A DNA stretch of 64,000 nucleotides. It comes from Sinorhizobium arboris LMG 14919 (lineage in GTDB: Bacteria; Pseudomonadota; Alphaproteobacteria; Rhizobiales; Rhizobiaceae). The stretch is taken from contig NZ_ATYB01000014.1 of assembly GCF_000427465.1 (NCBI RefSeq), forward strand, positions 953,570-1,017,569. The letters run 5' to 3'. Shown one piece after another: positions 1 to 64,000 of this stretch. Numbering within the stretch: position 1 is the stretch's first letter; every line of letters starts with the position of its first letter. Under the pieces are notes generated by a model. It made no database searches, was not told where the DNA came from, and saw only the letters and a list, made by a program, of their open reading frames with translations. The position numbers and the translations under genes are program-made.

Positions 1-1732
1 CGATGCCGTGCTCGGCGCACTCGTTCTCTACCGCGTCATCTACCATGTGCTGCCCTTGCTCATCGCCATCGTCGTGATGATCGGCATCGAACTCCGCCAG
101 TTCGCGGGCCGTCCCGCTGCCTCCAGCCTCCGCCGGGCCGGCGGCCGGATGACGCCGCTATTGCTTGCGACGTTGGCGCTCGTGCTGGCCCTGATGCTGG
201 TGCTCTCGGGGGTGACGCCGACGCCGGACGAGAAGCTCGCCTCGCTCGCGAAATACGTGCCCCTCCCCATCGTCGAAGGGGCGCATTTCCTTGCGAGCCT
301 GCTGGGACTGGGGCTCTTCATCGTCGCGCGGGGGCTGGCGCTTCGCCTCGATGGCGCCTGGTGGGCCTCGGTCGGGATCGCGCTCGCCGCGTTCCTGCTT
401 TCGCTGGTCAAGGCGGTGGCGCTCGGGGAAGCCGGCATGCTCGCCTTCTTCCTTGTCGGGCTGCTTGCAAGCCGTCGCCTCTTCACCCGATCCGCTTCGC
501 TTTTTGGGCAGGCGCTGACCGTGCCGTGGCTCACCGCGCTGGGTACCATCTGCTTCGGCGCATTCGTCGTCCTGCTCTTCGTCTATCGCGACGTCGCATA
601 CAGCCATGAGCTCTGGTGGCAGTTCGAATTCTCGGCGGAGGCGCCGCGTGGACTTCGAGCCCTTCTGGGCGTGACGATCGGCGCGAGCGCGGTGGCGATC
701 TGGAGTCTGATGCGCCCGGCAGCTGCGGCGGTTGCGCCCGCCTGCGGGCAGGAGTTGGAACGGGCGATCGCCATCGTTGACGCGCAGGACATGTCCGACG
801 CCAACCTCGTGCGCATGGGTGACAAGAGCATCATGTTCTCGGCCGATGGCCGGGCCTTCATCATGTATGGCCGCTGGGCACGTTCCTGGATAGCGCTGTT
901 CGATCCGGTAGGACCCGTGGATGCCTGGCCGGACCTCATCTGGCAGTTCATCGAGGCGGCTCGCGCCAATGGCTGCCGGGCGGTCTTCTACCAGGTCTCG
1001 GCGCGCGGACTTGCCTATTATGCGGATGCAGGCCTGAGGGCCTTCCGCCTCGGCGAACTTGCGGTGGTCGACCTCACGCGCTTCGAGCTGAAGGGCGGCA
1101 AGTGGGCAAACCTGCGCCAGCAGGTGAGCCGTGGCCTTCGCGACGGGCTGGAATTCTCGGTCGTCGCGCCCGCGCAGGTGCCCGCGATCCTTCCGGAACT
1201 CACGGCCGTTTCCGATGCATGGCTCGCCCAGCACAAGGCTCGGGAGAAGGGCTTCTCCCTCGGCGCTTTCGATCCGCGATATCTGGCGGAGCTGCCTGTG
1301 GCGATCCTCAGGAGCCGGGGTCGCATCGTGGCCTTCGCCAACATCCTCGTCACCGCTACCGGGGAGGAGGGGTCGGTCGACCTCATGCGTTTCTCGCCCG
1401 AGGCGCCGAAAGGGGCGATGGATTTTCTGTTCGCGCAACTTATGGAATATCTGAAGGCCGAGGGTTACCGGCGTTTCAATCTTGGAATGGCGCCGCTGTC
1501 GGGCATGTCGGAGCGCCGGCTGGCGCCCGTATGGGACCGCGCCGGCCATGCATTTTATGAGCACGGCGAGCGCTTCTACAACTTCAAGGGCTTGCGCGCC
1601 TTCAAGTCCAAGTTTCACCCGCAGTGGCAGCCGCGCTACCTCGTGGCGAGCGGCGGCTTCAACCCGATCCTGGCGCTGATGGATGCGACATTCCTGATCG
1701 GCGGCGGTCTGAAAGGAGTGATCAAGAAATGA
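1..1732 (+). CDS. lpiA: Lysylphosphatidylglycerol synthase LpiA/MprF, C-terminal part (gene enters from the left edge)
   Basis: LpiA moves lysine from Lys-tRNA onto phosphatidylglycerol in the inner membrane, lowering surface negative charge. The frame is open from base 2, so the N-terminal flippase part lies outside the window; the family is usually about 850 residues and some 576 are visible. The first 240 or so residues are hydrophobic membrane segments, beginning in the family-typical LYRVIYHVLP stretch. The rest is the soluble DUF2156-type transferase domain, with the FSADGRAFIMYGRW and VDLMRFSPEAPKGAMDFLF blocks. The stop overlaps the acvB start (ATGA at 1729-1732), so the two are translationally coupled. 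In Sinorhizobium medicae and Rhizobium tropici the operon is acid-inducible; the promoter is outside this window. Confidence 0.93.
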   Translation, partial: DAVLGALVLYRVIYHVLPLLIAIVVMIGIELRQFAGRPAASSLRRAGGRMTPLLLATLALVLALMLVLSGVTPTPDEKLASLAKYVPLPIVEGAHFLASLLGLGLFIVARGLALRLDGAWWASVGIALAAFLLSLVKAVALGEAGMLAFFLVGLLASRRLFTRSASLFGQALTVPWLTALGTICFGAFVVLLFVYRDVAYSHELWWQFEFSAEAPRGLRALLGVTIGASAVAIWSLMRPAAAAVAPACGQELERAIAIVDAQDMSDANLVRMGDKSIMFSADGRAFIMYGRWARSWIALFDPVGPVDAWPDLIWQFIEAARANGCRAVFYQVSARGLAYYADAGLRAFRLGELAVVDLTRFELKGGKWANLRQQVSRGLRDGLEFSVVAPAQVPAILPELTAVSDAWLAQHKAREKGFSLGAFDPRYLAELPVAILRSRGRIVAFANILVTATGEEGSVDLMRFSPEAPKGAMDFLFAQLMEYLKAEGYRRFNLGMAPLSGMSERRLAPVWDRAGHAFYEHGERFYNFKGLRAFKSKFHPQWQPRYLVASGGFNPILALMDATFLIGGGLKGVIKK

Positions 1733-3111
1733 CCCGCGTTAGAAGCGTCTTGAAGCGTGCCGTTCTGGCGGCACTGATTGCCGGCGCTGCCCCGCTGCCG
1801 TCTTCTGCCGAAGACGCGGCAACGCTCGACACCGGCATGATCCCCGCACCGCACATCCTGCTCACGAAGGGGGCGGCTTCCGGGCTGGTGGTGCTGCTCT
1901 CGGACGCCGGCGGCTGGACAGAGAAGGAGGATGCCGCTGCACGGAAGCTATCGAGCGAGAAGGCGCTCGTCATCGGCATCGACCTCAAAGCCTATCTGGC
2001 CGCCCTCGCCAAGGGTGACGGAGACTGCGTCTACACGGTTTCGGATATCGAATCCTTGAGCCGGCAAGTCCAGCGCGCAGCCGGCAACAGCGCCTACAGA
2101 CCCCCGATCGTCGCAGGCGTCGGGGCCGGTGGAGCCATGGCGCTGGCGATCGCAGCACAGTCTCCGGCAGCGACGATCGGCCGGACGCTTGCGGTCGATC
2201 CCGACGAGGGCATCGCGCTGACGAAGCAGCTCTGCACGCCGGCCGAGAAAATCCGGAAAGGCGATCGCACGGTCTACGGTCTGACCGATGGTGCCTTGCC
2301 CGACCCGATAGCCGTCGTCTCGTCGCCGGCGGCGCCGTCCGAGGGACGCGAGCATGTGGCTGCCCTCATGTCAAAGCATCCGGACATCGAAGCCCGGGTC
2401 AGCGACGAAGATGCCTATGCCGTGCTCTCCGACGCCCTCGGCGGATATCTTCAGGAGGACGACGGAGTGGATAATCCGTTCGGACTTCCGTTGACCATCC
2501 TCGACGCGCAGCCTACCCGCGATACCATGGCGGTGATCTATTCCGGCGACGGCGGCTGGCGCGACATAGATAAGGAAGTCGGCAATGCCCTGCAGCAGCA
2601 GGGCGTCCCCGTCGTCGGAGTGGACTCGCTGCGCTATTTCTGGTCGGAGCGCCGGCCGCAGGCGACAGCCGACGATCTCGCCCGGATCATCGACTATTAC
2701 GGCAAACGATGGAACGTCCCTCAGGTGCTGCTGATCGGCTACTCCTTCGGAGCCGACATCCTGCCGCGCACCTACAACCTGCTTCCGCCGGCGACCCGCG
2801 CGCGGATACGGCAGGTCACGCTCATGGCGCTGTCACATCGCGCCGATTACAAGATCTCCGTCCTGGGCTGGCTTGGCGCCGAAGGGGAGGGGAATGCTGG
2901 AGACCCGGTCGACGACATCAAGGCCATCGAGCCGTCGCTCATCCAGTGCGTCTACGGCACCGACGAGGAGGACGACGCCTGCCCGGGTCTGAAATCCTCC
3001 GGCATCGACGTGGTTCCCATCGAAGGCGGCCATCATTTCGACGGCGACTATGCTGCTCTGACACGTCGTGTGCTCGACGCACTCGACCGGCGTCTCGCCG
3101 CGGCGAAGTGA
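1729..3111 (+). CDS. acvB: AcvB/VirJ family periplasmic lysyl-PG hydrolase
   Basis: AcvB (AtvA in R. tropici) is a periplasmic alpha/beta-hydrolase. In Agrobacterium it hydrolyses lysyl-phosphatidylglycerol, the product of the upstream gene, and is needed for virulence and acid tolerance. The 460-residue product starts with a Sec signal (basic MTRVRSVLKR, hydrophobic core, cleavage near SSA-ED). It has the two-part AcvB layout: an N-terminal hydrolase-like half, then the VirJ half with the GYSFG nucleophile elbow (Ser at about residue 339). The ATG at 1729 is chosen over upstream in-frame starts because it overlaps the lpiA stop, is preceded by AAAGGAG at 1713-1719, and puts the signal peptide at the N-terminus. 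Confidence 0.92.
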   Translation: MTRVRSVLKRAVLAALIAGAAPLPSSAEDAATLDTGMIPAPHILLTKGAASGLVVLLSDAGGWTEKEDAAARKLSSEKALVIGIDLKAYLAALAKGDGDCVYTVSDIESLSRQVQRAAGNSAYRPPIVAGVGAGGAMALAIAAQSPAATIGRTLAVDPDEGIALTKQLCTPAEKIRKGDRTVYGLTDGALPDPIAVVSSPAAPSEGREHVAALMSKHPDIEARVSDEDAYAVLSDALGGYLQEDDGVDNPFGLPLTILDAQPTRDTMAVIYSGDGGWRDIDKEVGNALQQQGVPVVGVDSLRYFWSERRPQATADDLARIIDYYGKRWNVPQVLLIGYSFGADILPRTYNLLPPATRARIRQVTLMALSHRADYKISVLGWLGAEGEGNAGDPVDDIKAIEPSLIQCVYGTDEEDDACPGLKSSGIDVVPIEGGHHFDGDYAALTRRVLDALDRRLAAAK

Positions 3112-3141
3112 GCGGGCGCGTCGTATTCCCGGCACTTGTGA

Positions 3142-3804
3142 TCAGATCGCGGGCGAGATCAGAGTACCCGTTGCCTCGCCCTCGGAGTGGCTTACCGCCC
3201 GGCCGGCTTCCATACGCACCTTGCCTTGAGCCACGAGCCGAAGCGCCATCGGATAGGTCCTGTGCTCGACCGTGAGGACGCGGGCTGCGAGCGTATCTGC
3301 CGTATCTCCGGAAATGACCGGCACCGCCGCCTGCGCGACGATCGGCCCGTCGTCCATGCCCTCCGTCACGAAATGCACGGTGCAGCCTGCGATCTTCATT
3401 CCGGCGTCGATGGTCCGCTGGTGCGTATTGAGCCCCGGAAAGAGCGGTAGCAGCGAAGGGTGAATGTTGAGGATCCGGCCCTCGTAGCGTCTAATGAAGG
3501 CCGCAGAAAGAAGGCGCATATAGCCCGCCAGACAGATCACGTCCGGCTGGAGCCGGTCGAGTTCGGCGAGGATCGCTGCCTCGTGCGCTTCCTTGCCCGC
3601 AAAATCCTTGCGAAGGAAGGAGAAGGTCGGAATGCCGAGCGCGGCCGCCTTGTCGAGGCCGCCCGCATCCGCCTTGTCGGCGATGACCGCGATGATCTCG
3701 GCGGGATAATCCGGCGCAGCGGCAGCCTTCGCCAGCGCGATCATGTTGGAGCCACCGCCGGAAATGAAGACGACGACCTTCTTCCTGCCGGTCACCATGC
3801 TCAT
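3142..3804 (-). CDS. purN: Phosphoribosylglycinamide formyltransferase PurN
   Basis: PurN transfers a formyl group from 10-formyl-tetrahydrofolate to GAR in de novo purine synthesis. The 220-residue product has the N-terminal [11 protein letters not shown] phosphate-binding segment, the catalytic NIHPSLLP block (Asn and His) and the DDGPIVAQ block with the catalytic Asp. The start is taken at MSMVTGRKK because its ATG overlaps the purM TGA at 3801-3804, so purM and purN are coupled. A longer frame running into purM is only a read-through of the same frame. Confidence 0.96.
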
Positions 3805-4871
3805 ATGGCGAGACTGCCCTTGTAGATGGTACCGGTGGCGCTCTCGGCGCGTGCCACGATGCGGCCGAGCGTGAAGACCGTTTCGCCTTCGCCGGCAAGC
3901 ACGGCCGCAACCTTTTCCGCGTCGCTCGCCGGCACGGTCGCGATCATGCCCACGCCGCAATTGAAGGTCCGCAGCATCTCGTTGGCCGTAACGCCGCCGG
4001 TCTTTGCGAGCCAGGAGAAGACGGGCGGCGGCTTGATGGCGTCGAGGTCGATTTCGGCGGCAAGATGCTTCGGCAATACCCGCGGAATGTTCTCGGGGAA
4101 GCCGCCGCCGGTGATATGGGCCAGCGCCTTGATCGCGCCCGTCTCGCGGATCGTCTTCAAAAGCGGCTTCACATAGATGCGCGTCGGCGTCATCAGGAGG
4201 TCGGCGAGGGTGCCTTGGCCGAAAGGTGCCGGCGCATCCCAGGCGAGGCCCGAGAGGGAAACGATCTTGCGCACCAGCGAATAGCCGTTCGAGTGAACGC
4301 CGGAGGAGCCAAGGCCGAGGATGACGTCGCCTTCTGCGATGTCTCCCGCCGGCAGAAGCTGCCCGCGCTCGGCCGCGCCGACGGCAAAGCCGGCAAGGTC
4401 GTAATCGCCGCCGGAATACATGCCCGGCATCTCGGCCGTCTCGCCGCCGATCAGCGCGCAACCTGCCTCGCGGCAGCCGGCTGCGACCCCGGCAACGATT
4501 GCGGCGCCCTGGTCGGGATCGAGCTTGCCGGTCGCGAAATAGTCAAGGAAGAACAGCGGTTCGGCGCCCTGCACGACGAGATCGTTCACGCACATGGCCA
4601 CCAGGTCGATGCCGACCGTGTCGTGCTTGTTGGCGTCGATCGCGATCTTGAGTTTCGTGCCGACGCCGTCATTGGCGGCGACGAGCACCGGATCGCTGAA
4701 ACCGGCGGCCTTAAGATCGAAGAGGCCGCCGAAACCACCGATCTCGCCGTCGGCGCCGGGGCGCCGGGTCGAGCGAACATGCGGCTTGATCTTCTCGACC
4801 ATCAGGTTGCCGGCATCGATATCCACACCCGCGTCGCTGTAGGTGAGGCCGTTCTTTCCCGACTGGCTCAT
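3801..4871 (-). CDS. purM: Phosphoribosylformylglycinamidine cyclo-ligase PurM
   Basis: PurM closes the imidazole ring of AIR using ATP. The 356-residue product begins [19 protein letters not shown] and contains the family blocks [21 protein letters not shown] and the [13 protein letters not shown] segment. Length and start match the family; GGAG lies about 8 bases upstream of the chosen ATG. It is the first gene of a purM-purN pair and diverges from the permease gene at 5094. Confidence 0.97.
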
Positions 4872-5009
4872 GCTCGTTCTCCAAGGCTCGTCGCTTATTG
4901 CGGATGCGATTGGCACGGCGAGGCGAGGAGTGCAAGCGGAGAGGCGCGCCCTTTCCGGTTTTTTCGTGATTTTGCCCATCGTCAGCGCCTCCGGTCGACC
5001 GTTGGCGGA

Positions 5010-5039
5010 CTTGACCTTAGCGCGCACCAAGCCCTATCT
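5010..5039 (+). promoter_or_regulatory. Candidate sigma-70 promoter before the AI-2E permease and hdaA
   Basis: CTTGAC at 5010-5015 and CTATCT at 5034-5039 are 18 bases apart. This is close to the Sinorhizobium housekeeping consensus CTTGAC-N17-CTATAT, and lies 54 bases before the permease start. Confidence 0.5.
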
Positions 5040-5093
5040 CGTCGGAACAAACGACGCGGAACGTGCGGTGCGCCGCGCGCAACGGGGGCCGCC

Positions 5094-6209
5094 ATGGGCG
5101 ATCGGGTCAGTAGTATGGGACTTCAGCGCCAGATCTTTTTCTGGCTCCTGGTGCTTGTCGGCTTCATTATTTTCCTGATGGTGTTCAGCTCCATTCTCCT
5201 GCCGTTTCTGGCCGGCATGGCGCTCGCCTATTTTCTCGATCCGGTTGCCGATCGCCTGGAGCGGCTCGGACTGAGCCGGCTGATGGCCACGATCGCCATC
5301 CTGGTCGCCTTCGTCGTCGTGCTGGCGCTGTCGCTGATGATCATCGTTCCGCTGGTCGTCACTCAGGCTGCCGATTTCATTCAGAAAATGCCGGGATACG
5401 TCACCAGGCTTCAGGAGTTTCTGACCGACAGCCAGTCGACGCTGTTGCCGGACTGGCTCGGTGCCCAGATGGCGGCCATCAAGCAGAACTCGGCCAAACT
5501 GTTGGAGCAGGGCGCAAGCTTTCTCGGAACGCTGTTTCAGCAGCTCTGGAACTCCGGGATGGCGCTGCTCAACATCCTGTCCCTTTTCGTCATCACCCCC
5601 GTCGTCGCGTTCTATCTGCTGCTCGACTGGGACCGCATGGTCGACAAGGTCGATAGCTGGATACCGCGCGACTATGTCGAGATCGTGCGGCAGATCGCTC
5701 GCGATATGAATACGACCATTGCCGGATTTGTCCGCGGCCAGGGTTCTCTCTGCGTCATCCTCGGCCTCTATTACGGGATCGGGCTGAGCATGGTCGGGCT
5801 CAATTTCGGCCTCCTGATCGGCCTCTTTGCCGGAATGATCAGTTTCATTCCCTATGTGGGATCGCTGGTCGGCCTCGTGCTTGCGGTCGGCGTCGCTCTC
5901 GTTCAGTTCTGGCCGGACTATATCTGGATACTTGTGGTGCTTGCCGTCTTCTTCAGCGGCCAATTTCTCGAAGGCAACATTCTGCAACCGAAACTGGTCG
6001 GCAAAAGCGTCGGGCTGCATCCGGTCTGGCTGATGTTCGCCCTTCTTGCATTCGGTGCTCTCTTCGGCTTCGTCGGCCTTCTCGTGGCGGTGCCTGCGGC
6101 GGCTGCAATCGGTGTGCTTGTCCGCTTCGGCATCCAGCGGTACCTTGATAGCGATCTCTATCACGGGCATAGGACAGCCGCGCACAAGGAGCCGGAAAGC
6201 CACGGCTAG
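5094..6209 (+). CDS. AI-2E family transporter (PerM-like permease)
   Basis: A polytopic inner-membrane protein of 371 residues, typical for the AI-2E/PerM family. It has a pair of N-terminal membrane helices, a charged amphipathic middle region (about residues 90-180), and a cluster of C-terminal helices with the GLYYGIGL, FIPYVGSLVG and GNILQPKLVGKSVGLHP blocks. The family includes TqsA (AI-2 export) and Na+/H+ antiporter-like members, so the substrate is unknown. ATG 5094 has GGGGG about 6 bases upstream; ATG 5115 is an alternative. It precedes hdaA by 73 bases, the usual alphaproteobacterial arrangement. Confidence 0.88.
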   Translation: MGDRVSSMGLQRQIFFWLLVLVGFIIFLMVFSSILLPFLAGMALAYFLDPVADRLERLGLSRLMATIAILVAFVVVLALSLMIIVPLVVTQAADFIQKMPGYVTRLQEFLTDSQSTLLPDWLGAQMAAIKQNSAKLLEQGASFLGTLFQQLWNSGMALLNILSLFVITPVVAFYLLLDWDRMVDKVDSWIPRDYVEIVRQIARDMNTTIAGFVRGQGSLCVILGLYYGIGLSMVGLNFGLLIGLFAGMISFIPYVGSLVGLVLAVGVALVQFWPDYIWILVVLAVFFSGQFLEGNILQPKLVGKSVGLHPVWLMFALLAFGALFGFVGLLVAVPAAAAIGVLVRFGIQRYLDSDLYHGHRTAAHKEPESHG

Positions 6210-6282
6210 AGCACGTCCAGTGCATAGCGGTTTCCCGTCCGGACGTACGCAGCTGCAAAAGGTGAATGCTCACGGGTAACGC

Positions 6283-6972
6283 ATGAAGAGACATCTGTCC
6301 GAACAATTGCCTTTGGTCTTCGGCCACGCGCCCGCGACCGGCCGCGACGACCTGCTCGTTTCCGACCGGCTGAGTGCGGCCATTTCCATCGTCGATCACT
6401 GGCCGGCCTGGCCGTCGCCGGTGGTCATCATCTGCGGGCCGGTCGGTTCCGGCAAATCGCACCTCGCCGGCATCTGGCGCGAAAAGGCCGGGGCGGAGCC
6501 GATACATCCCATAGACGGCTCGGACGCCGCGGATATCGCTGCGGAAAAACCGGTCCTCTTCGAGGATGCCGACCGGCAGGGCTTCGACGATGCCGCTCTC
6601 TTCCATGTCATCAACAGCGTGCGCCAGAACGGCACGGCGCTTTTGATGACGTCGCGGCTATGGCCGATGTCGTGGCCGGTGGAGTTGCCTGACCTGAGGT
6701 CGCGTCTCAAGGCTGCCACCGTGGTCGAAATCGGCGAGCCCGACGACGAATTGCTCGTGCAGGTGCTCACCAAGCTTTTCGCCGACCGGCAGCTTCTCGT
6801 CGACGAGCGCCTGGTCGGCTACATCGTCGCGCGGATGGAACGCTCGCTGGAGGCGGCGCAGACCATCGTCGAGCGGATCGACCACCTGGCGCTCGCCCGC
6901 GCTACGCGGCCGAACCGCACCCTGGCGGCGGAAGTGCTGGAGGAGCTTGCAAATGCCGGTTCCTCCGATTGA
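6283..6972 (+). CDS. hdaA: DnaA regulatory inactivator HdaA
   Basis: A DnaA-related AAA+ protein without the DNA-binding domain IV; in Caulobacter and other alphaproteobacteria HdaA stimulates ATP hydrolysis by DnaA after replication initiation. The 229 residues carry a P-loop GPVGSGKS at about 52-59, a short Walker B-type segment (VLFEDAD) and a C-terminal helical lid. The N-terminal SEQLPLVF resembles the clamp-binding motif of Hda proteins (QL.LF type), which would recruit it to the DnaN clamp. The stop codon directly abuts a PHO-box-like sequence. Confidence 0.88.
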   Translation: MKRHLSEQLPLVFGHAPATGRDDLLVSDRLSAAISIVDHWPAWPSPVVIICGPVGSGKSHLAGIWREKAGAEPIHPIDGSDAADIAAEKPVLFEDADRQGFDDAALFHVINSVRQNGTALLMTSRLWPMSWPVELPDLRSRLKAATVVEIGEPDDELLVQVLTKLFADRQLLVDERLVGYIVARMERSLEAAQTIVERIDHLALARATRPNRTLAAEVLEELANAGSSD

Positions 6973-6990
6973 CTGTCACAGTTCCGTCGT
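6973..6990 (+). promoter_or_regulatory. Candidate PHO box (PhoB site) upstream of ppk
   Basis: CTGTCAC-AGTT-CCGTCGT has the 7-4-7 spacing of a PHO box (consensus CTGTCAT-N4-CTGTCAT), with a nearly perfect first half and a diverged second half. It begins immediately after the hdaA stop codon and 41 bases end before the ppk start. ppk is known as a phosphate-starvation gene in S. meliloti. Confidence 0.55.
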
Positions 6991-7030
6991 CAAACTGGGA
7001 TAGCTCGTTCGTTCGGAGTAATGGGGTCTT

Positions 7031-9247
7031 ATGGGCATGGATAACGCGACGTCTGCAATCACGGAACATGAGGCGCCTGCCGAACAGAAGCGTGAGGCGC
7101 CCGCCGAGAAGCCGGACCTTCTCACGAGCCCCGAGCGCTTCGTCAACCGCGAATTCTCCTGGCTCCAGTTCAACCGCCGGGTACTCGAAGAAACGTTGAA
7201 CACGGCGCATCCCCTCCTGGAGCGCGTCCGCTTTCTTTCGATCTCCGCCGCCAACCTCGATGAATTCTTCATGGTTCGTGTCGCGGGCCTGGAGGGCCAG
7301 GTGCGTTCCGGACTTTCGCTGCGCAGCCCGGACGGCAGGACGCCGGCGGAGACGCTCGAGAGCATCCTGACGGAAGTCGACAACCTCCAGATGGAACAGC
7401 AGGCATCGCTTGCCGTCCTGCAGCAATATCTCGCCAAGGAGGACATCCTCATCGTCCGTCCGGCTTCGCTTTCCGCGCAGGATCGCAGCTGGCTTGCGAA
7501 CGAATTCGACCAGGCGATCTTCCCCGTATTGACGCCGCTCTCGATCGATCCGGCACACCCGTTCCCGTTCATTCCGAATCTCGGCTTCTCCATCGGCCTG
7601 CAGCTCGTCAGCAAGACCGGGCGCGACCCGATGACGGCGCTGCTGCGCCTGCCGGTGGCGCTCGACCGCTTCATTCGTCTGCCGGACGTCAAGAGCGTCA
7701 TTCGCTACATCACCCTCGAAGACGTCGTCAGCCTGTTTATCGACCGGCTTTTCCCGGGCTACGAAGTGAAGGGGTCGGGCACGTTCCGCATCATCAGAGA
7801 CAGCGATATCGAAGTCGAGGAAGAAGCCGAAGACCTCGTGCGTCTTTTCGAGACGGCCCTCAAGCGCCGGCGTCGCGGATCGGTGATCCGCATCGAGACC
7901 GATTCGGAAATGCCGGCTTCCTTGCGCCAGTTCGTCGTGCAGGAACTCGGGGTCCCGGAAAACCGCGTCGCGGTGCTGCCGGGCCTGCTTGCGCTGAACA
8001 CCCTCTCGGAGATCACCAAGGCGCCGCGCGAGGATCTGCGCTTCGAAGCCTACAATCCGCGCTTTCCGGAAAGGGTGCGCGAACATGCCGGCGATTGTCT
8101 TGCCGCCATTCGCGAAAAGGACATGGTCGTCCACCACCCCTATGAATCCTTCGATGTCGTGGTGCAATTTCTGCTGCAGGCTGCACGCGATCCGGACGTG
8201 CTCGCGATTAAGCAGACGCTTTACCGGACCTCGAACGACAGCCCGATCGTGCGCGCGCTGATCGACGCCGCCGAGGCGGGCAAGTCGGTGACCGCACTTG
8301 TCGAGCTCAAGGCCCGATTCGACGAGGAGGCGAATATCCGCTGGGCGCGCGACCTCGAGCGCGCCGGCGTCCAGGTGGTTTTCGGCTTCATTGAGTTGAA
8401 GACCCACGCCAAAATGTCGATGGTCGTGCGCCGCGAGGAAGGCAAACTCAGGACCTATTGCCACCTGGGTACCGGCAACTATCACCCGGTCACGGCAAAG
8501 ATCTATACCGACCTCTCGTTCTTCACCTGCAACCCGGTGATCGCCCACGACATGGCGAACATCTTCAACTTCATCACCGGCTACGGCGAGCCGGAAGCGG
8601 GCATGAAGCTCGCGGTGTCACCGCATACGCTGCGTCCGCGCATCCTCAAGCACATCGAGGAGGAGATCGGGCATGCGCAATCCGGGCGTCCGGCGGCGAT
8701 CTGGATGAAGATGAACTCCCTGGTGGACCCGGAAATCATCGACGCGCTCTACAAGGCAAGCTGCGCTGGCGTCGAGATCGATCTCGTCGTGCGCGGCATC
8801 TGCTGCCTCAGGCCGCAGGTGCCCGGTCTTTCCGACAACATCCGCGTCAAATCCATCGTTGGCCGGTTCCTGGAGCATTCGAGAATTTTCTGCTTCGGCA
8901 ACGGACATGGACTTCCATCGGAGAACGCGCTTGTCTATATCGGCTCGGCGGATATGATGCCGCGCAATCTGGATAGGCGAGTGGAGACGCTCGTCCCTCT
9001 CATCAACCGCACTGTGCACGAACAGGTTCTTTCGCAGATCATGCTGGGAAATCTCATTGACAACCAGCAGAGCTACGAGATTCTTCCGGACGGCACTTCG
9101 CGCCGTATGGAAGTCGGCAAGGACGCCGAGCCGTTCAACGCGCAGCATTATTTCATGACCAATCCGAGCCTTTCAGGCCGGGGTGAGGCTCTGAAATCCA
9201 GTGCACCGAAGCTGATTGCCGGCTGGAAGAGCGGCTGGCGCAAGTAA
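7031..9247 (+). CDS. ppk: Polyphosphate kinase 1
   Basis: Ppk1 reversibly makes polyphosphate from ATP. The 738-residue product has all four family domains. An N-terminal helical domain follows a short charged extension (about 35 residues). Head and C1/C2 domains follow, with two phospholipase-D-like catalytic parts. The [21 protein letters not shown] block contains the likely phosphorylated His at about residue 485, and [17 protein letters not shown] is the C-terminal signature. ATG 7031 is chosen from the GGAG/GGGG stretch just upstream; ATG 7037 is possible. ppx follows after 11 bases, so synthesis and breakdown enzymes are co-transcribed. Confidence 0.96.
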
Positions 9248-9258
9248 ACTGGAATTGC

Positions 9259-10782
9259 ATGGTCGAATCTGAAGCGCAGGGACGTCTGCCCGGCATCCGC
9301 CCGGTCTCCGTTGTGGATATCGGCTCCAACTCCATTCGCCTCGTCGTCTATGAAGGGCTGAGTCGTTCGCCGGCAATGCTTTTCAACGAGAAGGTGATGT
9401 GCGGCCTCGGCAAGGGCATCGATGCGACCGGCCGCATGGAGGAGGAAAGCGTTGCGCGGGCGCTGAGGGCGCTGCACCGCTTTCGTGCGCTCTCCGACCA
9501 GGCGCGCGCGACAGAGATGTATGTGCTCGCGACCGCTGCGGCGCGCGAGGCCACCAACGGAGCTGCCTTCATCGAAAGGGCGGAAGCCATCCTCGGGCAA
9601 AGGGTGAAAATCCTGAGTGGCGAGGAGGAGGCCTATTACTCGGCCATGGGTATCGTCGGCGGTTACCATGAGCCGGACGGTGTCGTCGGCGACCTCGGCG
9701 GCGGCTCGCTCGAGCTGGTCGACGTGAGCGGCAAGCGGATCGGCAAAGGTATAACGCTGCCGCTGGGCGGCATTCGCCTCTTCGAACATTCGAGCGGCTC
9801 GCTGAGCAAGGCGCGAACCTGGGTCCGCAAGTTCATGAAAAATACCGAGGTCCTGAGGAAGGGGACCGGACGGACCTTCTATGCCGTGGGCGGAACCTGG
9901 CGAGCGATCGCCAAGTTGCACATGGAGATGCACGATTACCCGCTGCACATGATGCAGGGCTACGAGATCTCCTATGAGGAGGCGCTGGCGATCCTTGCGG
10001 AAGTGATCGAGCCGAAGAATATCAAGCCCTCCGCCTATGCTACGATTTCCAAGAGCCGCCGGAACCTGCTGCCCTTCGGGGCGGTGACGATGCAGGAGGC
10101 AATCTCCATCATGAAGCCCGAGCGCATCTCCTTTTCCGCGCTCGGGGTTCGCGAGGGCTATCTCTTTTCGCTGCTTTCCGAGGAGGAACGCCAGCAGGAT
10201 CCGCTGCTGACGGCCGCCAACGAACTCGCCATCCTTCGCGCCCGCTCGCCGGAACATGCGCGCGAGCTGGCTCAATGGACCGGTCGCCTGGTGCCGTTCT
10301 TCGGTGTCGAGGAAACGGAAGAGGAGAGGCGCTACCGTCAGGCTGCTTGTCTGTTGGCGGATATCAGCTGGCGGGCGCATCCGGACTATCGCGGTCTGCA
10401 GGCGCTGAACATTATTGCCCATTCGGCCTTCACCGGCATCACCCATGCGGGGCGAGCTTATATCGCGCTCGCGAATTACTACCGGTTCGAAGGGCTCAAC
10501 GACGACGGCGCCACGAGCCCGCTCGCCGGCATCACGACGCCGCGCCTGCATGAACTGGCGAAGCTCCTGGGAGGGCTGTTGCGCGTCGCCTATCTCTTTT
10601 CGGCCTCCATGCCGGGTGTGGCGCGCCATCTCACCCTCAGGCAATCTTCGAATCCCGACATCGATCTGGAATTCGTCGTCCCGGCTGCCTATGCCGATTT
10701 CGAGGGCGAGCGCCTCGATGGCCGGCTCCAGCAGCTCGGCAAGCTGACCGGCAAAAAGCTCGCCTTCTGCTTCGAACGCTGA
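9259..10782 (+). CDS. ppx: Exopolyphosphatase (Ppx/GppA family)
   Basis: Removes terminal phosphate from polyphosphate, and possibly also acts on pppGpp. The 507-residue protein has the sugar-kinase/Hsp70-type fold: VVDIGSNSIRLVVYEG near residue 17 (phosphate loop 1), GVVGDLGGGSLELVD (phosphate loop 2), and a C-terminal helical HD-like region (HAGRAYIALANYYRFEG). It is 11 bases downstream of ppk and so in the same transcription unit. Confidence 0.94.
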   Translation: MVESEAQGRLPGIRPVSVVDIGSNSIRLVVYEGLSRSPAMLFNEKVMCGLGKGIDATGRMEEESVARALRALHRFRALSDQARATEMYVLATAAAREATNGAAFIERAEAILGQRVKILSGEEEAYYSAMGIVGGYHEPDGVVGDLGGGSLELVDVSGKRIGKGITLPLGGIRLFEHSSGSLSKARTWVRKFMKNTEVLRKGTGRTFYAVGGTWRAIAKLHMEMHDYPLHMMQGYEISYEEALAILAEVIEPKNIKPSAYATISKSRRNLLPFGAVTMQEAISIMKPERISFSALGVREGYLFSLLSEEERQQDPLLTAANELAILRARSPEHARELAQWTGRLVPFFGVEETEEERRYRQAACLLADISWRAHPDYRGLQALNIIAHSAFTGITHAGRAYIALANYYRFEGLNDDGATSPLAGITTPRLHELAKLLGGLLRVAYLFSASMPGVARHLTLRQSSNPDIDLEFVVPAAYADFEGERLDGRLQQLGKLTGKKLAFCFER

Positions 10783-10880
10783 ATGTTCTTTCGAGTGTGC
10801 GCTCGAACCGGACGCGTCAATAAGGCGCGGCACACCCCTGTGCCCTCATCCCTGCGCTCGTTGTCGCAGCGATCAGGGCA

Positions 10881-10898
10881 GCGCCGCGTTCGCGGCGC
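10881..10898. repeat. GC-rich inverted repeat between convergent ppx and phytase-like genes
   Basis: A perfect 7-bp stem (GCGCCGC / GCGGCGC) with a GTTC loop lies between the 3' ends of ppx (+) and the phytase-like gene (-). There is no U-tract on either strand, so it is a structure that could slow transcription rather than a clear terminator. Confidence 0.4.
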
Positions 10899-10942
10899 CG
10901 AAAAGCAATGCCGGTCGGCGCGACGAGCGATGTTCGGGCGAC

Positions 10943-12301
10943 TTACTCGGCCTTCAGGAACTCGCCCACTTCGAGGAGCACGAACTCGTTGTCGTCGGCC
11001 TTGTCGAGCGAACGCCCGGCGGAGAAGGGAAGGTTATTGTCGTTGCCGACGACAATATGCGCCTCGTCCACGCGGTCGACATTCTCGATGGTGACGAAGG
11101 GCATGTCGTAATAGCCCTCGCCGCCGCCCTGCCGCTTGCGGTTGTCCGGATCGGCGATGTTCAGCAGGTCGATATAGCCGATCTTGCGCACGGCCTTGCC
11201 GACGTTCTCGTCGCCCATCGCGATCTTGTAGATCCGCTTCAGCTTCGACCCGACGGCGAAGCAATCCGGCTGCGGGTTCTTGGGGTCCGCACAGGCCTTG
11301 TCGGCGGTGCCGGCGCCGTTGTCGCGCTCGATCACCAGCGCGGTCTTCTCGTCGAGCATGTTGAAGTCGCCGATCGCTTCGCCGCCTTCGGCGAGCGGAT
11401 AGAGCCAGCTGCGCCCGGTCCAGGCCTTGGTAGCGACGTCAAGCTCGAGGATCCTGAGAGCCGGCCGGCCGTCCGCTTGCTCAACGGATTCGCTGTCTGC
11501 CCAGATCGGCCCTTCGAGCAAGCCGTAGAGTTTCGAGCCGTCCTTCGAAAGTGCCAGTCCTTCGTAGCCGCCGGAGCGTTTCAGGTTGAAGGCTGGTGCC
11601 TTTTTGGAGGGATCGCCCTGCAGCGTCAGTGCCGGATTGTCGGGCGAGAGCACGGGCTTGTCCTCGACAACAGTCGGAATGACATCGGTGAGCTTGCCGG
11701 CTGTGTCGAACTTCAGGATATAAGGGCCGAATTCCTCGCCGACCCAGAAGCCGTCGGCGACCGGCTGAATGGATTCGACGTCGAAGTCGCCGCCTGTCAG
11801 ATAGCGGGTGGCCGAGCCTTCCATGACGATGGGGAAGGGGGCCTTACGGTCGGGATCGGACAAAAACAGGGTCTTCAACGCCTCGGCCTTGCCCGCATCC
11901 CAGTCGATCTTGAGATGGTGGAGCATAAGCATGGCGTCGGTGGAGTTCAGTTTGTTGCCGAAGCCATTGTCCGACAGGCTCCAGAACGTGCCGTCCTCCA
12001 TCGCCTTGATGCCGGAGAAACCCTGCATGGGCTGGCCGTTGAAGGGAAGCGACAGACCGGTCGCGCGGATGCCGTCCTTGCCGGGGACGCTGCCGAGCTC
12101 CGTGGCGCGCTTGCGGTCGGCGGTCGAGAACTTGCCCGAGGTCTTGAGGTACTCCGCGGCATCCGCCGGCGCGGCGATGATCGTGTTTGCGGGAAGGATC
12201 GCATGCGCTTTGAGCGTTGCGGGAAAGGCCGTTTCCTCCGCAAGCGCCGCGCTCGACGTCAGCAGGATCACCGCCATCGTGGCCAGAATGGATTTCGTCA
12301 T
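10943..12301 (-). CDS. Secreted phytase-like esterase family protein
   Basis: A 452-residue exported protein with a clear Sec signal (MTKSILATMAVILLTSSAALAEE, written here as residues 1-22 with cleavage after ALA). The mature part matches the phytase-like beta-propeller family often named esterase-like activity of phytase. Visible blocks include GFSGIKAMEDGTFWSLSDNG, LTGGDFDVESIQPVADG and YEGLALSKDGSKLYGLLEG. A phosphate-ester substrate is suggested only by the family name and is not established. The start is set at MTKS because the signal begins there; a longer upstream frame has no homology. It is convergent with ppx. Confidence 0.82.
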   Translation of the reverse strand: MTKSILATMAVILLTSSAALAEETAFPATLKAHAILPANTIIAAPADAAEYLKTSGKFSTADRKRATELGSVPGKDGIRATGLSLPFNGQPMQGFSGIKAMEDGTFWSLSDNGFGNKLNSTDAMLMLHHLKIDWDAGKAEALKTLFLSDPDRKAPFPIVMEGSATRYLTGGDFDVESIQPVADGFWVGEEFGPYILKFDTAGKLTDVIPTVVEDKPVLSPDNPALTLQGDPSKKAPAFNLKRSGGYEGLALSKDGSKLYGLLEGPIWADSESVEQADGRPALRILELDVATKAWTGRSWLYPLAEGGEAIGDFNMLDEKTALVIERDNGAGTADKACADPKNPQPDCFAVGSKLKRIYKIAMGDENVGKAVRKIGYIDLLNIADPDNRKRQGGGEGYYDMPFVTIENVDRVDEAHIVVGNDNNLPFSAGRSLDKADDNEFVLLEVGEFLKAE

Positions 12302-12419
12302 GAAGTTCACCTCGGGCTGGAGTTCAGATGAACCCGATAGGCGGCTTTCATGACGGCTGTTTGATGTTTGCTTTACGGTGGTGTGAAGCTTCTGTGACCG
12401 GCCGCATGACCGATGTCGA

Positions 12420-13487
12420 TCACGAAGGGAGCGAAGCTGCACGGCTGCTTGCCCCCTTGCCCTTGTCGACCGGCTCGCCTGTGCCGAGCGACAACACCGC
12501 GAGCCGCTGGCCGCGGCCCTTGACCTCGTGCTCGCCGAGATCCTCGCAACGGACGAAGACGGGCGGGCGCAGGCGGCGAAGCAGATCGGCCGAGATCAAC
12601 ACCTGGCGGTCGAGCGTTCGGCAGAGGCCCTCGAGGCGCGCCGTCGTGTTCACCGTGTCGCCGAAATAAGTGATCTTGTGTTTGTCGACGCCGATCTCTG
12701 CAGCAACGATCGTGCCGCCATGAAGGGCGGCGCGCAGGCGCGGCACCTCGCCGTAATCCTTTCGCCAGCGATGGGCGTCCGCCTCGATCTGCTCGAGGAT
12801 GTCGAACACGCAGCGGATGCAGGCCGCATCCGCAACGGCACGGTCGTACGGCCAGGTGATCACGGCAGCGTCGCCGACATAATCGTCGATGGACCCGCCA
12901 TAGCGCAGCACGGGATCAGCCATGGTTGCGAACAGCTTTCCCAGATACTCCTGCATGCGCAGATCGCCGAAGCGCTCGGCAAGCGACGTCGATCCGGCGA
13001 GATCAATGAAGAGGAATACGCGCTCCTCCTGCACCGGCTTGCGGTAGCGCCCGGTCAGCAGGCTCAGAAAAATGTCGCGGCCGAGCAATTCGCGCACCCT
13101 GAGAACGAAGATGATCGGACCGGAAGTCGCAAGCGCGTATGCCAGCACATTGAGCGATGGCAGCATGGCCTCAGTTCTGCTTTCGCGCATTACGCCGGCG
13201 ACGTGCAAAAGCAGCCCGGCGGCCGCGTAACCGACGTTGACGAACAGGAAGTAGACGGCGAGGGACGCGAGAACAAACGCCGGCGTCGCCGAGCCGTGTA
13301 TCCACCGGTGAAGACGTCGGAAAATGATGTGCCTTTCAAAGGCGAGAACCGGCATGCACATGAAGAGCGCATAGGTCGCCCCGATCAGGCCGCCGCCGCC
13401 GTAGACCACCCATGCATAAGCCATGCCGCTGCCGGCAACGACGAGCACCAAAAGAATGATCTCGAGCGTGGAAAATCTCCAGCGCAT
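12420..13487 (-). CDS. Membrane-anchored class III adenylate/guanylate cyclase
   Basis: A 355-residue protein with about four membrane helices in residues 8-130 and a class III cyclase catalytic domain from about 155 to 340. Metal-binding aspartates are visible (Asp162 in FLFIDLAGST, Asp206 in DYVGDAAV), as are the transition-state Asn280 and Arg284 in FGDTVNTTARLEG. The residue aligned with the purine-selecting Asp is Thr273, as in class IIIb enzymes. The position where many cyclases have a Lys (three before Gly205) is Asp202. Rhizobia carry many such cyclases, and the signal sensed is unknown. Confidence 0.85.
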   Translation of the reverse strand: MRWRFSTLEIILLVLVVAGSGMAYAWVVYGGGGLIGATYALFMCMPVLAFERHIIFRRLHRWIHGSATPAFVLASLAVYFLFVNVGYAAAGLLLHVAGVMRESRTEAMLPSLNVLAYALATSGPIIFVLRVRELLGRDIFLSLLTGRYRKPVQEERVFLFIDLAGSTSLAERFGDLRMQEYLGKLFATMADPVLRYGGSIDDYVGDAAVITWPYDRAVADAACIRCVFDILEQIEADAHRWRKDYGEVPRLRAALHGGTIVAAEIGVDKHKITYFGDTVNTTARLEGLCRTLDRQVLISADLLRRLRPPVFVRCEDLGEHEVKGRGQRLAVLSLGTGEPVDKGKGASSRAASLPS

Positions 13488-13514
13488 GTGGACAGCCTCG
13501 GAATCGGAGACCTG

Positions 13515-13610
13515 GCGCCGCCCGTCTTGTCAGTCGCGCAAAGGTCGCTTTAGGACTTTGAGTGGCTACATGCTTTCTCCTTCAATCGGGCACGACTGAA
13601 GGAGACATGC
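13515..13610. repeat. Rhizobial-type intergenic repeat with a 9-bp inverted repeat
   Basis: TCTCCTTCA at 13576-13584 and TGAAGGAGA at 13597-13605 form an inverted repeat. On the minus strand the adjoining bases read like a dispersed Sinorhizobium intergenic repeat I remember (CTCAAAGTCC followed by a GACCTTTGCGCG block). The rest of 13488-13740 shows no supported gene. Confidence 0.4.
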
Positions 13611-13740
13611 AGTTGTGAGCACGCGGGCGGGCGGTGCGGCTCGCCACCTAGAAATAGCTGACCGCAACCACTTGCTGCGATCAGTCGAGTGCCTCGGCTA
13701 AGCTCGGATTCGGGCGGAAAATTGTCGTCGGGTGGCGGTT

Positions 13741-14892
13741 TCAACCGCCGATTTCCATCGCCTCGATCTTTTTGTCGACGAAGCGCAATGCCACCTCGCC
13801 ATTGATGAGCTTCAGCGCCGTGTCGCCGAAGAGTTCACGCCGCCAGCCCCTGAGCGCAGCGACGTCGGCGCCTTCGCCCTCGGCTGCAATCCTGTCAAGA
13901 TCATCGCTGTTGGCAATGATCTTGGCCGCAACGCCCTCCTTTTCGGAGATGAGCTTCAAAAGTACTTTCAGCAGCTCGCTCGCCGCCGCGGCGCCTTCGG
14001 GCGCGTGGTTCTGGCGCGGCAGGCGCGGCAGCTCGGCCCTCGGAATCGCCAGGGCTTCGCCGACGGCCTCGATGAGGGCCGCGCCTGCACTGGAGCGCTC
14101 CCAGCCCTTGGGAATGGTCCTGAGGCGGCCGAGCGCCTCGGCATCCTTCGGCTGCTGCTGCGCGATCTCGTAGATCGCATCATCCTTGATAATTCGTCCG
14201 CGCGGCACGTTGCGGGCCCGCGCCTCGCGCTCGCGCCACGCCGCCACCTTCTGAAGGACTGCAAGCTCGATCGGCTTTCTCACCCGCATCTTCAGCCGTT
14301 GCCAGGCTTTGTCCGGGTGGAGGTCGTAGGTTTCCCGGCTTTCGAGGATCGCCATTTCCTCCGCAAGCCAGGAGGAGCGGCCCTCGCGTTCCAATTCCTT
14401 GGTGAGATAATGATAGATCTCCCTCAGATGAGTCACATCGGCCAGCGCGTAGTCGAGCTGCTTGTCGCTTAATGGTCTGCGGCTCCAATCGGTAAAGCGC
14501 GAGGACTTGTCGATATGTTCGTTCTTGATTCGGTTGACGAGCTGGTCATAGGAGACGCTGTCGCCGAATCCGCAGACCATGGCGGCGACCTGAGTGTCGA
14601 AGAGGGGATGAGGGATGAGATTTCCCAGATGGTGGATGATCTCGATGTCCTGCCTGGCGGCGTGAAACACCTTCACGACATCGGGGTTGCCCATGAGCGC
14701 GAAGAAGGGGGCAAGGTCGATCCCCGGTGCCATCGGATCGACGATGACGGCCATTTCCGGGTTCGCCATCTGAATGAGGCACAGCTCCGGCCAGAACGTG
14801 GTTTCGCGCAGGAACTCCGTATCGATCGTAATATAGCTTGAACGGGCCAGCTCTCGGCAGGCGGCCTCAAGATCTGCTGTCGTTTGAATCAT
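13741..14892 (-). CDS. rnd: Ribonuclease D
   Basis: A 3'-5' exoribonuclease acting on tRNA and other structured RNA 3' ends. The 383-residue product has the DEDD exonuclease domain: ITIDTEF (Asp24, Glu26), FHAARQDIEIIHHLG with the second Asp, and DYALADVTHLREIYHYL with the Tyr and Asp of the DEDDy subclass. A first HRDC domain follows (about residues 205-290, KPIELAVLQKVAAWRE) and a second degenerate helical part to the C-terminus. It lies 82 bases downstream of the multicopper oxidase gene on the same strand. Confidence 0.95.
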   Translation of the reverse strand: MIQTTADLEAACRELARSSYITIDTEFLRETTFWPELCLIQMANPEMAVIVDPMAPGIDLAPFFALMGNPDVVKVFHAARQDIEIIHHLGNLIPHPLFDTQVAAMVCGFGDSVSYDQLVNRIKNEHIDKSSRFTDWSRRPLSDKQLDYALADVTHLREIYHYLTKELEREGRSSWLAEEMAILESRETYDLHPDKAWQRLKMRVRKPIELAVLQKVAAWREREARARNVPRGRIIKDDAIYEIAQQQPKDAEALGRLRTIPKGWERSSAGAALIEAVGEALAIPRAELPRLPRQNHAPEGAAAASELLKVLLKLISEKEGVAAKIIANSDDLDRIAAEGEGADVAALRGWRRELFGDTALKLINGEVALRFVDKKIEAMEIGG

Positions 14893-14974
14893 CGGGCTTT
14901 AAATCACTGTGGCAAAAATGCGGCTTTGAGCTTTCCCGTGTACCGTTTCACGGCACCTGTCACAATCGAAATTG

Positions 14975-16432
14975 TCAGGCGACCCGGAAATAAGCCGACA
15001 TACCGGTCTTCTGATGTTCGATGATATGGCAATGGAAGACCCAGTCTCCGGGATTGTCCGCGACCAGTGCGAGCTGCGCCTGCTCGTCCGGCATGAGCAG
15101 GATCGTGTCGGTCGGTGGCGGCAGCAGGCTCCGTTTATTCGAGGCGAGGACGCGGAAGCTCAAGCCATGCAGGTGGATCGGATGGGCATGCGGCGTGCGG
15201 TTTGCAATCTCCAGCACGTAGCTTTTTCCGAGTTTGAGTTCCTCGATCGGCGCGACCGGATCGGGCGTGTCGCCGGGCCATGGAACTTTGTTGATTGCCC
15301 AAAACGTATAACCGAGCGAGCCGCAGATCGAGGCGGTCGCCTTGTGCTCGGCCGTTGCCGTCAGATCGATCGGAATCCGCTTGGCCGTCGAAAGGTCGGC
15401 CTCTGCAATAGGGTTCGGGGGCAGAGGCGCGTCATCCCCGAGGTCCCGCTTCAGCGAAGTGCCGACTGCCCGAAAGGCCGCGATCGTCCAGGGGGCGGAG
15501 CCTCGGAGATTGCCGAGCCTGGCGCGCTCGCCCTCACTTTCCGGCATGCGAAGCGCAAGGTCGGCGCGCTGGCCGGGGCCGAGGTCGAGCCGGTCGAGGG
15601 CGAAGGGGACTTCGACGGGGTTGCCGTCGAGTGCAATCACCTTGGCCCCGGCGCCTTCGAGCCCGATCGTGTAGATACGCGTGACGTCGGTGGCGGCGAT
15701 TCTGACCCGGACGAGCCCGCCGGCCGGAGCGTCGTAGACCGGCTCCCGCCGCCAGTTCGCGGTTCTCACCGTCCCATATGTCCCGCCGCGCGCCGCGTCG
15801 CGCGGTTTGAAAGGGGCGATGAATTCGCCGTTGGCCCCGAGCCGCCAGTCCCTGAGATTGAGGACGATCTCCGAATCGAAGACCGGGTCCTCCGGGTTCT
15901 CTACGACGATCACGCCTGTCAGGCCGCTCCCCATCTGCATCAGCGTGTTGCAATGCGGATGGTACCAGAAGGTGCCGGCATCCGGCGGCGTGAAGAGATA
16001 GTCGAAGCCGTCGCCGGGATAGACATATGGCTGCGTCATTTGCGGCACGCCGTCCATCGCATTGGCGATCCTCAGACCGTGCCAGTGGACGGTCGTCGGT
16101 TCGTCGAGACGGTTGACCAGTCTCGCTGCGAAAGGCTCGCCTTTGCGCATCCTGAGGACGGGCGGCATGCCGGCGGTTGCCGCTTTGCCGGGATCACGGG
16201 CCATGACCGCGGGATCATGGGCCATGCCCCGGGGATCATGGACCATGACCCGGGGATCATAGGTCATGACCCGGGGGGTGATGCCGCCGGCCGCGATCTG
16301 CGCCTCGGTGAACCGCGCCGTCAGGATCTGCGGGTCGGGGGCTGCCCCGGCCCTGGCGGCAAGACCGGCGCCGAGCGCGAAGGCGCCCCCAAGCGCGGCT
16401 GAACCCTGGAGAAATATTCGGCGGTTTAGCAT
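14975..16432 (-). CDS. Tat-exported multicopper oxidase (laccase/CueO-like)
   Basis: A 485-residue periplasmic multicopper oxidase with a twin-arginine leader (NRRIFLQGSAALGG, Arg4-Arg5). All copper ligand blocks are visible: HWHGL, WYHPHCN, HPIHLHGLSF, and the C-terminal HCHIIEHQKTGM, where Cys joins the T1 and trinuclear sites. A likely role is oxidation of Cu(I) or phenolics. Between leader and first cupredoxin domain, residues 54-81 are four tandem heptads of form xVMxxDP, rich in Met, His and Asp, encoded by a 21-bp DNA repeat. The coordinates cover a full-length gene with a normal C-terminus. Confidence 0.93.
   Translation of the reverse strand: MLNRRIFLQGSAALGGAFALGAGLAARAGAAPDPQILTARFTEAQIAAGGITPRVMTYDPRVMVHDPRGMAHDPAVMARDPGKAATAGMPPVLRMRKGEPFAARLVNRLDEPTTVHWHGLRIANAMDGVPQMTQPYVYPGDGFDYLFTPPDAGTFWYHPHCNTLMQMGSGLTGVIVVENPEDPVFDSEIVLNLRDWRLGANGEFIAPFKPRDAARGGTYGTVRTANWRREPVYDAPAGGLVRVRIAATDVTRIYTIGLEGAGAKVIALDGNPVEVPFALDRLDLGPGQRADLALRMPESEGERARLGNLRGSAPWTIAAFRAVGTSLKRDLGDDAPLPPNPIAEADLSTAKRIPIDLTATAEHKATASICGSLGYTFWAINKVPWPGDTPDPVAPIEELKLGKSYVLEIANRTPHAHPIHLHGLSFRVLASNKRSLLPPPTDTILLMPDEQAQLALVADNPGDWVFHCHIIEHQKTGMSAYFRVA
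16191..16274. repeat. Four-unit 21-bp tandem repeat inside the multicopper oxidase gene
   Basis: Four contiguous 21-bp units, each starting GGATCA followed by a CATG-containing core and ending in a C/G run, differ by only a few bases. Because 21 is a multiple of three, copy number can change without a frameshift. Each unit encodes one heptad of the Met/Asp-rich linker. Confidence 0.85.
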
Positions 16433-16578
16433 CGGTATCTTTGCTTGTCTGTTCCCGAGTAAAAGGGGCGTGCGCGGCGAGGTCGTTTCGCCCTGCGAAA
16501 ACGATCCGGCCCGTTATTAAACCTGATTTTCACTTTCAGCAATTAGGCGGGCCCGCGCCCCGCTGTCGCCCGAAGGGA

Positions 16579-17814
16579 TCAAGGTTCCTTCCGCGTCTGG
16601 CCGCCTGCAAGTTTGTTGAAGAATGACGATGTGCGCAGAAGGCTGCGGAAGCGCATCGACCGTTCCTCGGTTGGAACGGGCTTGCGCGCAGTCATGCGCC
16701 GGAGCGTGTAGAGCATGAAGAGAGCCAGGACAGCTGCCATATAGACGAAAAGCACCTGCGGTTCGAAGATCTCGAGCAGGAAGGACGCCAGGAGCGGTCC
16801 AATGATGGCTCCGAGCGACCAGAAGAAAAGCATGCCGGCGGAAACCAGCGCATGCTGGCCCTCCGCCGCATGGTCGTTGGCATGCGCGGAGCAGAGCGAG
16901 AAGAGCGGCATCGCGAAGGCGCCGAAGGCGAAGATGCCGGCGAAGTTCAACCACTCGTCGCTGCCGGCGACGAAGGCGAGGAAGAGCCCCGCGAGAAGGG
17001 AGCCGAAGGTGGCGACCAGGATGATCAGCCTGCGATCGAGCCGGTCGGAATAATATCCGAGCGGATATTGAAGCACGACGCCGCCGATGATGCCCGCGCT
17101 CATAAAGGTCGCGATCGCGGTCACCGACAGACCGATCTCCTGCGCATAGATCGGTCCGAGCGAACGGAACGCGGCATTGGTGAGGCCGACGACGATGCAG
17201 CCGATGGTGGCCAGCGGCGAGATGTTCCAGAGCGCCTTCACGTCGAAGCGTATCGCTTCCGGCGCAACCGGGCTCGAGCGGTCGGCAAAGGAGATCGGAA
17301 CGAGCGAGAGTGTCAGCGCCATCGAGACGATGGCGAAAAGTTCGAACCCCCCGATCCCGATTCCGGGGATTGCATATTGCGCAGCCGTCACCGAGCCGAG
17401 ATCGACGAGGCGATAGACCGACAGGGTGCGAGCGCGATTGGCATTGGTGACGCTGGCATTCAACCAGCTCTCCACCGTGGCGAACAGGCTCGCGAAGCAT
17501 ATGCCGGCTACGAGCCGCATCAGGAACCAGAACCATGGATCGATGATGAGCACCATGGCGATGGCAGCGGCGGAAGCGATGGCGGCCATTGCCGAGAAGG
17601 TGCGGATATGGCCGATCGCCCGCAGAATGCGGGTGACATAGACGCAGCCGATCGCGAAGCCGACATTGTAGCCGGCGCCGATCACGCCGATCAGCGAGGT
17701 AGAGAACCCCTCTTCGAGCGCTCTCAAGGAAATGAACGTGCCCTGCAACCCGTTGCCGCCGATCAGAATGCCTGCGGTGACGAGCAGCGGGATGAGCGGG
17801 CGAATCTGGGACAT
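16579..17814 (-). CDS. MFS transporter (YcaD-like)
   Basis: A 411-residue major facilitator with about 12 membrane segments. Residues after the first helix carry [18 protein letters not shown], and the second half begins near [16 protein letters not shown]. The [10 protein letters not shown] loop matches the conserved MFS cytoplasmic motif. It resembles the YcaD group; the substrate is unknown. The start at [12 protein letters not shown] is chosen because it begins directly before the first helix; a longer upstream frame is Arg/Pro-rich non-coding sequence. It diverges from aspS. Confidence 0.85.
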
Positions 17815-18115
17815 GGGGCAGGAGGCATCCGATTGCGGCCGCGACTCGCGCGATACGCGACCCTTTCTCCTGTTTAACCGCGGCGGACGAGCGGGAACAG
17901 TAGCAATTTGTGACCGCCCGTGTCGAAATTTGCGCCTTACCGCTCGCGGCCGTGATCGAAGCGGTGGTTTCTGCCGCCCGGCGGCGCTCTTGCCGGCGGC
18001 GTGCTGCGGCCTTGACAAAACCGGCGCATCATGCGCTTTTCCGCCCGACTTTGACCATGCCGCCCTGCGCCGTTCTGCGAGCCGCGCGGCTTTTAAGCAA
18101 TTCCGGGACTATACG
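17815..18115. promoter_or_regulatory. Divergent intergenic region between the MFS gene and aspS
   Basis: No gene is supported in these 301 bases. On the plus strand CTTGAC at 18011-18016 could be a -35 box for aspS, but the bases 17 further on (CGCTTT) are a poor -10 element. No T-box or other leader motif is seen. Confidence 0.35.
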
Positions 18116-19903
18116 ATGCACCGTTACCGCAGCCACACCTGTGCCGCCCTCCGCAAGTCGGATGTCGGCTCCACCGTTCGCCTTTCCGGCTGGGTTCACC
18201 GCGTCCGAGATCACGGCGGCGTGCTCTTCATCGACCTGCGCGACCACTATGGCATGACCCAGGTCGTCGCCGATCCGGATTCCCCGGCCTTCAAGAGCGC
18301 CGAGACCGTGCGCGGCGAATGGGTCATCCGCGTCGATGGTGTCGTCAAGGCGCGCACCGACGAAACGGTCAACAAGAACATGCCCACCGGCGAGGTCGAA
18401 CTTTATGCCCGCGAGATCGAGGTTCTCTCGGCCGCCAAGGAGCTGCCGCTGCCGGTCTTCGGCGAGCCGGACTATCCGGAAGACGTGCGCCTGAAATACC
18501 GTTTCCTGGATCTCCGCCGCGAGACGCTGCACAGGAACATCGTCAGGCGCACCGAGATCATCGCCGCCATGCGCCGGCGGATGGGCGACATCGGCTTCAC
18601 GGAATATACGACGCCGATCCTGACGGCCTCTTCGCCGGAAGGTGCGCGCGACTTCCTGGTGCCGAGCCGCATCCATCCGGGCAATTTCTATGCGCTGCCG
18701 CAGGCGCCGCAGCAGTACAAGCAGCTCCTGATGGTTGCGGGCTTCGACCGCTACTTCCAGATTGCCCCCTGCTTCCGCGACGAGGATCCGCGCGCCGACC
18801 GGCTGCCCGGCGAGTTCTACCAGCTCGATCTCGAGATGAGCTTCGTCGAACAGGAAGACGTCTGGGACGCCATGGAGCCGATGATCCGGGCGATCTTCTC
18901 GGACTTCGCCGGCGGCAAGCCGGTGACCGACAAGTTCCCGCGCATTCCCTATGACACCGCGATCCGCAAATACGGGTCCGACAAGCCGGATCTGCGCAAC
19001 CCCATCGAAATGCAGGAAGTCACCGAGCATTTCGCCGGTTCCGGCTTCAAGGTCTTCGCCAACATGATCGCCTCCAACCCGAAGGTGGAGATTTGGGCCA
19101 TTCCTGCCAGGACCGGCGGCTCCCGCGCATTCTGCGACCGTATGAACGCCTGGGCCCAGAGCCAGGGCCAGCCGGGTCTCGGCTACATCTTCTGGCGCAA
19201 AGAGGGCGAGAAGCTCGAGGGCGCCGGTCCGCTGGCCAAGAATATCGGTGAGGAACGTACCGATGCGATCCGCACCCAGCTCGGCCTCGAAGATGGCGAC
19301 GCCTGCTTCTTCGTCGCCGGCGAGCCGGCGAAATTCTACAAGTTCGCCGGCGAGGCTCGCACCAGGGCCGGCGAGGAACTGAACCTCGTCGACCGCGATC
19401 GGTACGAGCTTTGCTGGATCGTGGACTTCCCGTTCTATGAATGGAACGAGGAGGAAAAGCGTGTCGACTTCGCCCACAACCCCTTTTCGATGCCGCAAGG
19501 CGGTCTGACGGCGCTTTCGAGCGACGATCTGCTGTCGATCAAGGCGTTCCAGTACGACATGGTGTGCAACGGCTTCGAGATCGCCTCGGGCTCGATCCGT
19601 AACCAGTCGCCGGAACTGATGGTCAAGGCTTTCGAGAACGTGGGCCTGAGCCAAGCCGACGTCGAAGAGCGGTTCGGCGGTCTCTACCGTGCGTTCCAGT
19701 ACGGTGCTCCCCCACATGGCGGCATGGCCTTCGGCATCGATCGCATCGTCATGCTGCTGGTCGGCGCCAAGAATCTGCGCGAGATCTCGCTGTTCCCGAT
19801 GAACCAGCAGGCCCAGGATCTGCTGATGGGCGCGCCTTCTCCGGCGACGCCGGCGCAACTGAGGGAACTTTCGATCCGGCCGATCCCGCAGAAGAAGGAC
19901 TGA
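18116..19903 (+). CDS. aspS: Aspartyl-tRNA synthetase
   Basis: A class II synthetase that charges tRNA-Asp (and possibly tRNA-Asn where AsnRS is absent). The 595 residues contain the N-terminal OB fold ([26 protein letters not shown]), class II motif 2 ([19 protein letters not shown]), the bacterial GAD insert, and motif 3 ([16 protein letters not shown]). The ATG at 18116 gives the standard N-terminus [12 protein letters not shown]; the longer upstream frame overlaps the divergent MFS gene and has no homology. Confidence 0.97.
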
Positions 19904-20020
19904 TCCTTCCGGCCGGGCCGAGCGGAACCGCCAAGTTCACGGCGCCTGCCTTGACAGGGCGGGCGCCGAGGCGTTTCCTTTCCACGCTGCAGCGTGCAGC
20001 AGATTGGTTGGAGGGGAGCA

Positions 20021-20401
20021 ATGGCCAAGAGCGTCAAGGATCTGCTGGCGGAAGCAAATGGTGCCGTCCAGAAATTGTCACCCGCCGAAGCGGCCGAGAA
20101 AATGCGCTCCGGCGATGTGCTCGTGGTGGATGTCCGCGATCCGACGGAGGTCCAGCAGACCGGCAAGGTCAAGGGGGCGGTGAACGTCTCGCGGGGCATG
20201 CTGGAGTTCCGGGCAGACCCGGAAAGCCCATATCACAACCCGGTCTTTCAGAAGGACCGGACCATCCTCCTGCATTGCGCCTCCGGCGGCCGTTCGGCAC
20301 TTGCCGGCAAAGTCCTGCAGGAGATGGGTTACACGTCGGTGTTCAACATCGGCGGCTTCAAGGAGCTTGCGGAAAGCGGCATTGAAACGGAACCGGCATA
20401 G
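20021..20401 (+). CDS. Rhodanese-like domain protein
   Basis: A 126-residue single-domain rhodanese, likely a cytoplasmic sulfurtransferase or persulfide carrier. The active-site loop CASGGRSALAG carries the catalytic Cys; VDVRDPTEVQQTGKVKGAVNV is the conserved first half. The start MAKSVKDLL at 20021 is preceded by GAGGGGAG at a good distance. The specific partner is unknown. It is followed by a mosaic repeat that separates it from the convergent groEL. Confidence 0.85.
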   Translation: MAKSVKDLLAEANGAVQKLSPAEAAEKMRSGDVLVVDVRDPTEVQQTGKVKGAVNVSRGMLEFRADPESPYHNPVFQKDRTILLHCASGGRSALAGKVLQEMGYTSVFNIGGFKELAESGIETEPA

Positions 20402-20439
20402 GCGCGCACATCGAACGGCGCTCCGCCACTCAGCCGCCT

Positions 20440-20560
20440 GCCGGCATATTCTCCCCGCAAGCGGGGCGAAGGAGACTTGCGGCGCCCGCAACTTGTCCCT
20501 GCTCCCTTCTCCCCGTCAGAACGCGTCAGAACGGGGAGAAGGTCGCGGCAGCGGCGGTCC
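20440..20560. repeat. RIME-like intergenic mosaic element
   Basis: The interval between the rhodanese gene and groEL holds two palindromes: CCCCGC-AA-GCGGGG near 20453-20466, and a perfect 12-bp inverted repeat CCTTCTCCCCGT / ACGGGGAGAAGG at 20505-20516 and 20531-20542. This is the structure of rhizobial intergenic mosaic elements. It sits between convergent 3' ends, where such a stem could act as a bidirectional transcription barrier. Confidence 0.75.
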
Positions 20561-20587
20561 TGCCGCCTGCGTGGCCTGGACCCTTTC

Positions 20588-22216
<1,629 letters not shown>

Positions 22217-22329
22217 CTATTCCTCCTCGACATTGAATGCCGTAATGCCTCGTGCTCGCTGCACACTGCTCATCTGCCCACGGCGAGCGGAGCTAGGCGT
22301 GCCGTGCTCCCCGTCGCTTGCGGTCGCAT

Positions 22330-22548
22330 TCACTCCTCGTCGTCATCGGGCGTCAGGATATCGATCAGCGCCGCGACCCGGCCTGCCGGAAGATGGCGAC
22401 CCTCTCCGATCAGGGCCTCGTCATTGTTGACCCAGGCGATTGCTTCCGCAAGCTCACCCGCGGTCGCACCCGTCGCAAGAAGTTCGGCCATCAGCGTTTC
22501 GTCGACAGGGCCGAGGATGGCGGTGATATCCGAATGCTTCAGTCCCAT
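22330..22548 (-). CDS. Small conserved acidic protein upstream of groEL
   Basis: A 72-residue hydrophilic, acidic protein starting MGLKHSDITAILGPVDETL and ending in a DDDEE tail; I do not recognise a named family. It has a strong GGAGG ribosome binding site just upstream and a clean stop, lies 113 bases before groEL on the same strand, and follows a good RpoH-type promoter. It is therefore likely the first gene of a heat-shock transcription unit with groEL. A role linked to the chaperonin is inferred only from position. Confidence 0.72.
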   Translation of the reverse strand: MGLKHSDITAILGPVDETLMAELLATGATAGELAEAIAWVNNDEALIGEGRHLPAGRVAALIDILTPDDDEE

Positions 22549-22606
22549 GGCGTCCTCCTTCCGCTTCGTAGGTCGCGAATGCGCAATGTGTCGGCACGCA
22601 AAAAAT

Positions 22607-22634
22607 AGATAGGCGATCGCTTTCGAGCATCAAG
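22607..22634 (-). promoter_or_regulatory. Candidate RpoH (sigma-32) promoter for the small gene and groEL
   Basis: Reading the minus strand, CTTGAT (22634-22629) and CTATCT (22612-22607) are separated by 16 bases. This fits the rhizobial RpoH pattern CTTGAA-N16/17-CNATNT. The -10 lies about 58 bases before the ATG at 22548. No CIRCE inverted repeat is seen, so RpoH rather than HrcA control is likely. Confidence 0.6.
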
Positions 22635-22722
22635 CACCGCATCATAGCATCGATTGGGCGGATGAAAAAAAACCGGCGGCCTTGCCGCCGGGATTCAGCC
22701 TGTCGCCGCGCCATGAGCGCGA

Positions 22723-23916
22723 TCAGTCGTTCGCCGTCACCTTGACGCCAAGGACGGAGGGAATGGTATTGGGAGCCCCCATCGCGGCGCCCATGATCAT
22801 CGGGAAAGGCACAGGCTTTTCCGGCTCGGCGCTGATCGTCAGGCTCTTCGGATTGTCGAGAAAGGCGTTGACGGCACCGGTAACCTGATTCTGGAGCTCC
22901 GGGACATTGAGCTGTGCCATCATGATCGGCACGAGCCCCTTCAGCGATTGTGCCAGCTGATCTCCGGTGACGCCCTGCTGACTGCCGGCGTAGTCGAGCG
23001 CCTTTTTCGTGATGGACGCGTCGTCGAAACGGATCGAGGCGCTGTTGAAGGTAAGCTGCTGCATCAGGCCGAGCATTGCCAGCCCCATGGCCTGGTCGGC
23101 CTCTTCCCTGTTCGGGTTGGCTTCCGCCGCTTTGGCCGCCTCCTGCAGCGACTTCATGAATTGGAGCGTGTAGCCGGAGAAGTTCATGGCGATATTCAGC
23201 CGGCCGACATCCTTGAAGTCGAGGGCATATTCATCGAGAGCAAGGTTGCCGGTTTCCAGTTTCCAACTGCCCTTCATCGTGATCCCGCCATCGAGGGTCG
23301 TGAGGCCGAGCTTCTCGACCGCATCCTTCGCCTTGGCATCCCGGATGTCCGACAGGTCCGCCTTGATTCCGGCAAGCGTCGCGTCGAAATCGAAGCCCGC
23401 ACCGTCTTCCTGTCGCGTCAGATTGGTTTCCGTGCTTTCGGCCGTGAAGACGTTCCTGCCTTCGACGTTGACGCTCATCGGGCCGGTGCCGGCCGTTTCG
23501 TAGAGCAGGATGTCATCGATCGTGGTGCCGGCCGGGTTGCCCGGTATGGACAGGCCGCCGATCGAGATGTCCTTGATCGAGACGCTTGCGTCCTTGTCAC
23601 TGATATTGATGTCAGGAAAGGAGACGGTTTCGGCATAGTAGCCGCCGCCGTCCGTTTCCTCGACGCCTTCGAATGTCACTTCGCCGATATTGAGGGACCG
23701 GCCGGGTTTCGCCGTCACCCGCAGCTTCATGCCGGTGACCGTCACCACGTCGCCGTCGGCCTCCGCCTTGTCGTAGGTCACCGAAGTGCCGTTGGCTGAC
23801 GTCGCCGCATCGAGCTTCTTCATCATGTCCGCCCCGTCCAGGGCCATGGCCGGTCCTGCGAGGATAAGGAGGGCGGCGCTGGCCAGCATCAGGCGGACTT
23901 TGCGCGTATGTACCAT
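22723..23916 (-). CDS. Exported protein of unknown function
   Basis: A 397-residue protein with a Sec signal (LMLASAALLILAGPAMA, cleavage before LDGADMM). The mature protein is Asp/Gly/Thr-rich with many short beta-strand-like stretches and few hydrophobic runs, suggesting a periplasmic beta-rich protein. I do not recognise the family. It is transcribed divergently from parC and shows no frame disruption. No operon partner is evident. Confidence 0.75.
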   Translation of the reverse strand: MVHTRKVRLMLASAALLILAGPAMALDGADMMKKLDAATSANGTSVTYDKAEADGDVVTVTGMKLRVTAKPGRSLNIGEVTFEGVEETDGGGYYAETVSFPDINISDKDASVSIKDISIGGLSIPGNPAGTTIDDILLYETAGTGPMSVNVEGRNVFTAESTETNLTRQEDGAGFDFDATLAGIKADLSDIRDAKAKDAVEKLGLTTLDGGITMKGSWKLETGNLALDEYALDFKDVGRLNIAMNFSGYTLQFMKSLQEAAKAAEANPNREEADQAMGLAMLGLMQQLTFNSASIRFDDASITKKALDYAGSQQGVTGDQLAQSLKGLVPIMMAQLNVPELQNQVTGAVNAFLDNPKSLTISAEPEKPVPFPMIMGAAMGAPNTIPSVLGVKVTAND

Positions 23917-24168
23917 TGGAGTTCCCTATGAAATGGTTTGATTGCAAATCTGTGTCTGGATCGCTTATTTCCGAGTGAGTGATCTTACCCGATGCGTCGA
24001 CCGTGACCGGACGATACGCAAGCGCAGTTCCTCCGCCAAGTGCAAACCGGCTTTTCCCCTCTGGGACGCTTATCCTTTCGATCGATACGGGGCAGGGACC
24101 GGCCGCCGATGACGTTCTCCACAGTGGCATAGCCCGGAATTCTTGCCGTCTGGCGCCGGTTGAGGTAG

Positions 24169-26454
<2,286 letters not shown>

Positions 26455-26612
26455 TTGGAGACTCCGGGCTTGCAAGCGCGGCGCGTCCGTGGATCAATGT
26501 TCGTGGATGGCGCAGGCGGATGTCTTCGTTATCCTGAAAGTCGCTGTAATTCCCTGATCTCCTGCATGTTTCCTCAAATCGGCCCTGATTTGAGCGACCA
26601 TGCGCCGGCGAG

Positions 26613-26951
26613 ATGAACGCGATGGCCTCGGCTCTTGACGACACGTTGCTGGCGCTCGCCGACCCGACGCGGCGCCGCATATTCGAAGTCCTCTTCGCCG
26701 GCGAGACGCCCGCGGCGGGTATCGCTGCAGCCGTCGGCATCGGGCAGGATGTCCTTGCCGGTCATTTGGCCGTTCTGGAGACGGCGGGACTGATCGCGCG
26801 GCGGTGGAAGGGCGGGAAGGAACTCGTCAAAGCCGATCCCGCGCCGCTCGAGATTGCCGCGGAGTGGATCGACACCAATCGCGAGCTTTGGGCGATGCAG
26901 TCGCAGATGCAGGAATCTTCCAGGGACGACGGGTCGCCCGAACAGCGATAA
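26613..26951 (+). CDS. ArsR-family winged-helix regulator
   Basis: A 112-residue HTH protein. The LADPTRRRIFEVLFAGETPAAGIAAAVG segment starts the ArsR winged helix, with DVLAGHLAVLETAGLIARRW as the recognition helix and wing. No cysteine metal site is visible, so it is more like the SdpR/non-metal ArsR group. The target is unknown; it is 158 bases after parC and convergent with the DMT transporter. Confidence 0.78.
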   Translation: MNAMASALDDTLLALADPTRRRIFEVLFAGETPAAGIAAAVGIGQDVLAGHLAVLETAGLIARRWKGGKELVKADPAPLEIAAEWIDTNRELWAMQSQMQESSRDDGSPEQR

Positions 26952-26986
26952 CGATGCCGCATGGACGGGATGCGATCGCGTGCCGG

Positions 26987-27892
26987 TCAGCTCGGGAGCT
27001 CCGCACACGCGATCCTCGCCGCCTTCATCCGCGTCTGCCAAAGCGAATGGCCGAGCAAAGCGAGAATGAGGATCGTACCGCCGAGAAGCGTTCGGCTCGT
27101 TGGCGTTTCGGCAAAGACGATCCACACCCAGATCGGCGCAAGAATGGTCTCCAGCAGATAAAACATGCCGACCTCCGGTGCGGAAAGGTAGCGCGGCCCC
27201 GTCGCCAGACAGAAGAAGGCAAGCGGGATCATCACCAGCCCGTTGAAGAGGATGTAGGCCGGTTCGGCGATCGACAGGCCGCCGGGCGGCAAGAGCATGA
27301 AGCCGGCAATTGCCGGGAAGATCGCCGTCGTCAGCGGCACGAGCGACATGTCGCGGCCGCTGGCGCGGCTGATCGTGATCGCGCTTGCGAGCAGGAAGGC
27401 CGAGCAAGCAGCCATCGCATCACCGAAAAGGTGTCCGCTTTCGAGCCCGTCGCTGACGATCACACCGACACCGACGACCATGACCGCCATTGTCAGGAAA
27501 GTGGCGTTGGAGGGGCGCTCCTTGAGGAATATCCAGGAGAGGATTGCCGCGAACGTCGAAGTGAACGCCAGGATGAAGACAACGTTCGCCGTCGACGTAT
27601 TGAACACGGCGAGCAGGAAAGTAAACGAGTTGATGCCGTAGAAGAGCCCCGCGATCAGGCCGGCCTTGCCGGGAATCAGGGCCACACGGCGGCCGAGCAG
27701 GCGGTTGATCACCACCCATATGGCGAGCGCGGCAAGAAAGGTCGAGAGGCTGCGCACGGCGAGGATGGACCAGACCTCGCCATCTGCTGACCGGATCAGC
27801 GGGATGTCGAAGGAGAGCGCAAGGCCGCCGAGGCCGGTAATGGCAAGGCCGCGCCGGTGCCGGGCGGCGTCAGTGGAGGGCGTCAATTTCAA
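26987..27892 (-). CDS. DMT family transporter (EamA)
   Basis: A 301-residue protein with about ten membrane helices in two EamA repeats. [29 protein letters not shown] is in the first half and [27 protein letters not shown] in the second. EamA proteins export metabolites; the substrate cannot be told. Its ATG overlaps the last codons of bpt by 4 bases (27889-27892), so it is coupled to bpt. Confidence 0.86.
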
Positions 27893-28668
27893 TCCGTGGC
27901 GGGTTTGGTGGAATCGTGCTCGCCAGAATAGCGCTCCCAGCCGCGGGCCATAAGGTGCTCTTGCGGCAAAAACTTTGTCTTATACCCCATTTTGCGCGAT
28001 CCCCTGACCCAGTAGCCGAGATAGACATGCGGCAGGCCGCGTTCCTTCGCCCGGCGGATATGATCCAGAATCATGTAGGTGCCGAGAGATCGCTCGGAGA
28101 GAGCCGGATCGAAAAAGGAATAGACCATGGACAGACCATCGCTCATTCGGTCCGTCAAGGCGGTGGCGATGAGGGGACCTCGCGCCTTGTCGCTGATGCC
28201 GTCGCCTTCGACCCGCAACCGATACTCGATGATCTTCGTGTGCACATGCGTATCCTCGACCATCATCGCATAGTCGAGCACCGACATGTCGGACATGCCG
28301 CCCTTCTGATGGCGACAGTCGAGATAGCGTCGGAAGAGATTGTACTGCTCGCTCGACGGCTCGGCCGGATATTCGGCGGAGACGATGTCGCCGTTGGCCG
28401 CGAGCACGCGACGCATGGATCGTGTCGGTACGAATTCGTTGGCCAGAATGCGTACCGAAATGCACGCCCGGCAAGTCTCGCAGGCGGGGCGGTAGGCGAT
28501 GTTCTGCGAGCGGCGGAAGCCGCCCTGCGTCAGCAGGTCGTTGAGCTCCGGTGCCCGCTCTCCCACCATGTGGGTGAATACCTTCCGTTCCATCTGGTTC
28601 GGCAAATAGGGGCAGGCTGCCGGTGCGGTCAGGTAGAACTGAGGAGACGGTGCTGTCTGCGTGTTCAT
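27889..28668 (-). CDS. bpt: Aspartate/glutamate leucyltransferase Bpt (ATE family)
   Basis: Bpt adds leucine from Leu-tRNA to N-terminal Asp or Glu, marking proteins for ClpAP in the bacterial N-end rule. The 259 residues contain the N-terminal Cys-rich block [16 protein letters not shown] and the C-terminal [20 protein letters not shown] block, both diagnostic of the ATE family. The length fits bacterial Bpt rather than eukaryotic ATE1. Its end overlaps the DMT transporter start. Confidence 0.92.
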
Positions 28669-28763
28669 CGAGCGCGGGGATCACTCTTCGTGCGGTTGCT
28701 CATCGTAATAGCATGGCCGAAGAATGAAAAACGTCAACACACTCGTTCGGCGTAACGGCGCCG

Positions 28764-29228
28764 TCAGTACATGTCGCGCCGAACGGCGACTGTGCCGATC
28801 AGCAGATCGTGGAGCAGGCGGCCACGGTCGGTGAACAGGCCGATCAGCAGGATGAGCGGCGTCAGCAGCGCGTTGGCGATCCAGAATATCGCCAGATGGA
28901 CGATTGCCGTCAGGAAATCCATCGGGCGGCCGTCCGTCCGGGCGATCGCCACGCCCATGATCCTCATGCCGGGTGATGCCTGCTCGCGGCCGCCGACGGT
29001 CAGCCCGAAATAGAGCATCGCCACCAGGGCGAAGAGGACCGGGTAAAGGAGAAAGCCGAGGCCGAGCGTCAGGATGCCGAGGAAGAAAACCACGACGGCC
29101 GCCGGGATCCACAGCAGCGCGACGATCAGGTAATCGATGATGAAGGCGAATATCCTGCGCGACAGGACGCCCTGGTAGGCGCGCCAATCCTCGCTCGGAA
29201 GCCTCAATTCTTCATTATGCATGCTCAT
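28764..29228 (-). CDS. RDD family membrane protein
   Basis: A 154-residue membrane protein. The RDD signature is spread over RRIFAFIIDYLIV (helix 1), a second helix pair, and SPGMRIMGVAIARTDG, with DRGRLLHDLLIGTVAVRRD at the end. Family members are associated with transport or stress, but no specific function is assigned. It lies between hemB and bpt on the same strand. Confidence 0.85.
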   Translation of the reverse strand: MSMHNEELRLPSEDWRAYQGVLSRRIFAFIIDYLIVALLWIPAAVVVFFLGILTLGLGFLLYPVLFALVAMLYFGLTVGGREQASPGMRIMGVAIARTDGRPMDFLTAIVHLAIFWIANALLTPLILLIGLFTDRGRLLHDLLIGTVAVRRDMY

Positions 29229-29308
29229 GCGCGTGCCTCAGATTGCTATCCACCCAGAATATGGGGAGCGAATGCGGTAAAACAATGCGTCGGTGCGGTC
29301 GCCCGTTT

Positions 29309-30322
29309 TTAGCGCTTGGCGAGGATACGTGCCACGTCGACGGCGAAGTAGCTGACGATCCCGTCGCAGCCGGCCCGCTTGAAGGCCAGCAGTGTCTCCA
29401 GCATCACCCGCTCGCCGTCGATCCAGCCATTGGCCGCCGCCGCCTTGATCTGCGCGTACTCGCCGGAAACCTGATAGGCGAAGACCGGCAGGCCGAAGGC
29501 TTCCTTCACCCGCCAGCAAATATCGAGATAGGGCAGGCCGGGCTTCACCATCAGCATGTCCGCGCCTTCCTCCACGTCGAGTGCCGCATCGCGGATCGCC
29601 TCCGTGCCGTTCGACGGATCGATGTAATAGGTCTTCTTGTCGCCCTTGAGCAGCCCGCCGGTGCCGATCGCCTCGCGATACGGGCCATAGAAGGCGGAGG
29701 CGAATTTCGTCGCATAGGACATGATACCGACATTCTGATGGCCGGCCGCGTCGAGTGCCTCGCGGATGGCGCCGATCCGCCCGTCCATCATATCGGAGGG
29801 TGCGATGATGTCGGAACCGGCATCGGCCTGAATGACCGCCGCCCTGGCAATCGCTTCCACCGTCTCGTCGTTGACGATCTCGCCGCCGCGCAGGATGCCG
29901 TCGTGGCCGTGGCTGGTGAACGGATCGAGCGCCACATCGGTGATGATCCCGATGCCGGGTACGGCCTTTTTTATCGCCCGCGTCGCCTGATTGATCAGAT
30001 TGTCGGCCTCGAGGCTGTTCGATCCGGTCTCGTCGCGAAGCGCCATATCGACATTGGGAAAGGTGGCGATGGCCGGGATGCCGAGGCCGGCCGCCTCCTT
30101 CGCTGCCTCGACCGCCTTGTCGACGCTCATGCGGCTGACACCCGGCATCGCATCGATCGGCTCGACGACACCGGTGCCGGGCACGACGAAGATCGGCCAA
30201 ATCAGGTCGTCCACGGTGAGCCGGTTCTCCTGCACCAGGCGGCGCGTCCAGTCCGCCTTGCGATTGCGGCGCATGCGGCGATGTCCGGTGATCCTGTCCA
30301 CAAGATTTGTCCTGTCGTTCAT
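29309..30322 (-). CDS. hemB: Delta-aminolevulinic acid dehydratase (porphobilinogen synthase)
   Basis: Condenses two 5-aminolevulinate molecules to porphobilinogen in haem synthesis. The 337-residue protein has the two active-site lysines in MSYATKFASAFYGPYREA and DMLMVKPGLPYLDI. The metal loop reads DVALDPFTSHGHDG: the Zn-binding cysteines are replaced, including Asp residues, as in the Mg-dependent rhizobial HemB class. Upstream bases 30323-30499 show no clear promoter. Confidence 0.95.
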   Translation of the reverse strand: MNDRTNLVDRITGHRRMRRNRKADWTRRLVQENRLTVDDLIWPIFVVPGTGVVEPIDAMPGVSRMSVDKAVEAAKEAAGLGIPAIATFPNVDMALRDETGSNSLEADNLINQATRAIKKAVPGIGIITDVALDPFTSHGHDGILRGGEIVNDETVEAIARAAVIQADAGSDIIAPSDMMDGRIGAIREALDAAGHQNVGIMSYATKFASAFYGPYREAIGTGGLLKGDKKTYYIDPSNGTEAIRDAALDVEEGADMLMVKPGLPYLDICWRVKEAFGLPVFAYQVSGEYAQIKAAAANGWIDGERVMLETLLAFKRAGCDGIVSYFAVDVARILAKR

Positions 30323-30499
30323 CGCGCCGCGTCCTTTTTCCTACTCGTGCTCGAAGGCGGTTTATCACGCGCCTTTAGGGGTTGAAACCCGAATTGCCCG
30401 CGGTGGGATGCGGCATTTCTTCCGCTCGTCGAGTGCATCGCGGCGCTTTCCCGTCCTTCGTGCTGGTGGTTCGCCGGCGGACGGCCTATCTTGCCGGCC

Positions 30500-30937
30500 A
30501 TGCTTCATGATTCTGTTCATGTGCCGAAACCGTCGCTCACCGAGGTGCTCTTCGCCTGGTTCCTGCGCCTGGTTGCCGCGTCCTGCTTCTGGTTCGCATT
30601 GAACTATTGGGCCATGCTGATCGGCTTTTCCCATAACGGCGCCGGCCGGTTCGATCTTCTGTCGGCGGAGTGGCGCGCGGCCGCCACGGCCCTGGCGGTC
30701 GTCTATCCGGTTGCCGCCATAGGACTATGGCTTCTGGTCTCCTGGGGCCCGGTCGTCTGGGTGGTTGCCGCCGCGACGGAGATCGCAATGGACAAGTTCT
30801 ATCCCGGCATATTTGGCCACCGCCCATTGCTGATCGCGCTCCACGGATCCGTTGCCGTCACATTCATTCTTTCCCGCGCCGCGCTGCTTTATCAGCGGCT
30901 GCGCCAAGTGCGGAAGGTAAGGGTTGATTCACCCTGA
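30500..30937 (+). CDS. Small membrane protein (DUF6163-like)
   Basis: A 145-residue protein with about four membrane helices (LFAWFLRLVAASCFWFALNYW, LAVVYPVAAIGLWLLVSWGPVVWVVAA and a later one). It matches my memory of a Rhizobiales-specific family, DUF6163, of unknown function. ATG 30500 is preferred to the TTG at 30491. It diverges from hemB and precedes ldtR. Confidence 0.72.
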   Translation: MLHDSVHVPKPSLTEVLFAWFLRLVAASCFWFALNYWAMLIGFSHNGAGRFDLLSAEWRAAATALAVVYPVAAIGLWLLVSWGPVVWVVAAATEIAMDKFYPGIFGHRPLLIALHGSVAVTFILSRAALLYQRLRQVRKVRVDSP

Positions 30938-31067
30938 GACAGGCCTGGCCCTCGGTAAGTACATGTTAAGGCTGCGGTTTAAGTAGAATTTTATACGTAT
31001 TCGATAGGGTCTCACTCAAGGCGGGAAGACAAAGAGACACCGCCAAACGAAACAGTGAGGCACGAAA

Positions 31068-31580
31068 ATGAACACCAAGATGAAGCCGCAGGTTATTGCG
31101 CCCAGAGACCCGCAGGAAGAAACCATCCGTGGTCTCTACATGGAATCCCTCCACCTGGTCGAGCGTCTGCATCGCCGCTTGCTCGACGTCATCAAGGACG
31201 AATTCGACCGCCAGGGCCGCAGCGACGTCAATGCGGTTCAGGCGCTCCTGCTCTTCAATATCGGCAACTCCGAGCTGACGGCCGGCGAACTTCGCTCCCG
31301 CGGCTATTATCTCGGCTCGAATGTTTCCTACAACGTCAAGAAGCTCGTCGATCTCGGTCTGATCAACCATCAGCGTTCCCGTGTCGACCGACGTTCGGTT
31401 CGCATCAGCCTGACGGAAGAGGGGCAGGAGATCGCCGAAACCGTCGCCAAGCTTTACGAGCGCCATATCGGTTCGATCCAGAAGGTCGGTGGTATCGGCA
31501 GCGACGAATTCACGCAGATGAACAAGCTGCTGCAGCGTCTCGACCGCTTCTGGAACGATCAGATCCTTTATCGGCTGTAG
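31068..31580 (+). CDS. ldtR: MarR-family regulator LdtR
   Basis: A 170-residue MarR-type winged-helix regulator. The SELTAGELRSRGYYLGSNVSYNVKKL stretch is the HTH, and SRVDRRSVRISLTEEG the wing. It matches LdtR, which in Liberibacter asiaticus and S. meliloti controls the neighbouring L,D-transpeptidase gene ldtP and osmotic stress tolerance. ldtP follows here at 32002, in line with that assignment. Confidence 0.85.
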   Translation: MNTKMKPQVIAPRDPQEETIRGLYMESLHLVERLHRRLLDVIKDEFDRQGRSDVNAVQALLLFNIGNSELTAGELRSRGYYLGSNVSYNVKKLVDLGLINHQRSRVDRRSVRISLTEEGQEIAETVAKLYERHIGSIQKVGGIGSDEFTQMNKLLQRLDRFWNDQILYRL

Positions 31581-32001
31581 TCAACCGTCACCTCCAGTCT
31601 CAAGGGTCGGGCGCAATCCCTGCGTGTCCGACCTTTGCGGCGTTTTACGCCATTTGGTTGTTGCGCTGCGACCTGCCGGCTGCGCGGAGACACGAATTGG
31701 CCATATTGCTGTGACAGCGACGCTCGGGTGTGGCAGGTGCGCAATTGCGTTGACGCGGCGGAAGTCCGCTTCGCGGCTCGCCTGCCGGGGCGGCTCTTGT
31801 TCGCGGCAACGTGAAGCGATTTGAGGGCCGGGTGGCAGGCGGGTTTACCTTTGTTAACCACGACCGTGCTAATGCATGTCGCCCAAAAGCGCAGATAGGT
31901 TTTGGGAAGCGACTTGCATGAATGCAAAGACGTAAAGCGCATCGCGCGATGCGCTTTAGGGCTCGGGCAGCGCGCTTCTGGCGCATTGAGACGGTGGGAC
32001 T
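31581..32001. promoter_or_regulatory. 421-base intergenic region between ldtR and ldtP
   Basis: No gene is supported. A weak stem (GGTCGG 31605-31610 / CCGACC 31628-31633 followed by TTTG) may end ldtR transcription. A mosaic repeat occupies 31874-31957. TTTACC at 31844-31849 and GCTAAT at 31868-31873 form a poor promoter candidate for ldtP. An LdtR operator is expected somewhere here but I cannot identify it with confidence. Confidence 0.45.
31874..31957. repeat. Rhizobial intergenic repeat with a perfect 24-bp palindrome
   Basis: Imperfect dyads (CCCAAAA with TTTTGGG, GTCGC with GCGAC) are followed by a perfect palindrome at 31934-31957 built on AAAGCGCATCGC. The whole resembles a dispersed repeat I remember from many rhizobial intergenic regions, which ends in an AAAGCGCGTCGC-type block. 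Confidence 0.6.
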
Positions 32002-33333
32002 ATGTCGAAAAAGAACGGAATTGATGCTTTCTCGCGCCGCGCATTTCTGCGTTCGGCCGCAACCTTCGGGGCCGCCGCATGGGCGGGTGCCGCCAGCGCC
32101 CAGGATGCACTGAACGAAATCATCAATTCGCCGCGCCGCGGCTCCTGGGACGATCAGTTCGACGCAAAAGCTTCGCGTACCGCGACGGCAGTTCTTTCCA
32201 ATACTCCGGTTTTCGGGCCCGAAACGATCGCGCACCTGCAGCAGGCGATCTTGGATTATCAGCAGATCGCAGCCGCGGGCGGCTGGCCGATGGTTACGCC
32301 TGCCAGCACCCGGAGGCTCGAACTCGGCGTCACCGATCCGTCCGTCCAGCAGTTGCGTCGACGACTGATGATTTCAGGCGATCTGCCGCAGTCCGCGGGT
32401 ATTTCCTCTTCCTTCGACTCCTATGTCGACGGCGCGGTCAAGCGCTTTCAGGCGCGCCATGGGCTGCCCGCAGACGGCGTGATCGGCGAATATACCCTGA
32501 AGGCGCTGAACGTCGACGCCGCGACCCGGCTGGCCCAACTCGAAACAAATCTCGTGCGGCTTCAATCCATGTCGGGTGACCTCGGCCGGCGCTATGTCAT
32601 GGTCAACATCCCTGCAGCCTATATCGAGGCGGTGGAGAACGGGCGCGTCGTCCTGCGCCATACGGCCATCGTCGGCAAGATCGACCGGCAGTCGCCGATC
32701 CTCAATTCCAAGATCTACGAGGTCATTCTCAATCCCTACTGGACCGCGCCGCGCTCGATCATCCAGAAGGACATCATGCCGCTGATGCGCAAGGATCCGA
32801 CCTATCTGGAGCGCAATGCGATCCGCCTTTTCGACGGCAACGGCAACGAAGTGTCGCCGGAAACGGTCGACTGGCAGGCTGAAAAGGCGCCGAACCTGAT
32901 GTTCCGTCAGGATCCCGGCAAGATCAACGCGATGTCCTCGACGAAGATCAACTTCCACAACGAGCATGCCGTCTACATGCACGACACGCCGCAGCAGGGC
33001 CTGTTCAACAAGCTGATGCGCTTCGAATCCTCGGGCTGCGTGCGCGTCCAGAACGTGCGCGACCTTTCCACCTGGCTCTTGAAGGAGACGCCCGGCTGGT
33101 CGCGCCAGCAGATCGAGGCGACGATCAAGTCCGGCGTGAACACGCCGATCAGGCTTGCCGAAGAAGTCCCGGTCTATTTCACCTACGTTACGGCATGGTC
33201 GGCGAAGGATCGCGTGGTCCAGTTCCGCGACGATATCTATCGCCGGGACGGCGCAGCCGAACTCGCGCTGCAGACGACGACGGGGATCGAGCAGTCTGCC
33301 GGTCCCATCGACGCGGACGCCCTGCCGCAATAG
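32002..33333 (+). CDS. ldtP: L,D-transpeptidase LdtP
   Basis: A 443-residue periplasmic enzyme that makes 3-3 peptidoglycan crosslinks or attaches proteins to the wall. It has a Tat-like leader (RRAFLRSAATFGAAAWAGAASAQ), a peptidoglycan-binding domain (VDGAVKRFQARHGLPADGVIG, about residues 110-180) and a YkuD catalytic domain. HNEHAVYMHDTPQQGLF precedes the catalytic SGCVRVQN with Cys at about residue 346. Regulation by LdtR, encoded upstream, is known for homologues. A strong terminator follows. Confidence 0.92.
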   Translation: MSKKNGIDAFSRRAFLRSAATFGAAAWAGAASAQDALNEIINSPRRGSWDDQFDAKASRTATAVLSNTPVFGPETIAHLQQAILDYQQIAAAGGWPMVTPASTRRLELGVTDPSVQQLRRRLMISGDLPQSAGISSSFDSYVDGAVKRFQARHGLPADGVIGEYTLKALNVDAATRLAQLETNLVRLQSMSGDLGRRYVMVNIPAAYIEAVENGRVVLRHTAIVGKIDRQSPILNSKIYEVILNPYWTAPRSIIQKDIMPLMRKDPTYLERNAIRLFDGNGNEVSPETVDWQAEKAPNLMFRQDPGKINAMSSTKINFHNEHAVYMHDTPQQGLFNKLMRFESSGCVRVQNVRDLSTWLLKETPGWSRQQIEATIKSGVNTPIRLAEEVPVYFTYVTAWSAKDRVVQFRDDIYRRDGAAELALQTTTGIEQSAGPIDADALPQ

Positions 33334-33355
33334 GCCAAATGCCGCATTCCTCATC

Positions 33356-33390
33356 AAGGGCCGCGCGTTCATCGAACGCGCGGCCCTTTC
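33356..33390 (+). terminator. Rho-independent-like terminator after ldtP
   Basis: A perfect 15-bp stem (arms 33356-33370 and 33374-33388, loop ATC) starts with AAGGGCC and ends in GGCCCTT followed by TC. It lies 23 bases after the ldtP stop. Confidence 0.75.
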
Positions 33391-33516
33391 GATTGGGGGC
33401 GGCTGCTCGCACCCGGCGCGGCGGATGGCGGAAATGACGCAATCCGCATAGCGGATATTGCTCTCCGCGTGCGAGGAAGCTAAAGAACAGCCACCCTTCA
33501 GAGGAGCCTCGAGCCG

Positions 33517-34812
33517 ATGCTTTCACAGACCAACGACGCTTTCTTCACCCGCTCTCTCGCCGACAGCGATCCGGAGATTTTCGGTGCGATCGAGAAGGAG
33601 CTGGGGCGCCAGCGCCATGAGATCGAACTGATTGCTTCCGAGAACATCGTTTCGCGGGCCGTGCTCGAGGCGCAAGGTTCGATCATGACGAACAAATACG
33701 CCGAGGGTTATCCGGGCAAGCGCTATTACGGCGGCTGCCAGTATGTCGATATCGCCGAGGAACTTGCGATCGAGCGCGCGAAGAAGCTCTTCGGCGTCAA
33801 CTTCGCCAACGTCCAGCCGAATTCGGGCTCGCAGATGAACCAGGCGGTCTTCCTGGCCCTGCTGCAGCCGGGCGATACCTTCATGGGCCTCGACCTCAAT
33901 TCCGGCGGTCACCTGACCCACGGTTCCCCGGTCAACATGTCGGGCAAGTGGTTCAACGTCGTTTCCTACGGCGTGCGCGAAGACGATCACCTCCTCGACA
34001 TGGACGACGTCGCCAACAAGGCGCGCACGCACAAGCCCAAGCTGATCATCGCCGGTGGTACGGCCTATTCCCGCATCTGGGACTGGAAGCGCTTCCGCGA
34101 GATCGCCGACGAGGTGGGCGCATGGCTGATGGTCGACATGGCGCACATCGCCGGTCTCGTGGCCGGCGGACAGCACCCGTCGCCGTTCCCGCACTGCCAC
34201 GTCGCAACGACGACCACCCACAAGTCTCTGCGCGGGCCCCGCGGCGGCATGGTCCTCACCAATGACGAGGAAATCGCCAAGAAGATCAACTCTGCCGTCT
34301 TCCCCGGCCTCCAGGGCGGACCGCTGATGCACGTGATTGCAGCCAAGGCGGTTGCTTTCGGGGAAGCGCTGCAGCCCTCCTTCAGGGAGTATGCGGCCCA
34401 GGTCGTCAAGAACGCCCGCACGCTCGCCGAAACGCTGAAGGCCAATGGCCTCGACATCGTCTCGGGCGGTACCGACAACCACCTGATGCTCGTCGACCTG
34501 CGCAAGAAGAACGCGACAGGCAAGCGTGCCGAAGCCGCTCTCGGCCGTGCCTTCATCACCTGCAACAAGAACGGCATCCCCTTCGACCCGGAAAAGCCCT
34601 TCGTCACCTCCGGCGTTCGCCTCGGCGCACCGGCCGGCACGACCCGCGGCTTCAAGGAAGCGGAGTTCAAGGAAATCGGCGAGCTCATCGTCGAGGTGCT
34701 CGACGGTCTCAAGGCTGCCAACTCCGACGAGGGCAATGCTGCCGTCGAAGGTGGCGTGCGCGAGAAGGTGATGAATCTCACCGGTCGCTTCCCGATGTAC
34801 GGCTATATGTGA
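33517..34812 (+). CDS. glyA: Serine hydroxymethyltransferase
   Basis: A PLP enzyme converting serine and tetrahydrofolate to glycine and 5,10-methylene-THF. The 431 residues contain [20 protein letters not shown] at the N-terminus, the PLP lysine in [14 protein letters not shown], and [16 protein letters not shown] near the end. The start at [10 protein letters not shown] follows CAGAGGAG. nrdR follows after 12 bases and ribD after that, so a glyA-nrdR-ribD-ribE transcription unit is likely, as in other alphaproteobacteria. Confidence 0.97.
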
Positions 34813-34824
34813 TCGGACGGCTGC

Positions 34825-35298
34825 ATGCGCTGCCCCTATTGCGGTTCCGAAGACAGTCAGGTGAAGGATTCCCGTCCGGCAGAGGACGGGAATGCCATTC
34901 GCCGCCGCCGCATCTGCCCTGATTGCGGCGGCCGCTTCACGACCTTCGAGCGGGTGCAGCTGCGTGAGCTGATGATCATCAAGAAGACCGGTCGGAAGGT
35001 TCCTTTCGACCGGGACAAGCTGTTGCGCTCCTTCGAGATCGCGCTTCGCAAGCGTCCGGTGGATCGCGACCGGATCGAACGGGCTGTCTCGGGCATCGTC
35101 CGGCGGCTCGAAAGCTCGGGCGAAACCGAAATCCATTCGGAGGAGATCGGTCTTCAGGTGCTCGAGGCGTTGAAGAGCCTCGACGACGTCGCCTTCGTGC
35201 GCTACGCGTCTGTCTATCGCGACTTCTCCCATGCCGAAGATTTCGAGAAGGTCATCGCGGAGATAAGCGCCAAGATTGCCCGCGATCCGGGCGAATAA
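34825..35298 (+). CDS. nrdR: Ribonucleotide reductase repressor NrdR
   Basis: A nucleotide-sensing repressor of ribonucleotide reductase genes. The 157 residues have the N-terminal zinc ribbon ([15 protein letters not shown] and [12 protein letters not shown], two CxxC pairs) and an ATP-cone domain with [19 protein letters not shown] sequence (here [16 protein letters not shown]). It lies between glyA and ribD, 12 and 17 bases away. Confidence 0.96.
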
Positions 35299-35315
35299 CC
35301 CGGAGAGCAAGCGCT

Positions 35316-36521
35316 ATGGGCGAGCCGATGCATGAAGACGAACGTTTCATGGCGGCGGCGATGCGTCTGGCGCGACGCAATCTCGGCCTGACTTCCACCA
35401 ACCCTTCCGTCGGCTGCATCCTCGTCAAACAGGGGACGATCGTCGGCGCCGCCGTGACGGCGCCGGGCGGGCGCCCGCACGCGGAGACGCAGGCGCTTGC
35501 GGTGGCGGGCGAGAAGGCGAGGGGGGCAACCGCATACGTCACCCTCGAACCCTGCTCGCATCACGGCAAGACCCCGCCCTGCGCGGACGCGCTGATCGCC
35601 TCGGGGATCGGCCGCGTCGTCGTTTCCATACTCGATCCCGACGAGCGCGTAGCCGGCCGCGGCGTCGTGATGCTCCGCGACGCCGGCGTTGACGTGGACA
35701 TCGGTATTCTCCAGGAGGAGGGCGAGCGCGTACTCGAGGCCTACCTCATGCGCCAACGCAAGAAACGTCCGCATGTGACACTTAAGCTTGCGGTTTCCGC
35801 CGATGGCATGATCGGACGGAGAGGCGAGGGGCAGGTGAGGATCACCGGTGACGTTTCGCGCGCCCAGGTGCAGATATTGCGGGCCGAGACTGACGCGATT
35901 CTTGTCGGTATCGGCACGGCCGCTGCAGATGATCCCGAACTCACCGTGCGGATGCACGGGCTGGAAGACCGTTCCCCTGTGCGGATCGTGCTCGACCGCC
36001 GCTTCGATCTGCCACTCGAATCGAAATTGGTCCGCACGGCGCGCCGCGTTCCGCTGATCGTCGTAACGGGAGACGCGGGCTTTCATTCTCCCCGCGAATG
36101 GGGAGAATCTGCCCGAGGGGCGAATGAGAGGCGGAGCAGTTTGCCCCTCTCTTCGGGTTTGACCCGAGGATCAGCCCTCTCGCCGCAGGCGGTGGGAGAG
36201 GGCGACTACAACGCCCGTCGAAACGCCCTTGAAGCCGCTGGAGCCGAGCTGCTGAACGCCGAAACCATCCCCGACCTCCTGGCTGCACTTGCGTCCAGGG
36301 GCATTTCCTCCCTGCTCGTGGAGGGTGGGGCCCGAGCGGCCCGTTCCTTTCTTGATGCCGGTGTCGTGGACCGGATACTGCTCTTCACCGGTCCGGAAGC
36401 CATTGGTGAAAACGGTATTTCATCCCCATTTCAAAGGACGTCCGTGCCGGCGGGCTTCACGCTTCGTCGCACGGCGCGTTATGGCGACGATATTTTCGAA
36501 GACTACGAGAGAGATATCTGA
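35316..36521 (+). CDS. ribD: Bifunctional riboflavin deaminase/reductase RibD with an internal repeat-derived insert
   Basis: RibD deaminates and then reduces the pyrimidine intermediate of riboflavin synthesis. The 401-residue protein has the N-terminal deaminase zinc site (PHAETQAL and TLEPCSHHGKTPPCADAL) and the reductase domain starting at VTLKLAVSADGMIGRRGEG. Compared with the usual 360-380 residues it carries about 40 extra, roughly from GFHSPREW to GEGDYN. These are encoded by a palindromic mosaic repeat at 36085-36202 and do not resemble RibD. The frame is kept and the C-terminal conserved part (DRILLFTGPEAIGENG) follows. Whether the insert affects reductase activity is unknown. Confidence 0.93.
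   Translation: MGEPMHEDERFMAAAMRLARRNLGLTSTNPSVGCILVKQGTIVGAAVTAPGGRPHAETQALAVAGEKARGATAYVTLEPCSHHGKTPPCADALIASGIGRVVVSILDPDERVAGRGVVMLRDAGVDVDIGILQEEGERVLEAYLMRQRKKRPHVTLKLAVSADGMIGRRGEGQVRITGDVSRAQVQILRAETDAILVGIGTAAADDPELTVRMHGLEDRSPVRIVLDRRFDLPLESKLVRTARRVPLIVVTGDAGFHSPREWGESARGANERRSSLPLSSGLTRGSALSPQAVGEGDYNARRNALEAAGAELLNAETIPDLLAALASRGISSLLVEGGARAARSFLDAGVVDRILLFTGPEAIGENGISSPFQRTSVPAGFTLRRTARYGDDIFEDYERDI
36085..36202. repeat. RIME-like palindromic element inserted in frame in ribD
   Basis: Four inverted repeats are packed in 118 bases: ATTCTCCCC/GGGGAGAAT (36085-36108), GAGGGGC/GCCCCTC (36115-36149), TCGGGT/ACCCGA (36153-36167) and CCCTCTC/GAGAGGG (36175-36202). The same CTCCCC/GGGGAG hairpin type occurs in the intergenic element at 20440-20560. 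Confidence 0.75.
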
Positions 36522-37142
36522 ATGTTCACAGGCATCATCACCGACATCGGCACGGTCGAGAAAGTCACGCCCCTCAAGGAAGGCATCAAGCTTCGCATTG
36601 CCACCAATTACGATCCGAAGACGATCGACCTGGGTGCCTCCGTCGCGCATGCCGGCGTCTGCCTGACCGTCACGTCACTGCCGGAAGCCGGCAGCAACGA
36701 GCGCTGGTTCGAGGTCGAGGCATGGGAGGAGGCGCTGAGGCTGACGACAATCGCCGACTGGCGGGAGGGCACGCGCATCAATCTCGAGCGCTCGCTGAAG
36801 ATCGGCGACGAATTAGGCGGCCATATCGTCTCCGGCCATGTCGACGGCAGAGCGGAGATCCTCGCCGTGGAACCGGAGGGGGAAGCTGTGCGCTTCCGTC
36901 TGCGCGCACCGGAACATCTCGCGAGATTCGTCGCCCCCAAGGGCTCGGTGGCGCTCGACGGAACGTCACTCACCGTGAACAAGGTGGATGGCGTCGAATT
37001 CGACGTGCTGTTGATCCGGCACTCGCTCGAAGTGACGACCTGGGGCGGACGCAAGCCTGGTGATCTCGTCAATTTCGAAGTGGACACCATGGCGCGCTAC
37101 GCAGCGCGGCTGGCGGAATTCCCGGTACCGGGCGAGAAGTGA
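36522..37142 (+). CDS. ribE: Riboflavin synthase alpha subunit
   Basis: Dismutates two lumazine molecules to riboflavin. The 206-residue protein shows the two tandem barrel repeats of the family: MFTGIITDIGTVEKV opening the first and GHIVSGHVDGRAEILAV opening the second, each with the SLTV-type block (GVCLTVTSL and GTSLTVNKV). It starts immediately after the ribD stop, so the two are co-translated. ribH is 1.4 kb further on. Confidence 0.96.
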   Translation: MFTGIITDIGTVEKVTPLKEGIKLRIATNYDPKTIDLGASVAHAGVCLTVTSLPEAGSNERWFEVEAWEEALRLTTIADWREGTRINLERSLKIGDELGGHIVSGHVDGRAEILAVEPEGEAVRFRLRAPEHLARFVAPKGSVALDGTSLTVNKVDGVEFDVLLIRHSLEVTTWGGRKPGDLVNFEVDTMARYAARLAEFPVPGEK

Positions 37143-37177
37143 AGCGGGATCGTTCAGCCGAAAGATCGCTGGCGCCG

Positions 37178-37214
37178 CGAGTCCCCTTCGTTTCCCGCTT
37201 GCAGGGAGAAGGCG
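37178..37214. repeat. Partial RIME-like hairpin between ribE and the GNAT gene
   Basis: CCTTCGTTTCCC, a short spacer and GGGAGAAGG form an imperfect inverted repeat of the same type as at 20505-20542, between the convergent 3' ends of ribE and the GNAT gene. Confidence 0.5.
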
Positions 37215-37256
37215 GCCGACGGGCCGGACGAGGCGCCGATGCGCCCGCTGCAGCAT

Positions 37257-37799
37257 TCAGTCAGGCTGCCGGCGTTTCACCTGCCTTTCGAACATGACCA
37301 TTGGCCGGCCATTATAGGTCGTGCGCCAGAATTCCTTGAAGCCCTGTTTCAGCGCGACGTTGATTGAAGCCTGGTTGCCCGGTTCGATGATGCAGGTCTT
37401 TCTGAGCGTCGGAAACTGACGGTCGGCCCAGGCGAGGGCGGCGGTCACGGCTTCCGTCGCCAGGCCGCGGCCATGGTTCTTCGGGGAAATCGCCCAGCCC
37501 GTCTCCATCGTTCCTTCGAGCGAGGGTGTGATCTGGCGATGCGCCTCGTGGAAGCCGGCTTCTCCGATGAAGGCACCGCTTTGCTTGTCCTGGATCGCGA
37601 AGAAGCCGAAACCGAAGTAATGCCACATCCCGACTTGACGCAGGAAGCGCGTCCAGGATTGCTCGCGCGTGTAGGGTACGCCGCCGGTATAGCGGTTCAT
37701 TTCCTCGTCGCCGAAGAGTGCGCAATAGGGAGTGAAATCGTCGCGCCTGTAAGGGCGCAGAAGAAGCCGCTCGGTCTCGATCGTGGGCACGCTATGCAT
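37257..37799 (-). CDS. GNAT family N-acetyltransferase (RimJ/RimL type)
   Basis: A 180-residue acetyltransferase. TERLLLRPYRRDDFTPYCALFGD is the typical RimJ/RimL N-terminus, and WAISPKNHGRGLATEAVTAAL carries the acetyl-CoA binding Q/RxxGxG/A signature (here NHGRGLA). The substrate is unknown. It lies on the opposite strand to the riboflavin genes, in the same direction as the cupin gene 36 bases upstream of its start. Confidence 0.85.
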   Translation of the reverse strand: MHSVPTIETERLLLRPYRRDDFTPYCALFGDEEMNRYTGGVPYTREQSWTRFLRQVGMWHYFGFGFFAIQDKQSGAFIGEAGFHEAHRQITPSLEGTMETGWAISPKNHGRGLATEAVTAALAWADRQFPTLRKTCIIEPGNQASINVALKQGFKEFWRTTYNGRPMVMFERQVKRRQPD

Positions 37800-37835
37800 G
37801 TTCGCTCCGCTTGTTTGGCAGGAAAGGAGTAGGGT

Positions 37836-38339
37836 TCAGATGCCCGGTTCACCGTCCCAGTAATCTGCCTTCGACGCAGCGCGGCCGATGAAGTCGAACG
37901 ATGCCTGGCTTTCGCCCGGACGCCGGGTCCTGGCCAGGAGTTTGCCGGAGTCCGGATATTCGCAGATTTCGGTCGCCGCCATGGTCGAGATGGACAGGTA
38001 TTTGAGCGGCACGGTGCCGGTGTTGATGAGGTGATGCGCTGTTTCGGGTCCACCGGCTGGCGCTCCGAGCACGTCGCCCGGTCCGACCGCATGGCGTTCG
38101 CTGCCGAAACGGTACGTTCCTTCTCCCTCGAGAATGATGAACAGTTCTTCTTCGACATGGTGATTATGGAACGGACAGCCCGATTTGCCGGGCGGAACCT
38201 CGCCGTAGCCGATGCCGAGATCCTTGAGACCGAGAAGCGATCCGAAGGAGGCATCGCTGGATTCGAAAAACGAACCGCGGCGCCAGTGCTCGAGCTTCAG
38301 CTTCTTCAGATTCACGATGGGCCTTTTTGCTTCCGTCAT
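37836..38339 (-). CDS. Cupin domain protein
   Basis: A 167-residue single cupin. Motif 1 is CPFHNHHVEEELFIILEGEGTY, with the His/His/Glu metal ligands, and motif 2 is GDVLGAPAGGPETAHHLINTG with the last His. It may bind a metal and a small ligand; no reaction can be assigned. It probably shares a transcript with the GNAT gene. Confidence 0.83.
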   Translation of the reverse strand: MTEAKRPIVNLKKLKLEHWRRGSFFESSDASFGSLLGLKDLGIGYGEVPPGKSGCPFHNHHVEEELFIILEGEGTYRFGSERHAVGPGDVLGAPAGGPETAHHLINTGTVPLKYLSISTMAATEICEYPDSGKLLARTRRPGESQASFDFIGRAASKADYWDGEPGI

Positions 38340-38419
38340 CGCAGTCCTCCTCCGGCCGCGTCGCAGGCCCGGAACGGCCTTGTTGGAATCGGCCCGGGCG
38401 CGCCTAGGATTAGAGACAG

Positions 38420-38448
38420 TTGACAGGGTTACAAGCGGGTTTGCTATT
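38420..38448 (+). promoter_or_regulatory. Candidate sigma-70 promoter for ribH-nusB
   Basis: TTGACA (38420-38425), a 17-base spacer and GCTATT (38443-38448) form a plausible housekeeping promoter 141 bases before ribH. No FMN riboswitch sequence is seen in the leader. Confidence 0.5.
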
Positions 38449-38546
38449 CAGCAGGCCAATATCGAGGACTGCGGCACGGCAAATGGCTCACGCTCGGCGG
38501 AATTTACTTGCCATTCCGTGCCGGGCATGGTTTGACCGCCGCCTGC

Positions 38547-38572
38547 ACCGGCCAAGGCCGGTCCGAATTTTT
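38547..38572 (+). promoter_or_regulatory. Leader hairpin followed by a T-run just before ribH
   Basis: ACCGGCCAAGGCCGGT is a 16-base palindrome, followed by CCGAA and six T residues, ending 17 bases before the ribH ATG. It could be an attenuator or a terminator remnant. Confidence 0.4.
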
Positions 38573-38588
38573 TCAAGACAGGTGATCC

Positions 38589-39050
38589 ATGGCGAAGAGC
38601 AAGCCCGCCCACATCCTGATTGTGGAAGCGCGTTTCTATGACGATATGGCCGACGCAATGCTCGACGGAGCGAAGCATGCGCTGGATGCGGCCGGCGCCA
38701 CTTATGATATTGTGACCGTTCCGGGGGCACTGGAAATTCCCGCGGCAATCGCCATGGCGCTCGACGGCGCCGACGAAGGCGGGGCGGAATATGACGGCTT
38801 CGTTGCGCTCGGAATGGTGATCCGTGGCGAAACCTATCATTTCGACATTGTCGCCAACGAGTCCTCGCGCGCACTGATGGACCTCGCCGTCAGCGAGAGC
38901 CTCGCGATCGGCAACGGCATTCTGACGGTCGAGAACGACGAGCAGGCCTGGGCACGGGCCCGCCGCTCGGAAGGCGATAAGGGCGGGTTCGCGGCGCGCG
39001 CCGCCCTGACCATGATCGAACTGAAGAAAAGATTGGGCGCAGACAAGTGA
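38589..39050 (+). CDS. ribH: 6,7-dimethyl-8-ribityllumazine synthase
   Basis: Makes lumazine from the RibD-pathway pyrimidine and DHBP. The 153 residues contain [17 protein letters not shown] (substrate loop), [17 protein letters not shown], and [20 protein letters not shown] with the catalytic His. nusB overlaps its stop (GTGA at 39047-39050), the usual ribH-nusB coupling. Confidence 0.95.
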
Positions 39051-39529
39051 CGAAGACCCCCTCGGATCAGCCGCTGAAACAGGTCAACCAGCGCGGTGCC
39101 GCGCGCCTCGCAGCCGTTCAGGCGCTCTATCAGATGGACGTCGGCGGGACCGGCGTCCTGGAGATCGTCGCCGAATACGAGGAGCACCGCCTCGGCAAGG
39201 AATTGGACGGCGACACCTATCTGAGGGCGGACGCCTCATGGTTCCGTTCGATCGTTGCGGGCGTCGTGCGGGACCAGCGCAAACTCGATCCATTGATCGG
39301 CTCGGCGTTGCAGGATGACTGGGCGCTTTCTCGGCTCGATTCCACCGTCCGTGCAATCCTGCGTGCCGGAACCTTTGAGATCCTGGAGCGAAAGGACGTG
39401 CCGGTCCCTGTCATCGTGACCGAATACGTCGAGATCGCCAAAGCCTTCTTCCAGGACGAGGAGCCGAAGCTCGTCAATGCCGTCCTCGACCGGATCGCCA
39501 AGCAGGTTCGCGGCGATCAGAGAAAGTAA
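39047..39529 (+). CDS. nusB: Transcription antitermination factor NusB
   Basis: An RNA-binding factor for rRNA antitermination with NusE. The 160 residues have the family N-terminus ([19 protein letters not shown]) and C-terminal [13 protein letters not shown] / [36 protein letters not shown] sequence (the first reads [16 protein letters not shown]). The GTG at 39047 is the start, overlapping ribH. Confidence 0.94.
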
Positions 39530-39535
39530 GCGCGG

Positions 39536-40762
39536 GTGATCGCTGACACGACGGAAGCGGGCACGACCCTGCGCGAGGCGCGGCGCAACGTGCAGTTGCT
39601 CACCGTGGCCCAGGCGCTGCTCGGCGTTGTCGGCCCGATCAGTTTCGCCGTCGGCGGCGTTGCCGGCCATCAGCTGCTCGGGGAAGACAAGTCGCTCGCG
39701 ACCGCGCCGCTCACCGCCTACAATCTCGGCATGGCGCTCGGCGTGGTGCTCGTTGCGGTGTTGTCACGACTCATCGGCCGGCGCTACGCCTTCATGGCCG
39801 GCGCGTCGATTGCCGCGTTCGGTGGCGTGCTCGCCACGGCGGCGCTTTTTCGGGAGAGCTTCTGGTTCTTCGCCTGCGGTCTCGCCGTCCTCGGAGCTTC
39901 CAACGGCTTCACGCAGAAGCTCCGCTTTGCCGCAGCCGACGCGTCGCCGTCTTTCTACAAAGCCAAGGCGATTTCCTGGATCCTGGGGGGCGGCATCGTC
40001 TCGGCGGTGCTCGGGCCACAGATCGTCATTCTCGCCGGCGATTACTTTGCGCCCGTGTGGTTTGCGGGCGCTTTCGTCGCTCTCGTACCGGTCTGCATCG
40101 CCGCGCTGTTCTTCTTCATGCCGCTACGGTTGCCTGATCGCTCACGGGCATCAACCCCGCAAAATCTGCCTCCGGCGCGCCCGCTGCGCGAGATTGCCGG
40201 CAACCAGCGATTTCTGACCGGTATGATCTGCGGGATTTCGAGCTATGTCCTTATGACCTTCATGATGACGGGTGCGCCTGTCGCCATGGTTGTCGGCTGC
40301 GGTTTTTCAAGCGATCTCGCAACCCTCGGAATTCAGTGGCACGTGCTTGCGATGTTCGCTCCGAGCTTCGTGACAGGCTGGCTGATCAGCCGCTTCGGGG
40401 CCGAACGCATCGTCGCCTGCGGCCTCCTCCTGCTGATGGCGTGCGCTGCCGTGGCTCACCTTGGTGTCGCGCTCTGGAACTTCTGGGGTGCACTGACCCT
40501 GCTCGGCCTCGGCTGGAATTTCGGCTTCATCGGTTCGACGGCGATTGTCGCGCAGAGTTATCGGCCGCATGAGGCAGACAAGGTCCAGGGCTTTCACGAC
40601 ATTATTCTCTTCTCGGCGGTCGCTGGTTCCTCGTTCGCCTCCGGCAAGGTGCTCTCCGCCTATGGCTGGGACATGCTGAGCGCGGCCGTATGGCCGGTGG
40701 CAGGGGTTTGCCTGCTTCTCCTTGTCCCGCTGATGCGCACGCGCAAGCAAGCCATCGCCTGA
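39536..40762 (+). CDS. MFS transporter
   Basis: A 408-residue major facilitator with about 12 helices. The loop between helices 2 and 3 reads LSRLIGRRYAFMAG, a degenerate MFS signature. The N-terminus has a short charged arm (about 18 residues) before the first helix. It begins with GTG six bases after nusB, so it is in the same transcript; the substrate is unknown. Confidence 0.83.
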   Translation: MIADTTEAGTTLREARRNVQLLTVAQALLGVVGPISFAVGGVAGHQLLGEDKSLATAPLTAYNLGMALGVVLVAVLSRLIGRRYAFMAGASIAAFGGVLATAALFRESFWFFACGLAVLGASNGFTQKLRFAAADASPSFYKAKAISWILGGGIVSAVLGPQIVILAGDYFAPVWFAGAFVALVPVCIAALFFFMPLRLPDRSRASTPQNLPPARPLREIAGNQRFLTGMICGISSYVLMTFMMTGAPVAMVVGCGFSSDLATLGIQWHVLAMFAPSFVTGWLISRFGAERIVACGLLLLMACAAVAHLGVALWNFWGALTLLGLGWNFGFIGSTAIVAQSYRPHEADKVQGFHDIILFSAVAGSSFASGKVLSAYGWDMLSAAVWPVAGVCLLLLVPLMRTRKQAIA

Positions 40763-40960
40763 AGACCCGCTTTCACCAGAGTTTCCCGGCCCGAAAAGGC
40801 CCGCATGCGGGCAATTTCAGGGGCTTGACGATCCACATCGGCAACAGCACTCTGGCCGCGCCGCGAAAACGCGTCGCTTGAGGAGGCGGCGCGTGATTCG
40901 CGGAGAGAGGGGCCTGCGGCAGGGAGTGAGCCCGCAGGTTGTAACGGAGGAAAGTGCGAA

Positions 40961-43096
40961 ATGACCATATTGTTGGGCGTTATCGCATGCGGGTTGCTTT
41001 CGGTGGTCTATGCCATCTGGGCGACGAGATCGGTGCTTGCCGCCGATCAGGGGAATGCCCGCATGCAAGAAATCGCAGGTTTTATCAGAGAGGGGGCGCA
41101 GGCCTACCTCACGCGTCAGTATACGACCATCGCCATCGTCGGTGTCGTCGTCTTCATCGCCGCATGGGTTCTGCTTTCAGGTGCGGCCGCCATCGGTTTC
41201 CTTATCGGTGCGGTGCTCTCGGGTGCCGCGGGCTTCATCGGCATGCATGTTTCGGTCAGAGCCAATGTCCGTACGGCTCAGGCCGCGTCGGTCAGCCTCG
41301 CCTCCGGTCTCGATATCGCTTTCAAATCCGGCGCCATCACCGGCATGCTGGTGGCCGGCCTCGCCCTCCTTGGCGTCTCGGTCTACTACCTTGTACTCAC
41401 CGCAGGGCTCGGGCATGAGGCGGCCTCGCGCGAGGTGATCGATGCCCTGGTCGCGCTCGGTTTCGGGGCATCGCTGATTTCGATCTTCGCCCGTCTCGGC
41501 GGCGGCATCTTCACCAAAGGCGCCGACGTCGGCGGCGACCTCGTCGGCAAGGTCGAAGCCGGCATTCCCGAGGACGATCCGCGCAATCCGGCGACCATCG
41601 CCGACAATGTCGGCGACAATGTCGGCGACTGCGCCGGCATGGCAGCCGACCTCTTCGAAACCTATGCGGTCTCCGTCGTGGCGACGATGGTGCTTGCATC
41701 TATCTTCTTCGCCGGAGCTCCGTTGCTCGCAACCGTCATGACTTATCCGCTGGCGATCTGCGCGGCCTGCATCATCACCTCGATCATCGGCACCTTCTTC
41801 GTCAGGCTCGGCACCAACGGCTCGATCATGGGCGCGCTCTATCGCGGGCTGATCGTCACGGGCGCGCTATCGATCCTTGGTCTTGGCGCGGCGACGTCGC
41901 TGACGATCGGGTGGGGATCGATCGGATCGGTCGCCGGAATGGACATCACCGGCTGGAACCTGTTTCTCTGCGGCATCATCGGTCTTATCGTTACCGCGCT
42001 GATCGTGGTGATCACCGAATATTATACGGGGACGAACAAGCGGCCGGTGAACTCGATCGCGCAGGCCTCGGTCACCGGGCACGGCACCAACGTGATCCAG
42101 GGTCTCGCCGTGTCCCTCGAGTCGACCGCCTTGCCGGCGATCGTCATCGTCGGCGGCATCATCGCGACCTACCAGTTCGCCGGCCTCTTCGGGACCGCCA
42201 TCGCCGTGACCGCCATGCTCGGCCTTGCCGGCATGATCGTGGCGCTGGACGCCTTCGGACCCGTGACCGACAATGCCGGAGGGATCGCCGAGATGTCGCA
42301 TCTGCCGCCGGAGGTGCGCAAGTCGACCGACGCATTGGATGCCGTCGGCAACACCACCAAGGCCGTGACGAAGGGCTACGCGATCGGCTCCGCGGGGCTT
42401 GGTGCCCTCGTGCTCTTCGCCGCCTATTCCAACGACCTCGCCTATTTCGCAGCCAATGGCGACAAGCATCCCTATTTCCTCGACGTAGGGACGATCTCCT
42501 TCGACCTGTCGAATCCCTACGTCGTCGCCGGGCTGATCTTCGGCGGCCTTATTCCCTATCTCTTCGGCGGCATCGCGATGACTGCCGTCGGAAGGGCAGG
42601 GGGCTCCGTCGTGGAGGAGGTGCGCCGTCAGTTCAAGGAAAAGCCGGGCATCATGGAAGGCAAGGACCGGCCGGATTACGGGCGGGCCGTCGACATGCTG
42701 ACGAAGGCGGCGATCCGCGAGATGATCATCCCGTCTCTGCTGCCGGTGCTGGCGCCGGTCGTCGTCTATTTCGGCGTGCTGCTGATCTCCGGCTCCAAGG
42801 CCTCGGCTTTCGCGGCGCTCGGTGCCTCGCTCCTCGGCGTTATCGTCAACGGTCTTTTCGTGGCCATCTCGATGACGTCCGGCGGCGGTGCCTGGGACAA
42901 TGCGAAGAAGAGTTTCGAGGACGGGTTCGTCGATCGCAACGGCATGCGTCACATGAAGGGATCCGACGCGCACAAGGCCTCGGTGACGGGCGACACCGTC
43001 GGCGATCCCTACAAGGATACGGCCGGTCCGGCGGTCAACCCCGCGATCAAGATCACCAACATCGTGGCGCTTCTCCTGCTCGCCGTTCTCGCCTGA
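40961..43096 (+). CDS. hppA: K+-independent proton-pumping pyrophosphatase
   Basis: An inner-membrane H+-PPase that couples pyrophosphate hydrolysis to proton pumping. The 711-residue protein has about 16 helices and the catalytic [20 protein letters not shown] block (from about residue 189) followed by [19 protein letters not shown]. In [10 protein letters not shown] the Lys at about residue 467 and Thr at 470 are those of the K+-independent class; K+-dependent enzymes have Ala there. GGAGG lies 8-9 bases upstream of the ATG. Confidence 0.96.
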
Positions 43097-43116
43097 GGCA
43101 GGCTCCTTACACGCAG

Positions 43117-43150
43117 AAGGCCCGCGGGACAAAGTCTCGCGGGCCTTTTT
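43117..43150 (+). terminator. Rho-independent terminator after hppA
   Basis: A 14-bp GC-rich stem with one G-T pair (arms 43117-43130 and 43134-43147, loop AAA) leads into a run of five T residues, 20 bases after the hppA stop. Confidence 0.85.
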
Positions 43151-43248
43151 CCTTGTGCGCCCGGCATGGGCGCATTCCTGCGGGTGGAAGTCCCGCCACG
43201 AGCTGGTCATGGCGAGCGAAGCCCCTATGCCGACCGGCTGCGGTTCGG

Positions 43249-43755
43249 TTACTTGCCGAAGTCCTTGAACAGATTGCGCGCGGCGGCCTGTCCTGCGCCC
43301 GGGCCGCTCAGGAGCTGACCGAGGAAGCTCGTTTCCTTGCCGCCGGTCGGCGTCGTGCGCGACAGCATATCGAAGACCTTCCCGTCCTTCATCGTGTAGT
43401 GCGCAAGCTGGCTGACGGTGCCTTCCTTGTCGAAATAGACGGCCAGGATCGACTGATCGATGATCTTCGGCTTCATGAAGGCGACCGGCCGCTTGCGGGT
43501 CTGGGAGATGTAATAGAACACTTCATTGTCGAATGTCGCGGTCGTCGAAGGCGTACCGAGCGAGAGCAGTACCTGCTCGCGGCTCGATCCGACCGGCACG
43601 AGCGCCAGCGTTTCCTGATCGACGACATAGCCCTGATGCAGGACTTCACCCACATTCGCGGACATACAGGCGGAAAGGGCGGTAGTACAAAGGGAAGCCA
43701 CGAGCACGGCACGGCCCAGTACTTTGAGGTTTGTCGTCAAATACCGCTTCGTCAA
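43249..43755 (-). CDS. bamE: Outer membrane assembly factor BamE (SmpA/OmlA)
   Basis: A lipoprotein component of the BAM complex. With the TTG start at 43755 the protein has 168 residues, a signal ending in the lipobox ALSAC (Cys30), and the BamE fold from VGEVLHQGYVVDQETL to EVFYYISQTRKRP. TTG is preferred to the ATG codons at 43794 and 43836 because GGGGAG sits about 6 bases before it and the basic-hydrophobic signal starts there. It is divergent from the cytochrome bc1 chaperone gene. Confidence 0.88.
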   Translation of the reverse strand: MTKRYLTTNLKVLGRAVLVASLCTTALSACMSANVGEVLHQGYVVDQETLALVPVGSSREQVLLSLGTPSTTATFDNEVFYYISQTRKRPVAFMKPKIIDQSILAVYFDKEGTVSQLAHYTMKDGKVFDMLSRTTPTGGKETSFLGQLLSGPGAGQAAARNLFKDFGK

Positions 43756-43893
43756 GGACTGCTCCCCTGGAGTATCGATTGGCAGATCGGCCATTGCAAT
43801 TCGTGCCCGCTTCGGTAAACCAGCTTCGGCTATCATGCAACATGGTCATGGGGCGCTTGCCCCTGATTTCGAGAAAGCCAGCCGGCCTCTGTG

Positions 43894-44430
43894 ATGATTT
43901 TTGGACTGTTCAAGAAAAAAAGCGGCAATATTGCGATTGTGACACGCCAATATGCGGCGCTGACCGCAGCGGCGCGCCAGCCGTTCCTCTATACCGATCT
44001 CGATGTGCCCGACACGGTCATGGGGCGCTTCGAAATGTTGTCGGCGATTCTCATTCTCTATTTCCGCCGCACGCGCACCTCCGCACGAGCGGGCCAGGAG
44101 ATCGCGCAGGAGATTGTCGACGCGTTCTTCGAGGATGTCGATCATTCCATCCGCGAGCTCGGCGTCGGCGATGTCAGCGTGCCGAAGAAGATGAAGAAAC
44201 TCGCGGGCATGTTCTATGGCCGTCTCGAATCCTATGCGGCGGCGCTCGAAGGTCGGGACGCCGGCGCCCTGGCGGCCGCGTTGCGGCGCAATTTTCATGC
44301 CGGCGTGGAGGACGCGCCGTCCATGAGAGGCCTCGCCTCCTACCTTCTTGCGGTCGAGTCCGTGCTCTCGGATACAGCCGAAGAGGCAGTCGAGACCGGT
44401 CAGTTGCGCATCCCCTCGGCCGGAACGTAA
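43894..44430 (+). CDS. Ubiquinol-cytochrome c chaperone family protein (CBP3-like)
   Basis: A 178-residue homologue of the mitochondrial CBP3 assembly factor for the cytochrome bc1 complex. MGRFEMLSAILILYFRR and EDVDHSIRELGVGDVSVPKKMKKLAGMFYGR are the conserved helices of the family. The ATG at 43894 is used; a GTG at 43891 is in frame. The YceD-like gene follows after 84 bases. Confidence 0.88.
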   Translation: MIFGLFKKKSGNIAIVTRQYAALTAAARQPFLYTDLDVPDTVMGRFEMLSAILILYFRRTRTSARAGQEIAQEIVDAFFEDVDHSIRELGVGDVSVPKKMKKLAGMFYGRLESYAAALEGRDAGALAAALRRNFHAGVEDAPSMRGLASYLLAVESVLSDTAEEAVETGQLRIPSAGT

Positions 44431-44514
44431 GAGCGCCGTGATCGTTCGTCGATTGAAATGGCAGCGCGCCGGCCGCCGCCTTGCCGTGGCGCCGGTGCGA
44501 GGAAGGACTTGAAC

Positions 44515-45066
44515 ATGAAGCAAGAGAGCAAATCGGCATTCTCCTATCCGGTGAAAGTCGGGCATATATCGGCAAATCCCGTCACCGTGCATCTGTCGGC
44601 GAACGAGGCCGAACTGCGCGCACTTGCCAAGCTTTGGCGCGTCGACGGCGTCTCCTCCCTGACTGCGGACCTGCAGATCGCGCGCTGGAAAAAGGACGGC
44701 GTGAAGATCAGGGGCGAGGTTCGCGCGCACATCGTACAGACCTGCGTCGTGACGCTGGAGCCGGTCGAGTCGGATATTCGGGAGCCGGTGGAGGCGATCT
44801 TCGTTCCGGAGGGGTCGAAGCTCGCCCGACAGGCCGACAGCGATGGCGGCGAGATGATCGTCGACCCGGACGGGCCAGACCTGCCCGATACCTTCACGGG
44901 CGATACCATCGATGCCGGCGTCGTCGTCAGCGAGCACGCGGCGCTCGCCATCGATCCCTATCCGCGCAAGCCGGGTGCGGTTTTCGGAGCCCGCATCGAA
45001 AGCTCCGCCGAGGAAGACAAACGCCCGAACCCGTTCGCAGTGCTGAAGGACTGGAAAAAGGATTGA
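44515..45066 (+). CDS. YceD/DUF177 family protein
   Basis: A 183-residue protein of the YceD family, linked to 23S rRNA/L32 metabolism and usually encoded beside rpmF and plsX. The conserved middle VQTCVVTLEPVESDIREPVEAIFVPE matches the family's TR/QTCVVTLEPV core, and the C-terminal NPFAVLKDWKKD is typical of alphaproteobacteria. No rpmF lies between it and plsX here. GAGGAAGG precedes the ATG at 44515. Confidence 0.88.
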   Translation: MKQESKSAFSYPVKVGHISANPVTVHLSANEAELRALAKLWRVDGVSSLTADLQIARWKKDGVKIRGEVRAHIVQTCVVTLEPVESDIREPVEAIFVPEGSKLARQADSDGGEMIVDPDGPDLPDTFTGDTIDAGVVVSEHAALAIDPYPRKPGAVFGARIESSAEEDKRPNPFAVLKDWKKD

Positions 45067-45258
45067 AACGGCTGAGGCCCGGCTTACAATTCGGTTGTCA
45101 CGCAGACGAAAAGCAGTATTTTGGCCCGACTCCAGCCGAAGGGGCCGCTGCGCCGAGACATTGCAAGCCGGCCCAACCAGCAGAAGGAACATGGATCGCG
45201 CCGCTTGAATGCTTGGGGCGAGACATGTTGCGCGGCGGGAAAAAAGGATAAGACGCGC

Positions 45259-46302
45259 GTGGTCAGAATTTCACTGGACGTGATGGGAGGCGACTATGGT
45301 CCTGAGGTCGTCATCCCGGGCGCAGCGAGAGCGCTCGAACGCCACCCGGACATAAAGTTCGTTCTCTTTGGCCAGGAAGCGCGATGCACTGAATTGCTCG
45401 CGAAGCACCCGAAGCTCAAGGCAAGCAGCACGTTCCACGATTGCGAGATCGCCGTCGGCATGGACGAGAAGCCAAGTCAGGCGCTCCGGCGCGGACGCGG
45501 CAAGTCGAGCATGTGGAAGGCGATCGACGCGATCAATGCCGATGAAGCGGATGTGGTCGTATCGGCCGGAAACACCGGCGCCCTGATGGCGATGTCGGTG
45601 TTCTGCCTGAGAACGATGCAGGGAATACAGCGTCCGGCGATCGCCGCCATCTGGCCGACGCTGAAGGGCGAAAGCATCGTTCTCGATGTCGGTGCGACTA
45701 TCGGCGCGGACGCGCAGCAGCTCATGGATTTCGCCCTGATGGGCGGCGCGATGGCTCGCGCCCTCTTCGAGGTCGAGCGGCCTTCCGTAGGCCTTCTGAA
45801 TGTCGGCGTCGAGGAGATCAAGGGCCAGGAAGAGGTAAAAGAGGCCGGGCGTCTGATCCGTGAGGCGGACATCGAAGGGATAGAATATTACGGTTTCGTC
45901 GAAGGGGACGACATCGGCCGCGGCACCGTCGACGTTGTGGTCACTGAGGGTTTTTCCGGTAACATCGCGCTGAAGGCTGCCGAGGGAACGGCGCGTCAGA
46001 TTGCGGAATATCTTCGCGCCGCGATGTCGCGCACGCTTCTTGCCAGGGTGGGTTATGTCTTCGCCAAGGGGGCCTTCGACCGGCTGCGCGAGAAGATGGA
46101 TCCGCGCAAGGTCAATGGCGGCGTCTTCCTCGGCCTCAACGGGATTGTTATCAAGAGCCACGGTGGCGCGGACGCCGAGGGCTTCGCCGCGGCCATCGAC
46201 GTCGGCTACGACATGGTGAAGAACGGCCTCAAGGCCAAGATCGAGGCCGACCTGGCACGCTATCACGGCGCCCAGCCGTCCGAAGCCCTTCCGCGGGCAT
46301 GA
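45259..46302 (+). CDS. plsX: Phosphate acyltransferase PlsX
   Basis: Converts acyl-ACP to acyl-phosphate for phospholipid synthesis. The 347-residue product starts [22 protein letters not shown], contains [15 protein letters not shown] and ends [13 protein letters not shown]. The GTG at 45259 is taken as start because the conserved N-terminus begins there; upstream in-frame sequence from 45121 lacks homology. fabH follows after 18 bases. Confidence 0.95.
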
Positions 46303-46320
46303 ATGATGAGGTTTGAGTAG

Positions 46321-47292
46321 ATGATCCGTTCTGTCGTGCGCGGCTTCGGGGCAGCACTGCCGAAGCGAGTGATGACCAACAAGGAAATGGAATCCAAGGT
46401 CGACACGTCCGACGAATGGATCGTACAGCGGACCGGCATCCGCCAGCGCTATATTGCCGGCGAGGGCGAGACGACCGCATCTCTCGGGGAGGCTGCGGCG
46501 CGTGCGGCGCTCGAGCGAGCCGGCCTGACACCGGACGACATCGACCTGATCATCGTCGCAACGTCCACTCCGGACAACACCTTTCCGGCAACCGCGGTTA
46601 ATATCCAGAACCGCCTCGGCATGCGTCACGGTGCGGCATTCGATATGCAGGCGGTCTGCTCCGGCTTCGTCTATGCGGTCGCGACGGCCGACGCCTATAT
46701 CCGCGGCGGTCTCTCCAGACGCGCACTGGTCATCGGTGCCGAGACGTTCTCGCGCATTCTCGACTGGACGGACCGTACGACCTGCGTGCTCTTCGGCGAC
46801 GGCGCCGGCGCGATCGTCCTCGAGGCGCAGGAGGGGACCGGAACTAAAACCGATCGGGGTGTCCTGACGGCACAACTGCGCTCCGACGGCGCCCACCGCG
46901 ACAAGCTCTATGTCGACGGCGGGCCGTCGACGACCGGCACTGTCGGCCACCTCCGGATGGAAGGGCGCGAGGTCTTCAAACACGCGGTCGGCATGATCAC
47001 CGACGTGATCGAGGCTGCTTTCGAGGCGACCGGGACCACCGCGGACGACATCGACTGGCTGGTTCCGCACCAGGCAAACCGCCGCATTATCGATGGTTCG
47101 GCGAAGAAGCTTGGAATCCCTCTCGATAAGGTTGTGGTTACCGTCGATCTGCATGGAAACACCTCCGCCGCGTCGATTCCGCTTGCCCTTGATGCCGCCG
47201 CCTCTGACGGACGTATCAAGAAGGGCGACCTCGTAATGCTCGAAGCCATGGGCGGCGGCTTCACCTGGGGCTCCATTCTCCTGCGCTGGTAA
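46321..47292 (+). CDS. fabH: 3-oxoacyl-ACP synthase III
   Basis: Initiates fatty acid synthesis by condensing acetyl-CoA and malonyl-ACP. The 323 residues contain the catalytic Cys113 ([13 protein letters not shown]), the His in [11 protein letters not shown] and the Asn in [14 protein letters not shown]. plsX-fabH-ihfA is a familiar alphaproteobacterial order. Confidence 0.97.
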
Positions 47293-47316
47293 GAAAATAA
47301 TGAATTGCGGCAGGCG

Positions 47317-47345
47317 CTTGACCGGAAAAGACAAGGGCAATAGTC
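47317..47345 (+). promoter_or_regulatory. Possible promoter before ihfA
   Basis: CTTGAC (47317-47322) is a good -35; 17 bases on is ATAGTC, a poor -10. The site lies 41 bases before ihfA. Confidence 0.35.
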
Positions 47346-47385
47346 TTCACTCGCTGATCGGCATGCCAGACATCGGTGGGGGAAG

Positions 47386-47724
47386 ATGAGCGGAAAAACA
47401 GTAACGCGGGCAGACTTGGCTGAATCGGTTTTTCGCAAGGTGGGTCTGTCTCGAACGGAGTCCGCCGAACTCGTAGAGACCGTTATCGACGAGATTTGCA
47501 ACGCAATCGTGCGTGGCGAGAGCGTCAAGCTGTCTTCCTTCGCAACGTTCCAGGTGCGCGACAAGAACGAGCGCATCGGCCGGAACCCGAAAACCGGCGA
47601 AGAAGTGCCGATTTCGCCGCGCCGGGTGATGACCTTCAAGGCTTCGAATGTCCTGAAGCAGCGGGTCCTGAAGGCGCATCTGAGCCGCAAATCCAAGCAG
47701 AAGCCGGCCAACCCGGCCGGCTGA
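47386..47724 (+). CDS. ihfA: Integration host factor alpha subunit
   Basis: A DNA-bending histone-like protein, partner of IhfB. The 112 residues begin with the conserved [18 protein letters not shown] helix pair and have the DNA-inserting arm [20 protein letters not shown] with its apex Pro. The Lys/Pro-rich tail after VLKAHLSRK is normal for rhizobial IhfA. A MerR gene follows, as in many alphaproteobacteria. Confidence 0.95.
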
Positions 47725-47938
47725 ACTGCCGTCGGCGCCCACAAATGCGGTTGAAAACCCATCCATAAGCCATTGAAATGGGCGTGATTCGTGTAATCAT
47801 CGCATGACGACGTGCGTCGCCTGCCGATCTCGCGCGGCGAGTACGCACCGACCGGGGCCGCGCAGCGGTTGGGATAGTGAGAAATCCGTCGCAGGGGTCG
47901 ATCCAGATTCCGACGCGCCTTATGGAGATGGGGACCAC

Positions 47939-48469
47939 ATGGAAAAAAGTCCGGATGCTTTCCGCACCATCAGCGAGGTCGCGGACGAGCTCGATCTCCC
48001 TCAGCACGTGCTCCGCTTCTGGGAAACGCGGTTCCAGCAGATCAAGCCGATGAAGCGTGGGGGCGGGCGGCGCTATTACCGCCCCGAGGACGTGGACCTG
48101 CTCAAGGGCATTCGCCATCTCCTCTACGATCACGGCTATACGATCAAGGGCGTGCAGAAGCTTCTGAAGGCCAACGGCAACAAGTTCGTCGCCGCCATCG
48201 CGAGCGGCGATCTTGCGACCGTCGAGGCGCTTGCAGCGTCCAGCAACGAAGAGCCGGTGCCGCCCAAGACGGGCGTGGCGGAAGAAGACCAGATCGTCGG
48301 TCGTCCCAAGGCACCGGCTAGCCGCCGCTTCTTCTCCTTCGGCGGCGGCAGCGACGAGGCCGAGATAACGGTCGGCAAAACGTCCGTCGGCAAGGAAGAC
48401 AGGGCGCTGCTGCAGGAAGCGCTCTACGACCTTCTCGAATGCAAGCGTCTGCTCGATCAGGTTCGGTGA
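47939..48469 (+). CDS. MerR-family transcriptional regulator
   Basis: A 176-residue protein with an N-terminal MerR winged helix ([27 protein letters not shown], then [18 protein letters not shown]). The C-terminal region is not Cys-rich, so it is not a metal sensor of the classical type. A homologue beside ihfA is common in alphaproteobacteria; the effector is unknown. ATG 47939 gives MEKSPDAF; the longer frame from 47804 is unsupported. Confidence 0.87.
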
Positions 48470-48534
48470 TCGGGAGGCACGCGGAAACGGGCCTCGAACG
48501 CGCCGCGACGAGACCCGAGCCGGCTACCAAGCTG

Positions 48535-48750
48535 TTATTCTGCCGCTTCTTGCGTTGATTGCTGTTCTGTCTTCTGCTTCAGAAGGAGATTGTCGGCGGT
48601 CGACTGCTCGGCCTTTGCCACGCTCGCCGTCGTGATCTCCTTGTCCACCGTGTCGGCCGATGCCGTTGTCTTGGAATGTCCCAGGCAATCGGCTGAAGCT
48701 GCCGTCGCCGATAAGGTGAAGGCGGCTGCAAGTACGAGGATGCTCTTCAT
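48535..48750 (-). CDS. Small exported protein
   Basis: A 71-residue protein with a clean signal peptide (residues 1-20, cleavage after ASA) leaving a mature 51-residue hydrophilic peptide with one Cys and many Thr, Gln and Glu. I do not recognise a family. GGAGAAG precedes the ATG. It is convergent with the MerR gene. Confidence 0.65.
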   Translation of the reverse strand: MKSILVLAAAFTLSATAASADCLGHSKTTASADTVDKEITTASVAKAEQSTADNLLLKQKTEQQSTQEAAE

Positions 48751-48943
48751 CGGGCTTCTCCTGTGGTTTGCAGGGGCAGTCTAGCCAGCGCGGCGCGTCG
48801 GTCCAAATCACAAAACTGTTGTCGTGCTGCTTGCCCTGGGGCAGCGGTTCGTTCCAATTCAAGGAACAGGTGACAAACTCCATTTTCCCCTTGCGTCGGG
48901 CGTGTGTTCCAACTAATGAGGGCGGGCTTGTAACCAAGCGGGT

Positions 48944-49022
<79 letters not shown>

Positions 49023-49149
49023 TTCCCCTTTAACTTCAATGCATTGCATTGAGTGCTTTCGTAAGCCATGCCGGTTAAATGGGAACGAAACGCGCTCAGA
49101 ATCACTGTTCGGGAGCGAATAGTCCCGAAAAAGTCCCGAACGATCCCGG

Positions 49150-49788
49150 TCATTTGTTCTTCCTTTGTGCCTTTTTCGCACGAGAAAGTGATCCCAAGGC
49201 CTCCGCGACCTCCTCATCGAGGACGTGAGCATAGCGCGTCGTCGTCTTGATATCGGCATGGCTCAATGCCTTCTGGACCGTTTTCAGGTTTCCGGTCTTG
49301 CGCAGGAGCTTCGTCGCCAGATCATGTCGGAAATCGTGGAAGCGAAAATCCTCGACCTTGGCCTTCGCCCTGATTTTCTTCCACTGCGTTTTGAGGCCGC
49401 TATAGGTGATCGGGTACCGATCGCCCTTGTTCCTTCCTTCCCCGTCTCCCTTGTATGACGCTTTCCCTGTCCGGGTCCGCGCCGCCTGGTACGTGAAGAC
49501 GAATTTCGGGTGATCACCGCGGAGCGGCAGCAGGATATCGCGGACGGTGCTCGTGATCGCCGTCTTGACCAGCCGGCCGCCTTTGCCGGTCTTGGTGATC
49601 CACCCCGTCTGCCAGTCGACCTCCGACCAGCGCAGAATGCATTCCTCGAGGCGAAGTCCCGTCGCGCGAACGAAATCGAAGATCGGCAGATAATCGGACC
49701 TGGTCGCAAGCTCGATCGCTGCACCCTCGGTCGCCTTCAACTCGCGGACGCGCTCTTTCGGCTGATACGAGGCGCATCGGCTTTTCAT
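49150..49788 (-). pseudogene. Tyrosine recombinase (integrase), N-terminally truncated
   Basis: Only the catalytic domain is present: RATGLRLEECI with the first Arg, FRFHDFRHDLATKLL with the His-x-x-Arg box, and LSHADIKTTTRYAHV with the second His and the Tyr nucleophile. The start at 49788 (MKSRCASYQ) is arbitrary; homology begins near there, and the core-binding domain and arm-binding region expected upstream are missing. A longer frame to 49872 adds unrelated residues. Position next to the tRNA agrees with a role in forming this island. Activity is doubtful. Confidence 0.82.
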
Positions 49789-49920
49789 CTTTCGTCTACT
49801 CACGGCCCCACGCGTGCTGGGCACGTCGCCGCTGGACGAGCTCAAGAAGAGTTGGCAACGCAGCCCTGACAATCAGCCCGGCGGTTTGCTGCCGGGCCTA
49901 CACTTGCATCGGAGATCGAC

Positions 49921-50109
49921 ATGGCTGGATACGGCGATAATGACGGCTTCACGGCGTACGCAACCGAAGCGGGCTATGTCTTTCCCGATGATACAACCGA
50001 TGCCCAGAAGACCGCCGCACGTAGAGCGTTGGGCACTGGGCATCCTTTGCGCGGAGCGGTCGACCGTGGTACAAACCCGGCGGCGGTATGTGCAGGACAT
50101 GTGGGATAG
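49921..50109 (+). pseudogene. 5' fragment of a phage DnaT-like/head-region gene, inverted
   Basis: MAGYGDNDGFTAYATEAGYVFP and the next dozen residues resemble the start of the phage DnaT-like family usually encoded just after the major capsid gene. Resemblance ends near residue 36 (AARR), after which the frame runs into unrelated sequence. It has GGAG before the ATG and a hairpin (GCCCGGC/GCCGGGC) upstream. Its strand is opposite to the capsid fragment, pointing to an inversion. Confidence 0.45.
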
Positions 50110-50192
50110 GCCTGCAGGGATGATGCCCGGGATGCGGCCCACGCCGATGCTAACCGGAAGCGTGCGCTGGGTTCGAAGCCCACACCGCCACT

Positions 50193-50318
50193 TCACACCA
50201 ACCTTTTCGAGATCGACGCTTCAAGGTCGACGTCGCGGGTCTCACCCGGTCGGATGTAGACCGCCCGCCCCTGGGAGCGGACGCCCTGCAGCGCCTTGCT
50301 GTTGTTGGTGACCTTCAT
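50193..50318 (-). CDS. Small phage protein downstream of the capsid gene
   Basis: A 41-residue peptide (MKVTNNSKALQGVRSQGRAV at its start, with an IRPGETRDVDLE stretch later) lying 38 bases after the capsid fragment on the same strand. Such short proteins follow DUF2184 capsid genes in related phages. The C-terminus may be cut by the junction with the inverted fragment. Confidence 0.5.
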   Translation of the reverse strand: MKVTNNSKALQGVRSQGRAVYIRPGETRDVDLEASISKRLV

Positions 50319-50356
50319 GACTGATCCTCTGGTTACGGAGCGGTGATTTCGTCGCC

Positions 50357-51040
50357 TTAGGCAGCGGCACCGGGCAGACGCCATTCGGTACCGCCGGTAC
50401 GGGCGATGATGCCGGTTTCGAAGCCCATGATGGACTTCTGGCGCGGCTGGAGGACACGGCGCGGCATCGGCAGGTCGAAGCGGAGAACCTCCGAATCCCG
50501 GCGATACACGACCATGCGGCCGCCGCCGTCCTGGGAGGCATTCGCGAGCTCGCGCAGCGGCTGGATGTCGAGCTGCTGACCCGTTGCCGCCGTGTAGACG
50601 TTGTTGCGGCGGATGTACTCCAGGAGGGTCGGGAGGCCGTCGCCTTCGCCGAGTCGACGAGTGGCGATGAGCCGGAAGGCTTCCGGCGGAAGGCGGAGGG
50701 TGTCCACCCATTCGACTTTCGACGTGTTCTCCCGAACACTGGAGATCAGGTCGTTGATGTCGCGGAGGATCTGGTCGTTGGACTTCGCCGACCAGAAGGT
50801 CGAAGAGCCCGTGCCATCCGTGGCAACGTCGACACGCGAGACCTGCGGATCGTTGACGAAGCCGGTCCAGTTCTTCTCGGTCGTGCCGACCATGGCAGCC
50901 GAGTTGAGCAGGCGCTCGACCTTTTCGGAAGCCGACATGGCCTTGGTGCTGTTCAGATCGATGCCGTAAAGACCAGCCTGATTGACCTCCTCGAGGTTCC
51001 ACTCCCAGCCGGAGCTGATCATCGCGAAGTCATATCTCAT
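50357..51040 (-). pseudogene. DUF2184 phage major capsid protein, N-terminally truncated
   Basis: The 227 residues from the ATG at 51040 match the C-terminal two thirds of DUF2184 capsid proteins (ISSGWEWNLEEVNQAGLYGI, then a region ending MGFETGIIARTGGTEWRLP). The N-terminal third is missing: the sequence directly upstream belongs to a different phage gene (DUF2213). The reading frame itself is open, so a shortened protein could be made, coupled to the short DUF2213 peptide by ATGAGATATGA. Confidence 0.7.
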
Positions 51041-51149
51041 GACCGGCATAGAGCTGGATGCCGGTGCGAGCGGTGCGAACGTCCGCAACAAGGTAGCCGT
51101 CGGCGGTCCGTCGCGTGCCCGCGATCGGTGCAAGGTCTGTGAATTTCAT
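51030..51149 (-). pseudogene. DUF2213 phage head-protease-like gene, first 39 codons
   Basis: The minus strand reads MKFTDLAPIAGTRRTADGYL, continues to AGHEI and stops. This is the start of DUF2213 proteins, which are several hundred residues long and precede the DUF2184 capsid gene. A deletion has joined codon 38-39 to the middle of the capsid gene. The stop arises at the junction. Confidence 0.65.
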
Positions 51150-51202
51150 TGTGGTCAATCCTTGCTGCGTGCTACCCGCGATGCGTGCAGGAGATGAAAT
51201 CA

Positions 51203-51520
51203 ATGGAAAAGCTCGTGGACCTTGAGGCGCCGCAGATCTGGCGCGGCGCTATCTTCCGCGTGAAAGGCTCTCATCCCTACGAAGAGCTGATAGACTTCAT
51301 GTTAGTGGAAACTACCGAGGCAGCACGCCCTCTTGGGATTATGGTGGCCACGGGTCACAGCGCGGGACACACGTTCCTTCATCTGCCGCCGGAGGCACTC
51401 GCCTCAAGAGACAAGGCCATTTCTACCGCCTGGCTGAAGGCAAACTGGATGCAGTGGGTCTACCCCGAGTGCCCGGTCGAGGAAGTGCTCTTTATCGAGC
51501 GTTACGTGATTCAACAGTAG
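51203..51520 (+). CDS. Imm45-like immunity protein
   Basis: A 105-residue soluble protein starting MEKLVDLEAPQIWRGAIFRV. The IWRG, SHPYEELIDFMLVE, TGHSAGHTFLHLPPEA and AWLKANWMQWVYPECPVEEV pattern resembles immunity family Imm45 of polymorphic toxin systems. I recall the family but could not check it. GGAG at 51190-51193 is 9 bases from this ATG and too close to the one at 51194. No toxin gene is nearby, so it would be an orphan immunity gene. It points away from the DUF2213 fragment 53 bases to its left. Confidence 0.62.
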   Translation: MEKLVDLEAPQIWRGAIFRVKGSHPYEELIDFMLVETTEAARPLGIMVATGHSAGHTFLHLPPEALASRDKAISTAWLKANWMQWVYPECPVEEVLFIERYVIQQ

Positions 51521-51527
51521 GCGACCG

Positions 51528-51836
51528 ATGGATTTCGAGACGTTGGAGTATCAGGAAATCGCCGCCAAGTTGAAGCGCGACGGATGGGCAATCAAATACA
51601 TCTGGTCGGGCGAGCGCGATGCCTTCAAAAATTGGCTCTCCGAGAGCCACGGGATTAAGGCAACCGACGTCGACGGCGGCTACTCGTTCTGGATTGTTGA
51701 TCACTACTGGGAGGCTCCGCCTACCGCGAAGAACAGCTATGAAGCCTGGTATAACTTTGGCTTTGAGCTAGAACTCGACCCAGATTTAACGCCCGATCGC
51801 GTCGGGTTTAGGCTTGGCCGGTCTAGAAGACGCTGA
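51528..51836 (+). CDS. Small protein of unknown function, cargo of the island
   Basis: A 102-residue soluble protein rich in Trp and Tyr (KRDGWAIKYIWSGERDAFKNW, HYWEAPPTAKNSYEAWYNFG). It starts 7 bases after the Imm45-like gene and is probably co-transcribed. Size, composition and context resemble immunity proteins, but I do not recognise a family. The basic end LGRSRRR may come from readthrough into the junction with the portal fragment, which ends 23 bases further on. Confidence 0.6.
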   Translation: MDFETLEYQEIAAKLKRDGWAIKYIWSGERDAFKNWLSESHGIKATDVDGGYSFWIVDHYWEAPPTAKNSYEAWYNFGFELELDPDLTPDRVGFRLGRSRRR

Positions 51837-51859
51837 CGACGGCGATATGGCGGCGGCAG

Positions 51860-52168
51860 TCAGTTCGCGCCCCATAGGCGCGCCTTGATGCGGGTCTCCA
51901 GCAGCTTGCCCATGAGGTTCAGCCGCTTTTCTTCCGCTTCGATCGCCTCGATCTGCGGCTTCTTCGCCTGCCAGTCGCGGATGCTGTCGAATGCCGGGAT
52001 GTCGACGATCTTCTTGGGGAGCCAAGCGCCCCGATAGGCGTTGAGCAGCTCCTTCTGGTGAGCATCGGCATCGAGCAGAACGTCGAGGCCGCCCTTGTCC
52101 CTGCTGGTGCCGATGTTGGCTACCATGTTCGTCAGGCTGTCGCGGACGAATGCAATTATGTTACCCAT
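51860..52168 (-). pseudogene. DUF1073 phage portal protein, first 102 codons
   Basis: MGNIIAFVRDSLTNMVANIG opens the fragment, and LLNAYRGAWLPKKIVDIPAF and EAIEAEEKRLNLMGKLLETR follow; this is the N-terminus of DUF1073 portal proteins (normally 400-500 residues). It ends WGAN-stop, just where homologues continue with a Gly/Ala/Leu-rich segment, so the 3' three quarters are deleted. Confidence 0.72.
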
Positions 52169-52226
52169 ACCCGTTCTAGTTGATTCACTATTCCGCCGGC
52201 TTAACAGCCCAGCAGAGGGTACGAAT

Positions 52227-52781
52227 TTGAAATCGGTGGTCATCGCCAGTTTGAACGCCAAACTCCAACCGATTCACCGCGGTGAGTTGGAAGACGCATT
52301 CGACGATCTCATGCGAAGGAAGGGCTTTGGCATGCGTGTGGTCGGCGGAGGAACGTTGCAGGAGGAGAGCGGAGAGATTGCTCATTGTGATATCGAGATC
52401 GAAATCGACGAACTCAACGATGAAAACGTCCAGCTTGTAGTTCGTGCCTTGGAGTCAATGCTCGCTCCCAAAGGCTCCCGCTTGCATATCCCCGCTCAGG
52501 ACCGTGTTCTCGATTTTGGCAGGCACGAAGGGTTGGCGCTCTACATCAATGGCACCGACCTGCCGCCTGAGGTTTATGCCAACAGTGACGTCAACTTCGT
52601 CTTTCAGGAATGTGACCGCCTCTTGGAAGGCGCGGCCTTTGTAAACAGCCACTGGGAAGGCCCTTTGGAAACCGCGCTATACATGTATGGAAAGAATTTC
52701 CAAGACATGTACCAACGGCTGCTGCCTCTTCTGGAAAACTACCCGCTGTGCCAGAAGAGCCGTATCGTCCAGATCGCGTAA
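52227..52781 (+). CDS. Conserved protein of unknown function, cargo of the island
   Basis: A 184-residue acidic soluble protein. The TTG at 52227 is chosen because AGAGGG lies 8 bases upstream and the protein-like composition starts there (LKSVVIASLNAKLQPIHRGE, with the first residue translated as Met). An upstream ATG at 52095 would run through the portal fragment on the other strand. Blocks such as DFGRHEGLALYINGTDLPPE and SHWEGPLETALYMYGKNF look conserved, but I cannot name the family. Possible immunity protein by context only. Confidence 0.62.
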   Translation: MKSVVIASLNAKLQPIHRGELEDAFDDLMRRKGFGMRVVGGGTLQEESGEIAHCDIEIEIDELNDENVQLVVRALESMLAPKGSRLHIPAQDRVLDFGRHEGLALYINGTDLPPEVYANSDVNFVFQECDRLLEGAAFVNSHWEGPLETALYMYGKNFQDMYQRLLPLLENYPLCQKSRIVQIA

Positions 52782-52795
52782 GTTACATCGTCATT

Positions 52796-52969
52796 TCAGA
52801 CATTCGCCAAGGTGAACGTGCTGGCGCTCAACAGTGCATTGAACTGGCGCGTGATCGTCTCCCCGAATTCCTTCCTGACTGCCTCAACGACGATCGAAGG
52901 TGCGTCGAAGCAGGCGAGGCTTTGTACGATTAAGGTTTTCACCTCCTCGCTGAGTTTTCCTTTTGCCAT
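52796..52969 (-). pseudogene. DUF2280 phage terminase-region gene, first 57 codons
   Basis: The minus strand reads MAKGKLSEEVKTLIVQSLAC and continues FDAPSIVVEAVRKEFGETITRQ, the start of DUF2280 proteins encoded beside phage terminases. After the Arg-Gln the sequence departs from the family and stops at 57 residues; homologues are over 100. The junction lies 14 bases from the end of the cargo gene on the opposite strand. Confidence 0.65.
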
Positions 52970-53041
52970 GTCTGTGTCAGGCTCCGGTCAGGTCGACTTA
53001 TCACCCGAAGGCGAACATCAGTGGATCCGCTGCACCCTGTC

Positions 53042-53341
53042 ATGAACAACACGAAGTGGGACGAGCTGCGCTTGGCGATGCACGCGCTTGATCCGCGGCC
53101 GCTCTGGCGTTGCAAGGACGTCAACGGCCACTATTCCGATGATGACCGCGAGTGGTTCTATCATTTTCGGTCAGGCGGATATGCGAGCATTCTCTACGCA
53201 GACATCACGGCTGATGATCCCTCTCATCGAGAGGCGATCAGAGCTGCCCTGCAGGCGATCCACCTACCTGGGGAAGAGACGGAGGCTGGGTTCCGGGTCT
53301 TCGGCTACGGCGCGAAAGGCCAGACGTTAGACTACCTCTGA
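53042..53341 (+). CDS. DUF6678-like small protein, cargo of the island
   Basis: A 99-residue soluble protein (MNNTKWDELRLAMHALDPRP at the start, REWFYHFRSGGYASILYADI in the middle, GFRVFGYGAKGQTLDYL at the end). It resembles what I remember as DUF6678, a family of unknown function. The ATG at 53042 is favoured over GTG at 53021 by this similarity. It starts 72 bases from the DUF2280 start and ends two bases before the metallopeptidase stop. Confidence 0.6.
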   Translation: MNNTKWDELRLAMHALDPRPLWRCKDVNGHYSDDDREWFYHFRSGGYASILYADITADDPSHREAIRAALQAIHLPGEETEAGFRVFGYGAKGQTLDYL

Positions 53342-53343
53342 CC

Positions 53344-53966
53344 TCAAGCCACCTTGAGCTGGCAGGTGCCGCAAGTGTGGGCGATATGTGCCCGGGCGAT
53401 CTCCGGCGGCCGGTTGGCTGCATCTACGATAGCGCGGATACCGGCTGCATCTGCCCCATAGCGGCGGACGACGCCAACGAACTCTTCCACGACATGGCCA
53501 CGGATGGTGAAGACCGGCCGTCCGGTTGATCGGCTGAATTTCGGAGCGCCGAATGCATCGGTCTCCTGCGCTGCGTGGTAGAGCTCGTGCTCGACCAGCG
53601 CCATGAACTCGGCGTCACCACATGCCCGGCAATATTCGGCGTCAAGCGTGATGATGAAATCCGGGACGAAGCCGAACCACTGCTTGATCTGCATCTCGGC
53701 ACGGGCGCGGGCCCACTTGCCCATAGCGCCCTGAGGCTTTCCCTCTTTGCACTGGCCGATGATGCGGCGGCCCTTGCAGCTGTTCTCAACGACGGTCCAG
53801 AGGAAGCCGATCTCGGCATGCGTTTAGGTGCGCGTGCTCCTCGTTGTGGAGCGGAGAAGCCGGGTCCAGGAAAGTTGCCTCTACCCGTTCCGGCAAGTCG
53901 TCGGGTGGGGACGAAGCGTGGAGAGTTGATGTCCTCGAAGATTGAGGATGGCGGCTGAGGCCTCAC
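53344..53966 (-). pseudogene. Phage putative metallopeptidase, three frameshifts
   Basis: The last 126 codons are intact and include the zinc site VEHELYHAAQ (HExxH). Going upstream the homologous residues change frame three times: AEIGFLWTVVENSCKGRRII in one frame, LPERVEATFLDPASPLHNEE in a second, QLSTLRPHP in a third, and SSIFEDI in the frame of a GTG at 53966. That GTG overlaps the stop of the preceding phage gene. The cysteine pair CGTC and natural end are kept. As it stands no full protein can be made. Confidence 0.7.
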
Positions 53967-54117
53967 AGGCCGATGTCCCGGAGCTCGAAGACCAGTACCC
54001 ACCGGTAGGTCGTCTTGTAAACGGCCTGAAAAAGCTCGTAGCCTTTGGCGCGCCACTCGTTGGCGACACGATCGAGTCATCCTCTCCACCTTCCACTTCC
54101 ACAAAGCGGTAGTGCAT
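53963..54117 (-). pseudogene. Small phage gene upstream of the metallopeptidase, frameshifted
   Basis: MHYRFVEVEGGEDD in one frame continues as RVANEWRAKGYELFQAVYKT and a VLVFELRDIGL end in another, with the change around GATGACTCGATC. The restored protein would be about 51 residues. The ATG at 54117 is the first phage-derived start in this direction. Confidence 0.55.
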
Positions 54118-54315
54118 GGGCGTTCTCCTCTAAGCGAAAGCCCCGCTACCTGTACTGCGGCGGGGCGAAATTCAGTGCCAGGATCAATTTTGACGATTAT
54201 TATTTATTCCTAATTAACTGATCCTATTAGCCATTCTCTAAACGGTCCCGGCGTATAACCACTGACATCTGAGGGGAAAACTCGGACAAGCCATTTTAAC
54301 GCCGGAGAAAACTAC

Positions 54316-54525
54316 ATGAAGAAGCTTTTTTCGAAGTTGGCCCGCGATGAATCGGGTGCAACCGCTATTGAGTACGGTCTCATCGCTGCTCTCATCTCTG
54401 TTGCGCTCATCGGTGGCGCCGGTCTGCTTGGTGAATCGCTCGATACCACGTTCACCAATCTCTCGACCACGTTGGACAATAACCAGCCTGGTGGTGGCGG
54501 CGGTGGTGGTGGCGGACAACAATAA
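54316..54525 (+). CDS. Flp family type IVb pilin with a polyglycine tail
   Basis: A 69-residue prepilin. MKKLFSKLARDESGATAIEY has the basic leader and the Flp processing site (Gly before ATAIEYGLIAALISVALIGG, the hydrophobic N-terminal helix with the required Glu). The mature pilin is about 54 residues and ends PGGGGGGGGGQQ, an unusual run of nine glycines. No tad/cpa assembly genes are in the window, so it would depend on a Tad system elsewhere. A terminator follows. Confidence 0.85.
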   Translation: MKKLFSKLARDESGATAIEYGLIAALISVALIGGAGLLGESLDTTFTNLSTTLDNNQPGGGGGGGGGQQ

Positions 54526-54599
54526 CCGCTTCTTAACTCGAAGGTTATAGTCCTTCAGACGAACTTGCTCCTCACGAGCTTGTTCAGCACCAACTAGAA

Positions 54600-54637
54600 A
54601 CCGGTCACTGCAAACGCGGCGACCGGTCTTTTCTTTT
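54600..54637 (+). terminator. Rho-independent terminator after the Flp pilin
   Basis: ACCGGTC (54600-54606) and GACCGGT (54621-54627) form a 7-bp stem with a 14-base loop, followed by CTTTTCTTTTC, 75 bases after the pilin stop. Confidence 0.65.
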
Positions 54638-54784
54638 CTGAGGTCTGCTCGGGAAGCACGCCGTAACGCAAGCCACGCGGCTTAGCAGTTGCCCTGCCTG
54701 CGCTCTCAACCGGCTGTTGAAAAAGATGTTCACGCGCTGACGCTGGATCTTCGCAAACCAGCCCCTCGCGGATAAGCTCCGAGC

Positions 54785-55216
54785 ATGAAGTTCAGAGAGT
54801 TGACATCTGTCGGCCACAACATCGCCGATTCTTTCGCGAGCGGGATGGGATTCTTGATCGGCGTCTACGAAATGGACGTATTTCGAGAGGCTGCGGCCAG
54901 CCCCGAGGGTTACATTCTTGTCGATTTCATCGCAGGCACATCCTCGGGCGCTCAGCCTTCGGCGTCATTGGCGAAAGCAATCTCTCATTACGCACGAGCC
55001 TTGGATGGGCTCTGCCAGCGACATGGAAATAGAGCTGAAGCTTTCCGCGAGCTAAAAGCCCGCTACTCGCTGGATTCGCGAGGGCCCCGTTTCGTGGTCA
55101 CGGTCGAAGACCAAAGTGGCCGTCGCTCGGTGGATGAATATCTCGGGCTGCCGGGCAGACGCGTAATGGAACTGGACGACCTAGGTCGAGTTCGCCCCAA
55201 GCGGCGGTATACCTAG
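54785..55216 (+). CDS. Unrecognised protein at the right end of the island
   Basis: A 143-residue soluble protein starting MKFRELTSVGHNIADSFASG. It has a hydrophobic MGFLIGVY block, a Ser/Ala-rich middle, a helical HYARALDGLCQRHGNRAEAF part and a basic end (RVRPKRRYT). No family is recognised. It lies 73 bases before the right attachment repeat and has no clear Shine-Dalgarno sequence. It could be another orphan immunity or regulatory protein. Confidence 0.6.
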   Translation: MKFRELTSVGHNIADSFASGMGFLIGVYEMDVFREAAASPEGYILVDFIAGTSSGAQPSASLAKAISHYARALDGLCQRHGNRAEAFRELKARYSLDSRGPRFVVTVEDQSGRRSVDEYLGLPGRRVMELDDLGRVRPKRRYT

Positions 55217-55289
55217 AAGACAGCTGGATGAGTCTGGACCTTGTAGCAGACGGTGCGGAAGCGGTTCCTTCTTCGTCTAGACCTCTCTC

Positions 55290-55336
55290 CTGGGGGTCAA
55301 GGGGTCGTGGGTTCGAATCCCGCCGCTCCGACCATT
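55290..55336 (+). repeat. attR: exact 47-bp copy of the tRNA-Pro 3' end
   Basis: Identical to 48976-49022. It lacks the 5' acceptor arm, D arm and the 5' half of the anticodon stem, so it is not a second tRNA gene but the distal attachment site. Confidence 0.9.
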
Positions 55337-55391
55337 AAATCAATCACTTAGCCCCCATGGAGTGATTGAGCGATCTTCAGCATTTCGACGT

Positions 55392-56600
55392 TTAGAGTTT
55401 TTGATTCGATCTTGTCGGCTGCTGCCGGTGCCGTCGCGCGGCCATTCGCCGGTAAATTTCTTCCGTTCCATCGAGCATCCGTTCCAGCGTGAAGCGGTCC
55501 TTTCGCGCCGCGGCCGCGCCGGCAAGACGCGGAAACATATCCGGATCGGCTGCCGCGATCATCGCTCGCGCAAGCGGCGAAACGTCCTCGCTGTTTGGAA
55601 CGATGTAGCCGTTTTCTCCATCGTCGACGGCCGTTCTGGCGCCGCCGACATCGGAGATGATGATCGGCCGGCCGGCGGCGGCTGCTTCGAGCATGACATA
55701 GGACATAGCCTCGTAGCGGCTCGGCATCACAAGAAGATCGAATGCGTGCACCGCCTGAGGTCCCGTGAAGGCCGAGCTCAGATGGATGCGGCTCCGCAGA
55801 CCGCTTGCGGCGATTCCGGCGCGTACCTCTTCCTCCAATTCGCCCGAGCCGACCATCACCAGGTGGCTGTCCCGGACGGACGATGCGACCATGCCGAAGG
55901 CATTGAGGAGGCGCTCGGGCGCTTTTTGCGCCGAGAGCCGGCCGATGAAGCCGAAGACGAAGGCGTCGGCCGGAATGCCGAAACTGGCGCGCACCGTCTG
56001 CGCCATGTCGGGCGAGGGCGTCTCGACGCCGTTGACGACGACCGACATGCCTCGGTCCGAAATGCCGAGAGATAGCGCATGCGCAAATTCGTCACCGGAG
56101 ACGGTGACGAGATGATCGGTGAAGAAGCGGGCGAGAAGTGTTTCGATCCCACCGTAGATCATCCGGCCGCCGCGCCCGAGCGTCGGGTCCATCGTCCTGA
56201 AGGCATGCGGCGTGTAGACGCGCGGCACGTGTCTTCCCGGCAGGCGAAGGCGCGTCAGGGCTCCCGCCTTGGAACTGTGGCCGTGAATGACGTCGAACGG
56301 ACCGGCAGTGCGGATGATGCGATTTATGGCGCGAAAGCAGGCCCAGTCGGAGGGACCGGGCGCCCGGTGCATGTCGACGGCATGGATGGCGGGAAGCCCG
56401 AGCGCCTTGAGCTCGCGCACGAAGCCGTCTTCGGCCCGAACCGGAGAATAGATCGCCTCGACATGATGGCCGCGCGCGAGCATGCCGCGGCACAGATCAA
56501 GAAAGTGGCGCCCGGACCCGCCGCCGCTCGGCTCCAAAACTTCGAGCAGGCGCAAAGGGGTAACGAGCGGCTCGAGCGCCGCGGCATTGCCCGTGGTCAT
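55392..56600 (-). CDS. Glycosyltransferase family 4
   Basis: A 402-residue GT-B fold enzyme. The N-terminal half has LEPSGGGSGRHFLDLCRGML and DVIHGHSSKAGALTRL; the donor-binding half has FGFIGRLSAQKAPERLLNAF and YEAMSYVMLEAAAAGRPIII with the EX7E-type motif. It probably adds a sugar to the lipid-linked repeat unit. Its ATG overlaps the stop of the polymerase gene (56597-56600). It is last in the five-gene operon and ends 56 bases from the island. Confidence 0.9.
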   Translation of the reverse strand: MTTGNAAALEPLVTPLRLLEVLEPSGGGSGRHFLDLCRGMLARGHHVEAIYSPVRAEDGFVRELKALGLPAIHAVDMHRAPGPSDWACFRAINRIIRTAGPFDVIHGHSSKAGALTRLRLPGRHVPRVYTPHAFRTMDPTLGRGGRMIYGGIETLLARFFTDHLVTVSGDEFAHALSLGISDRGMSVVVNGVETPSPDMAQTVRASFGIPADAFVFGFIGRLSAQKAPERLLNAFGMVASSVRDSHLVMVGSGELEEEVRAGIAASGLRSRIHLSSAFTGPQAVHAFDLLVMPSRYEAMSYVMLEAAAAGRPIIISDVGGARTAVDDGENGYIVPNSEDVSPLARAMIAAADPDMFPRLAGAAAARKDRFTLERMLDGTEEIYRRMAARRHRQQPTRSNQKL

Positions 56601-57841
56601 GCGGACGTTCCGGAGCGGGGCTGCCTTCGATGGCGATGTTCCAGCGCGGCGCATCCCCAGACGATGCCGAGAAGCAGATAGAAATGGCGCCAGTGATCCG
56701 TGTCGATTACGTTGCCGATGCCGACATGGCCGATCAGCGTGATCCAGGCGACCATCAGATAAGGTTGCCATGGCCGCTCGAGGAGCAGGAACCGGAAACC
56801 GAGCGACAGCGTCCAAAGGATGAGCGTGACATAGGCGACGAAGCCGAGCCAACCATAGGATGTCAGGCTCTTCAGGAGGACATTGTGCTCGTCCTCCGGA
56901 AACATGGTGCTGAACACCATCGGGCCGATGCCGAACGGCTTTTCCATTGCCATCACAAAGCCGAGCCGGTGGCGGTCGAAGCGCCCGAGATGGCCCCCGT
57001 CATAATCCTGCACGAGCTGGGTGCGGCTCGAAAAGAGAGACGCGACCTGGTCCGACTGCAGGGCAACCGCGAGCGCAGCAACGACGAACAGGGCGCCGGA
57101 GAGCGTCATCACGAGAATTCGGAGGCGGAAGAGACCGCTGCGCTGCTTGAGCAACATGACGAATACGAGAGCGACGGCGCAGAAGAGGTCGAGAGCCCAG
57201 GCCGCGCGCGAGAAGGAGAGGAAAACGCCGAGCGTGAGCACGAGCAGGCCGGCGACCTTCAGGGGTGCCCGGCTGAGCGGCTGCGTCAGAAGCCCGTGAA
57301 GGAGGTAAAGGGAGGGGCCCACGAGGAACGGTCCGAAAACATTCGGGTCCTGAAACGCTCCTTTTGCGCGATCGTAGAGCGTGAAGTTCGCCGCACCCGG
57401 TATCGCGCCGAAATAGCCGAGAATGCCGAGGAGGGCGGTCATGATTGCGGCCGCCACCCAGGCGTTGAGGATGAGTGGCAGACGCTGATGACGGTCTTCT
57501 ATAATGGCCGCAAAAAAGACCGCCGTCAGACAGAGGAAGCCGGTCACGGCCATATACATGGGCCCGGTTCCAAGATCGGCCATTACCGTCAGCGACAGGA
57601 TGCCGCCGATCATGAACAGGACGAGAAGGACCGTGAGCGGAGCGGTGGCACGGGAGATCCTCAGGCCGAAAAGCGCCCAGAGGCCGACGAGCCCCGCCAT
57701 GAAGATCTCGTAGGGCGCGGGTTCGGCGATGACGAAGCCGGACAGGAATACGCCAAGCGTTACGAGGCACGAGCCCACGAGCGAAATCGCGGCAAGCTGC
57801 GGGCGTAGGATAACCGGCCGCGATGCGGTAACGGCGTTCAA
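56597..57841 (-). CDS. O-antigen ligase / Wzy-like polymerase family protein
   Basis: A 414-residue membrane protein with about 11-12 helices and a large periplasmic loop (about residues 260-320) containing the Wzy_C-type conserved end of FSRAAWALDLFCAVALVF and GIGPMVFSTMFPEDEHNVLL. It would polymerise or ligate the repeat units. Overlaps its neighbours on both sides by 4 bases (56597-56600 and 57838-57841). Confidence 0.85.
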   Translation of the reverse strand: MNAVTASRPVILRPQLAAISLVGSCLVTLGVFLSGFVIAEPAPYEIFMAGLVGLWALFGLRISRATAPLTVLLVLFMIGGILSLTVMADLGTGPMYMAVTGFLCLTAVFFAAIIEDRHQRLPLILNAWVAAAIMTALLGILGYFGAIPGAANFTLYDRAKGAFQDPNVFGPFLVGPSLYLLHGLLTQPLSRAPLKVAGLLVLTLGVFLSFSRAAWALDLFCAVALVFVMLLKQRSGLFRLRILVMTLSGALFVVAALAVALQSDQVASLFSSRTQLVQDYDGGHLGRFDRHRLGFVMAMEKPFGIGPMVFSTMFPEDEHNVLLKSLTSYGWLGFVAYVTLILWTLSLGFRFLLLERPWQPYLMVAWITLIGHVGIGNVIDTDHWRHFYLLLGIVWGCAALEHRHRRQPRSGTSA

Positions 57842-59400
57842 TAGGCGTTTTCCGTATTGAGCAGCCGGAACGGCGTCATGATGAGAATCTTCAGGTCGAG
57901 GAGCAGCGACCAGTTCTCGATGTAGTAGAGGTCGAATGCCGTCCGGAACCGAATCTTTTCGTCATTGTCGATCTCGCCGCGCCAGCCGTTGATCTGTGCC
58001 CAGCCGGTCACTCCCGGCTTGACGCGATGCCGGGCAAAATAGCCTTCGACGACATCGGAATAGGTTCGATCCTTCGTCTGCGCGAGCACGGCGTGGGGGC
58101 GCGGCCCCACGAGCGAGAGCTCGCCTTTCAGCACATTGAAGAACTGGGGTAACTCGTCGATCGAGGATTTGCGCAGGAATCGGCCGACCGGCGTCACGCG
58201 CGGGTCGTTCTTGGTCACGGCGTTACGCGCGCTCGGGTCGCTCAAATGCGTGTACATCGAACGGAACTTGTAGACCTCTATGGTCTCGTTGTTGAAGCCG
58301 TGGCGGTGCTGCTTGAAAATGATCGGACCGGGCGAGGTGACTTTCACGGCAATCGCGGCAGCAACCATGACGGGCCAGAGCAGGGCGAGCGCCACGAGAC
58401 TGAAAAAAATGTCGAAGCATCGCTTGGCCACGGAATCCCAATCGGCAATCGGCTTGTCGAAGAGGTCGAGCATCGGGACCTGCCCGACATGCGAGTAGCT
58501 GCGCGGGCGGAAACGGAGATTGTTGGCGTGCGCCGCAAGCCGAATGTCGAGCGGAAGAACCCACAGCTTGCGGAGAAGCTCGAGGATACGCTTTTCGGCA
58601 GTCAGCGGTAGCGAGATGATCAACATGTCGATGCGGGCGAGGCGGGCGAATTCGACCAGCTCGTCGACCGTCCCCAGCTTCGGATAGCCGGCAATCACAT
58701 TCGGGGACCGGCGCTCGTCGCGATCGTCGAAAATGCCGCAAATGCGGATGTCGTTGTCCGGCTGATGCTCGACCTCCCGGATGAGATCCTTCGCGGGCTG
58801 GCCGCCGCCGACGATGACGGCCCGCCGTTCCATGGTGCCGTTTCTCGCCCAGTGGCGGATCGAATAGGCGATGAATGCGCGCTCTGCGACGAGGAAAAGC
58901 GCGCCGAAGAGGAACCAGGCACCGATCCAGAACCGCGAGTAGAGATGTCCCGATTTGAGAAAGAAGAGACTAAGCGCAATCACGCCGAAGGCAGCCGTCC
59001 AGGCGCCGATGATTCGCGGCGTCATCCTGAGCCAGGCGCGAAGAGCCGGCACCTGATAGGCATCGGCGAGCTGCATGACGGCGACGGCGAGGGCGGGGCC
59101 ACCGGCAAGGATAAGGAGATAGACCGGCAGTTGGTCGAGCGTCGGTGCGACATACTGGGCATTGATGCCGTAGCCGATCGCAAAAAGCGCGCAGAAGTCC
59201 AGAAGCCGGATAAGACCGGTGATCATCGCCGGGGTATAGGTGTCCGCACGGAATTGAAGGGCGATTTGTCGCGCCAGTGGGTTGAGACCCGCTTTGCTTC
59301 TTCCCTCGTTCTTTTGCTCGGTGGTGCTCTTGCCGATCTCCGACACCTTCTTGCGAAGTGCTTCGGGGTCGAAGGTCTCTGGCCTGTCAAACTGGTTCAT
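57838..59400 (-). CDS. Polyprenyl-phosphate sugar-1-phosphate transferase (WcaJ/UppE-like)
   Basis: The initiating enzyme that loads the first sugar phosphate on undecaprenyl phosphate. The 520-residue protein has a charged N-terminal arm, four helices (about residues 60-170), a nucleotide-binding CoA-type domain (RAVIVGGGQPAKDLIREVEH), one more helix, and the C-terminal catalytic domain with KRCFDIFFSLVAL, SPGPIIFKQHRHGFNN, and SIDELPQFFNVLKGELSLVG followed by PRP. Confidence 0.92.
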   Translation of the reverse strand: MNQFDRPETFDPEALRKKVSEIGKSTTEQKNEGRSKAGLNPLARQIALQFRADTYTPAMITGLIRLLDFCALFAIGYGINAQYVAPTLDQLPVYLLILAGGPALAVAVMQLADAYQVPALRAWLRMTPRIIGAWTAAFGVIALSLFFLKSGHLYSRFWIGAWFLFGALFLVAERAFIAYSIRHWARNGTMERRAVIVGGGQPAKDLIREVEHQPDNDIRICGIFDDRDERRSPNVIAGYPKLGTVDELVEFARLARIDMLIISLPLTAEKRILELLRKLWVLPLDIRLAAHANNLRFRPRSYSHVGQVPMLDLFDKPIADWDSVAKRCFDIFFSLVALALLWPVMVAAAIAVKVTSPGPIIFKQHRHGFNNETIEVYKFRSMYTHLSDPSARNAVTKNDPRVTPVGRFLRKSSIDELPQFFNVLKGELSLVGPRPHAVLAQTKDRTYSDVVEGYFARHRVKPGVTGWAQINGWRGEIDNDEKIRFRTAFDLYYIENWSLLLDLKILIMTPFRLLNTENAY

Positions 59401-59447
59401 GTTCGCTTTCCGGCGCTGAAGTCCTTAGCCCGGATAGCAGAAAGCCA

Positions 59448-60629
59448 CTAAGAAACGCTTACGTTGTAAGCAGCCGCCCCCTGCGGCGCGAGCGATGCCT
59501 CCGTGAGGTCTTGATAAAGCTGCATGACGTGTCTGGTCATGACGGAAGCGGCGAAGCGGGATTTGAAGCGCACCGCGTCGGGCATCGTCCGGTCAGCCCA
59601 GCCCTCGTCCAGGATGGCGTCGGCCATGAGCCGGGCGAGCGCCGCCGCGTCGGCGGGTTCCACGAGCGCCTCGCTATCGCTCCCGAGAACTTCCGGTATG
59701 CCGCCTACACGGGCCGCAATGACGGGCTTGCCGGCGGCGAGCGCTTCCAGAAGAATATAGGGCATGGATTCCGCGCGGGAGGGAATGACGACCTTGCGGG
59801 CGAGCGCGAATGCGTTACGCGCCCTCATTGCCGGCAGCAGCCGGATGCGGTCTGCGAGACCCATGCGCAACGTCATCTCTTCGTATTGCCGCTGCTGCGG
59901 GCCATCTCCGACCATGAGGGCGGAAAGCCTGCGGCCGGCGATCTCTTCGGCAGCGGCAAATCCCTTGATAAAAAGATCGGGACCCTTCAGGTCCCGCATC
60001 ATGCCGATATAGAGGAAATCGACAGCGCCCGGCCCCGTTTCGACCGGTTCGAATTCAGCGTCGTCGATGCCGTTATAGATCAGCTCGGTGCGCGCCAGTG
60101 GAGGGCCGACTTTGTCGCCGTAGGTGCGGCGTTCGTATTCGCAGACGAAGACGAGGGCGTCGGTAAGTCGCTCCTGCAGCCGCTCGATGCGGAGAATGAA
60201 CGAACCCGCCAGGGATCGGCGTTCGTAGTGAAGGCTGCCCCCATGGGGTGAATAGAGGCGGGCTACGCGATACTTGTTGACCCGCAGGGCTGAACCGGCG
60301 ATGCGTGCCAGCACGCCGCCCTTGGCGCCGTGCCCGTGCAATACATCCGGTCGCAAACTTCTGATTTCCTTGTAGCTGCGCCAGAGCGCCGCGACGTCCG
60401 ATGCTCCGATCGAGCGATGGATCGGCACACGGATGATGCCGAGTGCGAGATGGGGCCGAACCTCTTCGAACAGCGCGTCCTCATGGGCACCGCCGGTGGT
60501 GCTGTCACAAAGGATTCCAACCTGATGCCCCGCATTCGCATGCGCTTCGGCAAGGTCGCGCACGTGCCGGAATATGCCGCCCACCGGGGATCTGAAGCAA
60601 TGAAGAATGCGCAAGGGGCGTTCGCTCAT
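59448..60629 (-). CDS. Glycosyltransferase family 4
   Basis: A 393-residue GT-B enzyme: HCFRSPVGGIFRHVRDLAEA (acceptor side), VLHGHGAKGGVLARIAG, and the C-terminal donor site DFLYIGMMRDLKGPDLFI and ESMPYILLEALAAGKPVIAA. Five bases separate its start from the stop of the Wza-like gene, and 47 bases separate it from the next gene. The sugar is unknown. Confidence 0.9.
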   Translation of the reverse strand: MSERPLRILHCFRSPVGGIFRHVRDLAEAHANAGHQVGILCDSTTGGAHEDALFEEVRPHLALGIIRVPIHRSIGASDVAALWRSYKEIRSLRPDVLHGHGAKGGVLARIAGSALRVNKYRVARLYSPHGGSLHYERRSLAGSFILRIERLQERLTDALVFVCEYERRTYGDKVGPPLARTELIYNGIDDAEFEPVETGPGAVDFLYIGMMRDLKGPDLFIKGFAAAEEIAGRRLSALMVGDGPQQRQYEEMTLRMGLADRIRLLPAMRARNAFALARKVVIPSRAESMPYILLEALAAGKPVIAARVGGIPEVLGSDSEALVEPADAAALARLMADAILDEGWADRTMPDAVRFKSRFAASVMTRHVMQLYQDLTEASLAPQGAAAYNVSVS

Positions 60630-60634
60630 GGCGA

Positions 60635-61210
60635 TCAGAACAGCCGTTCGCGTACATAAACGGTGTCGCCGGCGAGAACCGGGTCGGTTATCGGAACGCG
60701 TCCGGTGATGACGCGGCCGTTGATCTTGCGGGTGATGTCGGCGGTCGCCTGGTTTGCGCGTGGCGTGAAGCCGCCGGCGACGGCGATCGCATTCTGTACC
60801 GTCATCCCCGGAACGTAGGCGTATTGGCCGGCCTGTCCCACTTCGCCCATGATGAAGACGGAGCGGTAACGGTCCACCTCGATCGTGACGTCCGGATCCT
60901 TGAGGAAGCCCTGGCGCAGCTTCGCGGCGATCATCCCTTCCAGTTCCGGAAGCGTGTGGCCGCGCGACGGCACGGCCCCAATCAGCGGGAAGGCGACATA
61001 GCCGGCCTGATCGACGGTATAGCTACCGCTGAGGCTCGCCTGTTCGAAGACGTTTATGCGCAGCCGGTCGCCGCTGTCCAGCCGATAGGGTTGAACCGTC
61101 GCTTCGCTGAATCCTTTGGGGGCGGGCTGGGAATGCGTGCAACCGCCGATGAGCGCCGACAAAATCGCCACGGCGAAGGCGTTTGTTCTTTTGTGGGCTG
61201 CGGTCGACAT
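60635..61210 (-). CDS. Polysaccharide export lipoprotein (Wza/ExoF-like)
   Basis: A 191-residue export protein. From the ATG at 61210 a signal peptide ends in the lipobox LIGGC (Cys24), followed by the Poly_export domain (YRLDSGDRLRINVFEQASLS) and an SLBB domain (VFIMGEVGQAGQYAYVPGMT). It is shorter than E. coli Wza and resembles short exporters that pair with a Wzc-like inner-membrane protein. It is the first gene of the minus-strand operon, divergent from that partner. Confidence 0.9.
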   Translation of the reverse strand: MSTAAHKRTNAFAVAILSALIGGCTHSQPAPKGFSEATVQPYRLDSGDRLRINVFEQASLSGSYTVDQAGYVAFPLIGAVPSRGHTLPELEGMIAAKLRQGFLKDPDVTIEVDRYRSVFIMGEVGQAGQYAYVPGMTVQNAIAVAGGFTPRANQATADITRKINGRVITGRVPITDPVLAGDTVYVRERLF

Positions 61211-61417
61211 GCGGCAAGGGGCTCCAGAGACGATCACCGTTCGCCGATGTTATCGATCCGTTAGGGTTAATAGCCGGTAAATCAGCCGCGCGAATTTCCG
61301 GCATCGGGTGACGTCCTGCTCGTAGGGAATGCCTCCGATGGTTGCGGCGGCAATTAACGGTTGGGTTACCATGTTCCTTTACCTTTCCGCCAAACAGGAA
61401 AGCTTTGGAGTGCAGGC
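61211..61417. promoter_or_regulatory. Divergent promoter region of the polysaccharide locus
   Basis: 207 bases separate the exporter operon (-) from the Wzc-like gene (+). No gene is supported. There is an AT-rich patch at 61248-61282 with TTATCGATC and TTAATAGCC, but no motif I can assign with confidence. Confidence 0.4.
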
Positions 61418-63538
61418 ATGTCGGGTATCGGCGGGCAGCAGGATGTGGATATCGATCTCGGCGGACTTTTTCGGGCCATCTGGCAACGCCGCGTCCGGGT
61501 AATGCTCGCAACGGTTGGGGCCGCTGTCGTCGCTTTCGCGGCCGCCAAGATGATCGCTCCCGATTATCAGGGCGAGACGCGCGTTCTCATCGAATCGCGC
61601 GAGCCCGAGTTCAGTGGCTCAAATCAGGTAACGCAGAGCGGCTCCGACCGAATATTCGATGAGTCGGGCATCCTCAGCCAGGTGCAGGTCCTGCGTTCGG
61701 CGGACCTGATCAAGCAGGTCGCGCGCAACATGAAGCTTCACGAACTCGACGAGTTCGATCCTTCCGCTCGGCCTTCCGCCGCCTCCGATCTGCTGGTGAT
61801 GCTGGGTCTGAAGAAGAATCCGCTCGAGTTGCCGCCGGAAGAAAGGGTCTTGAAGGAGTTCAACGAAAAGCTGCAGGTCTACCAGGTCGAGAAATCGCGT
61901 GTGATTGGCATCGCCTTCACCTCGAAGGATCCGAAGCTTGCAGCCGCCATTCCGAACGAAATGGCCAATGTCTATCTGTCGCTGCAGAGCGGCGCCAAGC
62001 TCGACTCCAACACCGAGGCAAGCCGCTGGCTGGAGCCGGAGATCGCCAATCTGCGCGAGAAGGTGCGCGAGGCGGAGGCGAGGGTCGCGGTTTACCGCGC
62101 CGAGTCGGGGCTGCTTCCGGCCGGAGAGACGCAGAATTTCGCCGCGCGCCAGCTTACCGACATTTCGACGGAGCTAGCGCGGGTGCGGGCGGAGCGGGCG
62201 AACACCGCTGCGCGCGCCGAGGGTATGCGGACGGCGCTTGCCGACGGCCGCCCGGCCGACACGCTTGCCGACATTGTCGGTTCGCCGATGATCCAGCGCC
62301 TCAAGGAGAACCATGCCAATGTTCAGGCGCAGATCGCCGATCTGTCGACGGCGCTGCTCGATGGTCATCCGCGGTTGAAGGGGCTCAAGTCCCAACTCGA
62401 AGGGATCGAAGGGCAGATCCGGTCGGAGACGCGGAAGATTCTCGCGAGCCTCGAAAATGAGGCAAAGGTCGGGCAGTTGCGCGAGCAGCAGCTCGTTCAG
62501 CAATTGAACACGCTCAAGGCGCAGTCGGCGCAGGCGGGCGAGGAAGAAGTCGGACTGCGCGCGCTCGAGCGCGAGGCGGCGGCACAGCGCCAGCTGCTCG
62601 AGACCTATCTCGCCCGTTATCGCGAGGCGACTTCGCGTACCGTTGCGAACGCTACTCCGGCCGATGCGCGCGTGATTTCGCGCGCCGTGGTCCCGACCAG
62701 CCAAAGCTTCCCGAAGGTACTGCCGATAACGGTCGTCGCTGCCTTTGCGAGTCTCCTGGTCAGCTGCGTCGTCATCATGCTGGGCGAACTCTTCAGCGGC
62801 CGGGCGCTAAGGCCGGTCGCGGTGCCGGATGCGTTGGCCGCAACGCAGCCGGTTGCAGTGCCTTCAGTCCCGGATGTCGTCGAGGAAGTTTCGATACCTG
62901 TCCTCGCTGCGGAAGAGGGAAGCGGTGAAAACGCGGCATCGAAGCACGACTTTTCGATCGAGTCGGTTGCCGATCATCTTCGCACCAATGGCGTGCGGAT
63001 CGCGGTCGCGGTATCACCGGGCGGCGACGAAGGGTCGACGGCGACCGTGATGCTGGTGCGCCTTCTGGCCGAGGATGACCAGAAAGTCGTGCTGATCGAC
63101 CTTTCCGGTTCGGCCTGTCCGACGCGGCTCATGGCACAATCGCAGAACCTTGCCGGGGTCACGAATTTGCTCGTGGGCGAAGTCGCCTTTTCCGAGTCGA
63201 TACATTCCGACAGATTGTCTGAAGCGCATATCATACCCCATGGCGATGCCGATCCTCATGCGGCGATGCGCGGCATCGACCGGCTGCAGATCATCATCGA
63301 TGCGCTCGCCGACGCCTACGACCTGGTCCTGATCGAATGCGGTGCGGCCGACGCGGACGCCGTCGCCAAGGTGGCGCGGCAGCAGGGAACCGAGATCATC
63401 CTGTCGGCAATGTCTACCAGCGAAGATCAGATCGTCGAGATGCTGACGAGTTTCGGGGAGGCCGGATATCGCGACGTCGTGCTGATGACCGGGCAGGGGC
63501 AGTACGGCCCTGATTTTCCCGACCGCCGCGCTGCCTGA
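61418..63538 (+). CDS. Wzc-like polysaccharide co-polymerase with a degenerate kinase domain
   Basis: A 706-residue inner-membrane protein. The N-terminal Wzz part has a helix near residues 25-45 and the second at about 430-460 (LPITVVAAFASLLVSCVVIM), with a long periplasmic coiled-coil region and the GNVR-like IDLGGLFRAIWQRR start. The C-terminal domain has the fold of a BY-kinase, but the P-loop reads SPGGDEGSTATV (no Lys where GEGKST is expected), the Walker A' reads VVLIDLSGSACP, and there is no tyrosine cluster. It probably controls chain length or export without kinase activity. ATG 61418 has GGAG 7 bases upstream. Confidence 0.88.
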   Translation: MSGIGGQQDVDIDLGGLFRAIWQRRVRVMLATVGAAVVAFAAAKMIAPDYQGETRVLIESREPEFSGSNQVTQSGSDRIFDESGILSQVQVLRSADLIKQVARNMKLHELDEFDPSARPSAASDLLVMLGLKKNPLELPPEERVLKEFNEKLQVYQVEKSRVIGIAFTSKDPKLAAAIPNEMANVYLSLQSGAKLDSNTEASRWLEPEIANLREKVREAEARVAVYRAESGLLPAGETQNFAARQLTDISTELARVRAERANTAARAEGMRTALADGRPADTLADIVGSPMIQRLKENHANVQAQIADLSTALLDGHPRLKGLKSQLEGIEGQIRSETRKILASLENEAKVGQLREQQLVQQLNTLKAQSAQAGEEEVGLRALEREAAAQRQLLETYLARYREATSRTVANATPADARVISRAVVPTSQSFPKVLPITVVAAFASLLVSCVVIMLGELFSGRALRPVAVPDALAATQPVAVPSVPDVVEEVSIPVLAAEEGSGENAASKHDFSIESVADHLRTNGVRIAVAVSPGGDEGSTATVMLVRLLAEDDQKVVLIDLSGSACPTRLMAQSQNLAGVTNLLVGEVAFSESIHSDRLSEAHIIPHGDADPHAAMRGIDRLQIIIDALADAYDLVLIECGAADADAVAKVARQQGTEIILSAMSTSEDQIVEMLTSFGEAGYRDVVLMTGQGQYGPDFPDRRAA

Positions 63539-63540
63539 AG

Positions 63541-64000
63541 TCACGGTTCGTCCGCGCCAGCAGAAGATGTCTGCCGTCGCTGCCGCTGCCGTTGAACGAA
63601 GGCGTAAAGGGTTTCGTTGGCTTTGACCCACCGCTTCGCCCGGGCAATTATCCGGAAACCGCCGGCAGCCACCTGGCCGCGGAAGGTCAGGGGCAGAACG
63701 ATATCCCGCAGCGGCGTCTCGATCGTGCACCACGACCGCTTGTAAGGCTGATCGCCGATGCCGAAATCGAAGAGGGCGACCCCTTCGGCGCAAAGCCGAT
63801 CGATCATTCTGTAGAACAGCAGCTCGCCCGGACTGGCGTCGGCGGCGATCTCCTCGTCTATCGAACCGAATTGGCAGATGACGTGGTCGCCCTTGCGCGA
63901 GAGGCCCGCGACCGCGACAATCCGGCCTGCGTGGTCGCCCCTCAGCCTTATGGCGTTGAGCTCCAGGGGCTTGTCCGGTTCAGGCGCCGCGGCATCGATC
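63541..64000 (-). CDS. GNAT/BcsL-like acetyltransferase, C-terminal part (gene runs off the right edge)
   Basis: The minus-strand frame is open from base 63999 to the stop at 63541, giving 152 residues. LELNAIRLRGDHAGRIVAVAG, SPGELLFYRMIDRLCAEGVA and LFDFGIGDQPYKRSW are typical of the FemAB/BcsL group of GNAT-fold proteins that modify polysaccharide building blocks. The start lies outside the window. It is convergent with the Wzc-like gene, whose stop is 2 bases away. Confidence 0.8.
   Translation of the reverse strand, partial: IDAAAPEPDKPLELNAIRLRGDHAGRIVAVAGLSRKGDHVICQFGSIDEEIAADASPGELLFYRMIDRLCAEGVALFDFGIGDQPYKRSWCTIETPLRDIVLPLTFRGQVAAGGFRIIARAKRWVKANETLYAFVQRQRQRRQTSSAGADEP

Follow-up and report, generated by a model that had tools for sequence, protein, structure and literature searches.

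The window, a stretch of 64,000 nucleotides, belongs to a Sinorhizobium-type genome and contains a prophage remnant of 6.4 kb, which is integrated at a tRNA-Pro gene and flanked by exact 47-bp copies of the tRNA-Pro end (Table 1). Attachment repeats, an integrase and a head module are all present in the remnant, as in a site-specifically integrated temperate phage. Between its minus-strand phage genes, the original prediction had placed four small plus-strand genes at 51203, 51528, 52227 and 53042, all of which are present at these starts and which we refer to as cargo genes. A Flp-pilin-like ORF and a 143-aa ORF represent two further antisense ORFs of the remnant.

Table 1 Features of the prophage remnant and its integration site. 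The columns indicate feature, positions in the window, strand and evidence.
tRNA-Pro(GGG), integration target	48944..49020	+	ARAGORN
attL, 47-bp tRNA 3' end	48976..49022	.	exact direct repeat of 55290-55336
Tyrosine integrase fragment	49150..49872	-	PF00589 E 1e-24
Head gene g9 fragment, inverted, first 35 codons	49921..50025	+	tblastn with L021 g9
g8 N-terminal stub	50193..50318	-	tblastn 34/113 residues, 85%
Major capsid protein without N-terminus, fused to DUF2213 stub	50357..51070	-	PF09950 E 1e-58; residues 71-322 of 324
DUF2213 stub, first 39 codons	51030..51149	-	PF09979 E 0.003, below curated cut-off; 92% over 39 residues of full L021 DUF2213
Imm45-family cargo gene, portal/DUF2213 slot	51203..51520	+, antisense	PF15572 E 8e-21
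P2, 102-aa cargo gene, no assigned family, portal/DUF2213 slot	51528..51836	+, antisense	10 homologues at E 0.001
Portal stub, first 102 codons	51860..52168	-	PF06381 E 4e-10
P3, 184-aa cargo gene, terL/portal slot	52227..52781	+, antisense	259 homologues at E 0.001
Large terminase (terL) 3' end, fused to DUF2280 stub	52796..52885	-	tblastn residues 437-465 of 465
DUF2280 stub, about 40 codons	52841..52969	-	PF10045 E 2e-12
DUF6678 cargo gene, metallopeptidase/DUF2280 slot	53042..53341	+, antisense	PF20383 E 2e-14, above cut-off
Phage metallopeptidase, frameshift near 53822	53344..53896	-	PF18894; tblastn pieces 1-24 and 26-183 of 183
Flp-pilin-like ORF (named by eye)	54316..54525	+, antisense	79-88% homologues, also antisense, in L076, L083, L094, L114, L116
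143-aa ORF	54785..55216	+, antisense	95% identical in second remnant L016; no Pfam match
attR, 47-bp tRNA 3' end	55290..55336	.	exact direct repeat of attL

The minus-strand stubs of DUF2280, portal and DUF2213, which had been read from the sequence, are real and keep about 40, 102 and 39 codons, respectively. Their ends had been ascribed to neighbouring cargo or to deletion joins, and this description stands: the portal stub alone among the three borders on the end of a cargo gene (stop positions 51860 vs 51836), and the other two end in plain deletion joins within phage genes, where DUF2213 meets the capsid gene and DUF2280 meets terL. It has to be amended for the DUF2280 ORF, which is a chimera that finishes with the terL 3' end according to tblastn. 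Decay extends beyond the originally listed fragments, with a frameshifted metallopeptidase and an inverted g9 fragment.

The proposed Imm45-like and DUF6678-like assignments both hold above the Pfam cut-offs; the 51203 gene scores 74.9 bits against Imm45 (curated cut-off 25) and matches no NCBIfam profile. P2 and P3 had no convincing match in Pfam, NCBIfam or PADLOC (lowest E 0.05-0.3), and none of the four window cargo genes matched a PADLOC defence profile at E up to 1. The predicted structure of P3 comprises two ferredoxin-like domains (model pLDDT 95). Profile searches of the four proteins thus return one immunity family, Imm45, with DUF6678 outside the immunity families and P2 and P3 unmatched. 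The window copies are free of stops, and all 15 dN/dS values against homologues lie between 0.05 and 0.25 (2 further window pairs are saturated), so that, judged by their coding pattern, the cargo genes look like real genes.

The survey of the phage lineage started from 121 loci (L016-L136), 114 of which matched the gene skeleton; L016, L018 and L027-L029 were dropped as remnants or fragments, and only joints of up to 3500 bp with an overlap not exceeding 200 bp were considered. Several loci are one record fetched twice (e.g. L019/L044), and dereplication to 79 loci removes these duplicates. A slot counted as filled when the gap measured at least 100 bp, and its content was scored by a home-made codon score. 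Among the 79 dereplicated loci, the joint was filled in 66/75 cases for portal/DUF2213, 23/34 for metallopeptidase/DUF2280, 11/36 for terL/portal, 10/58 for g8/g9 and 42/64 for g9/g10. Other joints were never filled, namely DUF2280/terL (0/33), DUF2213/dec (0/68), dec/capsid (0/68), g11/g12 (0/62) and g14/g15 (0/19). The five joints listed first comprise 152 filled slots, 131 of which contain an ORF; the best ORF runs antisense in 111 and sense in 20, and the remaining 21 slots were without ORF. Less clean slots are g10/g11 (53 filled: 24 antisense only, 19 sense only, 9 both, 1 none), g12/g13 (filled in 41/42 with one recurrent family: 19 antisense only, 3 both, 19 without ORF) and g15/g16 (filled in 13/13, 9 of them without ORF). 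The expectation of opposite-strand accessory genes at phage joints is thereby borne out. As morons do, the cargo lies between genes that are direct neighbours in related phages, and the same joints occur filled and empty, for example with 336 bp in L067 vs 2 bp in L130. Relatives also carry different cargo at the same joints, which had been suggested as a check: the joint itself was unrelated in 4 of the 6 locus pairs whose two portal/DUF2213 flanks each reach 93% identity or more.

All four window cargo genes recur in prophages of the lineage, in antisense orientation and in the identical head-operon joint. The DUF6678 gene lies between metallopeptidase and DUF2280 in L067, L135, L098 and L126 (86-97% identity), P3 between terminase and portal in L129 and L133 (87-89% identity), and Imm45 between portal and DUF2213 in L104, L106 and L019 (the same record as L044). 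The last joint also harbors P2 in L098, a partly decayed prophage that carries the best P2 relative (77% identity). The distances to the flanking genes are 6 and 72 for DUF6678 in L067 and L135 and 6 and 73 in L098, L126 and the window, 14 and 60 for P3 in L129 (window: 18 and 59), and 55 for Imm45 before DUF2213 in L104 and L106 (window: 54). Portal, DUF2213 and capsid are full length beside the cargo in L067, L129, L133, L104 and L106, the portal being of a short form in all but L067. In the depositors' annotation, a Sinorhizobium meliloti Ak57 prophage carries opposite-strand genes at portal/DUF2213 and before DUF2280, and Rhizobium phage RHph_TM3_3_3 carries opposite-strand gene(s) before DUF2280 and a large sense gene at portal/DUF2213. 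Since the same genes occupy the same joints of more complete phages, we conclude that the window genes are native cargo and that the stubs arose from later deletions.

Cargo families were compared using 73 antisense representatives, excluding cargo shorter than 50 aa and the joints g12/g13 and g14-g16. None of the 27 recurrent families occurs in more than one joint (shuffles: mean 23.6, never under 18 in 2000). Common descent could account for this fidelity as well. No Pfam family was matched by 61 of the 73 representatives, and 8 of the 12 nameable ones belong to immunity- or defence-linked families: the immunity families Imm45, Imm33-like and Rap1a (3/73), SLATT_5, putAbiC, HEPN, a PDC-S45 protease and an ankyrin protein, where the defence links of PDC-S45 and ankyrin come from PADLOC candidates, and both HEPN and ankyrin represent generic families. 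The Imm33-like and Rap1a families are linked to toxin contexts. Across the cargo, dN/dS is 0.05-0.25 in 38 of the 41 pairs with a value, which mostly reflects change outside the remnant, and 22 of the 23 copies compared lack stops.

We consider it probable, at roughly 0.85, that the locus derives by decay from a tRNA-Pro temperate phage, whose lineage has fixed reverse-strand cargo slots with morons exchanged via flanking genes. A temperate phage would have inserted into tRNA-Pro and then decayed; its lineage, found in Sinorhizobium and relatives, holds its cargo slots at the same defined joints of the head operon, and where a slot is filled, it contains one or a few short genes that mostly run against the phage genes. 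The cargo would consist of lysogenic-conversion genes (morons) with their own promoters, read while the late operon is silent, and would be swapped through recombination in the conserved flanking genes. As the least certain steps, Imm45 might make the lysogen immune to a competitor's nuclease toxin, and the cargo might persist in the remnant because it is still useful to the host. A scan with a sigma-70-like consensus yielded a single plus-strand site, before the Flp-like ORF, and none before the four cargo genes, with a total not exceeding that of shuffles; the gaps between cargo stops and phage stops in the window (2-23 bp) leave little room for a terminator. Tentatively, and with more doubt than trust, the slots could be extended to dedicated reverse-strand sites with their own cargo pool each, in which lysogens collect exchangeable toxin immunity and anti-phage genes. 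Decay would then leave orphan immunity genes in chromosomes, and the cargo would be expressed during lysogeny until opposing transcription of the late genes silences it upon induction.

Immunity to toxins of rivals is plausible for Imm45 and more conjectural for the rest. No toxin adjoins any of the cargo genes, as had been noted, and none cognate to Imm45 was seen beside the window gene or in the gene calls around four chromosomal copies of the same genus (L031-L033 and L035, of which L031 is broken); the window Imm45 gene is therefore an orphan, as in polyimmunity loci. Homologues of Imm45, P2 (L034) and P3 (L030) also stand singly between host genes, without toxin or phage. Imm45 has been described, in the available part of the account, as a neighbour of the toxin domain Tox-ColE3 (PMC3482391). 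The family is present in 6 of 33 genus genomes, and the colicin-E3-type domain PF09000 was detected in 0/33; no control genome matched PF09000 either, and therefore the latter count does not establish absence. The phage collection contained no Imm45 record at E 1e-5. Of the 12 plasmid records with an Imm45 relative, four neighbourhoods were inspected, one of which is a CDI-type orphan module array (Pantoea dispersa) that is absent from the other three; a P3 relative occurs in 4 plasmid records.

It would be almost an even call, leaning against, that the antisense genes serve the phage itself, by superinfection exclusion, anti-phage defence or silencing of late genes through opposing transcription. 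The SLATT_5, putAbiC, HEPN and PADLOC PDC-S45 proteins at the same slots agree with this, as do a 53-aa antisense gene that recurs at g9/g10 in 34 dereplicated loci and the Tab protein, a minus-strand moron in a terminase joint that acts against phages (PMC10884400, in the part available). The described pairing of Imm45 with Tox-ColE3, the immunity families Imm33-like and Rap1a, assigned by name, and the one Imm45 relative in the Pantoea dispersa array argue against it, the other three neighbourhoods giving no such hint. The slot model is shared by both readings, which differ in the job of the genes; the Imm label of the 51203 gene would then mean a family relation only.

Neutral baggage, with short ORFs persisting as small targets, is improbable as an explanation. 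Deletions and frameshifts are found everywhere else in the remnant, the cargo ORFs are short, the DUF6678 copy of L098 is stopped at codon 6, and lone chromosomal homologues occur, one of them broken; however, the dN/dS values and the stop-free copies speak for constraint, and the host genome carries three remnants of this lineage with open cargo ORFs. Selection for retention of the cargo within the remnant is not claimed, the chance that all breakpoints miss the cargo being about 0.1 by a rough estimate, and the retention of cargo beside decayed phage genes is only suggestive because the cargo is short.

Very unlikely is the original prediction that defence or immunity genes repeatedly displaced phage modules, which would have produced the stubs and a poly-immunity island: the portal stub does end next to the 51528 gene, and the joint is filled behind all 46 dereplicated short-form portals, which lack the C-terminal anti-CBASS (Acb1) part (long form: 20/29), but the same genes at the same positions in phages, which the prediction itself had named as evidence against it, were found for all four (for P2 in a partly decayed prophage), full-length phage genes accompany the other three in five prophages, and the DUF2213 and DUF2280 stubs abut other phage genes, not cargo. 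A limited form of replacement, at short portals, may exist. The term poly-immunity island is also too strong, since immunity families account for 1/4 window genes and 3/73 cargo representatives, and since the window genes, unlike the tandem immunity-family genes of polyimmunity loci, are interleaved with phage genes.

Defence hotspots have reportedly been described by Rousset et al. in P2/P4-type phages. We found no publication joining prophage, orphan immunity and moron, most subscription journals lying outside the scope of the search. The nearest precedent, in the excerpted accounts to which this comparison refers, is the Tab moron of Pseudomonas phage JBD26 (PMC10884400), likewise a small minus-strand gene in the late operon, located between the terminase genes and transcribed from the prophage by its own promoter, whereas promoters are putative here. 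Tab occupies one slot with one anti-phage function and a sense-strand anti-Tab; our lineage has several slots, whose many cargo families are unrelated and include toxin-immunity ones. The accessory genes, or regions of genomic plasticity, of Pseudomonas Mu-like phages (PMC4378225) are also variable short genes at fixed loci among conserved genes, whose route of acquisition was called mysterious, but they include anti-CRISPRs, and strand is absent from the excerpt. The phiLM21-like prophages of S. meliloti (PMC12429752) probably overlap with the present lineage as a phage group; they are tRNA-integrated and of siphovirus type, 14 of them carry a lipocalin gene, and their listed contents include two SMI1/KNR4 proteins and one 'immunity protein 32', given without slot positions, strand rule or joint specificity in the available text. 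Polyimmunity loci (PMC3482391), some of which adjoin XerC/D recombinases, and the SAIDI-1 islet (PMC7400221) share with the window immunity-family genes without toxins, but are described as arrays of immunity genes, unlike the single genes interleaved with phage head genes here. MuF polymorphic toxins of temperate phages (PMC5576092) likewise tie the head module to toxin and immunity biology, and g11 is a MuF protein (PF04233); we rejected a MuF-toxin role, as g11 measures 340-359 aa in 61/63 loci, with one long copy of 699 aa in L049.

The slots provide a testable rule for where phage genomes tolerate accessory genes, on which strand, and how these are swapped. With 61 of 73 representatives outside any Pfam family and 8 of the 12 named ones linked to immunity or defence, they can therefore serve as a discovery device that yields a short list of candidate genes. 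They also suggest a source of the orphan immunity genes in bacterial chromosomes: if true, prophage decay with cargo left behind would be a route to orphan immunity genes without toxins, and the reverse orientation would allow expression of the cargo during lysogeny and its silencing once the phage is induced.

All four cargo genes of the window, i.e. the small accessory genes on the plus strand, antisense to the phage genes, recur in other prophages in the same joint between two neighbouring head genes and in the same orientation to the phage genes. Relatives were collected by DNA match, from annotated records and by portal-protein match, the latter with 19 loci in genome contigs and the best 80 of 144 in viral contigs. 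DUF6678 is located in the metallopeptidase/DUF2280 joint of L067, L135, L098 and L126 (86-97% identity), with spacings to its neighbours of 6 and 72-73 in these relatives and, measured alike, of 6 and 73 in the window. P3 lies in the large terminase (terL)/portal joint of L129 and L133 (87-89%), in L133 beside a second cargo gene. The portal/DUF2213 joint holds Imm45 in L104 and L106 (80%) and in L019 (78%; L044 is the same record), and P2 in L098 (77%). L067, L104, L106 and L129 are on viral contigs of 52-55 kb with full-length portal, DUF2213 and capsid genes, the portal being of the long form in L067 and of the short form in the other three; the L098 prophage is partly decayed and its DUF6678 is stopped at codon 6. 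The original prediction that cargo had replaced phage modules is not borne out, since all four genes occupy the same joints in other prophages, the very observation it had set against replacement. The pattern it described is real, but the order of events was the reverse: the cargo came first and the decay followed.

Joints were surveyed in 109 loci with a head module, which left 79 after dereplication, and a slot was counted as filled at a gap of at least 100 bp.

Filled slots per joint of the head module (g8-g16, later head-operon genes; g11, MuF protein)
Joint	Filled	Content
metallopeptidase/DUF2280	23/34	
DUF2280/terL	0/33	
terL/portal	11/36	
portal/DUF2213	66/75	
DUF2213/decoration	0/68	
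decoration/capsid	0/68	
capsid/g8	1/58	
g8/g9	10/58	
g9/g10	42/64	
g10/g11	53/61	24 antisense only, 19 sense only, 9 both, 1 none
g11/g12	0/62	
g12/g13	41/42	no ORF in 19; a single antisense family recurs
g13/g14	1/41	
g14/g15	0/19	
g15/g16	13/13	9 without ORF

In the portal/DUF2213, metallopeptidase/DUF2280, terL/portal, g8/g9 and g9/g10 joints, 131 of 152 filled slots contained an ORF, and the best ORF was antisense in 111 of these 131; the less clean g10/g11, g12/g13 and g15/g16 joints are outside these counts. Antisense genes are also present in the depositors' annotation of S. meliloti Ak57 and, before DUF2280, of Rhizobium phage RHph_TM3_3_3, whose portal/DUF2213 joint carries a large gene, but in sense. 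The g9/g10 joint harbors a conserved 53-aa antisense gene in 34 dereplicated loci, hydrophobic by eye, perhaps with a fixed role in the phage, for example exclusion.

None of the 27 antisense families found in at least two dereplicated loci occurred in two joints, whereas shuffled labels gave a mean of 23.6 such families and a minimum of 18 (2000 trials). Cargo therefore keeps to its joint, which agrees better with exchange by flank recombination than with transport on a mobile cassette; part of this fidelity comes from common descent. Six pairs of loci share at least 93% identity on each side of the portal/DUF2213 joint; the joints themselves were unrelated in four and the same in two, and the joint measures 336 bp in L067 versus 2 bp in L130. 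Cargo would be exchanged through recombination in the flanks.

The window's prophage remnant, in a genome of 6.85 Mb on 7 contigs that is Sinorhizobium-like going by the closest named relatives, is bounded by exact 47-bp copies of a tRNA-Pro 3' end. It retains an integrase fragment, and eight head-module genes survive in part: metallopeptidase (frameshifted), DUF2280 (43/154 residues), terminase (last 29 of 465), portal (103/607), DUF2213 (39/381), capsid (residues 71-322 of 324), g8 (34/113) and g9 (35/164, inverted). Six antisense ORFs are open, namely Imm45, P2, P3, DUF6678, a Flp-pilin-like ORF and a 143-aa ORF; profile search upheld the gene identifications made from the sequence. Immediately upstream of the DUF2280 start a doubled motif, TGACCGGA..CTGACA / TTGACGGGACTTTGACA, was noted by eye, as it was in loci with differing cargo, and is possibly an operator or late promoter.

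Coordinates of the features (C4, C1: contigs of the same genome)
Feature	Position	Remark
Imm45	51203	plus strand
P2	51528	plus strand
P3	52227	plus strand
DUF6678	53042	plus strand
tRNA-Pro 3' end copies	48976-49022, 55290-55336	remnant edges
Doubled motif	52970-53000	
Sister remnant	L016:8300-18300	C4, about 1564-1574 kb; same chromosome as window
Sister remnant	L018:7000-12400	C1 (139 kb)
53-aa g9/g10 gene	L084:13340-13501	example
Acb1 domain	L021:8852-9274	
Vibrio p1ST2	L140:1-10540	P3 relative

Among homologue pairs of the four window genes, 38 of 41 with a value showed dN/dS of 0.05-0.25, including all 15 that involve window copies, and 7 more were saturated; most of the change measured predates the remnant. 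The exceptions were one P2 pair (0.27) and near-identical Imm45 copies with few changes (0.48 and 1.17). Two more remnants of the lineage with open cargo reside in the same genome. L016 carries P2, a 131-aa gene and a copy of the 143-aa gene of the window with a near-identical Imm45 copy on either side, but its DUF6678 is reduced to the 3' end; L018 carries a 92% identical DUF6678 open over 102 codons, a fuller DUF2280 and further small antisense ORFs.

The portal tail may be the sole place where a phage module was traded for cargo. In the long-form portal (L021), residues 468-607 form a C-terminal Acb1 anti-CBASS domain (PF23474, E 1e-30). Portals of 77 loci fall into two length classes, 440-519 aa (48 loci) and 600-629 aa (29 loci). 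The joint behind was filled in 46/46 short portals with DUF2213 in view and in 20/29 long ones (empty in 9/29), which links cargo to Acb1 loss in counts that ignore kinship among loci. In L049, the MuF protein g11 has 699 aa versus 340-359 aa in 61/63, a possible C-terminal extension.

Pfam matches at E 0.001 were obtained for 12 of the 73 antisense representatives with 50 aa or more (Imm45, DUF6678, lipocalin, SLATT_5, ankyrin, DUF4304, putAbiC, VanZ, HEPN, a trypsin-like protein that is also PADLOC PDC-S45, Imm33-like in the terL/portal joint of L055, and Rap1a in the g8/g9 joint of L024); the other 61 matched no Pfam family at this cutoff. P3 gave a confident model of two ferredoxin-like domains with no telling match, and a 50% identical relative lies on Vibrio plasmid p1ST2 in a series of single genes all facing the same way, which resembles an integron cassette array. 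Imm45 is described as a neighbour of Tox-ColE3 (PMC3482391). Imm45 relatives were inspected in their surroundings on four plasmids; one (Pantoea dispersa) lay among CDI-type orphan modules and the other three did not. Imm45 might conceivably shield against the nuclease of a competitor.

A consensus promoter scan gave nothing above chance. Expression of the cargo in the lysogen appears likely because of the precedent of Tab, which lies on the minus strand at a terminase joint, possesses a promoter of its own and is transcribed from the prophage (PMC10884400). The slots, their strand bias, the joint fidelity and the coding constraint are shown by the data. The slots probably represent a variation on phage morons. 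An immunity role, which the original prediction extended to a poly-immunity island, is plausible judging from one gene of the window that belongs to an immunity family and from two other such families found in the lineage outside the window.
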